A stretch of 64,000 bases of DNA, from contig NZ_CP063779.1 of the NCBI RefSeq assembly GCF_021596945.1, positions 4,190,001-4,254,000 of the forward strand, given 5' to 3'. Origin of the DNA: Mongoliitalea daihaiensis. Its GTDB lineage: Bacteria > Bacteroidota > Bacteroidia > Cytophagales > Cyclobacteriaceae. The translations under genes were made by a program, and so were the position numbers. The notes under the pieces are model-generated. The model saw only the letters and a program-made list of their open reading frames with translations, did not search any database and was not told the origin of the DNA. The first letter of the stretch is position 1; each line of letters starts with the position of its first letter. Shown one piece after another: positions 1 through 64,000 of this stretch.

Positions 1-761
1 ATCAACTGCTGATAGTCTGCGAGCATGGCACTTGTTTTGGTTTGAAACTGTGACAATACCGCATAGGGCTTGATACTCAGTTTACCCAATTGTAAACGTT
101 CCTGATCTAAGAACTTCCCCGAAGTAGGAAAGGAATGTATATTTTGTTCGTAAATAGTATTCGTGAAGTTTATCTCTACTCTATCTTTCAGGACTGCATA
201 CAGTTGATTGATAAATTCTTGAAGGTCAGTGTAGGATTCCGGGAGCTCAAGCTGCTTGATCCAGTCTAAATTCAACACTAATCCAGAAGCTTGCTGATAA
301 GCTAAAAAAAAGGAAGTGTTGAGCATTAGTTCAGCATCCCCTGTCACATTCAAGACCCAGCGTTTGTTTTCAGAATTCAATTCTACCGGAAGCAATAACA
401 AAGGAGCCCTTACCAACTGACCGTTCAGCAATTTGCCTTCTACATAGGGCCAAGCGAGGTATAAGCTTTTTTCTCCGCTTTCTTTTTCGGTAAAAGCAGC
501 TGCTTGAGCCAAGCGTTTTAATTTCAATGACTGCTGATTACCAGTCTGATTTCGGGTATCCAACTGTTTGACAAGTGCCACTTTCTTTCGTTTTCCCAAC
601 AATTGGGATACGATAGCAAAGGATGATTCCCCATCTAAAAAATCTAAGGCATGAACATCTACCTGTTGATTCTCCAGCAGTTGGGATTGATAAATCAATC
701 TGTTTCGGCTGGAAAGGTCCAACAAACGATCCGCATATACCTGAAAAATCTCTTGTAGCAT
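1..761 (-). CDS. DUF4011-type helicase-related protein, N-terminal part (runs off window)
   Basis: An open frame of about 253 codons runs from an ATG at 761 to the window edge with no stop, so only the N-terminus is present. The start region reads LLDLSSRNRLIYQ, the hallmark of the DUF4011 domain found at the N-terminus of large superfamily 1 DNA/RNA helicase-like proteins. Helicase motifs would lie beyond the window and are not seen. It ends five bases before the stop of the upstream SDR gene on the same strand, so the two are probably cotranscribed. The family name rests on the N-terminal motif only; function is not established. Confidence 0.75.
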   Translation of the reverse strand, partial: MLQEIFQVYADRLLDLSSRNRLIYQSQLLENQQVDVHALDFLDGESSFAIVSQLLGKRKKVALVKQLDTRNQTGNQQSLKLKRLAQAAAFTEKESGEKSLYLAWPYVEGKLLNGQLVRAPLLLLPVELNSENKRWVLNVTGDAELMLNTSFFLAYQQASGLVLNLDWIKQLELPESYTDLQEFINQLYAVLKDRVEINFTNTIYEQNIHSFPTSGKFLDQERLQLGKLSIKPYAVLSQFQTKTSAMLADYQQL

Positions 762-766
762 ACCTG

Positions 767-1579
767 CTATTGAAAGGGAGAATCTTTCTCCTTAGCCATT
801 TTATTATACACGATTCCATCCATGATTCCAGGAATCCATTTGTTTAAAAATACAGCTAATTTTCCTTCTCCCGTTAAAACCAAGTCTCTTTTTTTGCGGA
901 TAGTGGCCTTGAATATCGCATCCGCTACTTCCTCAGAAGTCATCATACTGCCTTCATCTCGTGGAGACTCCCCTTGCACAGACCCGTCCGCTGTCAAGGC
1001 GTTATTACGGATATTGGACGCTGTAAATCCAGGACAAGCAACTAATACATGGACTCCTTTTTTCATTACTTCGGTACGCAGAGATTCAAAAAACCCATTC
1101 ATTGCATACTTACTAGCAGTATATGCTGTTCGGGCAGGTGTTCCTCGGTAGCCATTGATAGAAGAAATTCCTATGATACTTCCCTTGTTCTTCAGAATTT
1201 CCGGTAAGCAGTATTTGGTAGCATACACTGTCCCCCAAAAATTCGTATCCATGACTTTTTCAAAAACCTCTAAGTCCATTTCCTCAAATAAAGCCCGCAT
1301 AGAAATACCCGCATTGGCAATCAACACATCGATTCTTCCAAATGCTTGCATGGCTTCCTGCACCATTCGTTGATTATCGGTTTTGCTGCCGGCATCTGCT
1401 AAGACTGCCGCTACCTGTATGCCCTTCCCTTTCAATTTACTAAGAGTCGCATCTAATTTTTCTTGTGAACGGCCTGTTATGACTACGTTTGCACCTGCTA
1501 GACCAAACCTAGTGGCGCAGGCTTCCCCTATCCCTGAAGTAGCACCGGTCACTAAGACTACTCGATTATTCCACTGCAT
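767..1579 (-). CDS. SDR family NAD(P)-dependent oxidoreductase
   Basis: 270 aa, the usual length of a classical short-chain dehydrogenase/reductase. The N-terminus has the nucleotide-binding TGATSGIG (residues 11-18), then NAG at 89-91, catalytic Ser at 139-140 and YTASK with Tyr153 and Lys157, so the active site is complete. No signal peptide is seen, so it is cytosolic. The substrate cannot be read from sequence; the general look is like DltE/DHRS7-type SDRs. It lies directly upstream of the DUF4011 gene with a five-base gap and is divergent from rlmD. Confidence 0.9.
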   Translation of the reverse strand: MQWNNRVVLVTGATSGIGEACATRFGLAGANVVITGRSQEKLDATLSKLKGKGIQVAAVLADAGSKTDNQRMVQEAMQAFGRIDVLIANAGISMRALFEEMDLEVFEKVMDTNFWGTVYATKYCLPEILKNKGSIIGISSINGYRGTPARTAYTASKYAMNGFFESLRTEVMKKGVHVLVACPGFTASNIRNNALTADGSVQGESPRDEGSMMTSEEVADAIFKATIRKKRDLVLTGEGKLAVFLNKWIPGIMDGIVYNKMAKEKDSPFQ

Positions 1580-1679
1580 ATGATGTGATTAAGATTCAAA
1601 GATAAAAAAACTACTGTGTCTAAGCCACTAAATCTTTTAACCAACCCTGAAAGGATAAGGTTAGCGCAGATTTTTTGAT

Positions 1680-1687
1680 TAATTTTG
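1680..1687 (+). promoter_or_regulatory. Bacteroidota -7 element TAATTTTG in front of rlmD
   Basis: TAATTTTG fits the TAnnTTTG -7 consensus of the Bacteroidota housekeeping sigma factor. It ends five bases before the rlmD ATG at 1693, so transcription would start at or next to the start codon and the mRNA would be nearly leaderless. No clear TTG -33 element is visible at the expected distance. Confidence 0.45.
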
Positions 1688-1692
1688 CGGCC

Positions 1693-3099
1693 ATGTCTAG
1701 AAAAATGAAAAATAAGATTGTTACCAATCTATTGATCGAACGAATCGCAGCGGAAGGAAAATGTGTGGGACACCATGAAGGAAAGGTTGTTTTTGTTCAA
1801 AATGTAGCTCCTGGGGATGTGGTGGATATACGTGTCACGAGAGGAAAAAGCTCATTCTTGGAAGGTGAAGCCATTCATTTTCACGAATATTCCAAAGATC
1901 GGGTAAATGCTTTTTGCAGCCATTTTGGAACCTGTGGTGGTTGTAAGTGGCAACATATCAATTATGACTTACAACAAACATATAAGAGACAACAAGTAGT
2001 AGACCAATTTACTCGAATTGGAAAAATAGAAATTCCGGAAGTAAAACCAATTATTGGTTCTGCACACACTCAATATTACAGAAATAAGCTTGATTTTACG
2101 TTTTCAAATAATCGATGGTTGACGCGAGAAGAAATCAACTCAGGGGAAGATTTTGAGCGAAATGCCTTAGGCTTTCACATTCCTAAGATGTTTGACAAGA
2201 TCATTGATATCGAACACTGTTACTTGCAAGGTGGAATCTCAAATGAGGTTAGAAATCAGTTAAGGGATTTTGCACGTACCCATCAGCTTTCTTTCTATGA
2301 CATCCGTAAGCAAGAAGGACTACTGCGCAACCTGATCATCCGTAGCAGCAGCACAGGTGAAACCATGGTGATTGTTCAATTTGGGGCAAATGAAGCTGGG
2401 CCAATTCAACTGGTTATGAATTTCCTACAAGAAAAATTTCCTTCCATCACTTCGTTGCTTTACATCGTCAATTTGAAGAAAAATGAAACTTTTCATGACT
2501 TAGATGTCATTACCTTTTCAGGCAAAGATTTCATTGAGGAAGAAATGGAAGGCTTAAAATTTAGAATCGGCCCTAAATCATTTTATCAAACCAACTCTGC
2601 CCAAGCGTATGAATTGTACAAGGTAACTCGGGACTTTGCAGAGCTAAATGGAGATGAAATTGTCTACGACTTATATACTGGCACAGGTACTATTGCTAAT
2701 TTCGTGGCTAAGCAAGCAAAGCAAGTGATCGGAATTGAATATGTGGAAGCAGCGATAGTCGATGCAAAGTTAAATGCACAAGTCAACGGCCTAGATAACA
2801 CCTTGTTTTATGCAGGGGATATGAAGGATATGTTGACGGATGATTTCATCGCCAAACATGCCAAACCAGATGTTATCATTACGGACCCTCCAAGAGCGGG
2901 TATGCATGAGGATGTGGTCAACATGTTGCTGAAATTGGAGGCTCCAAAAATTGTGTATGTTTCCTGCAATCCTGCCACTCAGGCACGTGACGTAGCATTA
3001 TTGACGGAAAAGTACACAGTGGATAAAATACAGCCCGTGGACATGTTTCCACAAACCTATCATGTTGAAAATGTTGTACGCTTAACTTTAAAATCATGA
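1693..3099 (+). CDS. rlmD: 23S rRNA (uracil-5-)-methyltransferase RlmD/RumA family
   Basis: 468 aa from the ATG at 1693; an in-frame TTG at 1675 is less likely because it precedes the promoter-like element. The order is that of the TrmA/RumA family: an N-terminal TRAM domain (residues 8-65), cysteines at 75, 81 and 84 (CSHFGTCGGC) that with a later cysteine bind a 4Fe-4S cluster, and a C-terminal SAM-dependent methyltransferase domain with DLYTGTGT, DPPRAG and the catalytic cysteine in VSCNPAT. It methylates C5 of a 23S rRNA uridine. Bacteroidota often carry more than one paralogue, so the exact target (U1939 or U747) is inferred. Its stop overlaps the next start in an ATGA. Confidence 0.88.
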   Translation: MSRKMKNKIVTNLLIERIAAEGKCVGHHEGKVVFVQNVAPGDVVDIRVTRGKSSFLEGEAIHFHEYSKDRVNAFCSHFGTCGGCKWQHINYDLQQTYKRQQVVDQFTRIGKIEIPEVKPIIGSAHTQYYRNKLDFTFSNNRWLTREEINSGEDFERNALGFHIPKMFDKIIDIEHCYLQGGISNEVRNQLRDFARTHQLSFYDIRKQEGLLRNLIIRSSSTGETMVIVQFGANEAGPIQLVMNFLQEKFPSITSLLYIVNLKKNETFHDLDVITFSGKDFIEEEMEGLKFRIGPKSFYQTNSAQAYELYKVTRDFAELNGDEIVYDLYTGTGTIANFVAKQAKQVIGIEYVEAAIVDAKLNAQVNGLDNTLFYAGDMKDMLTDDFIAKHAKPDVIITDPPRAGMHEDVVNMLLKLEAPKIVYVSCNPATQARDVALLTEKYTVDKIQPVDMFPQTYHVENVVRLTLKS

Positions 3100-3473
3100 T
3101 ATCAGATTTCAATGATCCAGAATTAAGTGGTAAGTATTTGGGAACCATCACCAAGGACTTTGTAAAAGTTTCAGACCTTTTAAAAGAAGCTTCTTACCAA
3201 GTCAGAAGCCGAAAATTTTCAGAATTTCCCATTTTTCCTATTTCCAAGGAAGAGCAGCCAATAGGTCAATTATTCTTAGGGAAAAAAGAAAAAGATCTAG
3301 ATTGGAATTATTACATTACCTATGCAGATGAATTTATACAACGCAAGCTAATTGCCGAGGAGCTATTTGAGGAGTTCAAGAGTAATTATAAAAATCCGGA
3401 TGAGTTTTGCTGTTTGTTTGTGATTGATGGTCAATTCACATCTTTTGTATTTATACCTTTTCCAGAAGATTGA
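3096..3473 (+). CDS. Conserved hypothetical protein, cotranslated with rlmD
   Basis: 125 aa, no signal peptide or membrane segment. The ATG overlaps the rlmD stop in ATGA, which suggests translational coupling. The protein is acidic with an alternating aromatic/charged pattern (DLDWNYYITYADEF, FCCLFVIDGQFTSFVFIPF) and no motif I recognise. The coupling points to a small partner or regulator, but no function can be assigned. The following sensor kinase frame opens in the same reading frame directly after this gene's TGA. Confidence 0.65.
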   Translation: MISDFNDPELSGKYLGTITKDFVKVSDLLKEASYQVRSRKFSEFPIFPISKEEQPIGQLFLGKKEKDLDWNYYITYADEFIQRKLIAEELFEEFKSNYKNPDEFCCLFVIDGQFTSFVFIPFPED

Positions 3474-3485
3474 TTTCTCATTATC

Positions 3486-6473
3486 TTGGCAATCAATTTA
3501 TATTCATCGCCATTGATACTACAACTACACGCGCTAAATCTGAGAGCAGTCTGCACACTACTGCTCTTAGTGCTTTTAACAATAACATCTTCCAAGCACT
3601 CTTCATTGTTGGCGCAGGAGCGTTTTATTCGACCTTTAAGCTTTTTGGAAGGTCTGCCTACGCAAACCATTTATGATATCCATCAAGACCCTAAAGGCTA
3701 CCTTTATTTAGGTACAGATATCGGTGTTTACAAATACAATGGACAAAGCTTTTCAAAACTACCTACACCGGAGTCATGGGATAATAACTTTGATAATTTA
3801 TTTCATGACGAATCAGGGGTTATTTGGGTAAAAAATTTCGCCAATCAAATTTTTAAGGAAGAAAACGGAGCCCTACGCCTGATTCCTGAAATACAAGATC
3901 TAATCAAGCCATTAGGAGGTCTGAAAAAATTCACCATTCAATCAGACTCTTTGTTTGCTGCTTTGGACAATACCCTGATTAGTATAGATTTGAATACGTT
4001 CAACCCTCGTTTTATTTTAAAAAGCCAAGGACCAGAAAATACTTTTTTTTCCCTGCAGAAATATAATAAGGATGTTTTCTTCAATAATTTCAAGACTATA
4101 TTTGACAGTAATGGGAGCTCAAGTTTTAGCAGTCCAAAAGGATCTAAAGTTTTAGAATTCACTTTTTTCAAAGGAAATCCATATGGCCTAAATAGGTCTT
4201 TTGAGGGCGAAATTTTTCAAATGACTTCTGGAAAAATGATTGATAAATCTAGATTACCTGAAGGTACCTATCTCTACTTTTTCAGAGAAATAAATGATGC
4301 TTTGTATATCTGTACCAACAAAGGATTATTTGGTATTGATGTTGAAAAAAACACCATCACTCACTCCATTCTTGAAGGTAAACGAGTCTCCGATGTCATT
4401 GTAGATAGGGAGGGAAACCTCTGGATAAGCACTTTGGATGATGGCCTATTTTTTATTGCCAATGCTCCCTTATACACTACAGAATTGATCAATTTTAGAG
4501 AAACTACACGTAACAATATTTTATCTCTTGCTTTAACCAATGACCAGAAAATTCTAGCTGGAAATAACAAAGGAAATATTTTCAGAGTAACAAGTGAAGG
4601 AAGAATCATACAAACTTATAGCTCTGAACTTCAAAATGAGGTCGAGTTTATTTATTTTGATGAGCTTAAAGGCAAAGTGTTCTATACCCAAGGCTATTTT
4701 GATTATCCATTGGGTAAAAAAAGTAAAGAAATCTACTTTTCAAAAAAAATGATGCCCGATGATGCTGGGAATTTTCTGATCGCTACCTCAGTAAGTTCAG
4801 GTCTCATCGCTAATGATCTCACTAGCATTCCCAGCGTAAGTTTTAACAACTCACTACCATTAACAATCTTTTCCACAACTGCTATTCCCTACTATGATTT
4901 AGTCGATAAAAGAGCGAAATCAGCCTATTTCTCAAAAAAATACCAACGGTATTATATTGGTTCATCAGAAGGGTTGTTTGCTTTTTCTAAAGATGGGACT
5001 ATGTCAGCCATTTCAATTTCAGACTCCTCCCCCTTAATTGTGAATAGTATGACAGAGGATGCTAATGGAACAATTTGGATTGGAACTCAACAAAAAGGAC
5101 TTATTGCCTTAAGAGGAGAAACCATTGAGGAAGCAGTCTCAGTTATTTTTGAAGAAGCTGCATCTCCTGTCAAAAAAGTCATTTATAAAGATGAAAACAT
5201 CTACTTTATTGGCGGAAATCAACTGTATAAATACCATATACCTTCTAAAAACATGCAGTTACTACCCATATCCTTTATGTTTAAGGGAATCAATATCAAT
5301 GATCTACTTCTCTCAGAAGATAAATTATGGTTGGCTACCTCGGAGGGATTGCTTTGGACGAACATAAAGGAGTCAATTCAATTCCCTGAACCATTAATTT
5401 ATTTACAACAAGTGAATTCTACGAATGGAATCATTTCACTGGACGAAAAACTCCCATATGATATAGAAAACCTAGAACTTCAATTTGATGTACTTCACTT
5501 TAAAAGTATGGGAGCATACAATCTACAGTTTAGAATCAATTCCAATCAAGATAACTGGCAAACAATCGGAAGAGGCCAACAATCTATTTTCTTTGCAGGA
5601 TTAAATCCAGGTAATTATCAGTTGGAAGTACGCGCAGTGATTGGGGGAAATATATCAACTTCTATTCTTGTTAATTTTGTAGTTGAAACCCCTTTTTGGA
5701 AAACATGGTGGTTTATGGTTCTTGTAGTCTTCCTCATAATTCTAGGATCTGTGGCTTATGTAGTAAATTATAGTAAAAGGCTCCAAGAAAAAGAAACCAT
5801 CAAATCCAAATTATTGCAATCTCAACTAACAGCCTTGCGCAGTCAGATGAATCCTCACTTTTTATTTAATGTGATCAATGCTGTACAAGGCTTAATTTTT
5901 GCAAATAAAAAAGCGGATGCTGCTGAGTACTTAGGGGAATTTTCTAACCTAATGCGCAAAGTATTACAGCAATCTGATAAACAATTTGTGCGTTTAGAAG
6001 AAGAGATTCAGCTGATTGATTTATATATTTCTATCGAAAAAAGAAGATTTGAAGAAGATTTTCAATATATTTTGGAGATCGATCACCATTTAGATAAAAA
6101 CAGTATTCAAATTCCTTCTTTGATTGTTCAGCCGTTTGTAGAAAATGCGATCAAACATGGGCTTCTACACCAAATAGGAGAAAGAAAGTTAAGCCTTACC
6201 TTTGGAATGGATGAAGATGAAAAGCATGTAAAAATTACCATAGAAGATAATGGCGTAGGAAGAAAAACCTCGACAGAAATTAACAGTAAGCGAAATAGTC
6301 ACCAAGCATTTGCTACCAAAGCAATTGAAACCAGAGTTAACTTACTCAACCAAAGTTTAGCTGATCCGATTACTTGTTCCATAGAAGACCTGATCAATGA
6401 ACAGGGAGCAGGAATCGGCACCAGAGTCACCCTCAGATTACCATTCACCTATGAATACAGCCATACTAGTTGA
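3486..6473 (+). CDS. Hybrid propeller-type LytS-family sensor histidine kinase
   Basis: 995 aa. After a signal-like hydrophobic N-terminus come Reg_prop repeats forming two-component propellers in the periplasm (residues about 50-640, e.g. GNLWISTLDDGLF and GTIWIGTQQKGL), a Y_Y_Y domain (about 650-735), one membrane helix (about 740-762), and a His_kinase domain with SQMNPHFLFNVINAVQ carrying the phospho-acceptor His, and a LytS-type HATPase (PFVENAIKHG, IEDNGVGR). No ATG exists near the start; TTG at 3486 or a nearby GTG/TTG must be used. The frame follows the upstream stop after 12 bases. The partner regulator overlaps its end by 23 bases. Confidence 0.88.
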   Translation: MAINLYSSPLILQLHALNLRAVCTLLLLVLLTITSSKHSSLLAQERFIRPLSFLEGLPTQTIYDIHQDPKGYLYLGTDIGVYKYNGQSFSKLPTPESWDNNFDNLFHDESGVIWVKNFANQIFKEENGALRLIPEIQDLIKPLGGLKKFTIQSDSLFAALDNTLISIDLNTFNPRFILKSQGPENTFFSLQKYNKDVFFNNFKTIFDSNGSSSFSSPKGSKVLEFTFFKGNPYGLNRSFEGEIFQMTSGKMIDKSRLPEGTYLYFFREINDALYICTNKGLFGIDVEKNTITHSILEGKRVSDVIVDREGNLWISTLDDGLFFIANAPLYTTELINFRETTRNNILSLALTNDQKILAGNNKGNIFRVTSEGRIIQTYSSELQNEVEFIYFDELKGKVFYTQGYFDYPLGKKSKEIYFSKKMMPDDAGNFLIATSVSSGLIANDLTSIPSVSFNNSLPLTIFSTTAIPYYDLVDKRAKSAYFSKKYQRYYIGSSEGLFAFSKDGTMSAISISDSSPLIVNSMTEDANGTIWIGTQQKGLIALRGETIEEAVSVIFEEAASPVKKVIYKDENIYFIGGNQLYKYHIPSKNMQLLPISFMFKGININDLLLSEDKLWLATSEGLLWTNIKESIQFPEPLIYLQQVNSTNGIISLDEKLPYDIENLELQFDVLHFKSMGAYNLQFRINSNQDNWQTIGRGQQSIFFAGLNPGNYQLEVRAVIGGNISTSILVNFVVETPFWKTWWFMVLVVFLIILGSVAYVVNYSKRLQEKETIKSKLLQSQLTALRSQMNPHFLFNVINAVQGLIFANKKADAAEYLGEFSNLMRKVLQQSDKQFVRLEEEIQLIDLYISIEKRRFEEDFQYILEIDHHLDKNSIQIPSLIVQPFVENAIKHGLLHQIGERKLSLTFGMDEDEKHVKITIEDNGVGRKTSTEINSKRNSHQAFATKAIETRVNLLNQSLADPITCSIEDLINEQGAGIGTRVTLRLPFTYEYSHTS

Positions 6474-7191
6474 TGATGAACCAATAGCACGATTGTCCCT
6501 TCGTGGCATGTTGGAAACTTACTTCCCAAAAATACATATCAAAGGAGAGGCTAAAAATCTCCCAGATGCGATCAAGCTCATACATCAGCAAAAACCAGAT
6601 ATTATCTTTTTGGACATTGAAATGCCTGGCTATTCGGGCTTGGAAATATTAGATTTTTTTAATGTTCAACAACTAAAGTCCAAAATTATTTTTGTAACTG
6701 CTTACGAAGAGTTTGCACTGAAAGCATTTGAACTCTCGGCAGTTGACTACTTGCTTAAACCTATTCAAAAAAATGCATTGGAACGGGCATTATCAAAAAT
6801 TAGTAGTCCTCAGCAGGAAGCCTTACAGGTATTACAAGAAAACTTAAAGCATCATAAACCTCAAAAAATCACACTTCAAACAGGTGAAGGACTCCTTTTT
6901 TTAAAATTAGATGATATTATTTACCTCAAAGCAGATGGTTCTTATACACATTTTTTCCTCAGCGATAACGAAAAAGTAATTGTTTCTAAACGTCTCTTAG
7001 AGTATGAAAAACTCTTGGAGCTTGGAAGCTTTATGCGGATCCATAGGAGTCATATCATCAATCTGGACCATATCAAAAAAATAACTAAAGAAGATGGCGG
7101 TGGTGTGGTCATGAGTACTGGTGAACTACTTTCAATCTCGCAAGAGAAAAAAAGCGAACTACTTGCCCTATTCGGAGATCAAAAACTGTAA
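6451..7191 (+). CDS. LytTR-family response regulator
   Basis: 246 aa from the ATG at 6451 (MNTAILVDDEP); an upstream in-frame start at 6397 would add residues unlike any receiver domain. The receiver has acidic pair D8-D9, phospho-acceptor Asp55 (FLDIEMPG) and Lys103 (LLKPIQ). The C-terminal LytTR DNA-binding domain spans about 140-243 (LKADGSYTHFFL, MRIHRSHIIN). It overlaps the kinase by 23 bases and is clearly its cognate partner. Targets are unknown; LytTR regulators bind direct repeats upstream of target promoters. Confidence 0.93.
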   Translation: MNTAILVDDEPIARLSLRGMLETYFPKIHIKGEAKNLPDAIKLIHQQKPDIIFLDIEMPGYSGLEILDFFNVQQLKSKIIFVTAYEEFALKAFELSAVDYLLKPIQKNALERALSKISSPQQEALQVLQENLKHHKPQKITLQTGEGLLFLKLDDIIYLKADGSYTHFFLSDNEKVIVSKRLLEYEKLLELGSFMRIHRSHIINLDHIKKITKEDGGGVVMSTGELLSISQEKKSELLALFGDQKL

Positions 7192-7264
7192 GAGGAGTGG
7201 ACAATGAGCAAGAGATAGTAAACAATGCTTAAGAATGAGTAGTGAACATTCGTATGTCAAACTA

Positions 7265-7297
7265 ACTTTTCCAAAGTTCAGAACTTTGGAAAAGTTT
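7265..7297. terminator. 33-bp perfect palindrome with one-base loop, putative bidirectional terminator
   Basis: Two 16-base arms (7265-7280 and 7282-7297, starting AACTTTTCC and ending GGAAAAGTT) pair perfectly around a single A. It sits between the convergent response regulator and thiL genes and is followed by a T-rich stretch, so a terminator acting both ways is likely. The architecture matches the palindrome at 46951-46983 with different stem bases. Confidence 0.55.
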
Positions 7298-7397
7298 CTT
7301 GGTTTCTAACTTCTCGATGTTTTTTTTCCTTCCTGAAATTTTTTGATTCTTATCTTATGCCTCTAAATTTTAATCTATCGAATCTCGCTCCTAGTCT

Positions 7398-8432
7398 CTA
7401 AAAATGCTTCCAACCTTGGGCTTTCAGGTTGACAACTGTTCCACTTTTGGTAACCAAGGATTTCCCCTCAGAAGGCGGTGAGATATGACCGATGAAATGA
7501 ATGTCGGGGTGTTTTTCAAGTGTTTTAAAGTCTTTTTGATCAATGGTAAACAGCAATTCGTAATCCTCTCCCCCATTCAAAACACAAGTAATCGGATCCA
7601 ATCCAAGTTCTACTGCGGTATCAAAGGTTTGTTTATCTATCGGGAGTTTATCTTCATAAATAGTCACTCCACAGTTGGAATGCCGACATATATGGAATAG
7701 CTCAGAAGCTAATCCATCGGAAACATCCAGCATACTGCTAGGAACAACTCCCATCTCCCGCAATTCATAAATTATATCCATCCGTGCTTGAGGGCGAAGC
7801 TGTCTACCAGTAACATACGCATATTTCTCTAAATCGGGCTTCATATTCGGATCAGCAAGATATACTTGCTTTTCTCTTTCTAGAATCTGTAAGCCAATCA
7901 AAGCTCCGCCCAAGTCCCCTGTAGCACAGATAATATCATTTAATTGCGCACCTGAACGATAGCTAACCTCTTCTTTTTTGGCAATGCCCATGGCTGTTAC
8001 AGAAATCACCAATCCTGAACGAGATGCTGTAGTATCTCCACCTATAACGTCAACTGCGTAGTGATCCGCAGCCATACGAATTCCTTCATACAATGCCTCC
8101 ACTGCTTCCACCGAAAAGCGGTTAGAAAGTGCAATACTTACCGTTACTTGCTTAGGTATTGCATTCATCGCTGCCACGTCTGAAATGTTGACGGCGATGG
8201 CTTTAAAACCCAAGTGTTGCAAAGGTGTGTAGGATAAGTCAAAATGCACTCCTTCCACCAATAAATCCGTAGTAACCACTTGCACCATTCCATCTCCTAG
8301 ATCAATAACTGCCGCATCATCTCCAATTCCCTTAAGTGTAGATGCATGACGAGGGGTCAATTGCTGACTCAAACGCTCAATTAATCCAAACTCTCCCAAT
8401 TCACTGATTTCGGTTCTTTTCTGATTTTCCAT
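7398..8432 (-). CDS. thiL: Thiamine-monophosphate kinase
   Basis: 344 aa from the ATG at 8432, which shares one base with the stop of mce (TAATG); an upstream ATG at 8453 is possible. ThiL phosphorylates thiamine phosphate to thiamine diphosphate with ATP. Visible family motifs are GIGDDAAVID, VTTDLLVEGVHFD, IGGDTTASRSG, LDVSDGLASEL and NGGEDYELLFT, which cover the Mg-ATP and substrate sites of the AIR-synthase-like fold. Cytosolic. Cotranscribed with mce by overlap; the pairing is not obviously metabolic. Confidence 0.95.
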   Translation of the reverse strand: MENQKRTEISELGEFGLIERLSQQLTPRHASTLKGIGDDAAVIDLGDGMVQVVTTDLLVEGVHFDLSYTPLQHLGFKAIAVNISDVAAMNAIPKQVTVSIALSNRFSVEAVEALYEGIRMAADHYAVDVIGGDTTASRSGLVISVTAMGIAKKEEVSYRSGAQLNDIICATGDLGGALIGLQILEREKQVYLADPNMKPDLEKYAYVTGRQLRPQARMDIIYELREMGVVPSSMLDVSDGLASELFHICRHSNCGVTIYEDKLPIDKQTFDTAVELGLDPITCVLNGGEDYELLFTIDQKDFKTLEKHPDIHFIGHISPPSEGKSLVTKSGTVVNLKAQGWKHF

Positions 8433-8836
8433 TAGGCTTTCTTTTCCTGACATAATTCCACCAATACACCATTGGTACTTTTCGGGTGCAAAAATACCAC
8501 TAATTTATTATCTGCACCTTCTTTTGGAGTTTCATTTAAAATTTCGAAACCTTCATCCTTCAAACGAGCCACTTCTGCATGAATATCTTCGACATCAAAC
8601 GCGATGTGATGGATACCCTCTCCTTTTTTGTCGATAAACTTAGCAATAGGACTGGTATCACGAGTCGCCTCCAATAATTCAATTTTTGTCTCCCCAATCA
8701 TAAAAAAAGAAGTACTTACCCCTTCACCTTCCACTGTTTCTTCCTTGTAATGGGTTTCTCCTAAGAGTTTTTTGAAAAGATTATTAGATGCTTCCAAGTT
8801 GGAAACCGCGATTCCTAAGTGTTCAATTTTTCTCAT
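8432..8836 (-). CDS. mce: Methylmalonyl-CoA epimerase (VOC superfamily)
   Basis: 134 aa from MRKIEHLGIAV (ATG at 8836); the TTG at 8860 would add eight residues not seen in the family. The glyoxalase/VOC fold is visible as two repeats, with metal ligands in KIEHLGIAV, GEGIHHIAF and the C-terminal VLVELCQ. The enzyme interconverts R- and S-methylmalonyl-CoA in propionate metabolism and the reverse methylmalonyl-CoA mutase route. Mutase genes are not in the window. Confidence 0.9.
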   Translation of the reverse strand: MRKIEHLGIAVSNLEASNNLFKKLLGETHYKEETVEGEGVSTSFFMIGETKIELLEATRDTSPIAKFIDKKGEGIHHIAFDVEDIHAEVARLKDEGFEILNETPKEGADNKLVVFLHPKSTNGVLVELCQEKKA

Positions 8837-8917
8837 TTTAAAATTTTGTATCTTTAACAATGAATTTTTTCTGAATCGAAAATGTTTCTAAATTCACATG
8901 CTAAACCTAGTAAAAAA

Positions 8918-9244
8918 ATGATTACAGTTTCCGATAAGGCCAAAGAAAGAATCCTTCAATTGAAAAAAGAAGAAGGCCGAGAAGAAAATGACAATATACG
9001 AGTGTCTGTCAAAGGTGGTGGTTGTTCAGGATTGAAGTATGATCTGAATTTTGATGCAACCGTTGTAGACTCAGATCAAGTTTTTGAAGACAAAGGAATT
9101 AAAATTCTTGTCGATAGAAAAAGCCTTTTGTATTTAGCTGGCACTATTCTGGAATTCTCTGATGGATTAAATGGAAAGGGTTTTCAATTTGTAAACCCCA
9201 ATGCATCGAGAACCTGTGGATGTGGAGAAAGTTTTTCTGTGTAA
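8918..9244 (+). CDS. A-type iron-sulfur cluster carrier (IscA/SufA/ErpA family)
   Basis: 108 aa starting at MITVSDKAKERI (ATG 8918); an upstream start at 8882 would add twelve atypical residues. The three conserved cysteines are in GGGCSGLKY and the C-terminal TCGCGESF, which bind Fe or a transient Fe-S cluster for delivery to client proteins. It is divergent from mce and followed by a terminator. The subfamily (SufA versus ErpA) cannot be told from sequence alone. Confidence 0.93.
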   Translation: MITVSDKAKERILQLKKEEGREENDNIRVSVKGGGCSGLKYDLNFDATVVDSDQVFEDKGIKILVDRKSLLYLAGTILEFSDGLNGKGFQFVNPNASRTCGCGESFSV

Positions 9245-9267
9245 ACACGATAAAAACAATTATAAAT

Positions 9268-9304
9268 CGAAAAGCCTTTTCTGAAAACGGAAAGGCTTTT
9301 TTCA
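9268..9304 (+). terminator. Rho-independent terminator of the A-type Fe-S gene
   Basis: Perfect 10-base arms AAAAGCCTTT (9270-9279) and AAAGGCTTTT (9291-9300) with an 11-base loop, running into a T-tract, 25 bases after the stop codon. Confidence 0.8.
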
Positions 9305-9601
9305 TTTAATTTCTAATTTCAATCCAAAAAAATATACCTAAATACAATCCAACCAAACAGGTGTATTCATTTTTAATTTTCACCAAAGCCAACAAGTAAA
9401 CTGCTTACGATCTATTTTATTCACGGGTAATAATTTTGCCATTCTTTAAAACAACGAAATAATATTTTACAAACTACAAGCATTTTATATATTAGTTCAT
9501 TTTAAACTAGCTTAAATTTGATTTATTGGCTATAAATTGTGTATTTTGAAGAAATATTTACACAAGAATTTTAAATAAATCTTACCACTTAATCATTTTC
9601 T
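9305..9601. other. AT-rich leader/promoter region of the first susC gene
   Basis: Nearly 300 bases without a gene. TAAATTTG at 9513-9520 fits the TAnnTTTG -7 element and would give a leader of about 75 bases before the susC ATG. No convincing -33 TTG at normal spacing and no conserved RNA structure was recognised. Confidence 0.4.
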
Positions 9602-12600
9602 ATGATGAAACGTTTACTAGTAACATGTGTAGTGTTGATAGCCTCTATTAGCATTGCCTTGTCTCAAACAACAAATGTACGGGGTGTGGTAACCTCCTCC
9701 GAAGACAATCTGCCCCTTCCGGGTGTGAATGTCTTGGTTAAAGGCACCACCTCTGGTACCGTGACAGATCTTGATGGAAATTATTCCATTCAAGTGGCCC
9801 AAGGACAAACCTTGGTTTTTTCTTTTGTAGGCTATGATTCCCAAGAAATCCTTGTTGGAAATCAAACTATGGTCGATGTTCTCCTGATGATTGATGCCAA
9901 AACCATGAATGAAGTCGTGGTAGTGGGTTATGGTACTCAGTCCCGCAGAGATTTGACGGGTTCGGTTGGTTCCGTAAAAGGAGAAGACATCAACCGTATG
10001 CCTGTAGCTAGTGTGGACAACGCACTTCAGGGAAGAGCAGCAGGTGTATTTGTGCAGTCTCCATCTGGAACACCTGGTGCAGGAATTACCATGCAAATTC
10101 GAGGAAACACCTCCCTTTCTGCTAGTAGTCAGCCTTTGTATGTTATTGATGGAATTCCGATGATATCAGAGGACCTTTCGGGTTTATTCTCTGGAGGTCA
10201 GGCCACCAACTCCCTCGCGGATATTAACCCAGCAGATATTGAATCCATTGAAATCTTAAAGGATGCCTCTGCTGCTGCCATTTACGGTTCTAGAGGTGCT
10301 AATGGGGTAGTTTTGATTACGACCAAGCGTGGAAAATCCGGAGATGCAAAAATTGATATCAATGGGTTTTATGGTTTTCAGCGAATCACCAACGAAATTG
10401 ACATGCATAGCTCCAGTGAGTTCTTGAGCCTAATGAATGATGCTATACGCCAAGATATCCGAGCAGGAATAGAATTACCGTATGATAACATCACAGATGT
10501 ATGGGGATTTTCACCTGATGATCCTGATTTGCAAAATACCCGTTGGTTTAGAGAGATTTTCAGAGATGCCCCTATTCAAAGTTATGACGTAGCTATCTCT
10601 GGAGGAAATGAAAAAACACAATACTATACTTCCCTAGCATATTTCAACCAAGATGGGGTTCAGATCGGTACTGGTTTTGAGCGGGTTTCTGCCCGATTAA
10701 ACGTAGACACCCAAGCCAAAAAATGGTTGAAAGTAGGTACTAGTATGAACCTTAGCCGAACCGTACAAGACCGTACCATCAATGACAATTCATTGTATGG
10801 GGTTGTTATCAACTCATTAGCTGGTGACCCATTGATGCCTGTGCGGGAAGCTGATGGTTCTTATGCTGATCCATTTGATTATTTTGGATGGTGGATGTTG
10901 GATAATCCTGTTTTGATTGCGGAAAACTACCATAGATTCACCCGAACAGTAAGAGGCTTAGCCAATTCCTATGCTGAAGCAACCCTAGCTCCTGGCTTGA
11001 CCTTACGATCCACCTTAGGTATTGATTACACTTATTTGGAAGACGAATCTTACACACCTATCATTTCCCGGGAATCAGTTAATGGTAATTTCAATGGATT
11101 TGGGACGTTTGGTTCGACCCAAGACTTTACTTGGATTGCTGAAAATTACTTGAATTACACCAAAAGCTTTGGAGCTGACAATCGTCATAATATCAGTGCT
11201 TTGCTAGGTACGTCCTATCAAGCATCTTCCAGGACTTTCTCCTCTATTTCTGCACAAAACTTTCCAAGTGATCAGTTTACAAAACTATCAGTAGCAGGTA
11301 GAGTAACTTCTGCATCAACTTCTGGTACAGATTGGGGGTTGGCATCCTACTTTTTCCGAGGTAATTACAACTATGCAGACAAGTTCCTAGCAACCTTCAC
11401 TGTACGTGCGGATGGTTCTTCCCGATTTGGTGATAATTTCCGTTTTGGTATTTTCCCGTCAGGTTCCGTTGCCTACAGATTAAGCGAAGAAGAATTTTTA
11501 CGCAATACTGCTGTATCTGATTTAAAATTCAGAGCTTCATATGGAGTAGTAGGTAACCAAGATGGTATTGGAAATTTTGCGTCTAGAGGTTTATTTGGCG
11601 TTTCTGCCTATAGACTAGCACCTACCCTCACTCCTGCACAATTGAGCAATGCTAACCTTACCTGGGAAAGCACTGAGCAGTGGAATGTAGGTATTGACTT
11701 TGGGGTACTTAATGACCGCATCACTTTCACAGGGGATTACTTCGTCAAGACCACCACAGACCTTTTGCTTAACAGACCTATCCCAGGAATTTCAGGCTTC
11801 TCCAGTGTGATTGACAATATCGGCAAAGTAGAAAACAGAGGACTTGAATTAGGTATCCGGGGAGCAATTTTAGCTTCCGGTCCATTTACTTGGAGTTCTG
11901 CATTCAACATTTCATGGATCAGAAATAAGGTTCTTGAACTAGTAATTGATGAACAGGTATTGAGTGATTCTCACATTTTGGCTGTAGGCCATCCTATCGG
12001 AACATTTTTCCTGATTGACCAAGAGGGAGTAGATCCTGAAACAGGTAATATGCGATGGGTTGACTTAAACGGTGATGGAGAAATCAATTCCGCAGACCGT
12101 AGAATTGTTGGGAATTCCCAACCGGACTTCTTTGGTGGATGGGACAACAACTTCCGCTACAAAGGATTTGATTTAAATATATTGTTCAATTTTATTGTGG
12201 GAAATAAAATCTTTAACCATTCCAGAGCAACCTATGAAAACTTAGGTTGGAGTAGACTAGGACTAGGATTCCCTCTTCCAGATGGAAATAATCACCAATT
12301 GGCTGATAACCGCTGGATGGAACCTGGTGATGTAACGGATATCCCTAGAGCTTCTCTAACCAATGTCAACTGGAGAGAATATTCCAGCAGATGGTTGGAA
12401 GACGGTTCATTCTTACGTTTACGAATGATCAATTTGGGATACAACTTTACTCCCCAGCGAGTAGAGCGAATCGGCGTAAGGAGTTTGAGAGTGTTTGTAC
12501 AAGCTCAAAACTTGTTGACATGGACACGATACACAGGTCTGGATCCAGAAGTAAGCCAAAATGCGAGAGATCCTCGTTTGGCAGGCTCTGATTTTGGTAC

Positions 12601-12649
12601 TTTCCCACAAACGAGAAGTGTATCACTTGGTTTTAACATTGGACTTTAA
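9602..12649 (+). CDS. SusC/RagA family TonB-linked outer membrane protein
   Basis: 1015 aa. Signal peptide (1-22), CarboxypepD_reg-like domain (about 25-105, GVVTSSEDNLPLPGVNVLVKGT), TonB box-like EVVVVGYGTQ, plug domain with the SusC signature GANGVVLITTKRGKSG (about residue 240), then a beta-barrel ending in a C-terminal aromatic-rich strand (SVSLGFNIGL). With the SusD protein that follows it would import a nutrient across the outer membrane using TonB energy. Stop and the next possible start overlap (TAATG). No glycan-active enzyme lies nearby, so the substrate is unknown. Confidence 0.95.
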   Translation: MMKRLLVTCVVLIASISIALSQTTNVRGVVTSSEDNLPLPGVNVLVKGTTSGTVTDLDGNYSIQVAQGQTLVFSFVGYDSQEILVGNQTMVDVLLMIDAKTMNEVVVVGYGTQSRRDLTGSVGSVKGEDINRMPVASVDNALQGRAAGVFVQSPSGTPGAGITMQIRGNTSLSASSQPLYVIDGIPMISEDLSGLFSGGQATNSLADINPADIESIEILKDASAAAIYGSRGANGVVLITTKRGKSGDAKIDINGFYGFQRITNEIDMHSSSEFLSLMNDAIRQDIRAGIELPYDNITDVWGFSPDDPDLQNTRWFREIFRDAPIQSYDVAISGGNEKTQYYTSLAYFNQDGVQIGTGFERVSARLNVDTQAKKWLKVGTSMNLSRTVQDRTINDNSLYGVVINSLAGDPLMPVREADGSYADPFDYFGWWMLDNPVLIAENYHRFTRTVRGLANSYAEATLAPGLTLRSTLGIDYTYLEDESYTPIISRESVNGNFNGFGTFGSTQDFTWIAENYLNYTKSFGADNRHNISALLGTSYQASSRTFSSISAQNFPSDQFTKLSVAGRVTSASTSGTDWGLASYFFRGNYNYADKFLATFTVRADGSSRFGDNFRFGIFPSGSVAYRLSEEEFLRNTAVSDLKFRASYGVVGNQDGIGNFASRGLFGVSAYRLAPTLTPAQLSNANLTWESTEQWNVGIDFGVLNDRITFTGDYFVKTTTDLLLNRPIPGISGFSSVIDNIGKVENRGLELGIRGAILASGPFTWSSAFNISWIRNKVLELVIDEQVLSDSHILAVGHPIGTFFLIDQEGVDPETGNMRWVDLNGDGEINSADRRIVGNSQPDFFGGWDNNFRYKGFDLNILFNFIVGNKIFNHSRATYENLGWSRLGLGFPLPDGNNHQLADNRWMEPGDVTDIPRASLTNVNWREYSSRWLEDGSFLRLRMINLGYNFTPQRVERIGVRSLRVFVQAQNLLTWTRYTGLDPEVSQNARDPRLAGSDFGTFPQTRSVSLGFNIGL

Positions 12650-12660
12650 TGCTAGCGAAC

Positions 12661-14007
12661 ATGAAAAAATTACTATTTATAATACTGGCAGTCTTCACGA
12701 TCCAATCTTGTGATATTTTGGAACCAGATCCATTGACTGCCTTGGATGCAAATGCTGCTTTGGTAGATGGTACTTCTGCCAATGCGATACTCCTAGGTGC
12801 TTATTCCAGAATGCAAAATATCAATTATTATGGCTTGGAATATGTCCTTAACAATGACTTGATTGCTGATAACGCACGCTATCAAGGTTTCTTTGATTCA
12901 CAGTTGGAGATAGATCAACGAGCAGTACCATTTACCAATCTGTGGATTACACAGGCTTGGCCAAACATCTACCGGGTAATTAACATCACCAACCTCTTGA
13001 TTACAGGGGTTCCAGCATTGGAAGATGCTACCTTTTCTCAAGCAGCTCGAAATCGAGTTCTGGGAGAAGCACATGCCATCCGTGCACTTGCATATTTCGA
13101 TCTATTGAGAATTTATGGTGAATTCTTCAATGAGAGCTCTACATTCGGTGTTCCTTTGTTGATCGAGCCTATTGAGAACAACGATTTTAATAGAATTCCT
13201 AATCTAGCAAGAAACTCAGTTGCACAAGTCTATACACAGATTATGTCGGATATAAATTCGGCAGTAGACTTGTTGCCAGGTGTTAACGATAAAGGTCGGA
13301 TGAATTTCTGGGCAGCTTTGAGTTTACGGGCACGAGTTCAACTGTACCGTGGAAACTATACACAAGCATTTGATGATGCCGATAGGGTGATTACAGAAGG
13401 TCCTTCGCAGCTTTTAACTAATGTGAGGGATATTTATGTTGCCTTAACTCCCACAGCTGAATCCATCTTTGATCTCGAATTCAACGATCAGGATCAAAGT
13501 AGTTTCAACACCTATATCATCAGAAGAGATGAATACAATGTAGATCCTTCATTATTGGATGCTTTTGAAGATGGAGATACTCGTGCTGATTTATTTTCGT
13601 TCAGCAGAAATTCCTTCCGTTCGGCTAAATATCCTGACAACAACAATGGGAACAATACCAAGGTATTCCGTTTGGCAGAGATATACTTTATTAGAGCGGA
13701 AGCTGCTGTTTTTACCAACAGTGATCCAAATGCAGGTTTAGCAGATTTAAATACGATTCGCGAACGTGCTGGACTGCAAGCTTTGACGGGTTTTGGAACA
13801 ACTGACGCTTTTGTGGATGCTATATTGCAAGAAAGAAGAGTAGAATTAAATTATGAAGGACATAGGTTCTTTGACCTTGTTCGATACAACAGAATCGGTA
13901 CAGTTTTGGGTATGCCAGACTTTAGAAGAGTATGGCCAATTCCAAGAGATGAGTTATTGGTTTCTCAAGGGGTATTGGTTCAAAACCCTGGTTATGAAAC
14001 TTTATAA
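12661..14007 (+). CDS. SusD/RagB family nutrient-binding outer membrane lipoprotein
   Basis: 448 aa from MKKLLFIILAVF (ATG 12661; an ATG at 12649 overlapping the susC stop is also possible). Type II signal peptide with lipobox ending IQSC places it as a surface lipoprotein. SusD family features are TPR-like helices with NVLGEAHAIRALAYFDLLRIYG-type segment (positions near 13050-13130) and the C-terminal ILQERRVELNYEGHRFFDLVR motif. It caps the SusC barrel. A strong terminator follows. Confidence 0.94.
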   Translation: MKKLLFIILAVFTIQSCDILEPDPLTALDANAALVDGTSANAILLGAYSRMQNINYYGLEYVLNNDLIADNARYQGFFDSQLEIDQRAVPFTNLWITQAWPNIYRVINITNLLITGVPALEDATFSQAARNRVLGEAHAIRALAYFDLLRIYGEFFNESSTFGVPLLIEPIENNDFNRIPNLARNSVAQVYTQIMSDINSAVDLLPGVNDKGRMNFWAALSLRARVQLYRGNYTQAFDDADRVITEGPSQLLTNVRDIYVALTPTAESIFDLEFNDQDQSSFNTYIIRRDEYNVDPSLLDAFEDGDTRADLFSFSRNSFRSAKYPDNNNGNNTKVFRLAEIYFIRAEAAVFTNSDPNAGLADLNTIRERAGLQALTGFGTTDAFVDAILQERRVELNYEGHRFFDLVRYNRIGTVLGMPDFRRVWPIPRDELLVSQGVLVQNPGYETL

Positions 14008-14025
14008 ATAAACCTTAAGTAGACT

Positions 14026-14060
14026 AAAAAGCCCCGATTTATATGAAATCGGGGCTTTTT
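14026..14060. terminator. Strong bidirectional Rho-independent terminator
   Basis: Fifteen-base perfect arms (14026-14040 and 14046-14060, core GCCCCGATTT / AAATCGGGGC) with A-tract before and T-tract after. It lies between convergent susD and prs and can serve both. Confidence 0.9.
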
Positions 14061-14083
14061 TTATAATGGTAAGGGAATTAATT

Positions 14084-15013
14084 TTAGATAAACAAAGAAC
14101 TGATTGATGTATTGCCTGTTACCGCGTGAATAGCTTTAGCAAAAAGATCAGCCACACTCAACACTCTGATTTTTGGAGAAGTCTGTTTGACAGGGATAGT
14201 ATCAGTAATCACTAGTTCCGTAAGAACGGAATTTTCAAGATTATGATAAGCATTTCCAGAAAGAACCCCATGAGTCGCAATCGCGCGAACAGATAGTGCT
14301 CCTTTATCCATGATAATTTGAGCTGCTTTACAGAGGGTTCCCGCTGTATCAACCAAGTCATCTACTAACACCACATCTCTTCCTTCCACATCCCCAATCA
14401 CTTGCATGGAGGCCACCTCATTGGCTCTTTTTCTGTGCTTATCACAGACAACCATTTCCACTTCAAAATGCTTGGCATAAGCTCTAGCCCGAGCAACACC
14501 TCCCACATCAGGAGCAGCAAAAATGAGATTTTCGGTCTTAATTCGCTCCAAATACGGAACAAAAATCGCCGAACCATTTAAATGATCCAAAGGAATGTCA
14601 AAAAATCCCTGAATCTGTCCAGCATGTAAGTCGCAGGTCATAATTCTGTCTGCACCTGCTGAGGTTAACATATTGGCAATCAATTTGGCAGCAATAGAAA
14701 CTCTCGGACGATCTTTTCTATCCTGTCTTGCATACCCATAATAAGGAATGACAGCACATACCTTATACGCACTGGCACGCTTGGCTGCATCGATCATCAG
14801 ACAAAGCTCCATCAAATTATCAGCTGAGGGATTAGTCGCTTGTACCAAAAACACAGTACATCCCCTTACAGACTCATTGAAACTTGGAGAAAGCTCTCCA
14901 TCACTAAATTTTGAAATAGTCAAATCTCCTAATTTTTTACCATAATGCTTGGCAATTTGTTCGGCTAAAACTTTACTATTGGTCCCTGAGAATATTTTGA
15001 CCTCGGTCATCAT
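14084..15013 (-). CDS. prs: Ribose-phosphate pyrophosphokinase
   Basis: 309 aa, normal class I length. Makes PRPP from ribose 5-phosphate and ATP for nucleotide, His and Trp synthesis. Visible motifs: ATP-contacting YYGYARQDRK, the flexible loop, and the PRPP-binding VVLVDDLVDTAGT. Two adjacent ATGs (15013 and 15010) could start translation. A -7 element lies about 45 bases upstream. Cytosolic, monocistronic by context. Confidence 0.95.
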   Translation of the reverse strand: MMTEVKIFSGTNSKVLAEQIAKHYGKKLGDLTISKFSDGELSPSFNESVRGCTVFLVQATNPSADNLMELCLMIDAAKRASAYKVCAVIPYYGYARQDRKDRPRVSIAAKLIANMLTSAGADRIMTCDLHAGQIQGFFDIPLDHLNGSAIFVPYLERIKTENLIFAAPDVGGVARARAYAKHFEVEMVVCDKHRKRANEVASMQVIGDVEGRDVVLVDDLVDTAGTLCKAAQIIMDKGALSVRAIATHGVLSGNAYHNLENSVLTELVITDTIPVKQTSPKIRVLSVADLFAKAIHAVTGNTSISSLFI

Positions 15014-15054
15014 TTTGTTTTGTTTGGCAGTGAAATGATTTGTTTAGGATAAAA

Positions 15055-15062
15055 CAAAGGTA
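15055..15062 (-). promoter_or_regulatory. -7 element TACCTTTG upstream of prs
   Basis: On the minus strand TACCTTTG matches TAnnTTTG exactly. It would start transcription about 35-40 bases before the prs ATG. No TTG -33 box is evident. Confidence 0.45.
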
Positions 15063-15109
15063 CAGTAAAAAAATGAATCTGTTATGGAGAGGGAGGGAAT
15101 TTGGAATGA

Positions 15110-15345
15110 AGGCAGTGAACAGTGAGCAGTTGGGGAAATGAAGAATGAGGAATTAAGGCAGTGAACTGTGAGCAGTTGGGTAGTGACAAATTGGAAAAAA
15201 GGAAATGTCGAATGAGAATAAGAAATTAGTAATTAAAGACAAAATAAAAATTCTGTGCTAATCTGCGAAATCAGTGGACAGCCAACTAATATCGAATGAT
15301 AAACGCTCAATTTCGAATGATGAAGGTCAGACGGGAACCCTCTCT
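15110..15345 (+). repeat. Phrase-like repeats and a diverged half-copy of the 205-bp unit
   Basis: This gene-poor stretch has two copies of a GCAGTGAAC(A/T)GTGAGCAGTTGGG phrase (near 15110 and 15155), then from about 15250 a segment reading TCTGTGCTAATCTGCGAAAT and onward that matches the tandem array at 16656-17321. The match continues into the last codons of the XRE gene at 15327, showing that the repeat includes a coding tail. Confidence 0.7.
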
Positions 15346-16115
15346 TTTTGAAAAGCCCATGAAAACAGGATGTAGATAAGTAAGATATCAAAGACACTCA
15401 AAATCGCCAATCCTACCATCACAAATAAAACCGTCATCAACAAAATCGCTGCTAGCATACCCACAATACCGGTCACTAAAAACAGATTACCCATATACCC
15501 ATTTTGGAAGATGAGCCCAATTGAAAAAGGGATGAATGAAATACCAAAACCAACTAACTTAACGAATCCATATAATTTATAATCCGTATCCATACTTCCT
15601 GCAAAAGTTATATCCGATACAATTATTATAAGATTGACTGCAATCAGAATAAAAGCCCCCCATTGAATGAGTTTGGAATCTAAAGCTTCACCCAACTTAC
15701 TCCAGCCAACTAAATACAGGGAAAAGCTTATGAGGATCAATATCTTAACAGGAATATAATACTCCGGAATTTTCAGTGCGGAATCAAAAAACAATACGCC
15801 ATCCCAATAGATTTCAAGCATTGAAATCATGAAGTAAATACATCCTGCAATAGCTGCTGCCAGAAAGGTACGCTTAGACTTTTTAGGAAAAATAAGTTGT
15901 TCATTAGAAAGAATAGTAGGCGTGGGCAGTTCTTTTTCAACCCCCAATGCTTCCAGTATGGCCTTGACCGTATAGGATCTTGGAGTCACCTCCCCTGCTT
16001 CTATCCGTTGGATCGTACGCACATTGATATTACATTTTTCTACCAACTCTTCCTGAGTCATTCCTTTGGCTTTTCTCCATTCTTGGATCTTGAGCCCTAG
16101 CTGTGGTTGTTGCAT
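15327..16115 (-). CDS. XRE-family HTH regulator with C-terminal membrane domain
   Basis: 262 aa from MQQPQLGLKIQEW; an in-frame ATG at 16139 would add eight residues. The N-terminal 65 residues are a Cro/C1-type HTH (KGMTQEELVEKCNINVRTIQRIEAG). A linker is followed by about six hydrophobic segments (residues about 95-255), so it is a membrane-tethered DNA-binding protein of a kind common in Bacteroidota, with unknown targets. The last residues AFQKERVPV recur, with only synonymous changes, in the tandem repeats upstream. The gene has its own -7 element. Confidence 0.85.
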   Translation of the reverse strand: MQQPQLGLKIQEWRKAKGMTQEELVEKCNINVRTIQRIEAGEVTPRSYTVKAILEALGVEKELPTPTILSNEQLIFPKKSKRTFLAAAIAGCIYFMISMLEIYWDGVLFFDSALKIPEYYIPVKILILISFSLYLVGWSKLGEALDSKLIQWGAFILIAVNLIIIVSDITFAGSMDTDYKLYGFVKLVGFGISFIPFSIGLIFQNGYMGNLFLVTGIVGMLAAILLMTVLFVMVGLAILSVFDILLIYILFSWAFQKERVPV

Positions 16116-16160
16116 GTTGTGTATAGCTTGTTTGACCATGGCAAGTTGGTTGCTTTCTTA

Positions 16161-16168
16161 CAAATATA
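16161..16168 (-). promoter_or_regulatory. -7 element TATATTTG upstream of the XRE gene
   Basis: Exact TAnnTTTG match on the minus strand, placing the transcript start about 16 bases before the ATG at 16139 or 40 bases before that at 16115. No -33 element recognised. Confidence 0.4.
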
Positions 16169-16655
16169 ACCCGAAAAATAGGAGGATTTCACCCGACATT
16201 TGGACGACATTGTGGGGAGAAGTGAACAGTTAGCAGTGAACAGTGGGCAGTTGGGAATGTAGAATAAAAAATGAGAAATGAAAGCTCGCAGAACTCACGG
16301 AAAACACAGAAAAATTTTCATTGAAAAATTTGTACCCAAGGAGATGGGTTAAGAATCAACCAATAAACTCCATCAATTGCCACCGGGTTTTAACTCAGGA
16401 AAATAAGAGTATTTCCTGGATTTATATAAGTGGGCTTTAACCCACTACCATGGAACGTCAGCAAAAACACCCAATCAAAGTAATAGATATTTAAAACTAT
16501 AAGGATTGGGATTTATCCATCTAAAAAGACGCAATAGCATTGGAGAAAAAAAGAAAAAAATCTGTACTAATCTACTAAATCTGTGGATAGCAAAAATAAT
16601 GAATTTTGCCGAAAAGGTGGAGATAGAAGGTTTAAAGGATGAAGAAGGAAAAAAA
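16169..16655. other. Gene-free repeat-rich spacer
   Basis: No supported gene. Contains another GTGAACAG...GCAGTTGGG phrase at 16215-16256, a phrase around TCTGTACTAATCTACTAAAT near 16560 that is a diverged version of the tandem unit, and otherwise AT-rich unstructured sequence. Confidence 0.5.
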
Positions 16656-17321
16656 TCTTTCGTGACATTCGTGTCATTAGTGGACAGCCAACTAATGTCG
16701 AATGATGAACGCTGAATTTCGAATGATGAAGGTCAGACGGGCACTCGCTCTTTTTGGAAAGCAGTTGGAATGAGGAATTGGAAATGAAAGAAAAAAGATA
16801 AAAATCTGTGCTAATCTGCGAAATCTGTGGACAGCCTGATAATGATGAACGATAAAAAAATCTTTCGTGAAATTCGTGTCATTAGTGGACAGCCAACTAA
16901 TGTCGAATGATGAACGCTGAATTTCGAATGATGAACGCTGAATTTCGAATGATGAAGGTCAGACGGGCACTCGCTCTTTTTGGAAAGCAGTTGGAATGAG
17001 GAATTAGAAATGAAATACTAAAGAAAAAAATCTGTGCTAATCTGCGAAATCTGTGGACAGCCTGATAATGATGAACGATAAAAAAATCTTTCGTGAAATT
17101 CGTGTCATTAGTGGACAGCCAACTAATGTCGAATGATGAACGCTGAATTTCGAATGATGAAGGTCAGACGGGCACTCGCTCTTTTTGGAAAGCAGTTGGA
17201 ATGAGGAATTGGAAATGAAAGAAAAAAGATAAAAATCTGTGCTAATCTGCGAAATCTGTGGACAACCTGATAATGATGAACGATAAAAAATCTTTCGTGA
17301 CATTCGTGTCATTAGTGGACC
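16656..17321 (+). repeat. Tandem array of ~205-bp units carrying an XRE-gene coding tail
   Basis: The anchor TCTTTCGTGA occurs at 16656, 16861, 17087 and 17291, spacing 205, 226 and 204 bases. The 226-base unit is explained by one extra internal 21-bp duplication (GAATGATGAACGCTGAATTTC repeated). The fourth unit is cut after about 30 bases. Each full unit holds, on the minus strand, codons for AFQKERVPV plus a stop, the exact C-terminus of the neighbouring XRE protein, with changes only at synonymous positions. Short spurious frames across the array were not called as genes. Confidence 0.85.
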
Positions 17322-17361
17322 GAAAATACAGTGTCCATACTATCGTAAGTAGCGAAAGATC

Positions 17362-17458
17362 TTATCCCACTTGGAACAATCGCTCATACCCCACCACACG
17401 CCTTAGCTTTTTATCCAAGGTCCAAAGCTTCAACTCATTTAAAAACAACACCTCTCAT
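17362..17458 (-). pseudogene. VapC PIN toxin remnant (internal deletion)
   Basis: Directly after the antitoxin an ATG overlaps its stop (ATGA) and reads MRGVVF before a stop, while another frame shortly after reads NELKLWTLDKKLRRV and ends at a TAA at 17362. LWTLDKKL is the typical last beta-strand of VapC PIN toxins. Start and end of the toxin are therefore present but roughly 300 bases of the middle, including the acidic active site, are gone. Confidence 0.65.
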
Positions 17459-17661
17459 CGGCGATTCAAATCTCTTAATTCCTGAGCAGAGTATCTAAAC
17501 TCTAAGGGCTCACACACAATGGAAGCTCCTATTTGCTTGACTTTTTGAGAACGGATGTAAGAAATCAAGGCCACCTTCAAAGCCTCCGTAATCGTATCAG
17601 CCTTGGAAAGCTCCATGGCTTCTTCAATCAATTCTTGAGAAATTATTGCTGTAACTTTCAT
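17455..17661 (-). CDS. VapB-type antitoxin, toxin partner deleted
   Basis: 68 aa, MKVTAIISQELIEEAMELS, an RHH-like DNA-binding N-terminus followed by a C-terminal tail (YSAQELRDLNRR) that would wrap around a PIN toxin. This is the VapB family with the KADTITEALKVAL segment. Only a remnant of the vapC partner follows, so this antitoxin is now an orphan. It could still cross-neutralise the related VapC at 27610. Confidence 0.8.
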   Translation of the reverse strand: MKVTAIISQELIEEAMELSKADTITEALKVALISYIRSQKVKQIGASIVCEPLEFRYSAQELRDLNRR

Positions 17662-17768
17662 AAAATTAAGTTTTTACAAAATACGATAGCATATCGTATA
17701 ATAGAAAGTTTTGATATTATTTTTTGCACCTTGACTAGGTTTAGCATAAAAGGAAATATCCCAATAAT

Positions 17769-18104
17769 CTAAATCAACCCCAACACTTTCGCCAAACAAA
17801 CCTTGACTTCAGCTAATTCAAGTTCTGTAAGTATTCCAATTTTCTTCACAAATCTTCTCTCAGACAAACTCTTTACTTGAAAACAATCAGCAAAAGAGGT
17901 TTTTGATAATCCATTGAGATGATTAGGCTTTAGGAAAACCATCCAACTTTTTGGTTCCTTAGTCCCATCCGTCAACGGAACAACAATCTTCAAAGGCAAT
18001 AGCCCAAGGGAATCAGCATTTACGATGATTGCCGGTCTAGTTTTTTTTATTTCTTGACCGACTTGCGGTCCAAAATTCACCAGCCACACTTCTCCATTTT
18101 TCAT
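17769..18104 (-). CDS. mazF: MazF/PemK-type endoribonuclease toxin
   Basis: 111 aa, normal length. MKNGEVWLVNFGPQVGQEIKK and RPAIIVNAD are the classic MazF N-terminal strands, and IVVPLTDG carries the catalytic Thr region. It cleaves mRNA at short sequences when freed from MazE. Start and the stop of mazE share one base (TGATG), giving coupled translation. Appears intact. Confidence 0.9.
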   Translation of the reverse strand: MKNGEVWLVNFGPQVGQEIKKTRPAIIVNADSLGLLPLKIVVPLTDGTKEPKSWMVFLKPNHLNGLSKTSFADCFQVKSLSERRFVKKIGILTELELAEVKVCLAKVLGLI

Positions 18105-18391
18105 CAGTCAATGATTTCAGTATCAATATCACCCCAATCCTCAACTTCTTGCTCATAATATGATCTAGTCTCAGGATCAGAGGCCTCTTTTTCCATGGTT
18201 GTGTAGATTGTCATTTTGTTTTTTCGGGCTTCTTCCATTTTCAATTGAAATATGGATTTAGTAGCAGGTCTGATCATGATACCATCTCCATGATCTTCAA
18301 TTACCACCTCGGCAAGCTCATATTTGTCAATCAATGCTTTAGGCAAAATAACCCCACTACTATTGCCTATTTTTCGAATTTTGGTTTCCAT
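18104..18391 (-). CDS. mazE: MazE-type AbrB/SpoVT antitoxin
   Basis: 95 aa from METKIRKIGNSSGVILPKAL (ATG 18391), the AbrB-type DNA-binding fold, followed by an acidic C-terminal tail (about 55-95) that would bind MazF. Coupled to mazF by one-base overlap. A -7 element lies four bases in front of the start codon, so the message is probably leaderless. Confidence 0.9.
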   Translation of the reverse strand: METKIRKIGNSSGVILPKALIDKYELAEVVIEDHGDGIMIRPATKSIFQLKMEEARKNKMTIYTTMEKEASDPETRSYYEQEVEDWGDIDTEIID

Positions 18392-18394
18392 ACC

Positions 18395-18402
18395 CAAATT
18401 TA
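18395..18402 (-). promoter_or_regulatory. -7 element TAAATTTG adjoining the mazE start
   Basis: Exact TAnnTTTG on the minus strand, ending four bases before the ATG at 18391. The transcript would start at or beside the start codon. Confidence 0.45.
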
Positions 18403-18547
18403 CAAAAAAAGTAATAACATGTTATAACTTTCATAAGAACATGAATATTTTATCACTCTACTCTATTTCTATTATATTTCGCAGAGCATATTTCAAATAA
18501 TATCCATCCATATCGCAACCCTAATATCTATTAATATCACCATTAAT

Positions 18548-19420
18548 TTATATCAACCCCAACACCTTACCCAAAGCTGCATTCCTATTCCCCTTCTTCC
18601 ACACCGCATACAACTCCGTTTTTTGCTTGATCTTATCCAGTTCGATAAACATCACCTTTAAATCATATCCCTGTTTCAACGATGTGGGCACAATAGCCAC
18701 ACCCAATCCAGCCTCCACCAGTTTGAATATGGTCAGGGCATGAACAGACTTATGGGTGATGCGTGGAGAAAAACCCTTATCCTCACAGATGGACATGATC
18801 TTGTCGTAATAAATGGAAGAATAGTCTTGGGAAAACAGGATAAAGTTCTCTTCCTTCAATTGCCCTACATGCTTTAAACCTTCCTCTGTCAAAGGATGCC
18901 CCAACGGCAAAACTACCGAAAAGGTATCCTGATGGACCATCTTCATCTCCAAGGATTCCGGAACCCGCGCCAATCGTACAAATCCCAAGTCTAATTTATC
19001 TTTTTCCAACATTTCGATTTGTATGGCATTGCTGAGTTCCTCCAGGGAGGTTTTGATACCGGGAAAGGTTTGGGAAATTTTGACCAAAAGTTCGGGAATT
19101 ACTGTATGGGCCGCAGAGCCTAGAAATCCAACCCTCAATTCTCCGATGTTACCCGAAGCTATTTCCTTGAGTTGGGTTTTGGTGAGTTGTAGGTGATTGA
19201 AGATGTAGTCTACCTCAGCTTTGAGGAAATGACCCGCAGGGGTAAGTACTACCTTCCGCTTCGTCCGCTCAAACAACTGTATTTCAAGGATCTCCTCCAT
19301 CTGCTTGATCTGACGGCTGAGACCCGGTTGGGATATAAATAATCGCTCCGCTGCACGGCCAAAGTTGAGTTCTTCGGCAACGGCACGGAAATATTCGAGG
19401 TGTCGGAGTTCTATATTCAA
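18548..19420 (-). CDS. LysR-family transcriptional regulator
   Basis: About 290 aa. Winged-helix N-terminus (ELRHLEYFRAVAEELNFGRAAERLFISQPGLSRQIK) and a LysR substrate-binding domain (residues about 90-285, ELRVGFLGSAAHTVIPELL). No ATG is available; a TTG at 19420 gives the usual N-terminus, while the farther GTG at 19450 lies inside a CACAAAGGCAC intergenic repeat and would add ten unusual residues. Targets unknown; hutH is on the far side of an IS element, so a link to histidine use is only a guess. Confidence 0.85.
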   Translation of the reverse strand: MNIELRHLEYFRAVAEELNFGRAAERLFISQPGLSRQIKQMEEILEIQLFERTKRKVVLTPAGHFLKAEVDYIFNHLQLTKTQLKEIASGNIGELRVGFLGSAAHTVIPELLVKISQTFPGIKTSLEELSNAIQIEMLEKDKLDLGFVRLARVPESLEMKMVHQDTFSVVLPLGHPLTEEGLKHVGQLKEENFILFSQDYSSIYYDKIMSICEDKGFSPRITHKSVHALTIFKLVEAGLGVAIVPTSLKQGYDLKVMFIELDKIKQKTELYAVWKKGNRNAALGKVLGLI

Positions 19421-19439
19421 GATCCAAAGTTTTTGATGC

Positions 19440-19600
19440 CACAAAGGCACGAAGACACTAAGTTACTAAGAAAGGTGAAATTAGCTACAAAGCCACAAAG
19501 GCACTAAGAAAGGTAATATGGGCCACAAAGGCACTGAGGTAATAAGAAAGATTTGAGTGGCCACGGAGGCACAAAAACAATAAGATTATTTTTAGAGGCC
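19440..19600 (+). repeat. Cluster of GCCACAAAGGCACTAAG-type intergenic repeats
   Basis: About four imperfect copies of the phrase CCACAAAGGCACTAAGAAAG stand in a row between lysR and the IS4-like element. The inverted form (CTTAGTGCCTTTGTGG) stands in several copies at 21960-22100, so the LysR-IS-GxxExxY block is bracketed by inverted repeats. The rest of the 19.4-19.7 kb spacer holds no gene. Confidence 0.7.
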
Positions 19601-19744
19601 ACATGTCCTCTTAGGCATCTGGCTTATGGAAAAGATAGGACTAGGTATTGCCACCATTTCAATTCTTAGGTTGGTATTTATGATGTTTGGTTTAACCTTT
19701 TTTCAATTTTCTTCGTGCCCCTGTCTGCCGACAGGCCATAGCCG

Positions 19745-20959
19745 TCAGGTTAAGAGGTTAATTATATGTTCAAGAGCCAATTTTCCTTTCTTTTTTTCAA
19801 GATAAATTGCTTTTGGAGCATAATCGATCAATTTTTTAATCAAAAGTCGGAGCTGGTTTTGGTTTTTAACTGCTTTTATTAGAAAGTTTTGGATGTTTTG
19901 TATCAGTCTAAAGTATTTCCAAATACTGCATAGTATCTTATATTTACCATACATCTGCTCTTGTAAACAGTTGAATATCTTTAGATTAAGGATTACCCAA
20001 ATTAGCTTTCCGTAAAGCTGACATTCAAACCTATGAATTTTTTTACTGTTAAACTCATTTATCGTAACCAAAGATTTCCAAGTCTTGAAAATGAGTTCTA
20101 TTTGCCATCTCATAGCGTAAACTTTTCTTATTTCATTGGTTTTTAGTACCTCAGACGGAACATTGGTAACCATAATATTGAGTCTGGCCTTGATTTTAAA
20201 CTTTTCAGAAACATTATGTCCTGTTGACCTTGCTTGTTTGGTTGTTTTTTTTAGTCTTTTTTGATAGGTTTCTTCATTGGCAAGTGAAAGAACCAAACGC
20301 GCAGGAACACGCTCCTTTTTACCTAAGTATACAGAGACTTCAATATAGTCAAGATGATTTTTTTTGAGTTTGTGAAGGTGATTTTTTAAGTCTACAGGTT
20401 CCTCTGAATCCAAATCAAGATAGCAATTCACCTGTGGCCCCAAACGGTTGATAAAATAGGCTCCCGCAGAATGGACCTTTGTCATAAACTTCAGGGTAGA
20501 ATATCCCAGATCTCTTAAAAAAAGATCTTTTTCACATATATCATGAGTAAATTCCGCTGAGTCTGACTGATCGTTCAATACCCCAGAGGTCAGTCTCAGA
20601 TCCATACTTTGACCGCTAATGAAATCGTATTCATATTGGATACTTATCATTGATGATGATTGGCTAAGGGCTCCGCCATATCCCTTATATTTTTCCGAAA
20701 AAGGGTCAGGGAGAGAAAACTTGGTTGAATCCTTGATCCTGATTCTTTTAAAATGGGATGTAAGGAGTTCTCTATTGCCCTGATATCTAATCTTTTGAAA
20801 CAAAAGTATGTCAAGACATCTTTTTAAAAATGATACTGCTTGAGCTGTAAATCGATCGTGTAAGGATTGCTTTGTAATATTGATACCGAACTGCTCAAAC
20901 AGAAAGGAGGCCATATCCAATAAGCTGAAAAATTTTCCCCGTTGATACGAAAACATCAA
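19745..20959 (-). CDS. IS4-family DDE transposase
   Basis: 404 aa from the first conventional start. DDE signs: first Asp in IKDSTKFSLPD, second Asp in FLRDLGYSTL, and the C-terminal Y-(2)-R-(3)-E-(6)-K signature in YAMRWQIELIFKTWK. Coding-like sequence continues upstream in frame for another 52 codons to a TAA at 21116-21118 (including SFFNPKTINSIASETRF and SKLDGFGFLLSL) but contains no ATG, GTG or TTG before 20959, so the true N-terminus may use a rare start codon such as ATT, or the start was lost. Transposition activity is uncertain. Confidence 0.85.
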   Translation of the reverse strand: MMFSYQRGKFFSLLDMASFLFEQFGINITKQSLHDRFTAQAVSFLKRCLDILLFQKIRYQGNRELLTSHFKRIRIKDSTKFSLPDPFSEKYKGYGGALSQSSSMISIQYEYDFISGQSMDLRLTSGVLNDQSDSAEFTHDICEKDLFLRDLGYSTLKFMTKVHSAGAYFINRLGPQVNCYLDLDSEEPVDLKNHLHKLKKNHLDYIEVSVYLGKKERVPARLVLSLANEETYQKRLKKTTKQARSTGHNVSEKFKIKARLNIMVTNVPSEVLKTNEIRKVYAMRWQIELIFKTWKSLVTINEFNSKKIHRFECQLYGKLIWVILNLKIFNCLQEQMYGKYKILCSIWKYFRLIQNIQNFLIKAVKNQNQLRLLIKKLIDYAPKAIYLEKKKGKLALEHIINLLT

Positions 20960-21147
20960 ACTAAGCAGGAACCCGAAACCGTCAAGTTTAGACTTCCTGA
21001 TACAGAAACGAGTTTCAGAGGCGATTGAGTTAATGGTTTTTGGATTAAAGAAACTATGAAATTTTTCCCTTAAAATCTGATCTTTTTCAAGTAAATTTCC
21101 TTGATTTTCTTCCCTTTACTGTAAAAATATTGTTATATTTATAGAAG

Positions 21148-21184
21148 AAAAAGGCGGATAACGACCAAGTTGAGCCGCCTTTTT
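21148..21184. terminator. Terminator-like hairpin upstream of the IS4 transposase
   Basis: Arms AAAAAGGCGG (21148-21157) and CCGCCTTTTT (21175-21184) with a 17-base loop, T-tract on both strands. In the transposase direction it would block read-in transcription from the chromosome, as known for other IS elements. A second small hairpin AGATCCC/GGGGATCT lies at about 21228-21245. Confidence 0.65.
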
Positions 21185-21342
21185 CAAAATAACTAAAAAC
21201 TTATACAAATATGAGCAAAAGGACGAAAGATCCCAAGGGGGATCTACGTTTTGTTTGTAAATCAGCTCAGACTTCTGATTTCAGGCCCATTAGCCTGACG
21301 GCTATGGCCGACAGGCAGGTTTGAGCCTTAGTGGCAATCCTT

Positions 21343-21735
21343 TTAATTACGAAACCTCCTTATTCCTTTCTTTATCAATGGTACATTAAAGTTTATCAAA
21401 TAACCAAGGGATAAACCTGTCAATTTCAAATGACTGATAATCTGAGCTTCCCAAACAGGATTTACTTGTTCTACTGATTTTATCTCAATAACAACTTTAT
21501 CTTCGACCAATAAATCTAACCTCAGACCGTCATCAAATTGTATTCCATCATACTGAATAGGAATAGTAACTTGTCTTTTCACATTCAAACCTGCTTTCCT
21601 CAGTTCATGCGCCAAACAAACTTCATAGATTTTTTCTAAAAGTCCGGGCCCAATACTTTTATGGATGATATAGGAAGCATTTACAATACACTTTCCTATC
21701 CTTTCTTCTTCAATACTGAGCGCATTAAATTCCAT
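21343..21735 (-). CDS. GxxExxY protein (PD-(D/E)XK nuclease-like)
   Basis: 130 aa from ATG 21735 (MEFNALSIEEERIG); a TTG at 21777 is further upstream. Carries GPGLLEKIYE, the GxxExxY motif naming the family, and LDLLVEDKVVIEIKSVE, the D-(x)n-ExK nuclease-like core, plus QIISHLKLTGLSLGYLINF. Function is not established; such genes are frequent in Bacteroidota near intergenic repeats and mobile DNA. Not part of the hut pathway. Confidence 0.85.
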   Translation of the reverse strand: MEFNALSIEEERIGKCIVNASYIIHKSIGPGLLEKIYEVCLAHELRKAGLNVKRQVTIPIQYDGIQFDDGLRLDLLVEDKVVIEIKSVEQVNPVWEAQIISHLKLTGLSLGYLINFNVPLIKKGIRRFRN

Positions 21736-21777
21736 TTCGTAAAAGTTTAAATCATCGAAACCAAAATACGACAGCAA

Positions 21778-22114
21778 ATTAATAGACCCAAGTATTACTG
21801 TGAATTTAAACGTTTATTTTTTAAATAACCAATAGTTATTATTAATGCATGAAATTGGTATTTATAATTATGTTTATAACTGACTATTTTTGAATTTCAA
21901 TGCTACGAAGTCACGAAGGCTCAAAGAATTATTTCTAGGTATTGGTATTTTCTAGACATATTTAATTCGTAGTGCCTTTGCGCCTCTGTCTGCATTCATG
22001 CAGGTTTGCAGCAAACCAAAGTACATATCTTAGTGCCTTTGTGCCATTGTGGAAAACCAAAATAAAAATCTTAGTGCCTTTGTGCCTTTGTGGCAATAAA
22101 CCAACAAGAAACCT
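21778..22114 (-). repeat. Gene-free spacer with inverted TTAGTGCCTTTGTGCC repeats before hutH
   Basis: The first 110 bases are AT-rich without structure. From about 21905 the region holds four imperfect copies of the phrase (C)TTAGTGCCTTTGTGCCTTTG, the inverse of the cluster at 19440-19600, with a small CTGCATTCATGCAGG palindrome inside. The last copy ends 20 bases before the hutH ATG, so the hutH promoter must lie in or upstream of the repeats; none was recognised. Confidence 0.65.
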
Positions 22115-23683
22115 ATGAACACCTTCCTATACGCTCAACAACACCTCACCGCCTCCATCGCCCTCGGCATCGCCAATGGGGATATAAAAGGCATCCTCAG
22201 CCCTGAAACACGGGAAAAAGTAAAAGCCAGTGCTACTGCGGTCGAAAAAATCGTAGCCAATGGCCAGCCGGTCTATGGCATCAATACAGGCTTTGGGCCA
22301 TTGTGCACTACGCTGATCTCTCCCGATCAGACCCGTAAACTCCAGGAAAACCTGCTCAAAAGCCATGCAGTAGGTGTAGGCGAACCTATTCCTGTGGAGA
22401 TTTCCAAACTGATGCTGATCCTGAAGCTTCATGCCCTAGCCAAGGGCTTCTCTGGGATACAAGAACAAACTTTGGATAGGATACTTTGGCATATTGAAAA
22501 TAATATCATTCCTGTAGTGCCCAAACAAGGTTCGGTAGGCGCATCGGGTGACCTTGCTCCCCTCTCCCACTTATTTTTACCGCTGATCGGATTGGGAAAG
22601 GTGCATGTAGGTGGAAAAATACGCTCGGCAGCCGAAGTCCTCCAAGAGCATCAGCTGTCCCCTATCCACCTTGGACCCAAAGAGGGCTTGGCCCTGATCA
22701 ATGGTACACAATTTATCGCCGCTTTTGGTGTGAAAGTGTTGGAACGGTTTTACAATATCCTCGCCCATGCAGACATTACAGGAGCCATGATGCTGGAAGG
22801 GCTATTGGGCTCTATCAAGCCATTTTCTACCGAACTCCATCAACTTCGACCGTATGCAGGCAATCAACATGTAGCCCAGAGCATCCTCAACCTCTTACAT
22901 GAATCTGAGATTGTGCATTCCCATGCGACATGTGCCCGGGTGCAGGATCCATATTCCTTGCGTTGCATGCCTCAAGTCCATGGAGCCTCCCGCAATGCAT
23001 GGCTGCATTTGAAGCACATGCTGGAAACCGAAATCAACTCTGTAACCGACAACCCGGTAGTCTTTGATGAAACCCATACCATCAGCGGGGGCAACTTCCA
23101 CGGTCAACCCATTGCCATGCCTTTGGATTATGCTTGTTTGGCCGCATCTGAAATCGGCAATATCTCCGACCGTAGGATTTACCTTTCCTTGGAAGGTGAC
23201 ACGCCTGGAGTACCCAAATTGCTTCTCAAAGAAACCGGCCTGAACTCAGGCTTTATGATCCCCCAATATACCACCGCTGCTTTAGCGAGTGAAAATAAAG
23301 GCCTTTGCTTCCCTTCATCCGCCGACAGTATTCCTACCTCCCTGGGTCAGGAAGACCATGTGAGTATGGGAAGTATAGGAGCCAGAAAAGCCTTGCAGGT
23401 GATTGAAAACGTAGAGAAAATCCTTGGGGTAGAACTCTTCTGTGCAGCACAAGCAGTGGACTTTCATGCCCCCTTGAAATCAGGAAAGATCATGACAGCT
23501 CTTTATGAACATGTGCGAACAAAAATCAAGCATGTCACCGAAGATCAACTCATGTATGAAGACATGGAAACTGCTATCTCTATCATTCAGAGCGGAGAAT
23601 TACTTACCTTGGCAAGAGAACTAGCTGACAAGGAAGGGTTGGCTTTGGAGACGCAATGGTCAGAGGATTTTGATAGATTTTAG
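22115..23683 (+). CDS. hutH: Histidine ammonia-lyase
   Basis: 522 aa, usual HAL length. Removes ammonia from L-histidine to give urocanate, first step of histidine degradation. The MIO cofactor triad Ala143-Ser144-Gly145 is in GSVGASGDLAPLSH, the catalytic Tyr54 in PVYGINTGFG, and SVTDNPV, QEDHVSMG motifs are intact. Cytosolic tetramer in the family. hutI and hutU are 5 and 7 kb downstream on the same strand with unrelated minus-strand genes between, so a single hut transcript is not possible. A hairpin follows the stop. Confidence 0.96.
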   Translation: MNTFLYAQQHLTASIALGIANGDIKGILSPETREKVKASATAVEKIVANGQPVYGINTGFGPLCTTLISPDQTRKLQENLLKSHAVGVGEPIPVEISKLMLILKLHALAKGFSGIQEQTLDRILWHIENNIIPVVPKQGSVGASGDLAPLSHLFLPLIGLGKVHVGGKIRSAAEVLQEHQLSPIHLGPKEGLALINGTQFIAAFGVKVLERFYNILAHADITGAMMLEGLLGSIKPFSTELHQLRPYAGNQHVAQSILNLLHESEIVHSHATCARVQDPYSLRCMPQVHGASRNAWLHLKHMLETEINSVTDNPVVFDETHTISGGNFHGQPIAMPLDYACLAASEIGNISDRRIYLSLEGDTPGVPKLLLKETGLNSGFMIPQYTTAALASENKGLCFPSSADSIPTSLGQEDHVSMGSIGARKALQVIENVEKILGVELFCAAQAVDFHAPLKSGKIMTALYEHVRTKIKHVTEDQLMYEDMETAISIIQSGELLTLARELADKEGLALETQWSEDFDRF

Positions 23684-23710
23684 GTCAAATGAATTTTATA
23701 TGTTCTAAAG

Positions 23711-23739
23711 ACCTTTGAGGGCTTCTAGACCTCAAAGGT
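23711..23739. terminator. Hairpin after hutH
   Basis: ACCTTTGAGG (23711-23720) pairs with CCTCAAAGGT (23730-23739) around nine bases; T-rich sequence follows. Likely terminator between the convergent hutH and lipoprotein genes. Stem bases match the palindrome before hutI (28625-28655). Confidence 0.6.
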
Positions 23740-23778
23740 TTCTTATTTGAATTCATTAAAAGTTCAATTTTTCTAATA

Positions 23779-24330
23779 CTATCTTACTTTCAAAAACACC
23801 AAAACTAGCCTATCGTCCAACAATTCCTCTTGGTGTTTAATCCAAAATTCCTCCAAATTCCCTTCGATTGATTTTCCAGATTCTTTGACTTTCACTATAC
23901 GGTTATAAAATTCGTTGGAATTGATTTTCATTATTACAAAATCCTCCATAGACCAAGCAATTGGGAGGTTCAAATTCCAACTATCCAAGTCATTCTCAAT
24001 ATCCCGTAATCTAAATTGTTTTTCAACATTCAAATCCCCATCAAAAATAAACCAATGCGGATCTCCAAGTCCATGAGATACAGATAAAATAGACCCATTT
24101 TTCAATGGGCCATAATATCCAATTTTGTAAGGTCGAACAAGCGGAAGCGATAGGTCTTCTTCTAAAAATATATAATGAGCCTCAGAAAAAATCTCAGAGG
24201 CCTTCCCTGGAGAGCTTTTGTCAAAATCAAGAAAAATTGTATTGGAATGATTTTCTTTTGACTCCGAAAGACAACTAAAAAGCAACGGAAAAAGGAAAAG
24301 TATAGAAAGAAAACTTTTTTCACTTTTCAT
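23779..24330 (-). CDS. Short propeller-type lipoprotein, probably a truncated relative
   Basis: 183 aa from ATG 24330; type II signal peptide with lipobox LFSC at about residue 20. Its mature start (FDKSSPGKASEIFSEAHYIFLEED) resembles the start of the neighbouring 407-aa propeller lipoprotein (ISSLISIKELFEDISYISLKTP), but it is less than half as long and the C-terminus ends in FWIKHQEELLDDRLVLVFLKV, like the end of full-size relatives. A deletion of the middle blades is the simplest reading. It overlaps the upstream gene by 11 bases. Confidence 0.65.
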   Translation of the reverse strand: MKSEKSFLSILFLFPLLFSCLSESKENHSNTIFLDFDKSSPGKASEIFSEAHYIFLEEDLSLPLVRPYKIGYYGPLKNGSILSVSHGLGDPHWFIFDGDLNVEKQFRLRDIENDLDSWNLNLPIAWSMEDFVIMKINSNEFYNRIVKVKESGKSIEGNLEEFWIKHQEELLDDRLVLVFLKVR

Positions 24331-25543
24331 ATCTATCAATAAGCTTAAATCTCATAATGAATGGACTTTCAATGTCTTCTAAACCGATCAGTAAATCATA
24401 TAGGTGTGGATCTGATTTGACTAATTCCTTTAACTCATTTTTAATTTCATCATAAAAGAAGGCAACAGATTCAATATCCCTCGCCACGTAATAATACCCA
24501 GATACAGTGCTGTAGTTTGGAAGATTATAGGGACTAACAAAAAAAAGCTTGACAAATATATCATCTTTTCCGACTGCCCCATGCTTTAATTGTTGGTGAC
24601 CGAAAGCTTCACCGCTTGATAATAAAATACCAGTTGTAAACCCATTGTTAGCGCCACTTTTAAAACTGTATTTAAATATTGCTTCCTTGTTAGATTTTCC
24701 AAATTCAAATTTCCCTAAGATCTCATCTGAAAAAGGCTTTAGAAAAAATTCTGAATGATCAAATTTCTTTTTTTCATCTCTCATGTTAGGAAATTTAAAT
24801 TCGAACAGTGGGTATTCATTTAAATTTTCTTCATCAATTTTATAAACCCTTGAAGAGTATGGATATGTGTAATAATTATTTCTAATAAATCCAGAATAAT
24901 CCGGTACTGTGAACCCCCCATTTTCTTGAGGATATGGCATTGCTTTACTAACCAATATTCCAGCTCTATCATAAATCCTTATATTATAAGGATCGTTATT
25001 ATTATCCATATACGAATAGATAGCGATATTACCAGATTCCAAAATTGCCAAAAGATTGCCCCAAGAATTTATTCTTTTTTTCTCTATAAACTTAAGGTCT
25101 TTATCAAACCAAAAAATTGACATGTCGGCTCGAGAAAATGCTACAATCTCATTCCTGTACATATCAAAATCAAAGTCGGTTATACTCTGGTACTCCTCCG
25201 GCCCCTCTCCTTTATTTCCTACTTGACCAATGAAATTTCCATCTAATTCAAAAGCAAGCAGTATCTTTTTTTTGCCATCTAAAACAATAAGTTTATCCTG
25301 AAATTCAATAATCTTTGCAGCATAAGTTAATTGTAATGAATCCGGTGTTTTGAGGCTTATATAAGAGATATCTTCAAACAACTCTTTAATAGAAATCAAG
25401 GAGGAAATTTCCCCCTTCAAGCTCACATCTATTTCTTCAATTTTACCATTTTCATGCACCATTAAATATTCAGTATACCTGCTTTTTGGATTACAACAGT
25501 AGACGAAAAGGAGCAAGCCCATTACCTTAAAGAAATCTTTCAT
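24320..25543 (-). CDS. 6-bladed beta-propeller lipoprotein
   Basis: 407 aa. Lipoprotein signal with VYCC near residue 16. The mature part shows repeated beta-blade segments (KIIEFQDKLIVLDGKKKILLAFELDGNFIGQVGNKGEGPEEYQSI), the typical 6-bladed propeller family of Bacteroidota in which GNKGEGPEEY is characteristic. Anchored to a membrane, facing periplasm or cell surface. Ligand unknown. Forms a two-gene unit with the shorter homologue downstream. Confidence 0.8.
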   Translation of the reverse strand: MKDFFKVMGLLLFVYCCNPKSRYTEYLMVHENGKIEEIDVSLKGEISSLISIKELFEDISYISLKTPDSLQLTYAAKIIEFQDKLIVLDGKKKILLAFELDGNFIGQVGNKGEGPEEYQSITDFDFDMYRNEIVAFSRADMSIFWFDKDLKFIEKKRINSWGNLLAILESGNIAIYSYMDNNNDPYNIRIYDRAGILVSKAMPYPQENGGFTVPDYSGFIRNNYYTYPYSSRVYKIDEENLNEYPLFEFKFPNMRDEKKKFDHSEFFLKPFSDEILGKFEFGKSNKEAIFKYSFKSGANNGFTTGILLSSGEAFGHQQLKHGAVGKDDIFVKLFFVSPYNLPNYSTVSGYYYVARDIESVAFFYDEIKNELKELVKSDPHLYDLLIGLEDIESPFIMRFKLIDRYEK

Positions 25544-25882
25544 AAAGATCTTAAATTACCAGAATTACAAAAGTGAAACATTTAATTAATCCCTCAAAAA
25601 AAAAAAATAACAACAATTCCTAATCCACACCTAAATTTAATTATAAAATCCTTATAAGCTCAAAAACCCCTATGTATGAGGAGGAAGAAAGTTTCGAATT
25701 CTAAACAAAGGACGTAAAAAACCCCTTTCATTTTTGCTTATAACTATTACTTATTATGTTCTTTTTATTAAGCAAAAATCAGCGAATCGATTTACACCCT
25801 CGAAAGGTTTTATATGATTTCCCATTTCGAATCAACTTATTAACAGATACAATTACAATCAGTATAAAAACTACCCACTGTA
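25544..25882. other. Gene-free AT-rich spacer
   Basis: No gene, clear promoter or hairpin recognised. It separates two minus-strand propeller genes; the promoter of the 407-aa lipoprotein should lie here. A poly-A run sits near 25600. Confidence 0.4.
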
Positions 25883-26995
25883 TTACTTTACCCATCTTTT
25901 TAGCTCATTAGAAAGATCAAACCTCAACACTAATTCATGACTGTAATCTGTTGCATACAACATTCCCTTTCCTTCATCAAAAGCAATGGTGCTCAAATCA
26001 TGCGCTATCTCTAAATAAGCCAAAGGTTTCCCTTGCCAATCAAATACTCGTATAAAGCTTTCATTTTCCTTAAACTTATCCGTTCCAACATTTTTTTTAG
26101 CTTCCAAAGCAAAAATCACCTTTTCTCCAAGAGCCAAACCGTTATATCCATCAAGTATTGGATCAATCCAACTAGAGGCAGGATCAATGTTTTTCGCATC
26201 AAAATAATCATCTTTCCAATTATCTCCATCAACAATGGAAAGTAAAAGTTTGAGATTCTCATCAAACACATCTATCCTGTTGATAATAAAACCAGCTTGA
26301 ATAAATTGATTTTTAGTCGGATGTTTTTCAAATGGCCCCCCGTACAGACTATGAATAGTTTCAACTGGCAATAGATTAAGATTTTTAACCTTGGGAAACA
26401 ATGGAGACTTAACTATTTTCTTTGTTTCCAAATCGTAATATTTAATCCTACTCCTATCTTGTTCATAAATAAAACAATTAACATATAATCGATTATTACT
26501 ACCCATAAACCCTTTAGAATAAGGAAATACTTTCGCATTGACCCGCAGCTTTCGCTCAGTAATTGGATAAGCAGAATTTTGTTGAAGCGTTTTAGTTAGG
26601 TTCATTTGATTGAATGAACCTCTTAAATAATCAAAATACCATAATTTAATACCATTACTCTTCTTTTCAAATTGCCCTGCCGTAGTAGCAGGTATTTCCC
26701 ATTGATCAGGGCCATCACCTCTGACTCCTATTGGCCCTAAATAGGTTAACTTTTCCTTATGAAAAACATGGTAATGATGTTTCCCGCTATTTACTTGGGT
26801 AAGAATTAAGGTGTCGAAAACATGGATTCTATGATGATGATTGAAATCATCCGTAAGGATTTTCTGACTTTTTATTGTCAGCTTTTCAGGAAAGTCTTTT
26901 TTGGAAATTTTCAAAATCTCCTGTGCTGATATAGTGTTTAATGATGAAAGCATCAACGCTCCGAATAAAACTAAGAAATATTTTAACTGAGTCAT
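25883..26995 (-). CDS. BF3164-like / TolB-like 6-bladed propeller protein, exported
   Basis: 370 aa with an N-terminal signal peptide ending near NTISAQE. The mature part has GPIGVRGDGPDQWEIP, the blade motif shared by BF3164-like propellers, and a C-terminal LEIAHDLSTIAFDEGKGMLYA blade. It lacks a lipobox cysteine, so it is probably periplasmic. It follows the small exported peptide gene with a strong hairpin between them, an arrangement I associate with NVEALA peptide/propeller pairs in Bacteroidota. Function unknown. Confidence 0.75.
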   Translation of the reverse strand: MTQLKYFLVLFGALMLSSLNTISAQEILKISKKDFPEKLTIKSQKILTDDFNHHHRIHVFDTLILTQVNSGKHHYHVFHKEKLTYLGPIGVRGDGPDQWEIPATTAGQFEKKSNGIKLWYFDYLRGSFNQMNLTKTLQQNSAYPITERKLRVNAKVFPYSKGFMGSNNRLYVNCFIYEQDRSRIKYYDLETKKIVKSPLFPKVKNLNLLPVETIHSLYGGPFEKHPTKNQFIQAGFIINRIDVFDENLKLLLSIVDGDNWKDDYFDAKNIDPASSWIDPILDGYNGLALGEKVIFALEAKKNVGTDKFKENESFIRVFDWQGKPLAYLEIAHDLSTIAFDEGKGMLYATDYSHELVLRFDLSNELKRWVK

Positions 26996-27011
26996 AACGA
27001 TTGAAAATAAG

Positions 27012-27043
27012 CCACTTCGGTAGAAACGATTCTACCGAAGTGG
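27012..27043 (-). promoter_or_regulatory. Strong intercistronic hairpin between peptide and propeller genes
   Basis: Perfect 13-base arms CCACTTCGGTAGA (27012-27024) and TCTACCGAAGTGG (27031-27043) with a six-base loop. It lies 14 bases after the peptide stop and 17 before the propeller start. There is no long T-tract, so it may be a partial terminator or an RNA 3'-end stabiliser that makes the peptide message more abundant than the propeller message. Confidence 0.6.
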
Positions 27044-27056
27044 ATGTGAAATTTAA

Positions 27057-27389
27057 TTAACTCCCAGGTAAGGATTCATCAGAACCACATGGCCCAATAT
27101 TTGAACCACTTCCTGTCAAAATAGCACATCTAGTTATCTGACAAAATGTACCAATACCCGAATTCCCATCAATGTTGTGCTGACAATAGCTGATTCCCAT
27201 TAATGCAGCTTCAGCTGCCTCTTCGCCAAATGACATCATAGGAGATAAACCTAAAGTGACGCCTAAGGTAACTGCTGCCGCAACTTTTGCAACAGCGCTA
27301 GTGGTTTGTTTTAAACTCCTAATTTTGTTTGTGGTTAAAGATGTAACATATGTGAACTTATTAAAAAGAACACCTACTTCCAAATTCAC
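27057..27389 (-). CDS. Small exported cysteine-containing peptide, NVEALA-like
   Basis: 110 aa from a GTG. The leader (KIRSLKQTTSAVAK) is basic, then a hydrophobic segment AAAVTLGVTLGLSPMMSFG (about 37-55), an acidic/alanine stretch EEAAEAALMG that resembles the NVEALA motif, and a C-terminal part with four cysteines at 69, 83, 88 and 101 in Gly/Ser-rich context. Length and the adjoining propeller gene fit NVEALA-type peptides, whose role is unknown. The start codon is uncertain because no ATG is present. No modification or peptidase-transporter gene is next to it. Confidence 0.6.
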   Translation of the reverse strand: MNLEVGVLFNKFTYVTSLTTNKIRSLKQTTSAVAKVAAAVTLGVTLGLSPMMSFGEEAAEAALMGISYCQHNIDGNSGIGTFCQITRCAILTGSGSNIGPCGSDESLPGS

Positions 27390-27609
27390 AACAAAATGGA
27401 ATTCAGTACTTTAAATATTTTTGTACTATTTCAATAGTCAATTTCAGAATAATCTTTTAAAAATTAGTTTACCCCCCGAAAAACCAAATAATTAGTAATT
27501 ATACATTGGTTTTCCAAAAGAATAAACTTTTTTTATAGTTTTTGAAAAAAAATTAGCGTGCAATTCGGCTAAACTATATTTTTTTTAAATATACCGACAT
27601 CCATTCCAA

Positions 27610-28014
27610 TTATCGAATATTGTAAAATTCCAAATCAAAAAATTCAGAAATCGGTATGAAATCTCGGTCCAAATGAAAAAGAGGAACTTTTTGAGAAATA
27701 GCATACCAAGCAATCAAACAATCATAACTTTTCCGAATGGTATATCCCATGGTTCTTAAGACAGAATATATTTGTGCAGCACCTTCTGCAGCCTCAAATG
27801 GATTGGCATAGATTTGCTGCAATGCACTCAATTTGTCTTTCATCCATAAAAAATCGGTAGGATACTTCATCCCTTGCAAAATCTCTTGGTAAATGGGTGG
27901 ACAGATCAAAACTTGATCTTTATTCAACAATTCCTGCACGGTAAAAGTAAGTTTGGGGTCCTTCCCATCAAAAAAAGAAATCCACACACTCGTATCTATC
28001 AACACCCCAACCAT
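27610..28014 (-). CDS. vapC: VapC-type PIN-domain ribonuclease toxin
   Basis: 134 aa, full length. First acidic residue in LIDTSVWISFFDG, second in YQEILQG, third/fourth in SYDCLIAWYA and HLDRDFIPIS, so the PIN active site is complete. Cleaves RNA (tRNA in studied VapCs) unless bound by VapB. One base separates it from the upstream antitoxin stop, an operon. Confidence 0.92.
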   Translation of the reverse strand: MVGVLIDTSVWISFFDGKDPKLTFTVQELLNKDQVLICPPIYQEILQGMKYPTDFLWMKDKLSALQQIYANPFEAAEGAAQIYSVLRTMGYTIRKSYDCLIAWYAISQKVPLFHLDRDFIPISEFFDLEFYNIR

Positions 28015-28015
28015 T

Positions 28016-28207
28016 TCAATCAGTTCTCATGGCTCCTAAATCACCAGTCCAATCAATCTTACCCGCCATTTCAGAAAGCTCTTTCATTTTAAGCAATCTT
28101 AGAAACTCTCTAAGCGCCAAATCAACCGCCTCCTTTTTTGTTTTGATGTCCGTTTTTTCAAGAATTTCATCAATTAGTTTCTGGTCAATTTCAATATTTG
28201 TTCTCAT
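28016..28207 (-). CDS. vapB: VapB-type antitoxin
   Basis: 63 aa from MRTNIEIDQKLIDEILEKTD (ATG 28207), the VapB family RHH-type N-terminus with KKEAVDLALREFLRLLK. The C-terminal tail (MAGKIDWTGDLGAMRTD) would fill the toxin active site. Partner of the VapC immediately downstream. Confidence 0.9.
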   Translation of the reverse strand: MRTNIEIDQKLIDEILEKTDIKTKKEAVDLALREFLRLLKMKELSEMAGKIDWTGDLGAMRTD

Positions 28208-28225
28208 AGCAATATTATTTATACA

Positions 28226-28233
28226 CAAAAATA
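28226..28233 (-). promoter_or_regulatory. -7 element TATTTTTG upstream of vapB
   Basis: Exact TAnnTTTG on the minus strand, giving a leader of roughly 10-15 bases before the vapB ATG. Confidence 0.4.
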
Positions 28234-28667
28234 CAAAATTCTATACACATAATCATTTACATGCTATCACTGATTTTTAAAAATTACTCCAGGTTATTAC
28301 TTATTGAATAAATTGGTATGGAAAATTATGAAGGGATTTGGGTACTTTTGTTGAGATGCGAGAGACGAGATATTAGAGTCAAGAGCAAAGAGCACCTTAA
28401 CTATGTTTATTTAGAAAAAATTTGTGAAAATTAGTGTAATTCGTGGACTAGCGCTCCGCGGTCGTTGCGCACTACCGTGGCGCTCGTTGCGAGAAATCCA
28501 GAAGGAATCAAGGTGATTAAAAACTGCGCCTTTTGGACCCTATATACCGACAGGCAAGACTGCGGGAAACCAAAAGAATCTTCGAGGTTCAGAGATCTTA
28601 AAAGTTTAAAAAAATCAATGTTCAAACCTTCGAGGTTTTGAAAACCTCAAAGGTTAACTCAAGTACT
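28234..28667. other. Gene-free spacer with phrase-like repeats before hutI
   Basis: No gene. Contains a TTTGTGAAAATTAGTGTAAT phrase ending in TCGTGGAC at 28418-28446 that resembles the 205-bp unit, a GC-rich stretch with CGCTCCGCGG and a TATACCGACAGGCAAG fragment near 28551. Ends in the palindrome just before hutI. Confidence 0.5.
28625..28655. repeat. 31-bp palindrome (one mismatch, one-base loop) in front of hutI
   Basis: Fifteen-base arms AACCTTCGAGGTTTT and AAAACCTCAAAGGTT pair with a single mismatch around G28640. It ends 12 bases before the hutI ATG, so it would lie in the 5' leader or operator. An in-frame TTG at 28638 falls inside it and is not taken as the start. Confidence 0.6.
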
Positions 28668-29915
28668 ATGCAAACCATCAAACATACCTTTATCGGCCCC
28701 ATTTGCCAAGCCATCACCATGACAGGACTTCCCTTGAAAGGAGCGCTTAAAGATGAACAGCTTGAAATCATCAGCGAAGCAGGCATCCTGATCAAAAATG
28801 ACCGCATCCATCAGATCAGCAATTACTGGGATCTATATCCCGAAGCACAGTCAATAGGGGCTGAAATGGTCAGTTTAAAAGGGGACTTTGTCGCATTGCC
28901 TGGCCTGATTGATTGCCATACGCATATTTGTTTCGGCGGTAGCCGTGCACAAGACTATGCCATGCGCAATGCTGGTAAATCCTATCTGGAAATCGCCAAA
29001 GCAGGCGGAGGTATCTGGGACACGGTCACCCAAACCCGAAAAGCCAAACAGGAAAAGTTGGTTCACTTGACTGTTCAGCGAGCCAACAGGCACCTCAAAG
29101 ACGGTATCACCACCATTGAAGTCAAAAGTGGTTATGGACTCTCTGTAGCCGAAGAACTCAAAATGCTCCGAGCCATCCAAGAAGCCAATGACAGCACCTA
29201 TGCAGACCTTATTCCAACTTGCTTGGCAGCCCATATTCCCCCTAAAGACTTCCAAGGAACCCAGCGTGATTATCTGAAAGCTATTGCTGAAGAACTTTTC
29301 CCCATCCTCCAAGGAGAAGGCTTAGCCAATCGCATCGATGCTTTTATTGAGGATACGGCTTTCACATCAGAAGATATACAATCCTACTTCCACAAAGCCA
29401 AAGAAATGGGCTTCGACATCACAGTTCATGCGGACCAGTTCCATGCTTCCGGTTCGCAGGTAGCTGTCAACTTCGGTGCCATCTCCGCCGACCACCTAGA
29501 AGCGAGTTCAGACAAAGAAATCAAACTGCTAGCCCAATCTGATACCATAGCAGTAGCCTTACCGGGAGCGTCGATGGGTTTGGGTGTAGCCTACACTCCT
29601 GCACGAAAACTACTCGATGCAGGTGCTTCCCTAGCTATCGCCTCTGATTGGAATCCAGGTTCGGCCCCAATGGGTGATTTGCTCATGCAAGCTGCTGTAT
29701 TGGGTACTTACGAGAAACTCAGCAATGCGGAAGTCTTAGCCGGCATCACCACGAGAGCCGCAGCCGCCCTGAACCTCCACGACCGCGGACAATTGAATCC
29801 GGGCATGTTGGCCGATATCGTTCTTTTCCCCACTGCCGATTATCGGGAAATTACGTATATGCAGGGAAGGTTGAAGCCGTTCAAAGTGTTTAAAAATGGA
29901 GTTGAAATAAAATGA
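28668..29915 (+). CDS. hutI: Imidazolonepropionase
   Basis: 415 aa from MQTIKHTFIGPI. Amidohydrolase-fold enzyme opening the imidazolone ring to formiminoglutamate, third step of histidine degradation. Metal and substrate motifs: DCHTHICFGGSRAQDY, HADQFHASGS, DWNPGSAPMGDLLMQ, all intact. Cytosolic. Lies between TA modules and separate from hutH and hutU. Confidence 0.95.
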   Translation: MQTIKHTFIGPICQAITMTGLPLKGALKDEQLEIISEAGILIKNDRIHQISNYWDLYPEAQSIGAEMVSLKGDFVALPGLIDCHTHICFGGSRAQDYAMRNAGKSYLEIAKAGGGIWDTVTQTRKAKQEKLVHLTVQRANRHLKDGITTIEVKSGYGLSVAEELKMLRAIQEANDSTYADLIPTCLAAHIPPKDFQGTQRDYLKAIAEELFPILQGEGLANRIDAFIEDTAFTSEDIQSYFHKAKEMGFDITVHADQFHASGSQVAVNFGAISADHLEASSDKEIKLLAQSDTIAVALPGASMGLGVAYTPARKLLDAGASLAIASDWNPGSAPMGDLLMQAAVLGTYEKLSNAEVLAGITTRAAAALNLHDRGQLNPGMLADIVLFPTADYREITYMQGRLKPFKVFKNGVEIK

Positions 29916-30027
29916 AATATGGTGGAAATAAAGTTGAAATATGATGGAAATAACAGTGCAGTAGAAAGCTGACCAAGCTTAATAAGATAAGTTGAAAAGA
30001 ATTGAAATAATTTCTTAAATTAAGCCT

Positions 30028-30327
30028 ATGAAAAAAGTGAATTTGTCTAAATCAGCGATTGAGTTGCTTTGTGAAAAATATAAAGTGGAGGAGCTCTATG
30101 TTTTTGGTTCTGCTGTAACCGGTAAAATGACAGATGAATCGGATATTGATTTTTTGGTGAAATTTAAAAATTTTGACCTCAACAATTATTTTCTCAACTA
30201 CCTAGAACTCAAAACCGCTTTAGAAATGATGACTGGAAGAAAGGTTGACTTAATTGAAAAGCAAACCTTGAAAAACCCTTTTTTAATCCAATCCATAGAA
30301 AAATCCAAAGAACTTCTTTATGGATGA
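30028..30327 (+). CDS. MNT-type nucleotidyltransferase antitoxin
   Basis: 99 aa. FGSAVTGKMTDESDIDFLVKF is the minimal nucleotidyltransferase motif (GS...DxD). In MNT/HEPN pairs this protein modifies and silences the HEPN RNase. It overlaps the HEPN gene by eight bases, so the two are coupled. Confidence 0.9.
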   Translation: MKKVNLSKSAIELLCEKYKVEELYVFGSAVTGKMTDESDIDFLVKFKNFDLNNYFLNYLELKTALEMMTGRKVDLIEKQTLKNPFLIQSIEKSKELLYG

Positions 30328-30676
30328 AAAAATATTGAAATGGTTATACGACGTTCAATTTGCTGGGCTAGAAATTGAGGATTTTCTTAATCAGCATAAA
30401 ATTGAGTCTGCCATTGATTACAGACAAAATATACTCCTGAAAAAGGCTATTGAGAGAAACTTAGAAATAATCGGAGAAGCGATCAATAGAATAGTGAGGA
30501 AAGACGATACTTTTTACAATATCATTCCTGAATCTCGGTCAATTATTGGTTTAAGAAACGTGATAATTCATGCTTATGACGGCATTTCAGATGAAATGAT
30601 CTGGTCAGTGGTAACTTTTCATCTACCTAATTTAATGAGACAAGTGCAAATAATTATCTCAAATTCTAACTCATAA
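30320..30676 (+). CDS. HEPN-domain (DUF86) ribonuclease toxin
   Basis: 118 aa all-helical DUF86/HepT-like. The catalytic RxxxxH motif is intact in LRNVIIHAYDGI. Partner of the preceding MNT gene. In characterised pairs the MNT protein AMPylates a Tyr close to this motif; a Tyr is present (HAYDG). Confidence 0.9.
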   Translation: MDEKILKWLYDVQFAGLEIEDFLNQHKIESAIDYRQNILLKKAIERNLEIIGEAINRIVRKDDTFYNIIPESRSIIGLRNVIIHAYDGISDEMIWSVVTFHLPNLMRQVQIIISNSNS

Positions 30677-30845
30677 TTCGATTTAGGCATTAGTAATAAT
30701 CCAATAACCATCAATATCTAGCCTAACAACCACCGATATCACAAAGTCAATATCCAATATCGCGTAGCTGATATCTAAGAATATCTACCAATATCAGTTA
30801 ATAAGAACCCCAAAACTACACTTCAAAATAATCCTGTAAAAAGCC
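30677..30845 (+). repeat. ATATC-rich intergenic repeat before hutU
   Basis: Many spaced copies of AATATC/GATATC (about nine in 150 bases, e.g. CAATATCCAATATCGCG). A related stretch stands at 18480-18545 next to lysR. No promoter identified. Another phrase-like intergenic family. Confidence 0.5.
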
Positions 30846-32840
30846 ATGATCTTCCAAGACCAAATAACCCAAGGCATCCCCTCTACCCTACCCTCTAAAA
30901 AAGATCCCAACCCTGATTTTTCACATGCGCCCAAGCGTAAGGATATCTTGAGTGTGGAGGAAAAAAAGTTGGCGGTGAGGAATGCCCTGAGATATTTTCC
31001 GAAGGCTTGGCATGCGGAATTGGCAAAGGAGTTTTTTGAAGAGTTACAGGAATATGGAAGGATCTACATGTACCGGTTTATACCGGACTATGAGATGTAT
31101 GCGAGGCCGATTTCGGAATATCCTGCCAAAAGCCAGCAGGCAGCTGCCATTATGCTCATGATCCAAAACAACCTGGACCCAGCTGTGGCCCAACATCCAC
31201 AAGAACTGATTACCTACGGAGGAAACGGGGCCGTATTCCAAAACTGGGCCCAGTACCTGCTCACCATGCAATACTTGTCAGAGATGACAGACGAGCAAAC
31301 CCTCCACATGTACTCCGGTCATCCCATGGGCCTTTTCCCTTCATCCAAGGATGCGCCAAGGGTTGTGGTGACTAACGGCATGATGATCCCGAACTATTCC
31401 AAGCCGGATGATTGGGAGAAATACAATGCCCTCGGCGTCACCCAGTATGGACAGATGACCGCCGGTTCGTATATGTACATTGGCCCCCAAGGGATTGTGC
31501 ACGGCACGACCATAACGGTGATGAATGCTTTTAGAAAAAAACTAGGCGCAGCCATCAACCCTAAAGGAAAGGTTTTCCTGACCGCAGGTTTGGGAGGCAT
31601 GTCAGGCGCCCAACCCAAAGCAGGAACTATTGCAGGCTGTATCACCGTTTGTGCAGAAGTTAACCCCAAAGCCGCTCTTAAAAGGCATGAGCAAGGCTGG
31701 GTAGATGAATTGATTGATGATTTGGATGGATTGGTTGCAAGAGTAAGAAAGGCCCAAGTAAACAAAGAAGTGGTATCCATTGCCTATCTGGGCAATATAG
31801 TGGATGTATGGGAGAAGTTTGACGAGGAAAATATCACCGTAGAACTCGGTTCGGATCAGACCTCCCTTCACAATCCATGGGCGGGTGGATATTATCCTGT
31901 GGGTTTGAGTTTCGAGAAGTCCAATGAACTGATGGCCTCCAACCCTGAATTATTCAAAATCAAAGTTCAGAAATCCCTACGTCGACACGCTGCAGCAGTC
32001 AACAAACATGTGGCCAAAGGAACTTACTTTTTCGACTACGGCAATGCGTTTCTATTAGAAGCATCCCGTGCCGGGGCTGAGGTAATGGCCGAAAATGGTA
32101 TTGATTTCCGCTATCCTTCCTATGTGCAGGATATTTTGGGACCCATGTGTTTTGATTATGGTTTTGGACCATTCCGTTGGGTATGTACTTCTGGCAAAGC
32201 GGAAGACCTAGAGAAAACCGATCAGATAGCACTGCAAGTCATGAGGGAGATTAAAGCTTCAGCCCCTATCGAAATCCAACAACAGATGCAGGACAATATT
32301 CAATGGATAGAAGAAGCTGGTAAAAATAAGCTGGTAGTAGGTTCACAGGCACGTATCCTCTACGCCGATGCAGAAGGTCGGATCAAAATCGCAAAAGCCT
32401 TCAACAAAGCCGTAAAGTCAGGAGAACTCTCTGCTCCCATTGTTTTGGGAAGAGATCATCATGATGTCAGTGGCACAGACTCCCCTTTCCGAGAAACGAG
32501 CAATATCTACGATGGCAGTAAATTTACCGCAGACATGGCTATTCACAACGTAATCGGTGACAGTTTTCGTGGTGCAACATGGGTTTCCATCCACAATGGA
32601 GGCGGTGTAGGCTGGGGTGAAGTAATGAATGGAGGTTTTGGTATGCTTCTCGATGGTAGCAAAGAGGCTGGCCGCAGACTCCAATCCATGTTGTTCTATG
32701 ACGTCAATAACGGCATTTCCCGCAGGGCCTGGGCCAGAAATGAGGAGGCTTTGTTTGCAATCAAACGGGAAATGGAGAGGACTCCTGGATTGAAAGTAAC
32801 GCTACCGGAGATGGTCGATGAGGATTTGTTGGAATATTAA
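30846..32840 (+). CDS. hutU: Urocanate hydratase
   Basis: 664 aa. Hydrates urocanate to imidazolonepropionate with tightly bound NAD, second step of histidine degradation. Longer than the about 555 aa of proteobacterial HutU but normal for Bacteroidota-type urocanases. Recognisable segments include YSGHPMGLFPS, AGLGGMSGAQPKAG (dinucleotide-binding), DQTSLHNPWAGGYYP and HNGGGVGWGEVMNGG. Cytosolic. It starts after an ATATC repeat region and is followed by antitoxin remnants. Confidence 0.96.
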   Translation: MIFQDQITQGIPSTLPSKKDPNPDFSHAPKRKDILSVEEKKLAVRNALRYFPKAWHAELAKEFFEELQEYGRIYMYRFIPDYEMYARPISEYPAKSQQAAAIMLMIQNNLDPAVAQHPQELITYGGNGAVFQNWAQYLLTMQYLSEMTDEQTLHMYSGHPMGLFPSSKDAPRVVVTNGMMIPNYSKPDDWEKYNALGVTQYGQMTAGSYMYIGPQGIVHGTTITVMNAFRKKLGAAINPKGKVFLTAGLGGMSGAQPKAGTIAGCITVCAEVNPKAALKRHEQGWVDELIDDLDGLVARVRKAQVNKEVVSIAYLGNIVDVWEKFDEENITVELGSDQTSLHNPWAGGYYPVGLSFEKSNELMASNPELFKIKVQKSLRRHAAAVNKHVAKGTYFFDYGNAFLLEASRAGAEVMAENGIDFRYPSYVQDILGPMCFDYGFGPFRWVCTSGKAEDLEKTDQIALQVMREIKASAPIEIQQQMQDNIQWIEEAGKNKLVVGSQARILYADAEGRIKIAKAFNKAVKSGELSAPIVLGRDHHDVSGTDSPFRETSNIYDGSKFTADMAIHNVIGDSFRGATWVSIHNGGGVGWGEVMNGGFGMLLDGSKEAGRRLQSMLFYDVNNGISRRAWARNEEALFAIKREMERTPGLKVTLPEMVDEDLLEY

Positions 32841-32871
32841 AAAATGACTAAATTACCTAAAAACTATACCC

Positions 32872-33054
32872 ATGTTAACAAAGTCACAAGTAAAGAAACA
32901 ATTGGAAAATCTTCCTGAAGAGTTTTCATTAGATGAACTCGTGGAACAATTGATATTTATTCAAAAAGTCGAAAAAGGCTTAAAGGACTCTGATGAAAAT
33001 AAGATTATAACTGAAAGAGAATTAGATAAAAAAATAGAAAAATGGTTCGAATAA
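32872..33054 (+). CDS. Small orphan antitoxin-like protein
   Basis: 60 aa, charged, MLTKSQVKKQLENLPEEFSL, with FIQKVEKGLKDSDENKIIT typical of small antitoxins paired with RelE/ParE-type toxins in Bacteroidota. No toxin gene follows in the next 200 bases, so if the assignment is right its partner is lost. Starts 31 bases after hutU and may be cotranscribed with it. Confidence 0.5.
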   Translation: MLTKSQVKKQLENLPEEFSLDELVEQLIFIQKVEKGLKDSDENKIITERELDKKIEKWFE

Positions 33055-33267
33055 ATTAGCCTTTTTAAATGATGAAAATATTAGAATGCTAACAGAGGGG
33101 AGTTACCTAATTATTTAAAAAATAATTGATATAAATAGAATCGATATTCTAACTGTTCATCATGCCGCAAGAGACTTGAGTAGAAGAAATCTTGGGTTTT
33201 AATGAGAGTTTTCTTTCGATAAAACTCAAAATTTCAGCAAATTAAATCAAATAAACCAACTGTTAAC

Positions 33268-33486
33268 TTGTGTTCCCGAACACCAACAAACTCTTTTTAT
33301 GCCAAAAATCAAAAAGTAAGCCTTTCAAGTCTAATCGAAAACTATTTACATAGCTTAACTCAAAGACAAGAAAAAGATAGAAAGATTAGTCATCTGGTTG
33401 AAAGTCTAACTGGAGTGATTCAGAACTCGGATGAAAACAAAGATAAAGAGGAGTATTATGACTATTTAGAAAAGAAATACTCCTAA
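33268..33486 (+). pseudogene. DUF6364-type antitoxin remnant, 5' end lost
   Basis: The readable part YAKNQKVSLSSLIENYLHSLTQ through HLVESLTGV to YLEKKYS fits DUF6364 antitoxins, but the usual first 15-20 residues (start to KAKxYAK) are missing and replaced by unrelated codons from a TTG at 33268. It stops one base before the PIN remnant's ATG. Confidence 0.6.
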
Positions 33487-33672
33487 ATGGAAAGGCTTTT
33501 TGTAGACACCATCATTGTGCTAGACCTTCTTCAAAAGCGAGAAGATTTTTTTAAAGACGCACAAGAACTTTTTACCTTAGCAGATGAAGGCAGAGTGGAA
33601 TTATACATATTATTCCTGGAACTAATTAAGGCCTTAATTTTTGTGCTTTCATCAAAATTTACTAAATTTTAA
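33487..33672 (+). pseudogene. PIN-domain toxin remnant, C-terminus lost
   Basis: MERLFVDTIIVLDLLQKRED is a PIN N-terminus with the first active-site Asp; recognisable similarity ends near residue 45 (VELYI) and the frame then runs through unrelated sequence to a stop. Remaining acidic residues are absent. Partner of the DUF6364 remnant, so both genes of this TA module are broken. Confidence 0.6.
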
Positions 33673-33697
33673 GGCTCTATTTCTTAAAACCTTCACC

Positions 33698-35107
33698 ATG
33701 AGACAATCATCTATAATAATTCTTTTGGCTACACTTGTGATGTTAAGTTGCAATCAGCCCGAAAAATTCAACCCTACGATCATCATTGCAGGTACACTTT
33801 CAAACAGCAATGACAAAGAAATTACGGTCTATTTGGAACAAGAAATTGCCAAAACGACGATATCAGAGGATGGCAATTTCAGAATTACATTTGAAGCAGA
33901 GGAATCCGAATATTATTACATCAGCACAGGAGTGGAAGCCTTCTCCCTTTTTCTAAGTCCTGGGGATAGCATTTTTGTGGAGGCAAGCTTGGAATCATTG
34001 GATGACACATTCAAACTTCATGGAGACCTTGCAGCAGAAAACACCTACCTTTTCGAAAAGGACAAATACTCCAAAGAGAGCGGTATAAATAATCCTATTG
34101 AGCTTATGGCACTGAACAAGGAAGCGTATTTTACCAAAAAGGATGAATTTTTTAGCAAGCTCTCATCAACATTGGATGTTTTAAAAACGGAAGAAACTGT
34201 AAACAAAGAATTTATCAAACTAGAGGAGGCATTTATTAGCTATCAACCGCTGTACATGGACAACCAATATCCCATGTACCACGCCTACATCAAGAAAATT
34301 CCACGTGATTCTGTTGACTTCCCTATGGATGAAGTGAAAGAAAAACTCCGTCAGCTTGACCTCTCACGCGAAGATTTACTCAAATCGGGAGTCTATAAAT
34401 CTCTCATTGACAGCAGAATCAGTGAAGAAGTCAGCCAATTAATGAAGCAAGACTCCACCCTGAAAGGCAGCGAGGAAGGTTATGAGAAAGCTAGATTTAT
34501 AGCCATGGATAATTTACTCAAAAATCAAGCTATTAAAGACCAACTGCTTTTTGATTTCATCAAATCCAATCTTGAATATAGAGGGCCCGTGCATGTAAAG
34601 TCTTCCCTTGAAAAGTTTGAAGTAGAAAATCAAAGTCCCAAACTCCTAGCCAAACTCGATGAAATCAAGCAAAAATGGGAACCGATTATGCCCGGAAAGG
34701 AAGTTCCTGACTTCAATTTTGTCAACATCGAAGGTGAACCTGTCAAGCTAAGTGACCTCAAAGGAAACCTTGTTTACATCGATATATGGGCCACTTGGTG
34801 CGGACCATGCATCGCAGAACACCCGCATTGGGATAAAATGAAAGAGGAATACACAGACAAGCCAATCTCTTTTCTGACAGTATCCATAGACAATAGCAAA
34901 GAACCATGGGAAAAAATGGTCAACGCTAAGAATATGGAAGGCTTGCAGTGGTTTGCAGAAAATGCCTGGAAATCTGACATTGCCCAACACTTTATGGTCA
35001 ATGCTATTCCAAGATTCTTATTATTGGACAAAGAAGGTAAGGTAATTGATCCCTCAGCAGATAGACCATCTGGAAAAATCAGAGAAACGGTGGATAAGTA
35101 TTTGTAA
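33698..35107 (+). CDS. TlpA-like thioredoxin-fold lipoprotein
   Basis: 469 aa from ATG 33698. Lipobox VMLSC near residue 15. N-terminal DUF4369-like beta domain (about 30-130), a helical middle and a C-terminal TlpA/thioredoxin domain (about 325-469) with active-site WATWCGPC and cis-Pro region AIPRFLL. Predicted membrane-anchored periplasmic thiol-disulfide reductase; substrates unknown. A hairpin follows about 60 bases after the stop. Confidence 0.9.
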   Translation: MRQSSIIILLATLVMLSCNQPEKFNPTIIIAGTLSNSNDKEITVYLEQEIAKTTISEDGNFRITFEAEESEYYYISTGVEAFSLFLSPGDSIFVEASLESLDDTFKLHGDLAAENTYLFEKDKYSKESGINNPIELMALNKEAYFTKKDEFFSKLSSTLDVLKTEETVNKEFIKLEEAFISYQPLYMDNQYPMYHAYIKKIPRDSVDFPMDEVKEKLRQLDLSREDLLKSGVYKSLIDSRISEEVSQLMKQDSTLKGSEEGYEKARFIAMDNLLKNQAIKDQLLFDFIKSNLEYRGPVHVKSSLEKFEVENQSPKLLAKLDEIKQKWEPIMPGKEVPDFNFVNIEGEPVKLSDLKGNLVYIDIWATWCGPCIAEHPHWDKMKEEYTDKPISFLTVSIDNSKEPWEKMVNAKNMEGLQWFAENAWKSDIAQHFMVNAIPRFLLLDKEGKVIDPSADRPSGKIRETVDKYL

Positions 35108-35498
35108 AACACATCAGAGTATGATAACTGACAAATATATTTGACTACAATATTTAATTATTCAACACTCCAAAAGTAGTTAATGGCTTCGGTCAGAAGA
35201 CTACTTTTGGATTTAAATTTTTCCTTCCTTGTAGCCATTTCTAAAGCAGCTCCAACCAAACTTTTTGAAAATACTTGGTATTTATAAAATGATTTATTTT
35301 TTTTAATGAAACATCTAGTTTTATTGAAACTATTTCTTATTTTTCAAAACATTTTCCATTTATAGATAATCTAATCATTGACTTTAACATACCCGTCAAC
35401 GATACATAGTTTTTAACTTCTAGCATTTGGTAAAATGATTAGTAATTGAGTTTCAAAGGAAAAAGCATGGTCTTCAAATCACACAATTATCATCTCTT
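35108..35498. other. Spacer with a terminator hairpin at 35170-35210
   Basis: CCAAAAGTAGT (35170-35180) pairs with ACTACTTTTGG (35200-35210) and is followed by TTTAAATTTTT, a likely terminator of the TlpA gene. The remaining 290 bases are AT-rich with no gene; the promoter of the large surface protein should be here but none was recognised. Confidence 0.6.
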
Positions 35499-38400
35499 AT
35501 GGCTGTGCTATCAAATTACTTTTTAAGTAACTCAAGCGTTAGAAAGTTACTCTTACTTATGCTGATTACTTTCAATTTTAGCATAGGTTCTCAGGCACAA
35601 AATGATAGTCCAATACCATTTAGACATAGAGTAGGTCAATCTGCACCCGAAGGAAATATTTACAGAATTAAGGGGGACTTTACCATGATCGGTAATTCCA
35701 ATCTGAGGATGTTAAACTATACTGACTCTTCCCACAATTCACTAGATCAGGCCATCTACATAGATATAGACAATGATCCAAGTACATTTAATTCCTCCTC
35801 AGCTACCTTAGTTTTTTCAGAAGAAAATGATGCTGACCCCAACTGTTCGGAAATCCGTTATGCGGGCCTTTATTGGTCTGGAAGAACTATTCTTGGATCA
35901 GGTGTTAATTTTGATATCACCAAAAATACTATCCCAGGAGAAACAAAAACCTTTATTAATGAAGAGGTTATCCTTAGTGGATTAGATGATGACCAAAATG
36001 AATATTTAGGATTAAGTATACTCAAGTTTGTGGATGAAACCGGAGAAGTAAATACAATATCATTTTCTGTATTGGATTCACTCGGTAATTTTATAATTGC
36101 TTTTCTTTTTGAAAACGGAAGCTCCGTCAAATACTCCATCGATGGAAATAATTACAATGACGTTGAAAACTTAGAGTTAGCAACTGAGGACGGTGTCATC
36201 ACTGCAACATTTGACTCAATCCACATGATACGTGATGAGTTGACGTTTTCATTTGGTAAACTCTCTATTGAGGAAAAATATGAAAGTGCATCTACTAATT
36301 CAGAAAACACCCTGGTCCACATAGTTTTCAATGGAAGTCATACCTTTTTTTTACCATTTACGAATAGCTTGGACAAAAGAAAAGTTAAATTAAAAGGACC
36401 TAATTCCAGCAATTACACCGAAATCATAGCTGATGGGAATGCTCTCCTTTTTCCTCAGGAAGCGTATGCTGAAATTTTTGTAGGGTACGCTGATATCACT
36501 GATTATGTGAAGCAACAAGGACTTGGGGAATATACAGTAGCTGATATAGCTTTACACGAAAGTTACTCCGACCAAACGGGATTCTTTGGCAGCTGGGGTA
36601 TTATTGTGATTTATCAAAACTCCAAGATGAGCTGGAGAGACATCACCATATTTGATGGGTATTCCTTTGTTGAGGCTAAGAATGGGCAAGAAAATACCCT
36701 AGAACTAGAAATCAGTGGATTTGGAACAGTAAACTCGGGTCCGGTAGCTCTAAAACTTGGCTTGATGGCAGGAGAAGGCGATAGACCAACAGGAGGGGAT
36801 TTCTTTGAAATTATCGATCAAAAAGGTGATTGGGTCAGGTTAAGTCATCCTAAAAACACCCCTGACAACTTTTTCAATTCCACTATCTATACGCCTGTAA
36901 AAAATTCATTAAACCAACTTGTCCCTACTCCAAGATATCCGAATTTAATTAATAACGTTGGCGTGGATATCGTCCAATGGGACATAGAAAATCCTGACAA
37001 CAGTATCCTCACCAATAACCAAACCAGCACGCGATTCCGCTTTGGTACGAGGCAAGATTTATATACCATTTACAATCTGGCGTTTTCTGTTTTAAGTTAT
37101 ATTCCAGAGATACAAGTTCTCAATCAAGTAAGTCAGATCAATGGCACTACTGTCTCTACAGACCCAGCTGTAGCACCAGGAGACGAAATTACTTACACTG
37201 CTGAAATCCGAAACTTAGGTACAGAGGAAGTTAAGGACGGCAAAATCACCATACCTCTACCCTACACAACTACCTTCGTTTCTGCTACCACTATCCCTAG
37301 CAATTATGGGAGCGTTATCTTTGATCCTAGTATGGGGGTAAACGGAACTATTATTTGGGAAATTGGTGAGATTCCATTACCAGAATCTAGTAATGATATC
37401 ATCGCCACCCTAGTTTACACGGTGAAAGTGACCGAAGATTGTTCGATTTTGACTTTAGCAAGCTGTGAAAGCAATGTAACGATGGAAGGCTTTGTCTCCG
37501 GGATAGGCAAAAATTCAGGAAATGAATTCACTAATTTACCCTTCGTTTATGAAATCAAAGAAGGATTATGTGAAGGAGAAGAGATCAATACACCGCTCAA
37601 AATCCCAATTATCAATCGTGCGGAGTTTGTTGCTGCCAATTGTCCGGAATTCAATGATTTTTCTGGTATAAACACCACAGATTTACCTGTTTTCTGTCTA
37701 GGTGATGTTCCTATTGATTTGATCAATCTTATTAAACCAAGTAATCCCCATAGTCAAATTTATTTTTACACGCAGGAAATAGGTGGAACACCGTTGAAAA
37801 ATTACCTAGTAAACACCTACATGGTAGGACTGACTACCATTTGGGCTGCCCAAGGCTTGGATAGTGAATGTACTGGCCCAAGAGTTCCTTTGAAAATAGA
37901 GGTAATAGCTAAGTCTCCTGCACCACATGTAGAAAACAGAATGATCTGTTTGGGTACTAGCGAAGCCGGTTTTCAAATAACTCAGCATGACGGCTATGAG
38001 CTCAACTACTACTTAGACGATTCTCCACTTTCTTCTCCGCTAGGAAGCATTCCAAGTATCGACCCTACAAAACCAGGACTCTATCATATCTGGGTCAGTC
38101 AATTCAAAGATGGGGAATGTGAAAGTGATCGGGTAAAGGCCGAAACAAGGGTGTATGATTGTAATTTAGTTCCGAGTATCTCCATAGAAATAGAACCTGA
38201 TATCAAACTATATACATACGAGGGACAAATCATCACCTTTACTATAACTGTAAGCAATACTGGAGGAATTCCGTTAACAAACATCCGAGTTCCAGAAGAT
38301 CTCACTGGAAACGAATGGACAATTCCAGAACTTTTACCCGGCGAATCCCGCAGTTTTACCTTTACATACCCCATTTCATTGTATGATGCACATACTACTT

Positions 38401-39776
38401 CCGTGCAAGCTTCTGCATCTGCTAATGGAATGAGTTTCTTAGGAAATGTATTTTCCTATAACTATACAGTTATTTACCGTTTACCTGACTATTTTAAGGA
38501 TTATCAAGTGACGACTATATTCGCAAAATGTATCCCTAATCAGAATAACACCGGCACATTAATTATCAAATTCAGTGAAATTAATGTCACCGGGCATATC
38601 GAACTCTTTGAGGATGGAAAGTCTGTATATAAAAGCTATTTCGACCCTACCGATGAACTAAGAGTCGAGATTAAACCAGGAAATTATCAAATCGGATTCA
38701 GCACCTTTTATGGATTGGAAATAATCAGTACCGACATTTATACCATTGAAGGCCCTGCAACGGCGAGATTTGAGTTAGTGGAAGATGATGTTTATGCATG
38801 TACTGCTTATACACTTTTACCCTTATCAGAAGAAAGCCTGATCTATGATGTTTTTGACCCTACGGGTAGCATAATTCCCCAAGAAAGTTCTGGAGGATAC
38901 CTGTTGACATTATCCGGAAAGTACAGAGTCATTGGCAAGGATCCTGAGGGAGTCAAATGTAGTGTTGAAAAATCAATGCAAGTCACGATTCCAGCCGTGG
39001 ATACTATCGACTTAATCATTGGATCTTTTTGCCAAAATGATTACTTCACTACTGTTGAAATTACAGAAACGACACTTGGCGACCAAATCCAATGGTCAAG
39101 CCAATCAACTGATGGTTGGGTTCCTATGACAGCATTTGATGAACAGAGGACTATAGAACTAACTGAACCAGGTACCTATTTAGTAACCAAGACCAATCCA
39201 AGTGGGTGTATCGTTGGAAGAAGAGAATTTATAGTGGCTAGAACTCAACAATCCCCTCCTAACATGGCTGCACTGTATACCATTTGCCCTACCAAACAAG
39301 GCAGTCAGACTATTTCCATTTCGAATCAATTCAAAGACCATGTTTGGTTTTTTGAGGATAAAGTTATCAGCGAGGATGCACAAGTCAGACCTACGGAGGC
39401 AGGCCGATATACATTGCTGGCGGCAGACATGACCGGTTGTGCTTTTTCTGTGGAGTTTGATGTTGAAATCACTTGTGAACCAACCTTAATTTATTCAAAT
39501 GCTATCAAACTCGGCGCAGAAAACCAAGGTTTAATCCTGTATCCTGACAATCTTATCGGAAGTATTTCTATCCAAGTCTTCAATCGCTGGGGCGAACTCA
39601 TCTACTCTTGCCTAGACTCCTCCCCTACAAACCGAGCACCCTCTTTATGCTTTTGGGATGGTACCGTTAATGGTAAAGATGCTATAACAGGAAGTTACTC
39701 ACTCTTGATAAAATATACCCTCAAAGGAGAAGATAAAATACATACTATACGGGATATGATTATGGTCCTACAATAA
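35499..39776 (+). CDS. Large T9SS type B surface protein with DUF11 domains
   Basis: 1425 aa. Signal peptide to about residue 34 (SIGSQAQ). An N-terminal domain (40-520) with ADITDYVKQQGLGEYTVAD and GSWGIIVIYQN, seen in many Bacteroidota surface proteins, two DUF11-like Ig modules (about 530-640, PAVAPGDEITYTAEIRNLGT; about 895-990, EGQIITFTITVSNTGG), further Ig-like repeats, and a C-terminal gliding-associated domain (about 1330-1425, VFNRWGELIYS, CFWDGTVNGKDA) that acts as type B T9SS sorting signal. Predicted adhesin secreted to the surface. T9SS machinery is not in the window. Confidence 0.85.
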   Translation: MAVLSNYFLSNSSVRKLLLLMLITFNFSIGSQAQNDSPIPFRHRVGQSAPEGNIYRIKGDFTMIGNSNLRMLNYTDSSHNSLDQAIYIDIDNDPSTFNSSSATLVFSEENDADPNCSEIRYAGLYWSGRTILGSGVNFDITKNTIPGETKTFINEEVILSGLDDDQNEYLGLSILKFVDETGEVNTISFSVLDSLGNFIIAFLFENGSSVKYSIDGNNYNDVENLELATEDGVITATFDSIHMIRDELTFSFGKLSIEEKYESASTNSENTLVHIVFNGSHTFFLPFTNSLDKRKVKLKGPNSSNYTEIIADGNALLFPQEAYAEIFVGYADITDYVKQQGLGEYTVADIALHESYSDQTGFFGSWGIIVIYQNSKMSWRDITIFDGYSFVEAKNGQENTLELEISGFGTVNSGPVALKLGLMAGEGDRPTGGDFFEIIDQKGDWVRLSHPKNTPDNFFNSTIYTPVKNSLNQLVPTPRYPNLINNVGVDIVQWDIENPDNSILTNNQTSTRFRFGTRQDLYTIYNLAFSVLSYIPEIQVLNQVSQINGTTVSTDPAVAPGDEITYTAEIRNLGTEEVKDGKITIPLPYTTTFVSATTIPSNYGSVIFDPSMGVNGTIIWEIGEIPLPESSNDIIATLVYTVKVTEDCSILTLASCESNVTMEGFVSGIGKNSGNEFTNLPFVYEIKEGLCEGEEINTPLKIPIINRAEFVAANCPEFNDFSGINTTDLPVFCLGDVPIDLINLIKPSNPHSQIYFYTQEIGGTPLKNYLVNTYMVGLTTIWAAQGLDSECTGPRVPLKIEVIAKSPAPHVENRMICLGTSEAGFQITQHDGYELNYYLDDSPLSSPLGSIPSIDPTKPGLYHIWVSQFKDGECESDRVKAETRVYDCNLVPSISIEIEPDIKLYTYEGQIITFTITVSNTGGIPLTNIRVPEDLTGNEWTIPELLPGESRSFTFTYPISLYDAHTTSVQASASANGMSFLGNVFSYNYTVIYRLPDYFKDYQVTTIFAKCIPNQNNTGTLIIKFSEINVTGHIELFEDGKSVYKSYFDPTDELRVEIKPGNYQIGFSTFYGLEIISTDIYTIEGPATARFELVEDDVYACTAYTLLPLSEESLIYDVFDPTGSIIPQESSGGYLLTLSGKYRVIGKDPEGVKCSVEKSMQVTIPAVDTIDLIIGSFCQNDYFTTVEITETTLGDQIQWSSQSTDGWVPMTAFDEQRTIELTEPGTYLVTKTNPSGCIVGRREFIVARTQQSPPNMAALYTICPTKQGSQTISISNQFKDHVWFFEDKVISEDAQVRPTEAGRYTLLAADMTGCAFSVEFDVEITCEPTLIYSNAIKLGAENQGLILYPDNLIGSISIQVFNRWGELIYSCLDSSPTNRAPSLCFWDGTVNGKDAITGSYSLLIKYTLKGEDKIHTIRDMIMVLQ

Positions 39777-39923
39777 GTTAAAAAAGCATCCTCGTATTAG
39801 TTTAAGTTCAGTAATCAAACCTCTCTTTTTTTCTCCTGATAAAAAGTGTATATTCAACACTTCACGATTTTCCCTAGAAAAAATAGTGAATTCAGAAATT
39901 CAATAAACCTAACCTTCAAACCT

Positions 39924-41252
39924 ATGAACACCAGAAGAAAATTTTTGCAAAAAAGCCTACTTGCCACCGCAGGCCTGAGTATGCCTACCCTAGTAACAGC
40001 AGATGAATTTTTCAGAAGCTATGGCCGCATTCCCGCCAGTGACCAATTGAATGTGGGAGTCATTGGCTGTAAAGGTATGGGCTGGTCCAATATGAGTGCC
40101 TTGTTGAAAAACCCAGCGGTTAACTGCATTGCCTTGGCTGATATTGATCAGCAAGTATTGGATCAACGCTCAGGAGACGTAGTAAAAGCAAGAGGCAAGA
40201 AACCTACCCTGTATAAGGATTATCGCAAAATGCTGGAAAATAAGGATATTGATGTGGTCGTCATTGGCACGCCAGACCATTGGCACTGTCTAAACCTCAT
40301 CGATAGCTTGGAAGCAGGCAAGCATGCTTATGTAGAAAAACCTCTTGCCAATTCCATTGAAGAGTGTCAACTCATGGTAAAGGCCACTGAGAAATATGGG
40401 AAAATGGTACAAGTTGGGCAATGGCAACGCAGTGGCTCTCAATACAGTCAAGCTATTGATTTTGTAAAGTCCGGTCAATTGGGAAATATCCGACTCGTCA
40501 AATGCTGGGCCTATCAGGGCTGGATGAAGCCTGTTCCGATCAAAAATGACAGCGCTATACCTGCAGGAGTCGACTACAATATGTGGCTAGGCCCTGCCCC
40601 CAAGCGTGCTTTCAATGAAAATCGCTTTCATTTCAATTTCCGTTGGTTTTGGGATTATGCAGGTGGATTGATGACCGACTGGGGTGTTCATGAACTAGAT
40701 ATTGCCCTATTCGCAATGGGTGCATCCGCTCCTAAGTCAGTGATGGCTTCCGGTGGTAAACTCGCCTACCCAGATGATGCTTCCGAAACTCCCGATACCT
40801 TGCAAGCTGTCTATGAATACGATGGTTTCAATCTTTTATGGGAACATGCCACAGGTATTGACGGTGGCAACTATGGCTATGGAGAAGGCATTGCATTTAT
40901 CGGTAACAACGCCACATTGGTTGTCAACAGAGGGGGCTGGGAGGTTATTTCTGAAAAAGATAATGGAGTAGCTCGAACAGAAGCTATTCAAAAAGTGAGA
41001 CCCGAAGGCAATGCCTTGGAAAAACACATGGAAAACTTTTTACAAGCGATCAAAAGCGATGATGCTTCTCTCTTAAATTGTGGAGTAGAGACTGGAAGTG
41101 TCGCAGCTATCAATGCGCACATGGGCAACATTGCCTTTAAGACAGGTCAGAAAATTTACTGGGATCAGGAAAAATCCTTATTCACCAATACCGAAGCCAA
41201 TAAACTAGTCAAGGCTGAGTATCACAATGGATGGAAATTACCTCAAGTATAG
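39924..41252 (+). CDS. Gfo/Idh/MocA family oxidoreductase with Tat-like signal
   Basis: 442 aa from MNTRRKFLQKSLLATAGL, a twin-arginine signal; the longer upstream frame is non-coding. The NAD(P)-binding fold starts at LNVGVIGCKGMGWSNM, and the family EKP motif is in AYVEKPLANS. The C-terminal domain includes FRWFWDYAGGLMTDWGVHELD with a likely catalytic His. Such Tat-exported members in Bacteroidota act on sugars or inositols; the substrate is unknown. Monocistronic. Confidence 0.92.
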   Translation: MNTRRKFLQKSLLATAGLSMPTLVTADEFFRSYGRIPASDQLNVGVIGCKGMGWSNMSALLKNPAVNCIALADIDQQVLDQRSGDVVKARGKKPTLYKDYRKMLENKDIDVVVIGTPDHWHCLNLIDSLEAGKHAYVEKPLANSIEECQLMVKATEKYGKMVQVGQWQRSGSQYSQAIDFVKSGQLGNIRLVKCWAYQGWMKPVPIKNDSAIPAGVDYNMWLGPAPKRAFNENRFHFNFRWFWDYAGGLMTDWGVHELDIALFAMGASAPKSVMASGGKLAYPDDASETPDTLQAVYEYDGFNLLWEHATGIDGGNYGYGEGIAFIGNNATLVVNRGGWEVISEKDNGVARTEAIQKVRPEGNALEKHMENFLQAIKSDDASLLNCGVETGSVAAINAHMGNIAFKTGQKIYWDQEKSLFTNTEANKLVKAEYHNGWKLPQV

Positions 41253-41476
41253 CTTTCTTATACTTTTTCTTTTTTTGGATAAATAATAAAAAACAAAACT
41301 GCTACCAATAAAACTGCAAAGCCTTACTGAGGAGGTCTTTTCCCATCCCACTGGTAAGGATTATAGAAACATATAATTTTTGTCATCCTCTTCTATGACT
41401 TTATTTTTCTTGAATGGTTAAATAAAAAGGAACCATATAAGGAATGTAAAAGCATAGAGGTTTTAATCTACTTCAC

Positions 41477-42109
41477 TTAATACAACTCTAATAAAATCCC
41501 AATACTACCACGTACATCAGTTGCTCGCTCCAAATAAGGCCTGTCAAATGCGTTGATAACAAGCTGATTTCCCCGAAAAATTCCTGAACCAATCGCTCCA
41601 GTGAGATAGACTCGATGAATTTGAGGCTCTTTAAGCAGTTGGTATTTGACTCCAATATTCCCATAAAAATGCTGATAATCGAGCAGAAAGCGTTGAGGAC
41701 TTTCTCCATGCACCACCACTAGTGCCCCATACCCTATATCTGTTCGAACTTGAAATTTTTCAACAATAGGAATATCATAAAAAATAAATATCCCCGAATC
41801 CCGAAAGCGTGTACGTTCAAAGAATCCCCCAAGAAACTGATTATCCAAAATCTTGGCTCCCTGAGCACCTGCAAATAGGCCAATTCCTGGATAGCCTTCA
41901 AAACCAAATGTCATTTTAAGTTGATAACCGGGGTTGATTTGATACGTATCGGCCAAATAGCTTCCACTTATAAAATTTCTGTAAGTCCCCTCCAAAGCAA
42001 ACCCAAACAAGACAGCAGGTTTCTTTTGGTTAATTCCTGTAGTCTGGGCAAGTAAAACTTGACCTATCAAGCAAATAAATACACTTAAAGAAAGTAAAAA
42101 CCGCTTCAT
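41477..42109 (-). CDS. Predicted outer membrane beta-barrel protein
   Basis: 210 aa with signal peptide ending VLLAQ and alternating strands (GYQLKMTFGFEGYPGIGLFAGAQ; VYLTGAIGSGIF), ending in an aromatic residue (GILLELY) as barrel proteins do. Overlaps the upstream lipoprotein by four bases (ATGA). No specific family recognised. Confidence 0.7.
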   Translation of the reverse strand: MKRFLLSLSVFICLIGQVLLAQTTGINQKKPAVLFGFALEGTYRNFISGSYLADTYQINPGYQLKMTFGFEGYPGIGLFAGAQGAKILDNQFLGGFFERTRFRDSGIFIFYDIPIVEKFQVRTDIGYGALVVVHGESPQRFLLDYQHFYGNIGVKYQLLKEPQIHRVYLTGAIGSGIFRGNQLVINAFDRPYLERATDVRGSIGILLELY

Positions 42110-42537
42110 GGTCTCAGTAATTGGATTAATCCTACATTGACCACTCCATCTGCACCTCTCTGGCCATCGCTTACAGGGTAAATAGATTGGGTAAACTCTT
42201 GGTCAAATTGCTCAAACAGAAGTAATTCAGGTTCTGATGCTTTAATTCCGTAAAAAGCATCAAAATTCCTTCTTGGAACAATAAATCTAAATTCCCCAAG
42301 CGCATTCGTTCGCTGTTCGTAGATTATTCGATCAAATGTCATTTCCCCTTCTCTATTCCACCAATCAGGATTTTCTACAAAAAATAATTCCACTCCTGCG
42401 ATGGGCCTTCCATCCGCATCTACAATCGCACCCAAAAACGTGGTGAAGTTATTGTTTTCAAACTCCTTACAAGCTGTTATAACAATCCCTAGCAAAACCA
42501 CGATCACACTATATACAATCAACCGATGCCTCATCAT
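42106..42537 (-). CDS. Carboxypeptidase-regulatory-like lipoprotein
   Basis: 143 aa. Signal with lipobox VITAC at about residue 23, then an Ig/transthyretin-like fold with FLGAIVDADGRPIAGVELFF and NALGEFRFIVPR. Probably a surface or periplasmic accessory of the beta-barrel with which it overlaps by four bases (ATGA). Function unknown. Confidence 0.75.
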   Translation of the reverse strand: MMRHRLIVYSVIVVLLGIVITACKEFENNNFTTFLGAIVDADGRPIAGVELFFVENPDWWNREGEMTFDRIIYEQRTNALGEFRFIVPRRNFDAFYGIKASEPELLLFEQFDQEFTQSIYPVSDGQRGADGVVNVGLIQLLRP

Positions 42538-42798
42538 TCAACTAATTAAAATCGACTAAATATACTGTTTAAAATCAATATTCACGAATCCCAACCAAAA
42601 ACCTTCCATATTTGCCCGTATCTTTCCAAGCAAGTTGATAGTATCTGGCTGTAAAAAAATTAAGTTCCACAAAACACCCTTCTATCATTCTGATTAAAAG
42701 CATTTTAAACTATCTTGAAAAAAAATTTCAGAATTTTTAACATTCCCATGCAACCTTCTTTCCAACTTCTGTATCTACCTATTTGAACCCAAACCAAT

Positions 42799-43368
42799 AT
42801 GTTTTTTCGAAAAAGCTACCATACAGAAGACGAACTCTTGGAAGGTTGCCAAAATGGCGACAAAAAGGCCCAACGAGCCCTGTATGAGCGCTATTCTTCG
42901 AGATTCTTTGCCATATGTCTTCGCTACACCAAAGATCGCTTTGTAGCTGAAGATGTCTTGGTAGAAGGATTTATGAAAATTTTCGAAAGACTACATCAGT
43001 TTGAAAACAAAGGAAGCTTTGAAGGCTGGATGAAAAAAATCATGGTGACACAGGCATTGTTGAAACTTCGATCTAACAAACATCTCAACATGGAGGTGCT
43101 GATCGATGAAAATTGGCAGCAAGACAGCAGCAGCTATGAAATCAACCACTTGGAAGCAGAAGATTTACTGGCACTGATAGCTGAATTACCTGTGGGCTAT
43201 CGAACGGTATTCAACCTCTATGCAATTGAAGGATATTCCCATCAGGAAATTGCAAGCCTCTTGGGAATCACGGAATCAACCTCCAAATCCCAATTAAACA
43301 GAGCAAGAGGAGTATTGAAAGAAAAAATTGCAGATCAACAACAGAAGGAAAGGAGCATCAATGGCTAA
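42799..43368 (+). CDS. ECF-type RNA polymerase sigma factor
   Basis: 189 aa. Region 2 (about 20-90, ERYSSRFFAICLRYTKDRFVAEDVLVEGFMKIF) and region 4 (about 120-180, LPVGYRTVFNLYAIEGYSHQEIASLLGITESTSKSQLNRAR) are complete. First gene of a five-gene unit; the next gene looks like its membrane partner. Likely directs transcription of the barrel/DUF4097 operon behind it. Confidence 0.93.
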   Translation: MFFRKSYHTEDELLEGCQNGDKKAQRALYERYSSRFFAICLRYTKDRFVAEDVLVEGFMKIFERLHQFENKGSFEGWMKKIMVTQALLKLRSNKHLNMEVLIDENWQQDSSSYEINHLEAEDLLALIAELPVGYRTVFNLYAIEGYSHQEIASLLGITESTSKSQLNRARGVLKEKIADQQQKERSING

Positions 43369-44101
43369 GGAACAACATCAATTCGACTCATATTTCAAGC
43401 AAAAACTTGAAAACCACACCGAAAGCCCCTCCCAACTCGCTTGGGAACGGATTGAAGATGGATTGGGAAAGCCCGAGAAAAAGGTATTTATCGGATGGTA
43501 CGTAGCTGCTTCTTTGGTGCTGCTCATGGGACTGGGTTATCTCCTGCTGAGACAAGGATCTATGGATGGTACCTTTGTGGAAGAAAATTTGGTTTCGCAA
43601 CAATTGGAAGAGCTGAGCAATGTGGATGAAACTTCCCTCAGCTCAACTGAAGCTACTTCTGAAATTACTCCAACCTCCTCAGAATCAACTACGGAAATTA
43701 GGTCTGCTGAAACAAGCAAAGCATCCAAACCTCAAGTGATGAAAGAGACAGCTCCTGTAATTGAAAGTATCCCTGAAACCATCGCACTGCTGGAAGTAGA
43801 AGAAGAATTAATCATCGGTCTTCCGGAATTAGTGCTCCCTGAGCTAACAGTGGATCAAACCATTGCTTTGGTAGATCCAAAAATCACACCTACGATCGAA
43901 GAGGAGCCATCTTATACAGTAATCATCCGTTCTTCCGGCATAAAAGCTGAGGCATCTAAGGATAACATAATCGATGAATTAGAAAACAAAGTAGATAAAA
44001 TCGGGGGCTTTATCAGCCGCGGATTTGCAGACCTGCAGGATGCCAAATCCAACCTATTTGCCCTCAATACCCCTAGAAGAAAAGAAACCAACACAAATTG
44101 A
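43361..44101 (+). CDS. Probable anti-sigma-like single-pass membrane protein
   Basis: 246 aa from MAKEQHQFDSYFKQKLENH, overlapping the sigma gene by eight bases. An acidic/amphipathic cytoplasmic part (1-40, with SPSQLAWERIEDGL), one membrane helix (about 46-65, WYVAASLVLLMGLGYLLL) and a long low-complexity Ser/Thr/Glu-rich periplasmic part. It lacks a recognisable zinc anti-sigma motif; the anti-sigma role comes from position and topology, as in other Bacteroidota ECF operons. Confidence 0.75.
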   Translation: MAKEQHQFDSYFKQKLENHTESPSQLAWERIEDGLGKPEKKVFIGWYVAASLVLLMGLGYLLLRQGSMDGTFVEENLVSQQLEELSNVDETSLSSTEATSEITPTSSESTTEIRSAETSKASKPQVMKETAPVIESIPETIALLEVEEELIIGLPELVLPELTVDQTIALVDPKITPTIEEEPSYTVIIRSSGIKAEASKDNIIDELENKVDKIGGFISRGFADLQDAKSNLFALNTPRRKETNTN

Positions 44102-44114
44102 AAATCATCAACAC

Positions 44115-45161
44115 ATGAAAAAATACATCTTAGTGATTTGCTTAATGGCCTTAGTAAAAATGGCCTTTGGAAATACGCCTGAGAAACTCACAAGCATTTA
44201 TGATGAGTTTAGAGCACCCCAAGACACCATCATTGTGGAATTTGGAAAGTCTGGTAAAATCATGGTTATCGTTGACAACAAGGAAGACTTTGAACGCCTC
44301 AAAAAAATGAATGTCAACCAAATCATCTCCGAGTTAGACTTAGCAGTCGATGAAAAAACAGGTGAGTTGGTAGTCGTGGAAATTCAAAATAAGAAAGGTA
44401 CGAAGGAAGTGGTCCGCGTGTCAGAGAATGGATTGGAAACCGAAGTAAATGTGGGCGGTATTCGCATCAGTGTTGACGAACGTGGCCCTGACACCAAAGT
44501 AAAAGTTGAGACAGGTACCCGTAAAAAATCAGACCCTCCATTTCGCACCTACTTCAACTTGGATTTAGGAATCAACAGTTACTTGAATTCAGAGGGGAGC
44601 TTCCCTACCTCCTCTTCTCCTTACGCTACCCGCGGCTGGGGCAGTTGGAACATTGGTCTAAACTGGATGGCCTCCCAACGAATCAGCAAGGGCTTTTACT
44701 GGGATTTAGGATTAGGCGTACAGTGGTACAATTTCAAGTTTGAAAATCGCGACTTTCAGGCATTGAGAGGGGATGGAGAAATCGACTTTATCCAACGCAC
44801 CGATGTAGCAGGGTTCAAAAGCAAGATTTCCGCTTCCTATTTGACTGCACAAAGTTTATTCCGCCTTGATTTTGGCAGAATGAATGATAAAGGAGATAAA
44901 GGTATCAAAGTAGCTGTAGGACCGTATGCCGGTTACCGATTGGGAGGACGAAGCAAGTATGTGTACCGTCCTTTAGATGGTGGTGGCCGCAGAAAAGAAC
45001 ACCTACCAACTGGAATCTATCTTAACAACTTCAGATATGGCGTTCGAGGAGAAGTAGGAGTAGGACGTGTAAAATTCTTCTCAACCTATGACCTCAATAC
45101 CTTATTCCAAGAAGGAGCAGGTCCTGAATTACATCCAATCACATTCGGTATTGTATTTTAA
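44115..45161 (+). CDS. Exported beta-barrel protein, paralogue 1
   Basis: 348 aa from MKKYILVICLMALVKMAFG. After a signal peptide and a soluble part (20-150, DTIIVEFGKSGKIMVIVDN) comes a predicted outer membrane barrel (about 160-348) with LDLGINSYLNSEGS, GWGSWNIGLNWM, FKSKISASYLTAQS, GPYAGYRLGGRSKYVYR and a C-terminal HPITFGIVF. The barrel part is clearly paralogous to the next gene. Function unknown. Confidence 0.8.
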   Translation: MKKYILVICLMALVKMAFGNTPEKLTSIYDEFRAPQDTIIVEFGKSGKIMVIVDNKEDFERLKKMNVNQIISELDLAVDEKTGELVVVEIQNKKGTKEVVRVSENGLETEVNVGGIRISVDERGPDTKVKVETGTRKKSDPPFRTYFNLDLGINSYLNSEGSFPTSSSPYATRGWGSWNIGLNWMASQRISKGFYWDLGLGVQWYNFKFENRDFQALRGDGEIDFIQRTDVAGFKSKISASYLTAQSLFRLDFGRMNDKGDKGIKVAVGPYAGYRLGGRSKYVYRPLDGGGRRKEHLPTGIYLNNFRYGVRGEVGVGRVKFFSTYDLNTLFQEGAGPELHPITFGIVF

Positions 45162-45173
45162 TCAAACAACACT

Positions 45174-45980
45174 ATGAAGATTACTATAACCAACTATTTA
45201 CTACTGCTATTGAGTGTATTTTCTTGGGTGGGAACTGTCTCCGCCCAAGATTCCACAACAACAGAATCGAAAACCGTTCTTAAAGAAAAAAATTACAGAC
45301 TATTTGGGAGTGAGTGGGAGTATAAAAAATACGATGATGGAACCATGTCTTTTTTAAATACTTTCAGTGATGACGAACCTGTAAAAATAAAAGTAAAAAA
45401 AACAGAGACCTCACTCAATTTCGATTTGGGTATCAATCAGTGGATACCAGGTGGATCTGCTCCTCAGGTCAAGCCTTGGGGAAGTTGGGCTTTTGGAATC
45501 AATTATGGGGTTCGAAGAAAAATCGGTAATCATTTCTCCATCAAACCTTTGCTTGGAGTCAATTGGTACAATTTTAAATTTGAGGACCGAAATCTCCAAG
45601 CCTTGAGAGGACCGAATGGAATTGTATTTGAAGAATTCCAAGCAGGCGGAGGTACCAAATCAAAGATTTCTGCTTCTTATGCCAACTTAACACTCATGAA
45701 TTATTTCCATAGTAAAAATGAGAATTTCCGAATCGGTATCGGACCCTATGCGGGAGTTCGCTTAGGAGGACGAGGTAAATTTGTTTATCAGGATGAAGAC
45801 AACCGAAGGAATAAGGAATTCCAACGCGCAAATATGTTTGCCAATGACTTTCGTTACGGGGTTCGAGGCGAAGTTGGCGTAGGAAAAGTTGATATGTTTA
45901 TCAACTATGACCTCAACGAACATTTTCAATCAACTAAAGGACCTCAGGTCAATACAATCAGTTTTGGTATCATTTTATAA
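45174..45980 (+). CDS. Exported beta-barrel protein, paralogue 2
   Basis: 268 aa, signal peptide ending VSAQD. The barrel shares FDLGINQW, WGSWAFGINYG, NLQALRGPNG, KSKISASYANL, GPYAGVRLGGRGKFVYQ and the end NTISFGIIL with the preceding paralogue but lacks most of the soluble N-terminal part. A 12-base gap separates the two, a tandem duplication within an operon. Confidence 0.8.
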   Translation: MKITITNYLLLLLSVFSWVGTVSAQDSTTTESKTVLKEKNYRLFGSEWEYKKYDDGTMSFLNTFSDDEPVKIKVKKTETSLNFDLGINQWIPGGSAPQVKPWGSWAFGINYGVRRKIGNHFSIKPLLGVNWYNFKFEDRNLQALRGPNGIVFEEFQAGGGTKSKISASYANLTLMNYFHSKNENFRIGIGPYAGVRLGGRGKFVYQDEDNRRNKEFQRANMFANDFRYGVRGEVGVGKVDMFINYDLNEHFQSTKGPQVNTISFGIIL

Positions 45981-45992
45981 AACAGCACAATC

Positions 45993-46919
45993 ATGAATAG
46001 AACAATCAAAATACTCCTAGTGGGTTTAGTATTTCTAGGCTCACTTTCTCCAAGCTTTGCGCAGATAAAAGTATTGGTAGATATCCAAAAACAATTCTCC
46101 AATATCGAAAAAGTAGAAGTTTCTGGTGGAGCATTGGAGGTAGAATATACAGGAGGTGAGTTTGCAGAAGTGCAGGTAAACGCTTTCCTGGAGTCCAATA
46201 ACTATAATCAGGACATCGTTTTTGTAAGCGTAGGAAACGTACTTAAAATCTCTCATAAAGTAGATCAAGGCAATTGGGGAAATAACCGTACAAAAGGGTA
46301 TATACGGATTACTGGTCCCCGTGAGATGATTGTAGAAATGAGTGGAGGGTCTGGAAGTATCAAAGTAGAAAATATCAATTCTGAAGTAACAAGACTCTCG
46401 GTGAGTTCTGGCTCCATCAAAGCAAAAATGATTCAAGGAGATCTATTAGCAACAGCAAGTTCTGGAAGCATTACGTTAGAAAAAATCGATGGTAATATAT
46501 CCGGAAAAGTAAGTTCTGGGAATGCCAAAATCCTCGATGTTATGGGGGATGTGGAATACGCTTCTTCGAGTGGAGGAATTTCCATCAAAGACGTGGATGG
46601 ACGTGTCAATCTCCGGTTGACGTCTGGCAATGCTCAAGTAGAGGGTGTTACAAATTTAGGTGATGTATACCTTACTTCGGGAAACTTAAAAGCATCAAAA
46701 GTTGGTTTAAGCCCAAATACCCGGATTTCTGGAACTTCAGGAAATTTTACGATTCAAACTTATTCCAACCTTCAAGACTATAACTTCAATATGCGTGCAA
46801 GTTCCGGAAATATCACCATTGGGGGATCTCGAGGCGGCAAGAATATGATCATCAATAATGGTTCCGCATATGAAGTAAAGGGCTCAATATCCTCTGGTAA
46901 TATTTCGATTACTAACTAA
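45993..46919 (+). CDS. DUF4097/DUF2807-type head GIN domain exported protein
   Basis: 308 aa with signal peptide ending PSFAQ. The mature protein is a row of parallel beta-repeats with recurring (S)SG(S/N) turns (EMSGGSGSIKVENI, SVSSGSIKAKMI, ASSGSITLEKI, VSSGNAKILDV), a right-handed beta-helix as in head-GIN/DUF4097 proteins. Last gene of the ECF-led unit; twelve bases after the barrel gene. Cell location is exported; function unknown. Confidence 0.85.
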   Translation: MNRTIKILLVGLVFLGSLSPSFAQIKVLVDIQKQFSNIEKVEVSGGALEVEYTGGEFAEVQVNAFLESNNYNQDIVFVSVGNVLKISHKVDQGNWGNNRTKGYIRITGPREMIVEMSGGSGSIKVENINSEVTRLSVSSGSIKAKMIQGDLLATASSGSITLEKIDGNISGKVSSGNAKILDVMGDVEYASSSGGISIKDVDGRVNLRLTSGNAQVEGVTNLGDVYLTSGNLKASKVGLSPNTRISGTSGNFTIQTYSNLQDYNFNMRASSGNITIGGSRGGKNMIINNGSAYEVKGSISSGNISITN

Positions 46920-46950
46920 GATTGAATAGGAGGAAAAGTTAGCAAAAGCC

Positions 46951-46983
46951 AGACCCGGCAGGTTTTGAAAACCTGCCGGGTCT
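46951..46983. terminator. 33-bp perfect palindrome with one-base loop
   Basis: Sixteen-base arms (46951-46966 and 46968-46983; AGACCCGGCAGGTTTT and its complement) pair perfectly around G46967, 31 bases after the DUF4097 stop. Likely terminator of the ECF operon and member of a palindrome family seen elsewhere in the window. A partial copy of the arm (TTGCCGGGTTT) follows. Confidence 0.65.
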
Positions 46984-47130
46984 CTTGCCGGGTTTAAACA
47001 TGCCGTATCCTAGTCTCAGTTCTAACCGATAAACCATTCTATTCCCCATTGAGTTAAAAACTCTATAAAGAGTTTAACCGAATCTTTATCTTGGTATGGA
47101 TTCGGTTTTTTATTTTCAACTACTAACCAC

Positions 47131-48021
47131 ATGAAAGAGATACAAAAAGAAAAATTATCACAGGAGATTTTTGACATGTACGATTACTATGTACATGGGC
47201 AAATCAATAGAAGGCAATTTGTAGACAAACTTTCCAAATATGCAGTTGGAGGATTGACGGTTTCGGCTATCCTCTCGTACTTGATGCCCAATTATGCAGG
47301 CACTTTAAGATTCGGAGCTGATGATACTCGAGTGGATAGTTATTATGTTGAATATGACTCTCCTAAGGGTGGCGGCAAGATAAAGGGCCTACTCTGTATT
47401 CCCGCTAATCTTCAGGGAACTGCACCAGGAGTATTGGTTGTCCATGAAAACCGAGGACTGAATCCGTACATTGAAGATACGGCCAAGCAAGCCGCTTTGG
47501 ATGGATTTATTGCTTTTGCACCTGATATGCTTACTCCTTTTGGGGGATATCCGGGAACAGACGACGAGGGTCGCAGCATGCAGGCCAAGAGAGATAGATT
47601 TGAAATGCTGGAAGATTTTATTGCTGGCTATGAGTTTTTGAAAAATCAGGAAAACTGTACAGGTAATGTAGGTGTGGTAGGCTTTTGCTTTGGAGGTTGG
47701 ATTTCCAATATGATGGCCTGTAGAGTATCTGATTTGAAAGCAGCGGTTCCTTACTATGGTGGGCAAGCGATTTTAGAAGAGGTCCCTAACATCCAAGCAC
47801 CGATTCAATTACATTATGCAGATTTGGATACACGCGTCAATGAAGGCTGGGCTGCTTATGAGGTGGAACTTAAAAAACATGCAAAGCCATATGAGGTACA
47901 CTTCTACCCTGCTGTCAATCATGGATTCCACAACCACTCCACTCCCCGTTATGACAAAGAAGCCGCTGAGTTGGCTTGGGGAAGGACTGTAGGGTTTTTT
48001 AATGAGCATTTAAGAGGGTAA
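47131..48021 (+). CDS. Dienelactone hydrolase family protein
   Basis: 296 aa. An N-terminal segment NRRQFVDKLSKYAVGGLTVSAILSYL looks like a Tat-type signal or membrane anchor preceded by about 30 cytoplasmic residues. The alpha/beta hydrolase follows with GVLVVHENRGLNPY, nucleophile Cys in VGFCFGGW, Asp in YADLDTRVNEG and His in VNHGFHNHS, so the triad is complete. Related to carboxymethylenebutenolidase; substrate unknown. Terminator follows. Confidence 0.92.
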   Translation: MKEIQKEKLSQEIFDMYDYYVHGQINRRQFVDKLSKYAVGGLTVSAILSYLMPNYAGTLRFGADDTRVDSYYVEYDSPKGGGKIKGLLCIPANLQGTAPGVLVVHENRGLNPYIEDTAKQAALDGFIAFAPDMLTPFGGYPGTDDEGRSMQAKRDRFEMLEDFIAGYEFLKNQENCTGNVGVVGFCFGGWISNMMACRVSDLKAAVPYYGGQAILEEVPNIQAPIQLHYADLDTRVNEGWAAYEVELKKHAKPYEVHFYPAVNHGFHNHSTPRYDKEAAELAWGRTVGFFNEHLRG

Positions 48022-48064
48022 AATAAAGTTGAAATAAAAAACTGATTCAATGGGTAATCAAAAT

Positions 48065-48092
48065 AAAAAAGGAGCTGAATCGCTCCTTTTTT
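48065..48092. terminator. Rho-independent terminator between convergent genes
   Basis: AAAAAAGGAGC (48065-48075) pairs with GCTCCTTTTTT (48082-48092); T-tract on both strands. Serves the hydrolase and the SusD gene. Confidence 0.85.
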
Positions 48093-48112
48093 ATTTCTAT
48101 TAGTGTGTCATG

Positions 48113-49495
48113 TTATCTATTGACGTAAGCATCCCAGTTTAACTCTGATTGTGGATGAGGGAATTGGGTGAATACAGTACCACCATCAAAGGAAGTATCG
48201 ATTTCATTGAGTTTATCATACCTTCTGGCATCGATCCAACGATGTCCCCATGGTTCAGCCCAAAGAGAGTATCTTCTTTGATACAAGATCTCATCAATCA
48301 AGGCTGCTTGGGTAGTAGCCCCAGTATAAGCCCCTATATTTGCAGCATTCCTGATGATGTTAATAGCTTCTATTGCTTGAGCAGTTTGTCCCAAATTAGC
48401 ATGTGCTTCTGCTTTTAAGAGAATCAATTCTTCGTTACGTATAAATGGAATAGAAGAGGTATTTAAAGGCCATCTTCTGTCTTGAAATCTACCTTCCAAG
48501 GTACCAAAGTCTGTAGAAACAGTAATTGGCGGGTTGGTTCTTTCGAAGAATTTATTAGTAACTCTCAAGTCACCTGGGGTTGCGTCTCTGATTACTGATG
48601 GGTGTACCACTACCATCGTATTCAAAATAGCATTTGGAACATAAAACAGTGGATTGAAAATATCAGGTGGAGCACCGTAAGGATGAGCCGGCCCGGCATT
48701 CAAATTTCCATTCAAATTCATGAAGGAAGCTTCCAAGGCAGTCAATACCCCATTCCAGTCTTTTCTATAGGCATTCAATCGTGCAGTGATTGCCCTATTT
48801 ATTTGCCTGATACCAGCATTCGTATTGAAACCGTTAAATCCAGCGGTCAATCGTAAGGGGAAATTACCACCGCCAGCTGCAACCAAATCCTGGTCAGCTT
48901 CATCTAAAATTGTTCTGATGTGGTTCAAGGCTTCATCGTAACTGACAAAAGGTCCTGGATTCAGAGGATCAGCAATATCAATTCGGATTCCATTTTGATA
49001 AACAAAATTAGCAGGAATCATAAATTGGTATCCTTTAATCGTTTTAGCAAATCCAGCTACGGCTCTTTTAGATGTTTCATTGAGCGTAGCTGCATTATTA
49101 GCTGCATTTATTAAGACATCGGCTTGCTTGATTGCTTGAAAAGGTGCAGCCCAAGAGCCTCCACCAGTGGCCCCGAAGCCAAAGTATGAGCGATCAGGAA
49201 CTCTACCTGCCTGTCCCAACCAATCCGTTTGGAAACGAGGGTCAGAACCGTTCAAGTACCATATCTCTCTACCGAAGGTATTCCAAGCTTGAGAAACGTT
49301 GGTCACATATCCTCTATGTCGGGCTTCTAAACCAGTCAATAAGAATTGTATCTGCTCATTGGAAGCGTTGTTACTAACCGACTCTACGGAGGGGTTGTTT
49401 GGATCAATTATTTCATCCAACTGCAAGGGATTACAAGCAAACAATGTACTTGCTACCACCGCTGCTAACCCTATATATTTATTTAACTTTTTCAT
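48113..49495 (-). CDS. SusD/RagB family nutrient-binding lipoprotein
   Basis: 460 aa. Lipobox TLFAC near residue 21. SusD-like helices and the C-terminal region EEILYQRRYSLW-type motif (ALIDEILYQRRYSLWAEPWG) with HRWIDARRYDKL. Partner of the SusC 18 bases upstream on the same strand. No enzyme gene beside it to show the substrate. Confidence 0.92.
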   Translation of the reverse strand: MKKLNKYIGLAAVVASTLFACNPLQLDEIIDPNNPSVESVSNNASNEQIQFLLTGLEARHRGYVTNVSQAWNTFGREIWYLNGSDPRFQTDWLGQAGRVPDRSYFGFGATGGGSWAAPFQAIKQADVLINAANNAATLNETSKRAVAGFAKTIKGYQFMIPANFVYQNGIRIDIADPLNPGPFVSYDEALNHIRTILDEADQDLVAAGGGNFPLRLTAGFNGFNTNAGIRQINRAITARLNAYRKDWNGVLTALEASFMNLNGNLNAGPAHPYGAPPDIFNPLFYVPNAILNTMVVVHPSVIRDATPGDLRVTNKFFERTNPPITVSTDFGTLEGRFQDRRWPLNTSSIPFIRNEELILLKAEAHANLGQTAQAIEAINIIRNAANIGAYTGATTQAALIDEILYQRRYSLWAEPWGHRWIDARRYDKLNEIDTSFDGGTVFTQFPHPQSELNWDAYVNR

Positions 49496-49513
49496 TGTTC
49501 TTGGCGTTAGTTT

Positions 49514-52495
49514 TTAGAAGTCTACGGTCACGTGGAAGAAGATTCTTCTTGGAGTTGGATATGGAGTGATGTCCACATTATTCCCAACCGCTTGAGCACC
49601 GAAGGTGGATGTTTCAGGGTCATAACCAAAGTAATTGGTAAACAAGAATGCGTTATTCACCGAAGTACCTAGTCTGATATTTTCTACACTATTTCCAAAG
49701 AATTGATTGATAGATGCTTTGGGCACATTGTAATACAGACCAATTTCTCTGATTTTTAAGAATGTAGCATCCTGTACCCAACGTCCTGCATTGTTGAATG
49801 GTGCAGGTGGTCGCTGTCTACCATTTGGAATCCCATCTCCGTTATCATCATCAAACCAACCTTTGGTAGTACCGCCAGCATCAGTTAAGAAAGTACTCAA
49901 GTTAACATTATCACCTCTATGTCTATACTCCATCAAGAACGAGAGCTCAAAGTTTTTCGCAATGGTAAAGTTATTCACCATAGACATGTTGTAACGTGGC
50001 TGAGCATCGCCCCAAATCGTAAACCCACCGGTAATGCTTGGGTCGGCAGGAGTACCGATGATAGTCGTTGGAGAAAAGCCTTCTGCATAAAGAAATGTAC
50101 CTAATGCCGTACCAAAACCGCCTGCAAAGTAGGTAGGAATTCCTAGCCTTGTTAAGGTCAATCTGTTATGCCAATACATTACCCTGGTATCCCAACTAAA
50201 ATTAGGTTTTTGTATCACCGTACCAAACAAAGATAATTCAAGTCCTCGGTTTTCTAGCTCGGCCTCATTACTTGGTGTAGTAGTCACACCGGTTGAAGGA
50301 GATAAGGAAAGGTTTTGAAGATTATTTTGAGTTCTTTTGATATAATAAGTGGCCTCCAAACCGATTCGGTTATTGAAGAAACCTGCATCCAAACCAAATT
50401 CCAATTCCGTTGCTGTTTCAGGGATGATTTGTCTATTACCTACCTGTGTTGATACTACAGAGCCTAGTAAACCGCCAATATTCGAACCTCCTAGTGGAGT
50501 GAATGTTGTTCCAAAATTAACCGGACCTGCTGTTTCCCCATAAGCAATTCTTGGCTTCAATGCAGAAACAGTAGATTTATTGGTCCAAAAATCGAAGTTA
50601 GCCAAGTTGACTGCTACCGATGCTCTTGGGAAAGCAAAGAATTTATTAGGGTCCCCATTTAAGGTTGACTTATCCCAACGGATACCTACTGTACCGATGA
50701 TTTTATCCTCAAAATTGGCTTCTTGCTGCAAGAAAATACCGGCCTCTTGTATTGTGGAGAAAAACTGGCTTTCTACTTGTTGTACAGTCGCTTGCTGAAT
50801 ATTCAATTGACCTGGAGCTAATCCCCTTCCTCTATTGAATAAGTTGTTATTTTCAAGATCTAAGCGTACCAAACCTGCCTGAGAGTTCATATTCACTCTT
50901 CCTAAATTCCAGTTGTAAACCAAACTTGCCTGAAGATTTGTATTAAAGCTTTCTTGCTTGCCCCATAAGACATCTCCGGGGATAGGTTGGGCTCTTTGGA
51001 ACTGTAAAAATTCAGGTAAATACACTAAAGTAGTATTTTGTAGGAAATCCAAGCCACCACTTAACTCAAATGTCATATAGCTGTTAGCTGTCTTGAAGAC
51101 ATTTGCATCTAATTTAAACGATTGTAAAAACCTATTGACCATAGAATTATTAATTCCATGATCTGTTACAGCGACAGGGTTTTCCGCGAAATAAGGATTG
51201 ATAGGATAAGTCCCATCTGCATTCCTTCTCAAATCATAATAATTAGGCACGTAAGCAATGTTATAGCCTATAGATGCTCCTGTGTTGTTTTGGTTACCCG
51301 TAAAACCTCTATCAGAATTACTTCGAATATAATTTGAAGATACACTAATTCTAAATACATCTGAAATCTTATGATCTATATTAGCACGGACGGAATACCG
51401 TTGAAATCCCGTATTTCTAACCGTTCCCTCCTCATCAGCAATATTTGCAGATACGAAGAATTTAGTATTTTCTTTTCCTCCTGTTACTGTCAAACGGGAA
51501 TTCAGTAACCTTGCAGGATTGTTGTAGAAATAATCCTCGTAATCCACAAATGTATTGGTAGCCACAGCATTTCTAAACCGTTCCAATTCAATCGGCCTTC
51601 TATTTTCAGGGAAAAAGAAATTTATCTTATCCTCAGACCAATCATCCACACCTAGTAAACGAAGAGGAGTAGCAGATCCTATATCTTGTGAAAACGACAC
51701 CTTAGTTTTTCCTTCGGACCCACGCTTAGTCGTGATAATAATTACTCCCGCATTGGCGCGCGTACCATAAATGGCAGCAGCCGATGGGCCTTTCAACACC
51801 TCAATTGTCTCAATATCATTTGGATTTAAATCTGCTAGACGGTTAGCACCATCATCCTGATTGGATCCACCAGCACCTGAAACTGATGCTCTACCTGTAC
51901 GCTGGAAAGAGTTGTTGATATACACACCATCCACGATAATCAAAGGCTGGGATCCTCCTGTCAAGGTAGATATACCTCTCAATTGGATAGATACACCGCC
52001 TCCTGGAGCGCCGGAATTGGATCGAATGGTAGCTCCAGCAATTTTACCATACAAGGCACCATCTGTGGTTTGAATCGTTGTCGTTCCAGTCAATTCCTTG
52101 GATGATACGGATGAAACTGCATTGGCCAAGTTACTTCGTTTGACAGAAGACGCCAAACCTGTCACAATCACTTCCTCCAAATTGGTAGCATCCTGCCTCA
52201 AAGAAACAGTAATGGAACCAGTGGTTGATGTGACAGGGATTGATTGACTCACATACCCTAAAGAGGATACCACCAAAACAGCATTAGCGTTGCCACTGAT
52301 GCCAATAGTAAACCTGCCATCCAAGTCAGTAACTGATCCTTGGGTGGTATTTCGGACCAAGATAGTAGCGCCTATTAAGGGCTCCCCGGACCGATCATCT
52401 CGTACAGTACCCGAAACGGTGTACTGCGCCATACTCCAACCTGTTGTAAACAACAGCAGGAGAATGGCCATGCTGGATTTGTAAATTTGTTTCAT
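49514..52495 (-). CDS. SusC/RagA family TonB-linked outer membrane protein
   Basis: 993 aa from MKQIYKSSMAILLLL (ATG 52495; a farther start at 52516 adds seven residues). Signal peptide ending SMAQY, CarboxypepD_reg-like domain (SGTVRDDRSGEPLIGATILV), TonB box-like EEVIVTGLA, plug with ANAGVIIITTKRGSEG, and a 22-strand-type barrel. A -7 element lies about 50 bases upstream. Divergent in sequence from the first SusC at 9602. Confidence 0.94.
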   Translation of the reverse strand: MKQIYKSSMAILLLLFTTGWSMAQYTVSGTVRDDRSGEPLIGATILVRNTTQGSVTDLDGRFTIGISGNANAVLVVSSLGYVSQSIPVTSTTGSITVSLRQDATNLEEVIVTGLASSVKRSNLANAVSSVSSKELTGTTTIQTTDGALYGKIAGATIRSNSGAPGGGVSIQLRGISTLTGGSQPLIIVDGVYINNSFQRTGRASVSGAGGSNQDDGANRLADLNPNDIETIEVLKGPSAAAIYGTRANAGVIIITTKRGSEGKTKVSFSQDIGSATPLRLLGVDDWSEDKINFFFPENRRPIELERFRNAVATNTFVDYEDYFYNNPARLLNSRLTVTGGKENTKFFVSANIADEEGTVRNTGFQRYSVRANIDHKISDVFRISVSSNYIRSNSDRGFTGNQNNTGASIGYNIAYVPNYYDLRRNADGTYPINPYFAENPVAVTDHGINNSMVNRFLQSFKLDANVFKTANSYMTFELSGGLDFLQNTTLVYLPEFLQFQRAQPIPGDVLWGKQESFNTNLQASLVYNWNLGRVNMNSQAGLVRLDLENNNLFNRGRGLAPGQLNIQQATVQQVESQFFSTIQEAGIFLQQEANFEDKIIGTVGIRWDKSTLNGDPNKFFAFPRASVAVNLANFDFWTNKSTVSALKPRIAYGETAGPVNFGTTFTPLGGSNIGGLLGSVVSTQVGNRQIIPETATELEFGLDAGFFNNRIGLEATYYIKRTQNNLQNLSLSPSTGVTTTPSNEAELENRGLELSLFGTVIQKPNFSWDTRVMYWHNRLTLTRLGIPTYFAGGFGTALGTFLYAEGFSPTTIIGTPADPSITGGFTIWGDAQPRYNMSMVNNFTIAKNFELSFLMEYRHRGDNVNLSTFLTDAGGTTKGWFDDDNGDGIPNGRQRPPAPFNNAGRWVQDATFLKIREIGLYYNVPKASINQFFGNSVENIRLGTSVNNAFLFTNYFGYDPETSTFGAQAVGNNVDITPYPTPRRIFFHVTVDF

Positions 52496-52545
52496 AGAAT
52501 TTTGTTTGGGAATCACTAACTAATTTCAAACTCAAATTAAATGTA

Positions 52546-52553
52546 CAAATTTA
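52546..52553 (-). promoter_or_regulatory. -7 element TAAATTTG upstream of the second susC
   Basis: Exact TAnnTTTG on the minus strand, transcript start about 45 bases before the susC ATG; the same octamer lies upstream of the first susC and of mazE. No -33 TTG at normal distance. Confidence 0.4.
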
Positions 52554-52705
52554 ATTTTTAGCCGTCTACTTTATAGGTGGTTTATTTTTTATTTCAATTT
52601 TGAAAAATCAAGAAATAAAATATCTGAAGTATGCTCAAAAAAAACAACTTAATAGTCTTATCTTAATAAACAGCAGAATTAACTACCAACTATCCAATCA
52701 GTATA

Positions 52706-55567
52706 TTATTTGCCTGCATACACAAAAGGCGCCCAAATCACAGGATCTTGGTAAAACGCCCCCATTACCCCTGAAATCATATGTCTTTTAACAGCATTTA
52801 AGGCTTTATCCGCAGGAATATCTTGATTGAACACCAAGTCATATAAAAGTGTCATTAGCACCATTGTTCCTTGATCACTGACTGGCCACAGAGATAATAA
52901 AGTGCCATTAGCTCCAGCGATCATTAATGCTGAATTTAAACCATTGATGCCTTCCCCACGATAATATTTCCCTGTGCCTGTATCGCAGGCGCTCAAAATC
53001 GCCAAATCAGCCTGTAAGTTCATTTTTGCTATTTCTGGGGCTATCAAAAAAGTATCCTCAGTCCCATCCCCTTCTGGCGGAGAAGTCATCATCAAGCCAG
53101 CAAGTTCCGGTATCGCCTCGTAAGCAAACCCGTGGGTAGCAATATGAACAAAACGATAATTCGCTAATTCACCACTTCTATCAAGTTCTTTAACTACCGA
53201 TTCACGCATGTCTCGGTCAATTAACACCTTGGCTTCTGGTATCATGGCCTGAATCATCTGCACCTCTTTGAGTGTACCAGCCAAATAATCGGCTTGTAAG
53301 CCAAAGCCCAGTTTGGCTAATTCCATGGATATATTGCTCCCTTGATTTAATTTTTTCTGGACATCCGATTGCACTTGCAAAAAACCCAACAACCCTCTCT
53401 CAACAGTTCCTACTTGAGGTGACTTCCCTTGATACGTTGCTCCACCCATAGCAATCACAGGTTTGCGATCATCGCTGTAAGTTCTTTTTCGAACTTCCTG
53501 TAAGACTGTCATCGAAGGTATGTAAGCTATCTCAAAATTTTCAATTAAATAGGATCCTGATCGGTCCATAAATGATTCAAAAGGCAACAAATTCAAATGT
53601 TCCTCAGCACTGATAATCAACGATATTTTTCCTTGAAGCCTTGAAATAATGGGCTGGATTAGGTAATCATGCCAAAACGACAAAAAATCATTTCTAACAG
53701 GAATCAAATCCTGGTCATAGGATTTAAGTAATTCCCGGGTGATTTCAAATGCCTCCTCAAAATGCTGAGAGGTAAATGCCTGCTCTTTGGATGCATACCG
53801 GATCAAGCTTCCGTTTACTACATCTTCTAAAGGACCTGCTTTTACCCCGTTCAGCGCATCGGGTCTCCCTGAAAATCGGTTGATATACTTTTTCTTGAGC
53901 GTTAGCCAAGCATCAATAGGGTAATGCTGATGAATACTTGCCTGCTCCTTAGTAACCACATGAATAATGATACCACCAGGCCTATTCCCCGTAGAGTAAT
54001 AAATGAGTGCTTCTTCGGGTTTTAGCAAGGCTTGTGCTTGTTTTAGGGTCATAGGTTTCACCGCCGGATTCAAACGCTCTCTCAAAAAACGACTTCGGTT
54101 TTGCTCTTGAGCCAAAAATAAACCTTCCGAATCCTTCAAACGCTCATAACTTAAAATCAATCCTCCATAAGCTGAACTTTGCGCATCCATCATGGTCAAT
54201 TGTTGAGAAGGAGAAAGTCTACTTCTATAGCTTTCAGTGATAGCGATAGCCCTTTTGAATAAGTCTACGGACTCTACATATTGACTTTCATAATTAGCTA
54301 AAAAACCAGCATTATTATACAACAACTGTGCGTCCGAGATTTGACCTGAACGAAGTCTTTTCTCTGCTAAAGAAATTAATAATTGTTTGGCCTCAGTTGG
54401 TTTCTTTTCCCGGTATAAAAAAGAGGCATAGTTTCCTCCAATAATATCCTCTAAGGCTGGGTCTCCCTTGGCAAGTGTATTTGCTTTTTGGAAAAATTGA
54501 CTCATGAGTCTGTATTCCTCAGGATTGGTAGTCATCAATAAACTGGATACCAAATAATTATACGCCTTTACTTGAAACATTTTATTATTAAGAATCTCAG
54601 CTGCAGTCAATAAACTCATTGCATCTCTGGCTTTTTCTCCAGGTCTTTCTAATAAATCAAGTGCAAGTACTTTCTTATCCTGTAAGTACAAAGAATAGGT
54701 ATTGGGAAAAACAAGCGGGACTTGATCATGCGCTCGTAGTCCAAGTTCAGCATTGACCAGAGATTCCCCATAGTTGAATGCACTCAAATCAGCAACAGAC
54801 AAATAATAGAAACCCGATGCACGAAAATGACTCAAATGAATATCTTGACCCGATTGCTGAATGAATGATTTCATCAGGGGAATCCCATTTTGGTAATCTC
54901 CAACTTCGAGTCTCCCTTGGGCTTCAAAAAATTGCAGTGTATTTGAGAAGTAAGGAATTGGTACAGGCCATGATTTCATTCGCTGTATCAATACTTGTGT
55001 TTTGCTGCATGCCTTTCCTTGTGCCCAAAGATTGAAACATTCACCCATCTCTTGAAAAAAGAAAGCATTATTCCTATAAATAGGGGCAATTCTGCGGCTT
55101 TCAGAAACCAATTCACTCAAGGGTAAAGCCAAATACTTATTTAATAAGGTTAGATCTTCTTCAAGTAGCCTCGGAGCATCCGGATTGCCATTCACCTGAT
55201 AGGCGTAATGCATGTAGCGTTTCGCTTCCTCCAACTGCCCTTGCACTGCAAAATTACATACCCCAACAGCCAATGCATGATAATCCAAGGGAGATAAGTT
55301 GACCCCATTCAACCAATATTTCAAGGCTTTTTCCTTGTCCTTCAACATCAGCTGTGAATAAGACATCAACACGTATCCCCAATGCGAATCAGGGGAAACT
55401 TGAATCATCTCATCGCAGACCTTCGCCATGGCAAGAGCATCTTTCCTTTCAAAAGCCTGAGAATACTTCGTTAGATAAGCATTAAAATCCTGCTGTGCAC
55501 TTAGGGATTCCATGCTAAAAAGCATAACAACCAATCCGATAAAATGCCAATAACTATTTTTTTTCAT
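52706..55567 (-). CDS. Exported TPR-CHAT caspase-like protease
   Basis: 953 aa. Signal peptide ending LSAQQ near residue 25, TPR-like helical repeats (about 30-480), and a C-terminal CHAT domain (about 600-953). The catalytic His is in VHIATHGFAY and the Cys in AILSACDTGTGKYYRGEG, followed by LMIAGANGTLLSLWPVSD, so the peptidase dyad is intact. CHAT proteases are caspase/separase relatives cutting protein partners; here the signal peptide places it outside the cytoplasm. Last gene of a tight operon behind two paralogous exported proteins (9-base gap). Confidence 0.9.
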   Translation of the reverse strand: MKKNSYWHFIGLVVMLFSMESLSAQQDFNAYLTKYSQAFERKDALAMAKVCDEMIQVSPDSHWGYVLMSYSQLMLKDKEKALKYWLNGVNLSPLDYHALAVGVCNFAVQGQLEEAKRYMHYAYQVNGNPDAPRLLEEDLTLLNKYLALPLSELVSESRRIAPIYRNNAFFFQEMGECFNLWAQGKACSKTQVLIQRMKSWPVPIPYFSNTLQFFEAQGRLEVGDYQNGIPLMKSFIQQSGQDIHLSHFRASGFYYLSVADLSAFNYGESLVNAELGLRAHDQVPLVFPNTYSLYLQDKKVLALDLLERPGEKARDAMSLLTAAEILNNKMFQVKAYNYLVSSLLMTTNPEEYRLMSQFFQKANTLAKGDPALEDIIGGNYASFLYREKKPTEAKQLLISLAEKRLRSGQISDAQLLYNNAGFLANYESQYVESVDLFKRAIAITESYRSRLSPSQQLTMMDAQSSAYGGLILSYERLKDSEGLFLAQEQNRSRFLRERLNPAVKPMTLKQAQALLKPEEALIYYSTGNRPGGIIIHVVTKEQASIHQHYPIDAWLTLKKKYINRFSGRPDALNGVKAGPLEDVVNGSLIRYASKEQAFTSQHFEEAFEITRELLKSYDQDLIPVRNDFLSFWHDYLIQPIISRLQGKISLIISAEEHLNLLPFESFMDRSGSYLIENFEIAYIPSMTVLQEVRKRTYSDDRKPVIAMGGATYQGKSPQVGTVERGLLGFLQVQSDVQKKLNQGSNISMELAKLGFGLQADYLAGTLKEVQMIQAMIPEAKVLIDRDMRESVVKELDRSGELANYRFVHIATHGFAYEAIPELAGLMMTSPPEGDGTEDTFLIAPEIAKMNLQADLAILSACDTGTGKYYRGEGINGLNSALMIAGANGTLLSLWPVSDQGTMVLMTLLYDLVFNQDIPADKALNAVKRHMISGVMGAFYQDPVIWAPFVYAGK

Positions 55568-55576
55568 ATCAACCCC

Positions 55577-57013
55577 TTACAAGTTACCACAGCCCATAGC
55601 ATAGTTTCTTACCGTTGGCGCCTTTCCTAATCCTTCGGTTTTGACATGTATTTTATACATTTCTTGTGAACCTGAAATGTCAAAATTGGTCACCTGAACA
55701 ACTCCAGTAGAAGAACGGATCGTTTTTCCAAGGTCTCTTGAATCAATCAAATTACCTTGAGCATCGTATTGGAAGACAGCAAAATTAGAAGTTTGGGTTC
55801 CTCCTTTGGTGGTGAACCCCATGGCTAATACAATCACTCCCCCATTCGAGCATTCTCCCAGTTTGCCGATTGCAAACTCTTGATCTCCTAACATCGGCTG
55901 CCTTCCTTCCTGCAAAAAACGCAGATTTGTTATTTCTCGACCTTTCGCTTGATTATAATCAAACTTAAAATTGGCAGGTAATTGATTGAAATTAATTTTA
56001 TATTCCCTAAAATCCTCTGCCATTCTCTCCTTCATCCCATCTCGAAAAGCTTGAAACTCTTCTGAGGGTTGAGAAAAATTGATTCGCAAGACCTCTTGAC
56101 CTTCATTTCTATCACTGACTTTTAATCCATAAGCTATATAATTCACTTTCCCTTCTGTCAATTGATTAATGGGTACTAATTCATACACATGTTCGTCAGT
56201 AGCTCTAACCACATCCAAGGAGTTAACATCTTTCAGATTTGCTGCTTTAGGCTGAAAAATGCCATAGCCCGCTGTTTTTTTGTAAAACTCTTTAGTCTTT
56301 GAATCGTAATTATAAAAACCCAAATCAAATCTTGATGCCCCATAAGCCCCCACCCAGCCGTCTGGAAGTGATTCAAATTCAAACTTGGATCCTTTGATTG
56401 GAAGAGATGCTATTTTTTTGGCAGAAAGATCATACCATTGGTAGGAATCAACATCTCGAAATACGATCGCACGTTTATCCAACGAAACCTCAACTTGCGA
56501 TATGTATTTTTTTGAACTGAAAATTTTAGTAGGGTCAAGATTTCCTTGCTCTTGGATCGCAACAAAATAATTTAGATCAATCAATTTCACGTTTTCAAAA
56601 AACTGAACCACCAAATCATTTCCATGAACATACCCATGGTACTTTTGAATTTTAACTGAACTTTCGGGAAAAGCTGAATATGCATTCATAAACATCAAAA
56701 AACGATAATACTTATCATTGTCAACAAAAATAAGTTCATTCAAAGACGCATCTGCATCAATCAATTTTGCATCTGTGGTAGGCCAGCGATTCTCAGAATC
56801 AATATAGGTTGAAAACTCCTTGATCAAGGTTCCTGTAGATAAATCCCACGTAGAAATCCTATCAAAGGTAAATACCACCGCTTTTGAACCGTCTTGACTG
56901 ATTCGAACTTGTGGCTGTTCAATAGCTGTCTTCCATAAATGGAGACTCTGAGCAAATGCCACTTGCGTAAGCACTGCTAAAGAAAGAAGCAATATAATCT
57001 TTATCATTTTCAT
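55577..57013 (-). CDS. Exported protein of unknown function, paralogue of the next
   Basis: 478 aa, signal peptide ending AFAQS. The N-terminal half has propeller-like strands (VRISQDGSKAVVFTFDRISTWD, KLIDADASLNELIFVDNDK). The C-terminal half has FREYKINFNQLP, FDYNQAKGREI, EFAIGKLGECSNGG, VIVLAMGFT and DLGKTI, all shared with the gene at 57026. Two C-terminal cysteines (GECSNGG and MGCGNL) could form a disulfide. Gaps of 12 and 9 bases link it to both neighbours. Function unknown; partner or substrate of the CHAT protease is a guess. Confidence 0.7.
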   Translation of the reverse strand: MKMIKIILLLSLAVLTQVAFAQSLHLWKTAIEQPQVRISQDGSKAVVFTFDRISTWDLSTGTLIKEFSTYIDSENRWPTTDAKLIDADASLNELIFVDNDKYYRFLMFMNAYSAFPESSVKIQKYHGYVHGNDLVVQFFENVKLIDLNYFVAIQEQGNLDPTKIFSSKKYISQVEVSLDKRAIVFRDVDSYQWYDLSAKKIASLPIKGSKFEFESLPDGWVGAYGASRFDLGFYNYDSKTKEFYKKTAGYGIFQPKAANLKDVNSLDVVRATDEHVYELVPINQLTEGKVNYIAYGLKVSDRNEGQEVLRINFSQPSEEFQAFRDGMKERMAEDFREYKINFNQLPANFKFDYNQAKGREITNLRFLQEGRQPMLGDQEFAIGKLGECSNGGVIVLAMGFTTKGGTQTSNFAVFQYDAQGNLIDSRDLGKTIRSSTGVVQVTNFDISGSQEMYKIHVKTEGLGKAPTVRNYAMGCGNL

Positions 57014-57025
57014 ACTTTCATTCGT

Positions 57026-58444
57026 CTAATCGTTACAGCCTCCTGCATAATTTTTCTGCTGAACTCCCTTGCCAATTCCCCAGCGTGCTACTACCGAATA
57101 GCCACGATTCATAGGTTCTATGGTAAATCGGGTAATCTGTTCAAAGCCTCCACCTTTTTTGATCGTTTTTCCCAAATCTTTGGAATCTATCAACATCCCG
57201 AATTTATCGTACTGTCGGATATAAAAATGCGAGGTCTGATTGGCTGCTCCTTGAGTAAATCCCATTGTCAATACGATGATACCTCCATCATGACAATCTA
57301 AGATTTTACCAATGGCAAATTCCTTGGCTCCAACTGATGGATGAGAACCAAACTTAACAAATGGAATTTGTTGAATTTCCCTTCCTGCCGCTGAATTGTA
57401 ATCAAATGTATAGGGAAGTGGAAGTTGGTTAAAATTGATTTTAAACTCTTGAAATGCTAGTTGTTCCTGTTGTTTGACTCTATCCAAGACCGTCAAAAAA
57501 TCAGCCTGATTACTCGAGATATCTATCTCCCGAATGACTTCCCCCGTTACTTGTGCTACTTTACGGATACCATATTTAAAATAAGTGATTTTTCCATCCT
57601 CATACTTTCCCCCACTATAAAACTCATAATAATGCTTCTCATCAGACCGGACAATCGCTCTTATAAAGTTAGTTTTAGGTTGAGGAACTGATTTAGGGTA
57701 ATATAATTTCCTTGCTTCTTCCCCTTTATAGGATTCCTTTTTGCCCGTTTCCAAATTAACAAATTGTACTGTTTCGCGTGTATCTCTGCCACCTGAATAC
57801 GCTTCCATCCAATTATCTGGCATGTTATGAATGTAGCTATAGGTGTTTTTCACGCCTAGCTTCTTCTTTTTGTAGGTTGCTCCATTGACGAAGTAAAACT
57901 CTCCATCATCCTTGATTAATACACCTGTATGAAAAACCGGGACCTGTATAAATCCGAAATATTTCTCAAGGATGATTTTATCTTTTCCAGTATCTTGATC
58001 GTAGATAGACACATTATAGTCACCTGTGGTCGTATATACCATTTTATTACCATCAGTGTACCCGTGAAATATTCGTAATCCATGATTGAATTTGGGGAAA
58101 TTCACATAGCCTTGCTGCACCAATGAAAACCGATGAATAGAACCATCTCCATCAGAAAAAACCAGTTCTAGAAGCTTATCATCTGCATCTATCAATTTTG
58201 CATTCCGATGAGGATATCGATCCATATCAGCCATGTAGGTGCTGTAGCTAGCCAATAATTCACCGGATTCCATGTTCCATTTGGTAATCCTATCATGAGT
58301 AAATACAATGAATTGGCTTTTGTCCTGATTAAAACGAACACCAATAGATTGATAATTAGTATTCCACGCATGCATATTTTGAGCTTGGATAATATGGGAA
58401 GAACATAGCCATAAGCTGAAAATGATTCCTAGGATTGTTTTCAT
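57026..58444 (-). CDS. Exported protein of unknown function, first gene of the CHAT operon
   Basis: 472 aa, signal peptide ending IQAQN. Paralogous over its length with the preceding entry: VRFNQDKSQFIVFTHDRITKWN, AKLIDADDKLLELVFSDGD, FQEFKINFNQLPLPYTFDYN, GREIQQI, EFAIGKILDCHDGG, IIVLTMGFT, DLGKTIKKGGG, ending NYAGGCND. Same two C-terminal cysteines. No known domain recognised beyond WD/propeller-like strands. Confidence 0.7.
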   Translation of the reverse strand: MKTILGIIFSLWLCSSHIIQAQNMHAWNTNYQSIGVRFNQDKSQFIVFTHDRITKWNMESGELLASYSTYMADMDRYPHRNAKLIDADDKLLELVFSDGDGSIHRFSLVQQGYVNFPKFNHGLRIFHGYTDGNKMVYTTTGDYNVSIYDQDTGKDKIILEKYFGFIQVPVFHTGVLIKDDGEFYFVNGATYKKKKLGVKNTYSYIHNMPDNWMEAYSGGRDTRETVQFVNLETGKKESYKGEEARKLYYPKSVPQPKTNFIRAIVRSDEKHYYEFYSGGKYEDGKITYFKYGIRKVAQVTGEVIREIDISSNQADFLTVLDRVKQQEQLAFQEFKINFNQLPLPYTFDYNSAAGREIQQIPFVKFGSHPSVGAKEFAIGKILDCHDGGIIVLTMGFTQGAANQTSHFYIRQYDKFGMLIDSKDLGKTIKKGGGFEQITRFTIEPMNRGYSVVARWGIGKGVQQKNYAGGCND

Positions 58445-58605
58445 GATGGTTGGGGCTTTTTTTCAAAATTGCTCTATAAACCACCCTTTTCCAATCCCTT
58501 GTAACTGGCATATTCTTATCCGTGCTAGTGGGTATTCACCGTATAAAAATCGAATTTATTGGGACTGTAATGACTTAAAAAAACTTACTACTTAAAAGCA
58601 ATGAT

Positions 58606-58661
58606 AAACTCCAGCCAGCCTAAATCAGAATATTACTGAAAAAAATAGCAGGCTGGAGTTT
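58606..58661 (-). terminator. Hairpin after the M20 peptidase gene
   Basis: AAACTCCAGCC (58606-58616) pairs with GGCTGGAGTTT (58651-58661) with a 34-base loop; an overlapping CCAGCC/GGCTGG pairing is also possible. It follows the peptidase stop on the minus strand by seven bases. The rest of 58445-58667 holds no gene. Confidence 0.5.
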
Positions 58662-58667
58662 CTAAGA

Positions 58668-60197
58668 TTAATCGATTAGCGAACTGCTGAGGATTGCTAT
58701 TGCTGTTAATATCCCCTCCTTAAAATTGCCCAAACGTAAGTTCTCATTGGGCCCATGCTGATTATTGTCGGCGTTGACTGTCACTACGGTAACCGCAGGT
58801 ATATTATCCAATGCATCTACAAATGGCGCTATCGGGAGTGAACCTCCACTGATACGTTTGCGGATAGGTTCTTTGCCAAAAGCTTTAACCATGGCTTGGT
58901 TCAACCAAATCCCTGGCTCGGAGTCAAATGGAGTTCGGAAGGCTTTGTATGAAATGGTACCCTCCCATTTAATCAACTTCGGATAAGTGATCCGCTCTTC
59001 CTCGGTAGGATCTTTATCCAATATATGGTATCCTTGGTCTTGGATGTATTGGCGAATAAGTTCAAATAGCCGCTCAGGATCGGATTCTGGAACCAATCGA
59101 ACATCGATCTCTGCAATAGCCTCTGCCGGCACAATAGTTCTTGCCTCCATACCCACAGAGCCGGAAGAGAACCCACGGATATTTAAACTTGGATATTGGA
59201 TGGATTCCTGGTAGGTCTCTCCTACTTTATCGAATTCAGCAATACCGATTTTTCGCATAATCTCTTCATCTATATCAGGCACTTGACGTAAAATTTTCTT
59301 TTCAGCATCCGTCAAAACAATCCCATCATAAAAACCGGGTATAATCACCCTTCCTTGTTCATCTTTCATACTGCTGAGCAATTGCGCCAATCGAAAAGCG
59401 GGATTTGGTGCATAATTACCATAATGACCACTGTGCTGATCTGCCCTTGGCCCGTACATAGTCAAGGTGATTTCAGAGATTCCCCGAGCTCCGAAACTGA
59501 GCGTGGGTTCATTGCTTACATGTCGAGGTCCATCCATAATCAACATCATATCTGCTCTCAATTTGGTGGCATGTCGAACTACAGCAGAAGCTAAATGAGG
59601 TGATCCAATCTCTTCTTCAAAATCCAATACTACTTTGATGGAATAATCGGGGCTAAAACCAACTTCTGAAATAGCATCCCAAGCCGTCAAAAACATCGCC
59701 AAAGGACCTTTATCATCCGAGGCAGAGCGGGCAAAGACCCTCCATTCCGGATCATAATCATTCTCCAAAGTATTCATGGGTATCGTCTCCCAGCTACCAT
59801 TGGGACTCCTTTTTTTCAAGGTAGGCGTAAACGGGGATGGCTGATCCCACTGCTCAGGAAATACCGCTTGTCCATCCATATGAAAATAAAACAACACTGT
59901 CTTAGTAGCTGTGGGATGGTTCTTGGAAGCTAGTAATAATGGAAACCCATCTGTCTCTAATCGTTCCACCCCCCATTGACGGGCTTGAAAATTTTGCTCA
60001 CACCATTCCAAATTAGGCCATAATTGCTCAGGGTAATGAGAATCGTTGGGAATGGACAGCAATTCATTCAATATCCCAACGCCAGGAAGAAAGTATTTAT
60101 CTGTAAGTTGATGGATATCTAATGTTGATGTTTGTTGCGCAAGAACATTACAAGATAACAACATGGATAAAGCAATGAGGTAAAAACGTGTCTTCAT
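58668..60197 (-). CDS. M20 family dipeptidase/metallopeptidase, exported
   Basis: 509 aa from MKTRFYLIALSMLLS (ATG 60197). Signal peptide, possibly lipoprotein (LLSC) or cleaved after LAQ. M20 metal ligands are in FYFHMDGQAV, SASDDKGPLA, LDFEEEIGSPH and the C-terminal NQHGPNENLR; the dimerisation domain lies between about 230 and 390. Cuts di- or short peptides in the periplasm. Its first five codons and upstream region lie in the left 254-bp repeat of the adjoining IS element, but the gene itself is intact. Confidence 0.93.
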   Translation of the reverse strand: MKTRFYLIALSMLLSCNVLAQQTSTLDIHQLTDKYFLPGVGILNELLSIPNDSHYPEQLWPNLEWCEQNFQARQWGVERLETDGFPLLLASKNHPTATKTVLFYFHMDGQAVFPEQWDQPSPFTPTLKKRSPNGSWETIPMNTLENDYDPEWRVFARSASDDKGPLAMFLTAWDAISEVGFSPDYSIKVVLDFEEEIGSPHLASAVVRHATKLRADMMLIMDGPRHVSNEPTLSFGARGISEITLTMYGPRADQHSGHYGNYAPNPAFRLAQLLSSMKDEQGRVIIPGFYDGIVLTDAEKKILRQVPDIDEEIMRKIGIAEFDKVGETYQESIQYPSLNIRGFSSGSVGMEARTIVPAEAIAEIDVRLVPESDPERLFELIRQYIQDQGYHILDKDPTEEERITYPKLIKWEGTISYKAFRTPFDSEPGIWLNQAMVKAFGKEPIRKRISGGSLPIAPFVDALDNIPAVTVVTVNADNNQHGPNENLRLGNFKEGILTAIAILSSSLID

Positions 60198-60436
60198 CAA
60201 TACGAGATTTGGTGATGAAGTTAATGAAGCGTGCCGCAAAAGCAAGTCAAAAAATTACTAAAGGCGAAGAATGCAGATAGTTGGTGTGAATATCTATTCC
60301 AATACAGAATTCACACCAACGAGTGATTAGTTCATAAAAGCAAAAGAAACCAACACCGAATCAGTGATTTTCTTGGCCTCTGTTTGCAATACGGGTTCCT
60401 CATAAGCGATGGATGCATCCATCGCCATAGTTTTCA
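60183..60436 (+). repeat. 254-bp direct repeat, left copy (target duplication of the IS1634-like element)
   Basis: Identical by eye to 62091-62344 at a constant offset of 1908 bases, and both copies abut the element's terminal repeats exactly. It contains the first five codons of the M20 gene, the M20 upstream region, a hairpin (60280-60320) and the last 36 codons of the SIMPL gene. Confidence 0.92.
60327..60436 (-). pseudogene. Duplicated 3' fragment of the SIMPL gene
   Basis: Exact copy of the last 36 codons of the gene at 62235, cut by the IS at 60436. A by-product of target duplication, without a start. Confidence 0.85.
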
Positions 60437-62090
60437 CCTGTTTTGTGCGGGCACACTTTAGTTCAAAATTAAGTCATTGAAATTTAATGGATTATTTCGA
60501 TTGATTTTGTGTTTTTGGGTGTCTCGGATTATTTTTAGTTTATGTTTGTGAGACGTAAAAGGAATTCTAGCGGTAGCTTTAGTGTACAGATTATCCAAAA
60601 AGTAGGCAGAATCAATAAAGTTGTCAAGTCATTAGGCAGTTCTTTTGATGAATCAGAGCTTGTTCTCCTTGAAAGGCAGGCCTTACTTGAAATTGAGAAA
60701 ATGAAGGGTCAGGCTTCCCTGTTTTCCAATGATAGGGATACCAACCTAAAATCTGTGCTTTCCAATGTAAGTAATAGCGAAATAGAGCTTATTGGTCCTG
60801 ATAATATTCTTGGAAAGGTTTATGAGTCAATAGGGTATCACACTATCGGATTAGATGAGCTTTTCAGAGACCTGATCATGTCTAGGCTTGTTTATCCTGG
60901 ATCCAAGCTGAAAACCATCGATTATCTTGCCAGGTTCAAGAACAAGGAAATCAGCGTTTATTCCATCTATCGGTATATGGATAAGATCCATAGAAATTAT
61001 AAAGATAGGATTGAAGCGTTGACATTTAAACACTTCAAGGATATTTTAGGGGGGGAATATCGGCCTTATTTTTTACGATATGACTACGTTATACTTCGAG
61101 GTGCCAGATGAAGATGATTTACGGAAAATAGGCTATTCAAAAGACGGCAAGCATCAGCATCCCCAGATCAAATTAGGGTTGCTAGTAGGACCTGATGGCT
61201 ACCCCTTGGGGTATGATATTTTTGAAGGAAGCACTTATGAAGGGCATACACTTATTCCTGTATTGAAGAATATTGAAAAGAAGTTTTCTATTGACAAACC
61301 TATTGTGATTGCTGATGCAGGTTTACTGTCATCGACCAATATCGATGCACTCATCAGCAATGGGTACAAGTTTGTCCTAGGAGGTAAAATCAAGAATGAA
61401 AGTGCTGAAATCAAAAATAAAATCCAACAACTGGAGGTTACCGAAGACAAACCAAGGGAAGTGAAAAAGGATGGTTATAGGCTTATTGTGAGCTTTTCAG
61501 AAAAACGGAGGAAGAAGGATTCTCATAATCGGGAAAAGGGCCTTAAAAAGCTTGAAAAAAAGGTTAAAAACGGGAAACTAGATAAAAATAGCATCAATAA
61601 CAGAGGGTATAACAAATACCTCAAGTTGGAATCAGAAATAAAAGTAGCTATCGATTACACTAAATATGAAATGGATGCTAGATGGGACGGTTTGAAGGGC
61701 TATCTGACAAACACGTCTATGAAGCCAGTTGAAGTCATTGCAGCATATGGAAACCTGTGGCATATCGAGAAAGCTTTCCGAATAAGTAAAACTGATATCA
61801 GAATAAGACCTATTTATCACCGTATACCAAGAAGAATAGAAACACACATCTGTATCTGTTTTGTGTCTTATGCAGTTTTCAAGGAGCTAGAAAGAATGTT
61901 AAAAATATCTAAAGCGGGTTTTTCTGCAACAAGAGCAATAGAGCTGACAAAAAACATGTATCAGATAAAAGTTTTCCTTCCAGATTCAAAAACTTATACA
62001 ACTATACCGCTTAAACCAACCGAGGAACAGCAAGAACTTATCTCAGTTATTATGAAAATTTAGCGTGGGTGTCCCATCGCACAAAACAGG
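60437..62090 (+). mobile_element. IS1634-like insertion sequence, 1654 bp
   Basis: Ends carry the inverted repeat CCTGTTTTGTGCG (60437-60449 and, inverted, 62078-62090), with weaker matching (GGCACAC / GGGACAC) further in. Holds one transposase frame broken by a frameshift. Flanked by perfect 254-bp direct repeats, consistent with the long variable target duplications known for IS1634 and IS1549. Confidence 0.88.
60542..62063 (+). CDS. IS1634-type transposase with a frameshift at a G7 run
   Basis: Two overlapping frames (60542-61111 and 61080-62063) together give a normal-size IS1634/ISNCY-like DDE transposase. The N-terminal frame covers the start and helical part (LGKVYESIGYHTIGLDELFRDL). 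In the second frame the sequence reads GGNIGLIFYDMTTLYFE, the first Asp motif, then VIADAGLLSSTN (second Asp) and NLWHIEKAFRISKTD (Glu). Dropping one G from the seven Gs at 61049-61055 fuses both frames without a break. It is either inactive, a base-calling error, or made by slippage. Confidence 0.85.
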
Positions 62091-62344
62091 AAAACGTGTC
62101 TTCATCAATACGAGATTTGGTGATGAAGTTAATGAAGCGTGCCGCAAAAGCAAGTCAAAAAATTACTAAAGGCGAAGAATGCAGATAGTTGGTGTGAATA
62201 TCTATTCCAATACAGAATTCACACCAACGAGTGATTAGTTCATAAAAGCAAAAGAAACCAACACCGAATCAGTGATTTTCTTGGCCTCTGTTTGCAATAC
62301 GGGTTCCTCATAAGCGATGGATGCATCCATCGCCATAGTTTTCA
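62091..62344 (+). repeat. 254-bp direct repeat, right copy
   Basis: Identical to 60183-60436. Includes the intact end of the SIMPL gene (62235-62344), its hairpin, and a stray copy of the first five codons (MKTRF) of the M20 gene cut by the IS. Confidence 0.92.
62188..62228 (-). terminator. Hairpin after the SIMPL gene
   Basis: GTTGGTGTGAAT (62188-62199) and ATTCACACCAAC (62217-62228) form perfect 12-base arms seven bases after the stop; the T-tract is weak. An identical copy is at 60280-60320 in the left repeat. Confidence 0.55.
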
Positions 62345-62939
62345 TGGAGCGCATTACAGGTGAAAAACCTTTATCTTGAGTGGAATATTGTACTTTGAAC
62401 ACCTTAATCTCCGCTATCCCCATGGTCTTAGCGATGATTTCTGCTTTGGTACGAGCATCTTCTAAGGCCATTTGTAACAATTTTTCCTGAGATGCTTTCA
62501 TGGCTTTTTCAGAAACCTGAAACTGCAAGTTGAAGCCAGACTCTACCGAAGTGTGCAAGGCCTCAATTACTTTGGCAAGGTCTTTTTGGGTATCAGAAAC
62601 GCGCACGCGGGCCATTTGAGAAGCAATGAACCCAATATCCTGATAGGTGCCATCCTTATAAATTCTATCCAAATTGACAGTGTAATTTTCGACAAATAGT
62701 TCGTAGGTCTGCACACCTGTCTTTTTCAAAGCCTGCTCCAAGGTACGCATGCGCTTGTTCAATTCATTGGTAGCTTCGGCGGAAGTCCTCCCTTTTTGGG
62801 ACATATTCAAGTAGATCAATACTTCATCCGGCTGAATACTGATTTCACTTTTTCCCTCAACCTCAATTAAAGGAACTTGCTGTGCCATTGCTCCCAATAA
62901 TAGGAACATCCCGGCGATGGTCAAAAGAAGCTTTCTCAT
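62235..62939 (-). CDS. SIMPL domain (DUF541) exported protein
   Basis: 234 aa with signal peptide ending GAMAQQ. DUF541/SIMPL hallmarks: IEVEGKSEISIQPDEVLIYLNM, the helix EATNELNKRMRTLEQALKK, YTVNLDRIYKDG and a C-terminal VLVSFAFM. Periplasmic; family function poorly defined (BP26/SIMPL type channel-like oligomer in studied members). Its last 36 codons were duplicated by the IS1634-like insertion, but this copy is complete. Confidence 0.92.
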   Translation of the reverse strand: MRKLLLTIAGMFLLLGAMAQQVPLIEVEGKSEISIQPDEVLIYLNMSQKGRTSAEATNELNKRMRTLEQALKKTGVQTYELFVENYTVNLDRIYKDGTYQDIGFIASQMARVRVSDTQKDLAKVIEALHTSVESGFNLQFQVSEKAMKASQEKLLQMALEDARTKAEIIAKTMGIAEIKVFKVQYSTQDKGFSPVMRSMKTMAMDASIAYEEPVLQTEAKKITDSVLVSFAFMN

Positions 62940-63024
62940 AGTCTTGTTGGTTTAACTGAAAGACCAAATTCAAAAAGTGGTCCATGCAGCAAATTACCAA
63001 GAATTTTTAACAAGTCTTAAGAAA

Positions 63025-63879
63025 TCAACTCTTTCCTCCCAAGTCCAATACATCTCGTATCTGATTGATTTCCTGCATCTCCTGATACAATCCATCAAAA
63101 TCCTCTGATTCAATTTTTTGTTTGAATCCTTGTAAACAGTCGATGTATTTTCCTAAAGCTTCTAGTACATTCCCTTTATTTTCTAAAACGATGGGAGCCC
63201 ACATAGCGGGGGAACTTTTAGCCAATCGTACCGTAGAGGCAAAACCTGATCCTGCCATATCAAAAATATTGCGATCATCCTCCATTTTGTCTAACACCGT
63301 TTTCCCCAACATAAAAGAGGAAATATGGGACAAGTGAGAAACAAATGCCAATTGTCTATCATGCTCCTCTGGATCCATAAAGCGGATTTTCATATTCAAA
63401 GCCTCCAAGGCATCATACGCTTTCGCTTTCAAGTGGATATCAGTCTTCTCCATTTCACAAATGATAAAGACTTTTCTGTCCAATAAGCTATCAAAAGCAG
63501 CTTTAGGACCACTGTACTCCGTACCTGCTATCGGGTGTCCTGCTAAAAACTGTGCTCGCTTGGGGTGATTTGCCACGGCTTTACATAAAGCTTCTTTGGT
63601 AGATCCAAAATCAACCACAAGCGTCTCCGGACCAACTCCATCCAAGGTTTGAACTAATATCTCAGCAAGCGTATTCGCTGGCGTGGCTAAAATGACTAGA
63701 TCAGTATCTGCATCTGCCTTTTCATGAACTTTATCAATGATTCCTAACGTGAGGGCATCTTTTTGATTTTGAACATCGATGTCAAATCCGGTGATGGAAA
63801 TTTCCGGTTTGGACTTACGTAATCCTAAGGCGAAAGAACCTCCTAATAAACCCAAACCTATAATGTGTACTTTTTTCAT
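63025..63879 (-). CDS. tyrA: Prephenate dehydrogenase
   Basis: 284 aa. Rossmann start HIIGLGLLGGSFALGL, then AGHPIAGTEYSGPKAA and the prephenate-binding HDRQLAFVSHLSHISSF, all as in TyrA. Converts prephenate to 4-hydroxyphenylpyruvate with NAD(P) in tyrosine synthesis. The aminotransferase end just upstream on the same strand (15-base gap) supports an aromatic amino acid operon. Confidence 0.93.
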   Translation of the reverse strand: MKKVHIIGLGLLGGSFALGLRKSKPEISITGFDIDVQNQKDALTLGIIDKVHEKADADTDLVILATPANTLAEILVQTLDGVGPETLVVDFGSTKEALCKAVANHPKRAQFLAGHPIAGTEYSGPKAAFDSLLDRKVFIICEMEKTDIHLKAKAYDALEALNMKIRFMDPEEHDRQLAFVSHLSHISSFMLGKTVLDKMEDDRNIFDMAGSGFASTVRLAKSSPAMWAPIVLENKGNVLEALGKYIDCLQGFKQKIESEDFDGLYQEMQEINQIRDVLDLGGKS

Positions 63880-63894
63880 GCTTGTATTGGTTAT

Positions 63895-64000
63895 CTATAA
63901 TCGATTGATTGCTTCTTGAATTTTTTCTTCAGTGACACATAAGGAAAAGCGCACATAACCTTCCCCTTCCGAGCCAAAGACTGTTCCTGGGGTAGTGAAA
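63895..64000 (-). CDS. Class I/II aminotransferase, C-terminal end (runs off window)
   Basis: 35 codons read FTTPGTVFGSEGEGYVRFSL, then a short helix and NRL stop. The PGTVFG...GEGYVRFSL segment with the substrate-carboxylate Arg is typical of the C-terminus of PLP aminotransferases of the aspartate/LL-DAP type. Position before tyrA suggests an aromatic or aspartate aminotransferase. Only the end is seen. Confidence 0.75.
   Translation of the reverse strand, partial: FTTPGTVFGSEGEGYVRFSLCVTEEKIQEAINRL

Follow-up and report, generated by a model that had tools for sequence, protein, structure and literature searches.

The window analysed here, a stretch of 64,000 nucleotides from the genome of Mongoliitalea daihaiensis, contains an insertion sequence (IS) lying between an M20 peptidase gene and a SIMPL (DUF541) gene, the features of which are collected in Table 1. 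The element is 1654 bp long and its 13-nt terminal inverted repeats (CCTGTTTTGTGCG) are perfect and abut, on either side, direct repeats (DRs) of 254 nt that are 100% identical to each other, exactly as the initial annotation had reported, down to the coordinates. The start codon of the M20 gene (60195-60197) falls in the left DR copy together with about 239 bp of upstream sequence, in which the tail of the SIMPL gene is repeated, while the right copy holds the final ~110 bp of the SIMPL gene itself. Chance is ruled out as the source of a 254-bp exact repeat bounded so precisely by inverted repeats, since three further full copies of the element in the same genome (one 4.8-Mb contig) show the same architecture at unrelated sites, their DRs being perfect and 45, 56 and 605 bp long.

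Table 1. Features of the insertion and its neighbours (positions in the window; a caret marks the joint between target and IS)
Feature	Position	Strand	Remarks
M20 peptidase gene, intact	58668..60197	-	ATG inside left DR; ORF + Pfam
Left DR copy (target-site duplication, 254 bp)	60183..60436	.	Repeat comparison + empty site
C-site junction ..TTCA^CCTG	60433..60436	+	C at -2; one target cut
IS1634-family insertion sequence, 1654 bp	60437..62090	+	
Left terminal inverted repeat CCTGTTTTGTGCG	60437..60449	+	
Transposase ORF, N-terminal part	60542..61111	+	189 aa as assembled
G7 homopolymer splitting the transposase frame	61049-61055	+	G6 in three other copies
First catalytic D	61077-61079	+	Just upstream of the ATG of the C-terminal ORF
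Transposase, C-terminal part	61080..62063	+	Pfam DDE_Tnp_1 + IS1634 equivalog
Second catalytic D	61314-61316	+	
Catalytic E	61767-61769	+	
Right terminal inverted repeat	62078..62090	-	CCTGTTTTGTGCG on the - strand
T-site junction ..GTTTT^CCTG	62091..62094	-	Read towards right IS end; other target cut
Right DR copy (target-site duplication, 254 bp)	62091..62344	.	Repeat comparison + empty site
SIMPL (DUF541) gene, intact	62235..62939	-	ORF + Pfam

The C-terminal part of the transposase matches the NCBIfam IS1634 equivalog (NF033559) with 291 bits against a cut-off of 100, which bears out the family to which the element had been assigned initially. Members of this family are 1500-2000 bp long with ends of the form C-----YT (PMC2266710), and both the length of the window element and its ends (CCTGTTTT) agree with this description. 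In an alignment of 10 relatives D179, D258, E409, Y402, L405 and K416 are invariant, and at the Y-(2)-x-(3)-E-(6)-K motif the window transposase reads YGNLWHIEKAFRISK, without the R of the IS4 type, as is characteristic of IS1634. The IS4 family proper, with Tn5 and IS10, likewise has DDE transposases, and in structural comparison the fold predicted here (pLDDT 79) comes closest to Tn5 transposase (TM about 0.4, E 5e-6), but its YREK motif carries an R where L405 stands here, and its target-site duplications, of 8-13 bp in the Tn5 type, differ from the variable ones of this element. The published family table gives a target duplication of 5-6 bp and names IS1634 and IS1549 as long-DR exceptions (PMC2266710), in contrast with the four different lengths in this genome (254, 45, 56 and 605 bp); this figure divides subgroups within the family and membership of the IS1634 family stands.

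As assembled, the transposase frame is split at a G-run, and this is probably a homopolymer assembly error, since relatives have a single open frame of about 506 aa and the four IS copies of the genome show zero substitutions in 1650 bp, their only differences being single-base indels, nearly all in homopolymers. These indels differ among the window copy and the three others (L002, L003 and L004), and each breaks the transposase frame. Programmed frameshifting at the G-run was considered and rejected, because the relatives have one ORF and all differences among the copies are single-base indels, nearly all of them in homopolymers. The differing indels in the four copies also point to long-read assembly errors elsewhere in this genome.

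Evidence on the origin of the repeat was obtained from a congener (G001) that lacks the IS. The window without the IS and one DR aligns with this genome over 2093 bp at 88.6% identity with 3 gap positions, and the 254-bp segment is present there once. This single copy at the empty site excludes a pre-existing repeat, and the comparison establishes the 254 bp as a true duplication of target DNA. Two of the checks that the initial annotation had proposed, namely a search for other copies in the genome and an examination of a relative lacking the IS, turned out in its favour: the three sister copies all have long perfect DRs, none of them short or absent, and the congener carries one copy of the segment, not two. 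Its claim that a single transposition event duplicated a long piece of the target is thus upheld by the empty site together with the different perfect DRs of the sisters, and its description of the event as recent is reasonable, the DRs being identical and the IS copies free of substitutions.

That the insertion preserves both neighbouring genes, as had also been proposed, is true here, where both ORFs are whole, and is common elsewhere, but it does not hold as a rule. Among 38 insertions, mostly from complete genomes, the DR lies across a gene end in 21, so that the full gene survives in one copy, is intergenic in 8, and is wholly intragenic in 9, in which case the gene is broken. Such insertions often keep both neighbour genes whole, in a sample that is seen after selection and is thus no evidence of targeting.

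Relatives with CCTG-type ends were collected from genomes of the same family, from a sample of the phylum and from a GTDB scan, yielding about 100 insertions with precise junctions. Those in Bacteroidota have DRs of 5-854 bp, mostly perfect, and examples from one complete genome with 16 full copies (G113) range from 73 to 728 bp, which strongly supports the earlier suggestion that the long-duplication mechanism works in this phylum. A few of the surveyed DRs are slightly decayed (98-99.8% identity). Long DRs were also found outside Bacteroidota, in Campylobacterota, Actinomycetota and Carnobacterium, and those of plasmid-borne relatives measure about 680 bp in Aliarcobacter, 56 bp in Actinomyces, 47-224 bp in Rhodococcus, about 608 bp in Mycobacterium riyadhense and about 309 bp in Carnobacterium. 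One DR copy of the Carnobacterium plasmid (L240) contains, around 2722-2850, a palindromic insert of about 125 bp (CCTAGTTATG...CATAACTAGG), possibly a MITE-like element. DRs of 4-6 bp were found in Geobacillus, Acidiphilium, Streptomyces, Mesorhizobium, Alicyclobacillus, Sphingobium and Dietzia.

In a maximum-likelihood tree of the transposases, in which L039, an 86% relative, stands for the window element and from which true IS1634 and IS1549 sequences are absent, a branch with support 100/98 parts a side with 31 long DRs and four that are short to intermediate (5-13 bp) from a side with 9 short and 0 long. The two marks of a variable-DR subgroup are therefore both present, i.e., variable perfect DRs made by transposition and a clade apart from the short-DR members, and the window element, ordinary as an IS, joins this variable-DR IS1634 group as a new member. 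Very short DRs also occur within the variable-DR clade (10, 5 and 7 bp at L094, L104 and L048), so that DR lengths form a continuum with no separate long class. Complete genomes yield long perfect DRs (above about 130 bp) more often than do the loci from short-read assemblies and MAGs (L085-L164), a difference that would be expected if contigs break at repeats exceeding the assembler k-mer. Such breakage may have hidden the phenomenon and may bias database surveys towards short DRs.

Long, variable and perfect DRs of 8-514 bp have been described for IS1634 of Mycoplasma mycoides and IS1549 of Mycobacterium smegmatis (PMC2266710), which share with the window element both an IS1634-family transposase and DRs of this kind, and which differ from it in host phylum; the DRs of the surveyed group also extend further, to 854 bp. 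ISPfe2, the Acidiphilium element and ISGka5-like elements belong to the same NCBIfam family and have ends of the CC-G-TT type but make target duplications of 4-6 bp (PMC3281130, PMC4549789, PMC8024623) and fall on the opposite side of the 100/98 branch. What had been two anecdotal elements becomes a clade spanning several phyla, and it is this spread of the variable-DR property, together with the pairing of unlike junctions described below, that makes up the valuable part of the analysis. In textbook DDE transposition the target duplication measures a few bp, as dictated by the spacing of the two active sites, a rule to which IS1634 and IS1549 have been exceptions since 1998-99. A 2008 review noted that no mechanistic model for long DRs had yet been proposed (PMC2266710), and a puzzle about 25 years old now becomes testable.

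Junctions were read 5'-3' along the target flank towards the IS end. When pooled they are T-rich, but the two junctions of a single insertion differ from each other: one, the T-site, reads (C)TTTTT^, with T at both -2 and -1, and the other, the C-site, reads C-T^ or C-N^, with C at -2 in 85% and T at -1 in 75%. At -2, T is paired with C in 61 of 79 insertions, with A or G in 11 and with another T in 2, and no T is found in 5; exactly one T thus occurs in 72/79, compared with 39.7 expected under independent ends (p = 7e-15), and for pairs made up of C and T only, 61 are hetero and 5 homo (Fisher p = 5e-13). This one-T rule, broken by 7/79 insertions, is obeyed by 36/38 of those from long-read or near-complete genomes and by 17/18 hold-out insertions that were collected after it had been fixed (p = 2e-4; both sets combined, p = 2e-18). 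In Actinomycetota A/G-rich ends replace the T-site, with the single C-site kept in 6/6 insertions. The insertion in the window has its C-site (TTCA^) at the left junction and its T-site (GTTTT^) at the right.

In 39 insertions the T-site adjoins the left IS end and in 33 the right, and the side varies even between near-identical IS copies of one genome. As the two ends are used about equally, the asymmetry comes from the target or from the order of events and not from the IS end; judging by these junctions, the two target cuts are non-equivalent and each of them can be taken by the left or the right end of the IS. The idea that the IS inherits flanking dinucleotides from its donor site was rejected, since near-identical copies in one genome carry the T-site on the left or on the right. 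The T-site/C-site rule appears to be undescribed in the literature searched, although the original IS1634 and IS1549 papers may note part of it. GC content is lower in the DRs than in their flanks (37.4 vs 41.1%, p = 3e-6), perhaps an effect of intergenic location and of ends rich in T. For T-sites within genes the W strand is opposite to the ORF in 13/16, a bias that was given no weight because A-tracts in coding strands would yield the same.

On the evidence of the junctions, the IS ends join two opposite-strand target positions 5-854 bp apart, and the intervening DNA is always duplicated and never deleted. The best explanation, to which we assign a probability of roughly 0.6, is a recent insertion of a variable-DR, IS1634-family DDE transposon by an asymmetric, probably sequential two-cut route. 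A synthesis-coupled version of the sequential route can be put forward tentatively. One IS 3' end would attack the A-tract strand at the T-tract (5'-AAAAA), host polymerase would extend the freed target 3'-OH with strand displacement and, after variable travel, the second IS 3' end would attack the other strand at a 5'-AG of weak specificity (the C-site), with gap filling and ligation then giving two DR copies whose length would be set by the distance travelled. The DR lengths (5-854 bp) fit a single exponential with a mean of 272 bp (Lilliefors p = 0.45), which is what random travel would give. The strand reading 5'-AG..TTTTT-3' was parallel to the replication fork in about 12/18 cases when polarity was sampled by GC skew in two genomes, which is not significant (two-sided p about 0.24).

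Binding of the transposase to the sliding clamp would be a plausible tether during such travel. An IS1634-family transposase is known to bind the beta clamp via a C-terminal Q-x-x-L-F motif, with stronger binding raising transposition (PMC4549789), and the Q of this motif (Q496) is invariant in ten aligned relatives. The motif is family-wide and is no explanation for the confinement of long DRs to one side of the tree, since reports of both the motif and clamp binding extend to the short-DR subgroup. The proposed route works like LINE-type target-primed insertion, in which the first cut falls at a T/A tract and a less specific second cut sets a variable duplication, although this is an analogy from general knowledge that implies no relationship: unlike a LINE, the window element has DDE chemistry and neither reverse transcriptase nor an RNA intermediate. 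If true, the sequential route would be the DNA-transposon counterpart of target-primed insertion, and duplication length would be set kinetically and not via transpososome geometry. In any case, the quantitative rule of one T-site with one C-site and exponentially distributed lengths is a constraint that any model must meet.

The order of the cuts and the role of the polymerase are inferred, and identical junctions would result if the transposase engaged the target through two distinct pockets at the same time. A single transpososome could capture a looped target with T-tract and C-site half-sites independently of synthesis, and this would account for the hetero-junction rule, the two motifs being short and protein-readable, as well as for duplication-only polarity if the sense of looping is fixed. 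Such a complex, which we consider unlikely, would nevertheless have to bridge anything from 5 to 854 bp irrespective of the helical turn, the DR lengths showing no phasing (resultant 0.14 at 10.5 bp, n=50), and long strand-displacement fill-in would still be required.

Attack by uncoupled IS ends on independent sites, in one duplex or in two sister chromosomes, with only the duplication class surviving, would cover variable lengths and perfect DRs without special enzymology. It is improbable, as it predicts independent and equivalent junctions, in contrast with the strong negative association observed, and deletions about as frequent as duplications. Complete genomes contain few DR-less copies, and the junction pairs of the 21 that have long flanks (10 hetero and 11 homo, as against 72:7 among DR-bearing insertions, Fisher p = 4e-5) look random, as expected for flank exchange via recombination or misassembly and not for deletion. 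Exchange of this kind can be traced in two genomes: in G127 the left flank of L047 is the right flank of L052 (524 bp), the converse holding for 320 bp, and in G248 L341 and L353 show the same reciprocal swap over 281 and 156 bp. Given random pairing and these two swaps, no deletion-type insertions need be assumed.

Since flank exchange between IS copies does occur, the repeat could in principle predate the IS, which would then have entered an existing tandem repeat or arrived by homologous recombination, but this is very hard to reconcile with the single segment copy in the congener and with the DRs of all copies, which abut the IS ends exactly, at unrelated sites and with different lengths. 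Least credible of all is a repeat created during long-read assembly, for although homopolymer errors are probable in this assembly, the architecture is seen in dozens of independent assemblies, several with DRs decayed to 98-99.8% identity, and an error would give no junction motif.

Other traces of IS1634-family elements and their activity were observed. Long DRs make recombination between IS copies traceable, and the swaps in G127 and G248 are footprints of it, in G248 of a 43-kb inversion. The genome of the window also contains a truncated relative of the IS (L005, G000:C1:4566777-4567032), comprising 256 bp of the left end at 94% identity, and another IS1634-family transposase gene, distinct from that of the IS and interrupted by in-frame stops (G000:C1:2918865-2920552).
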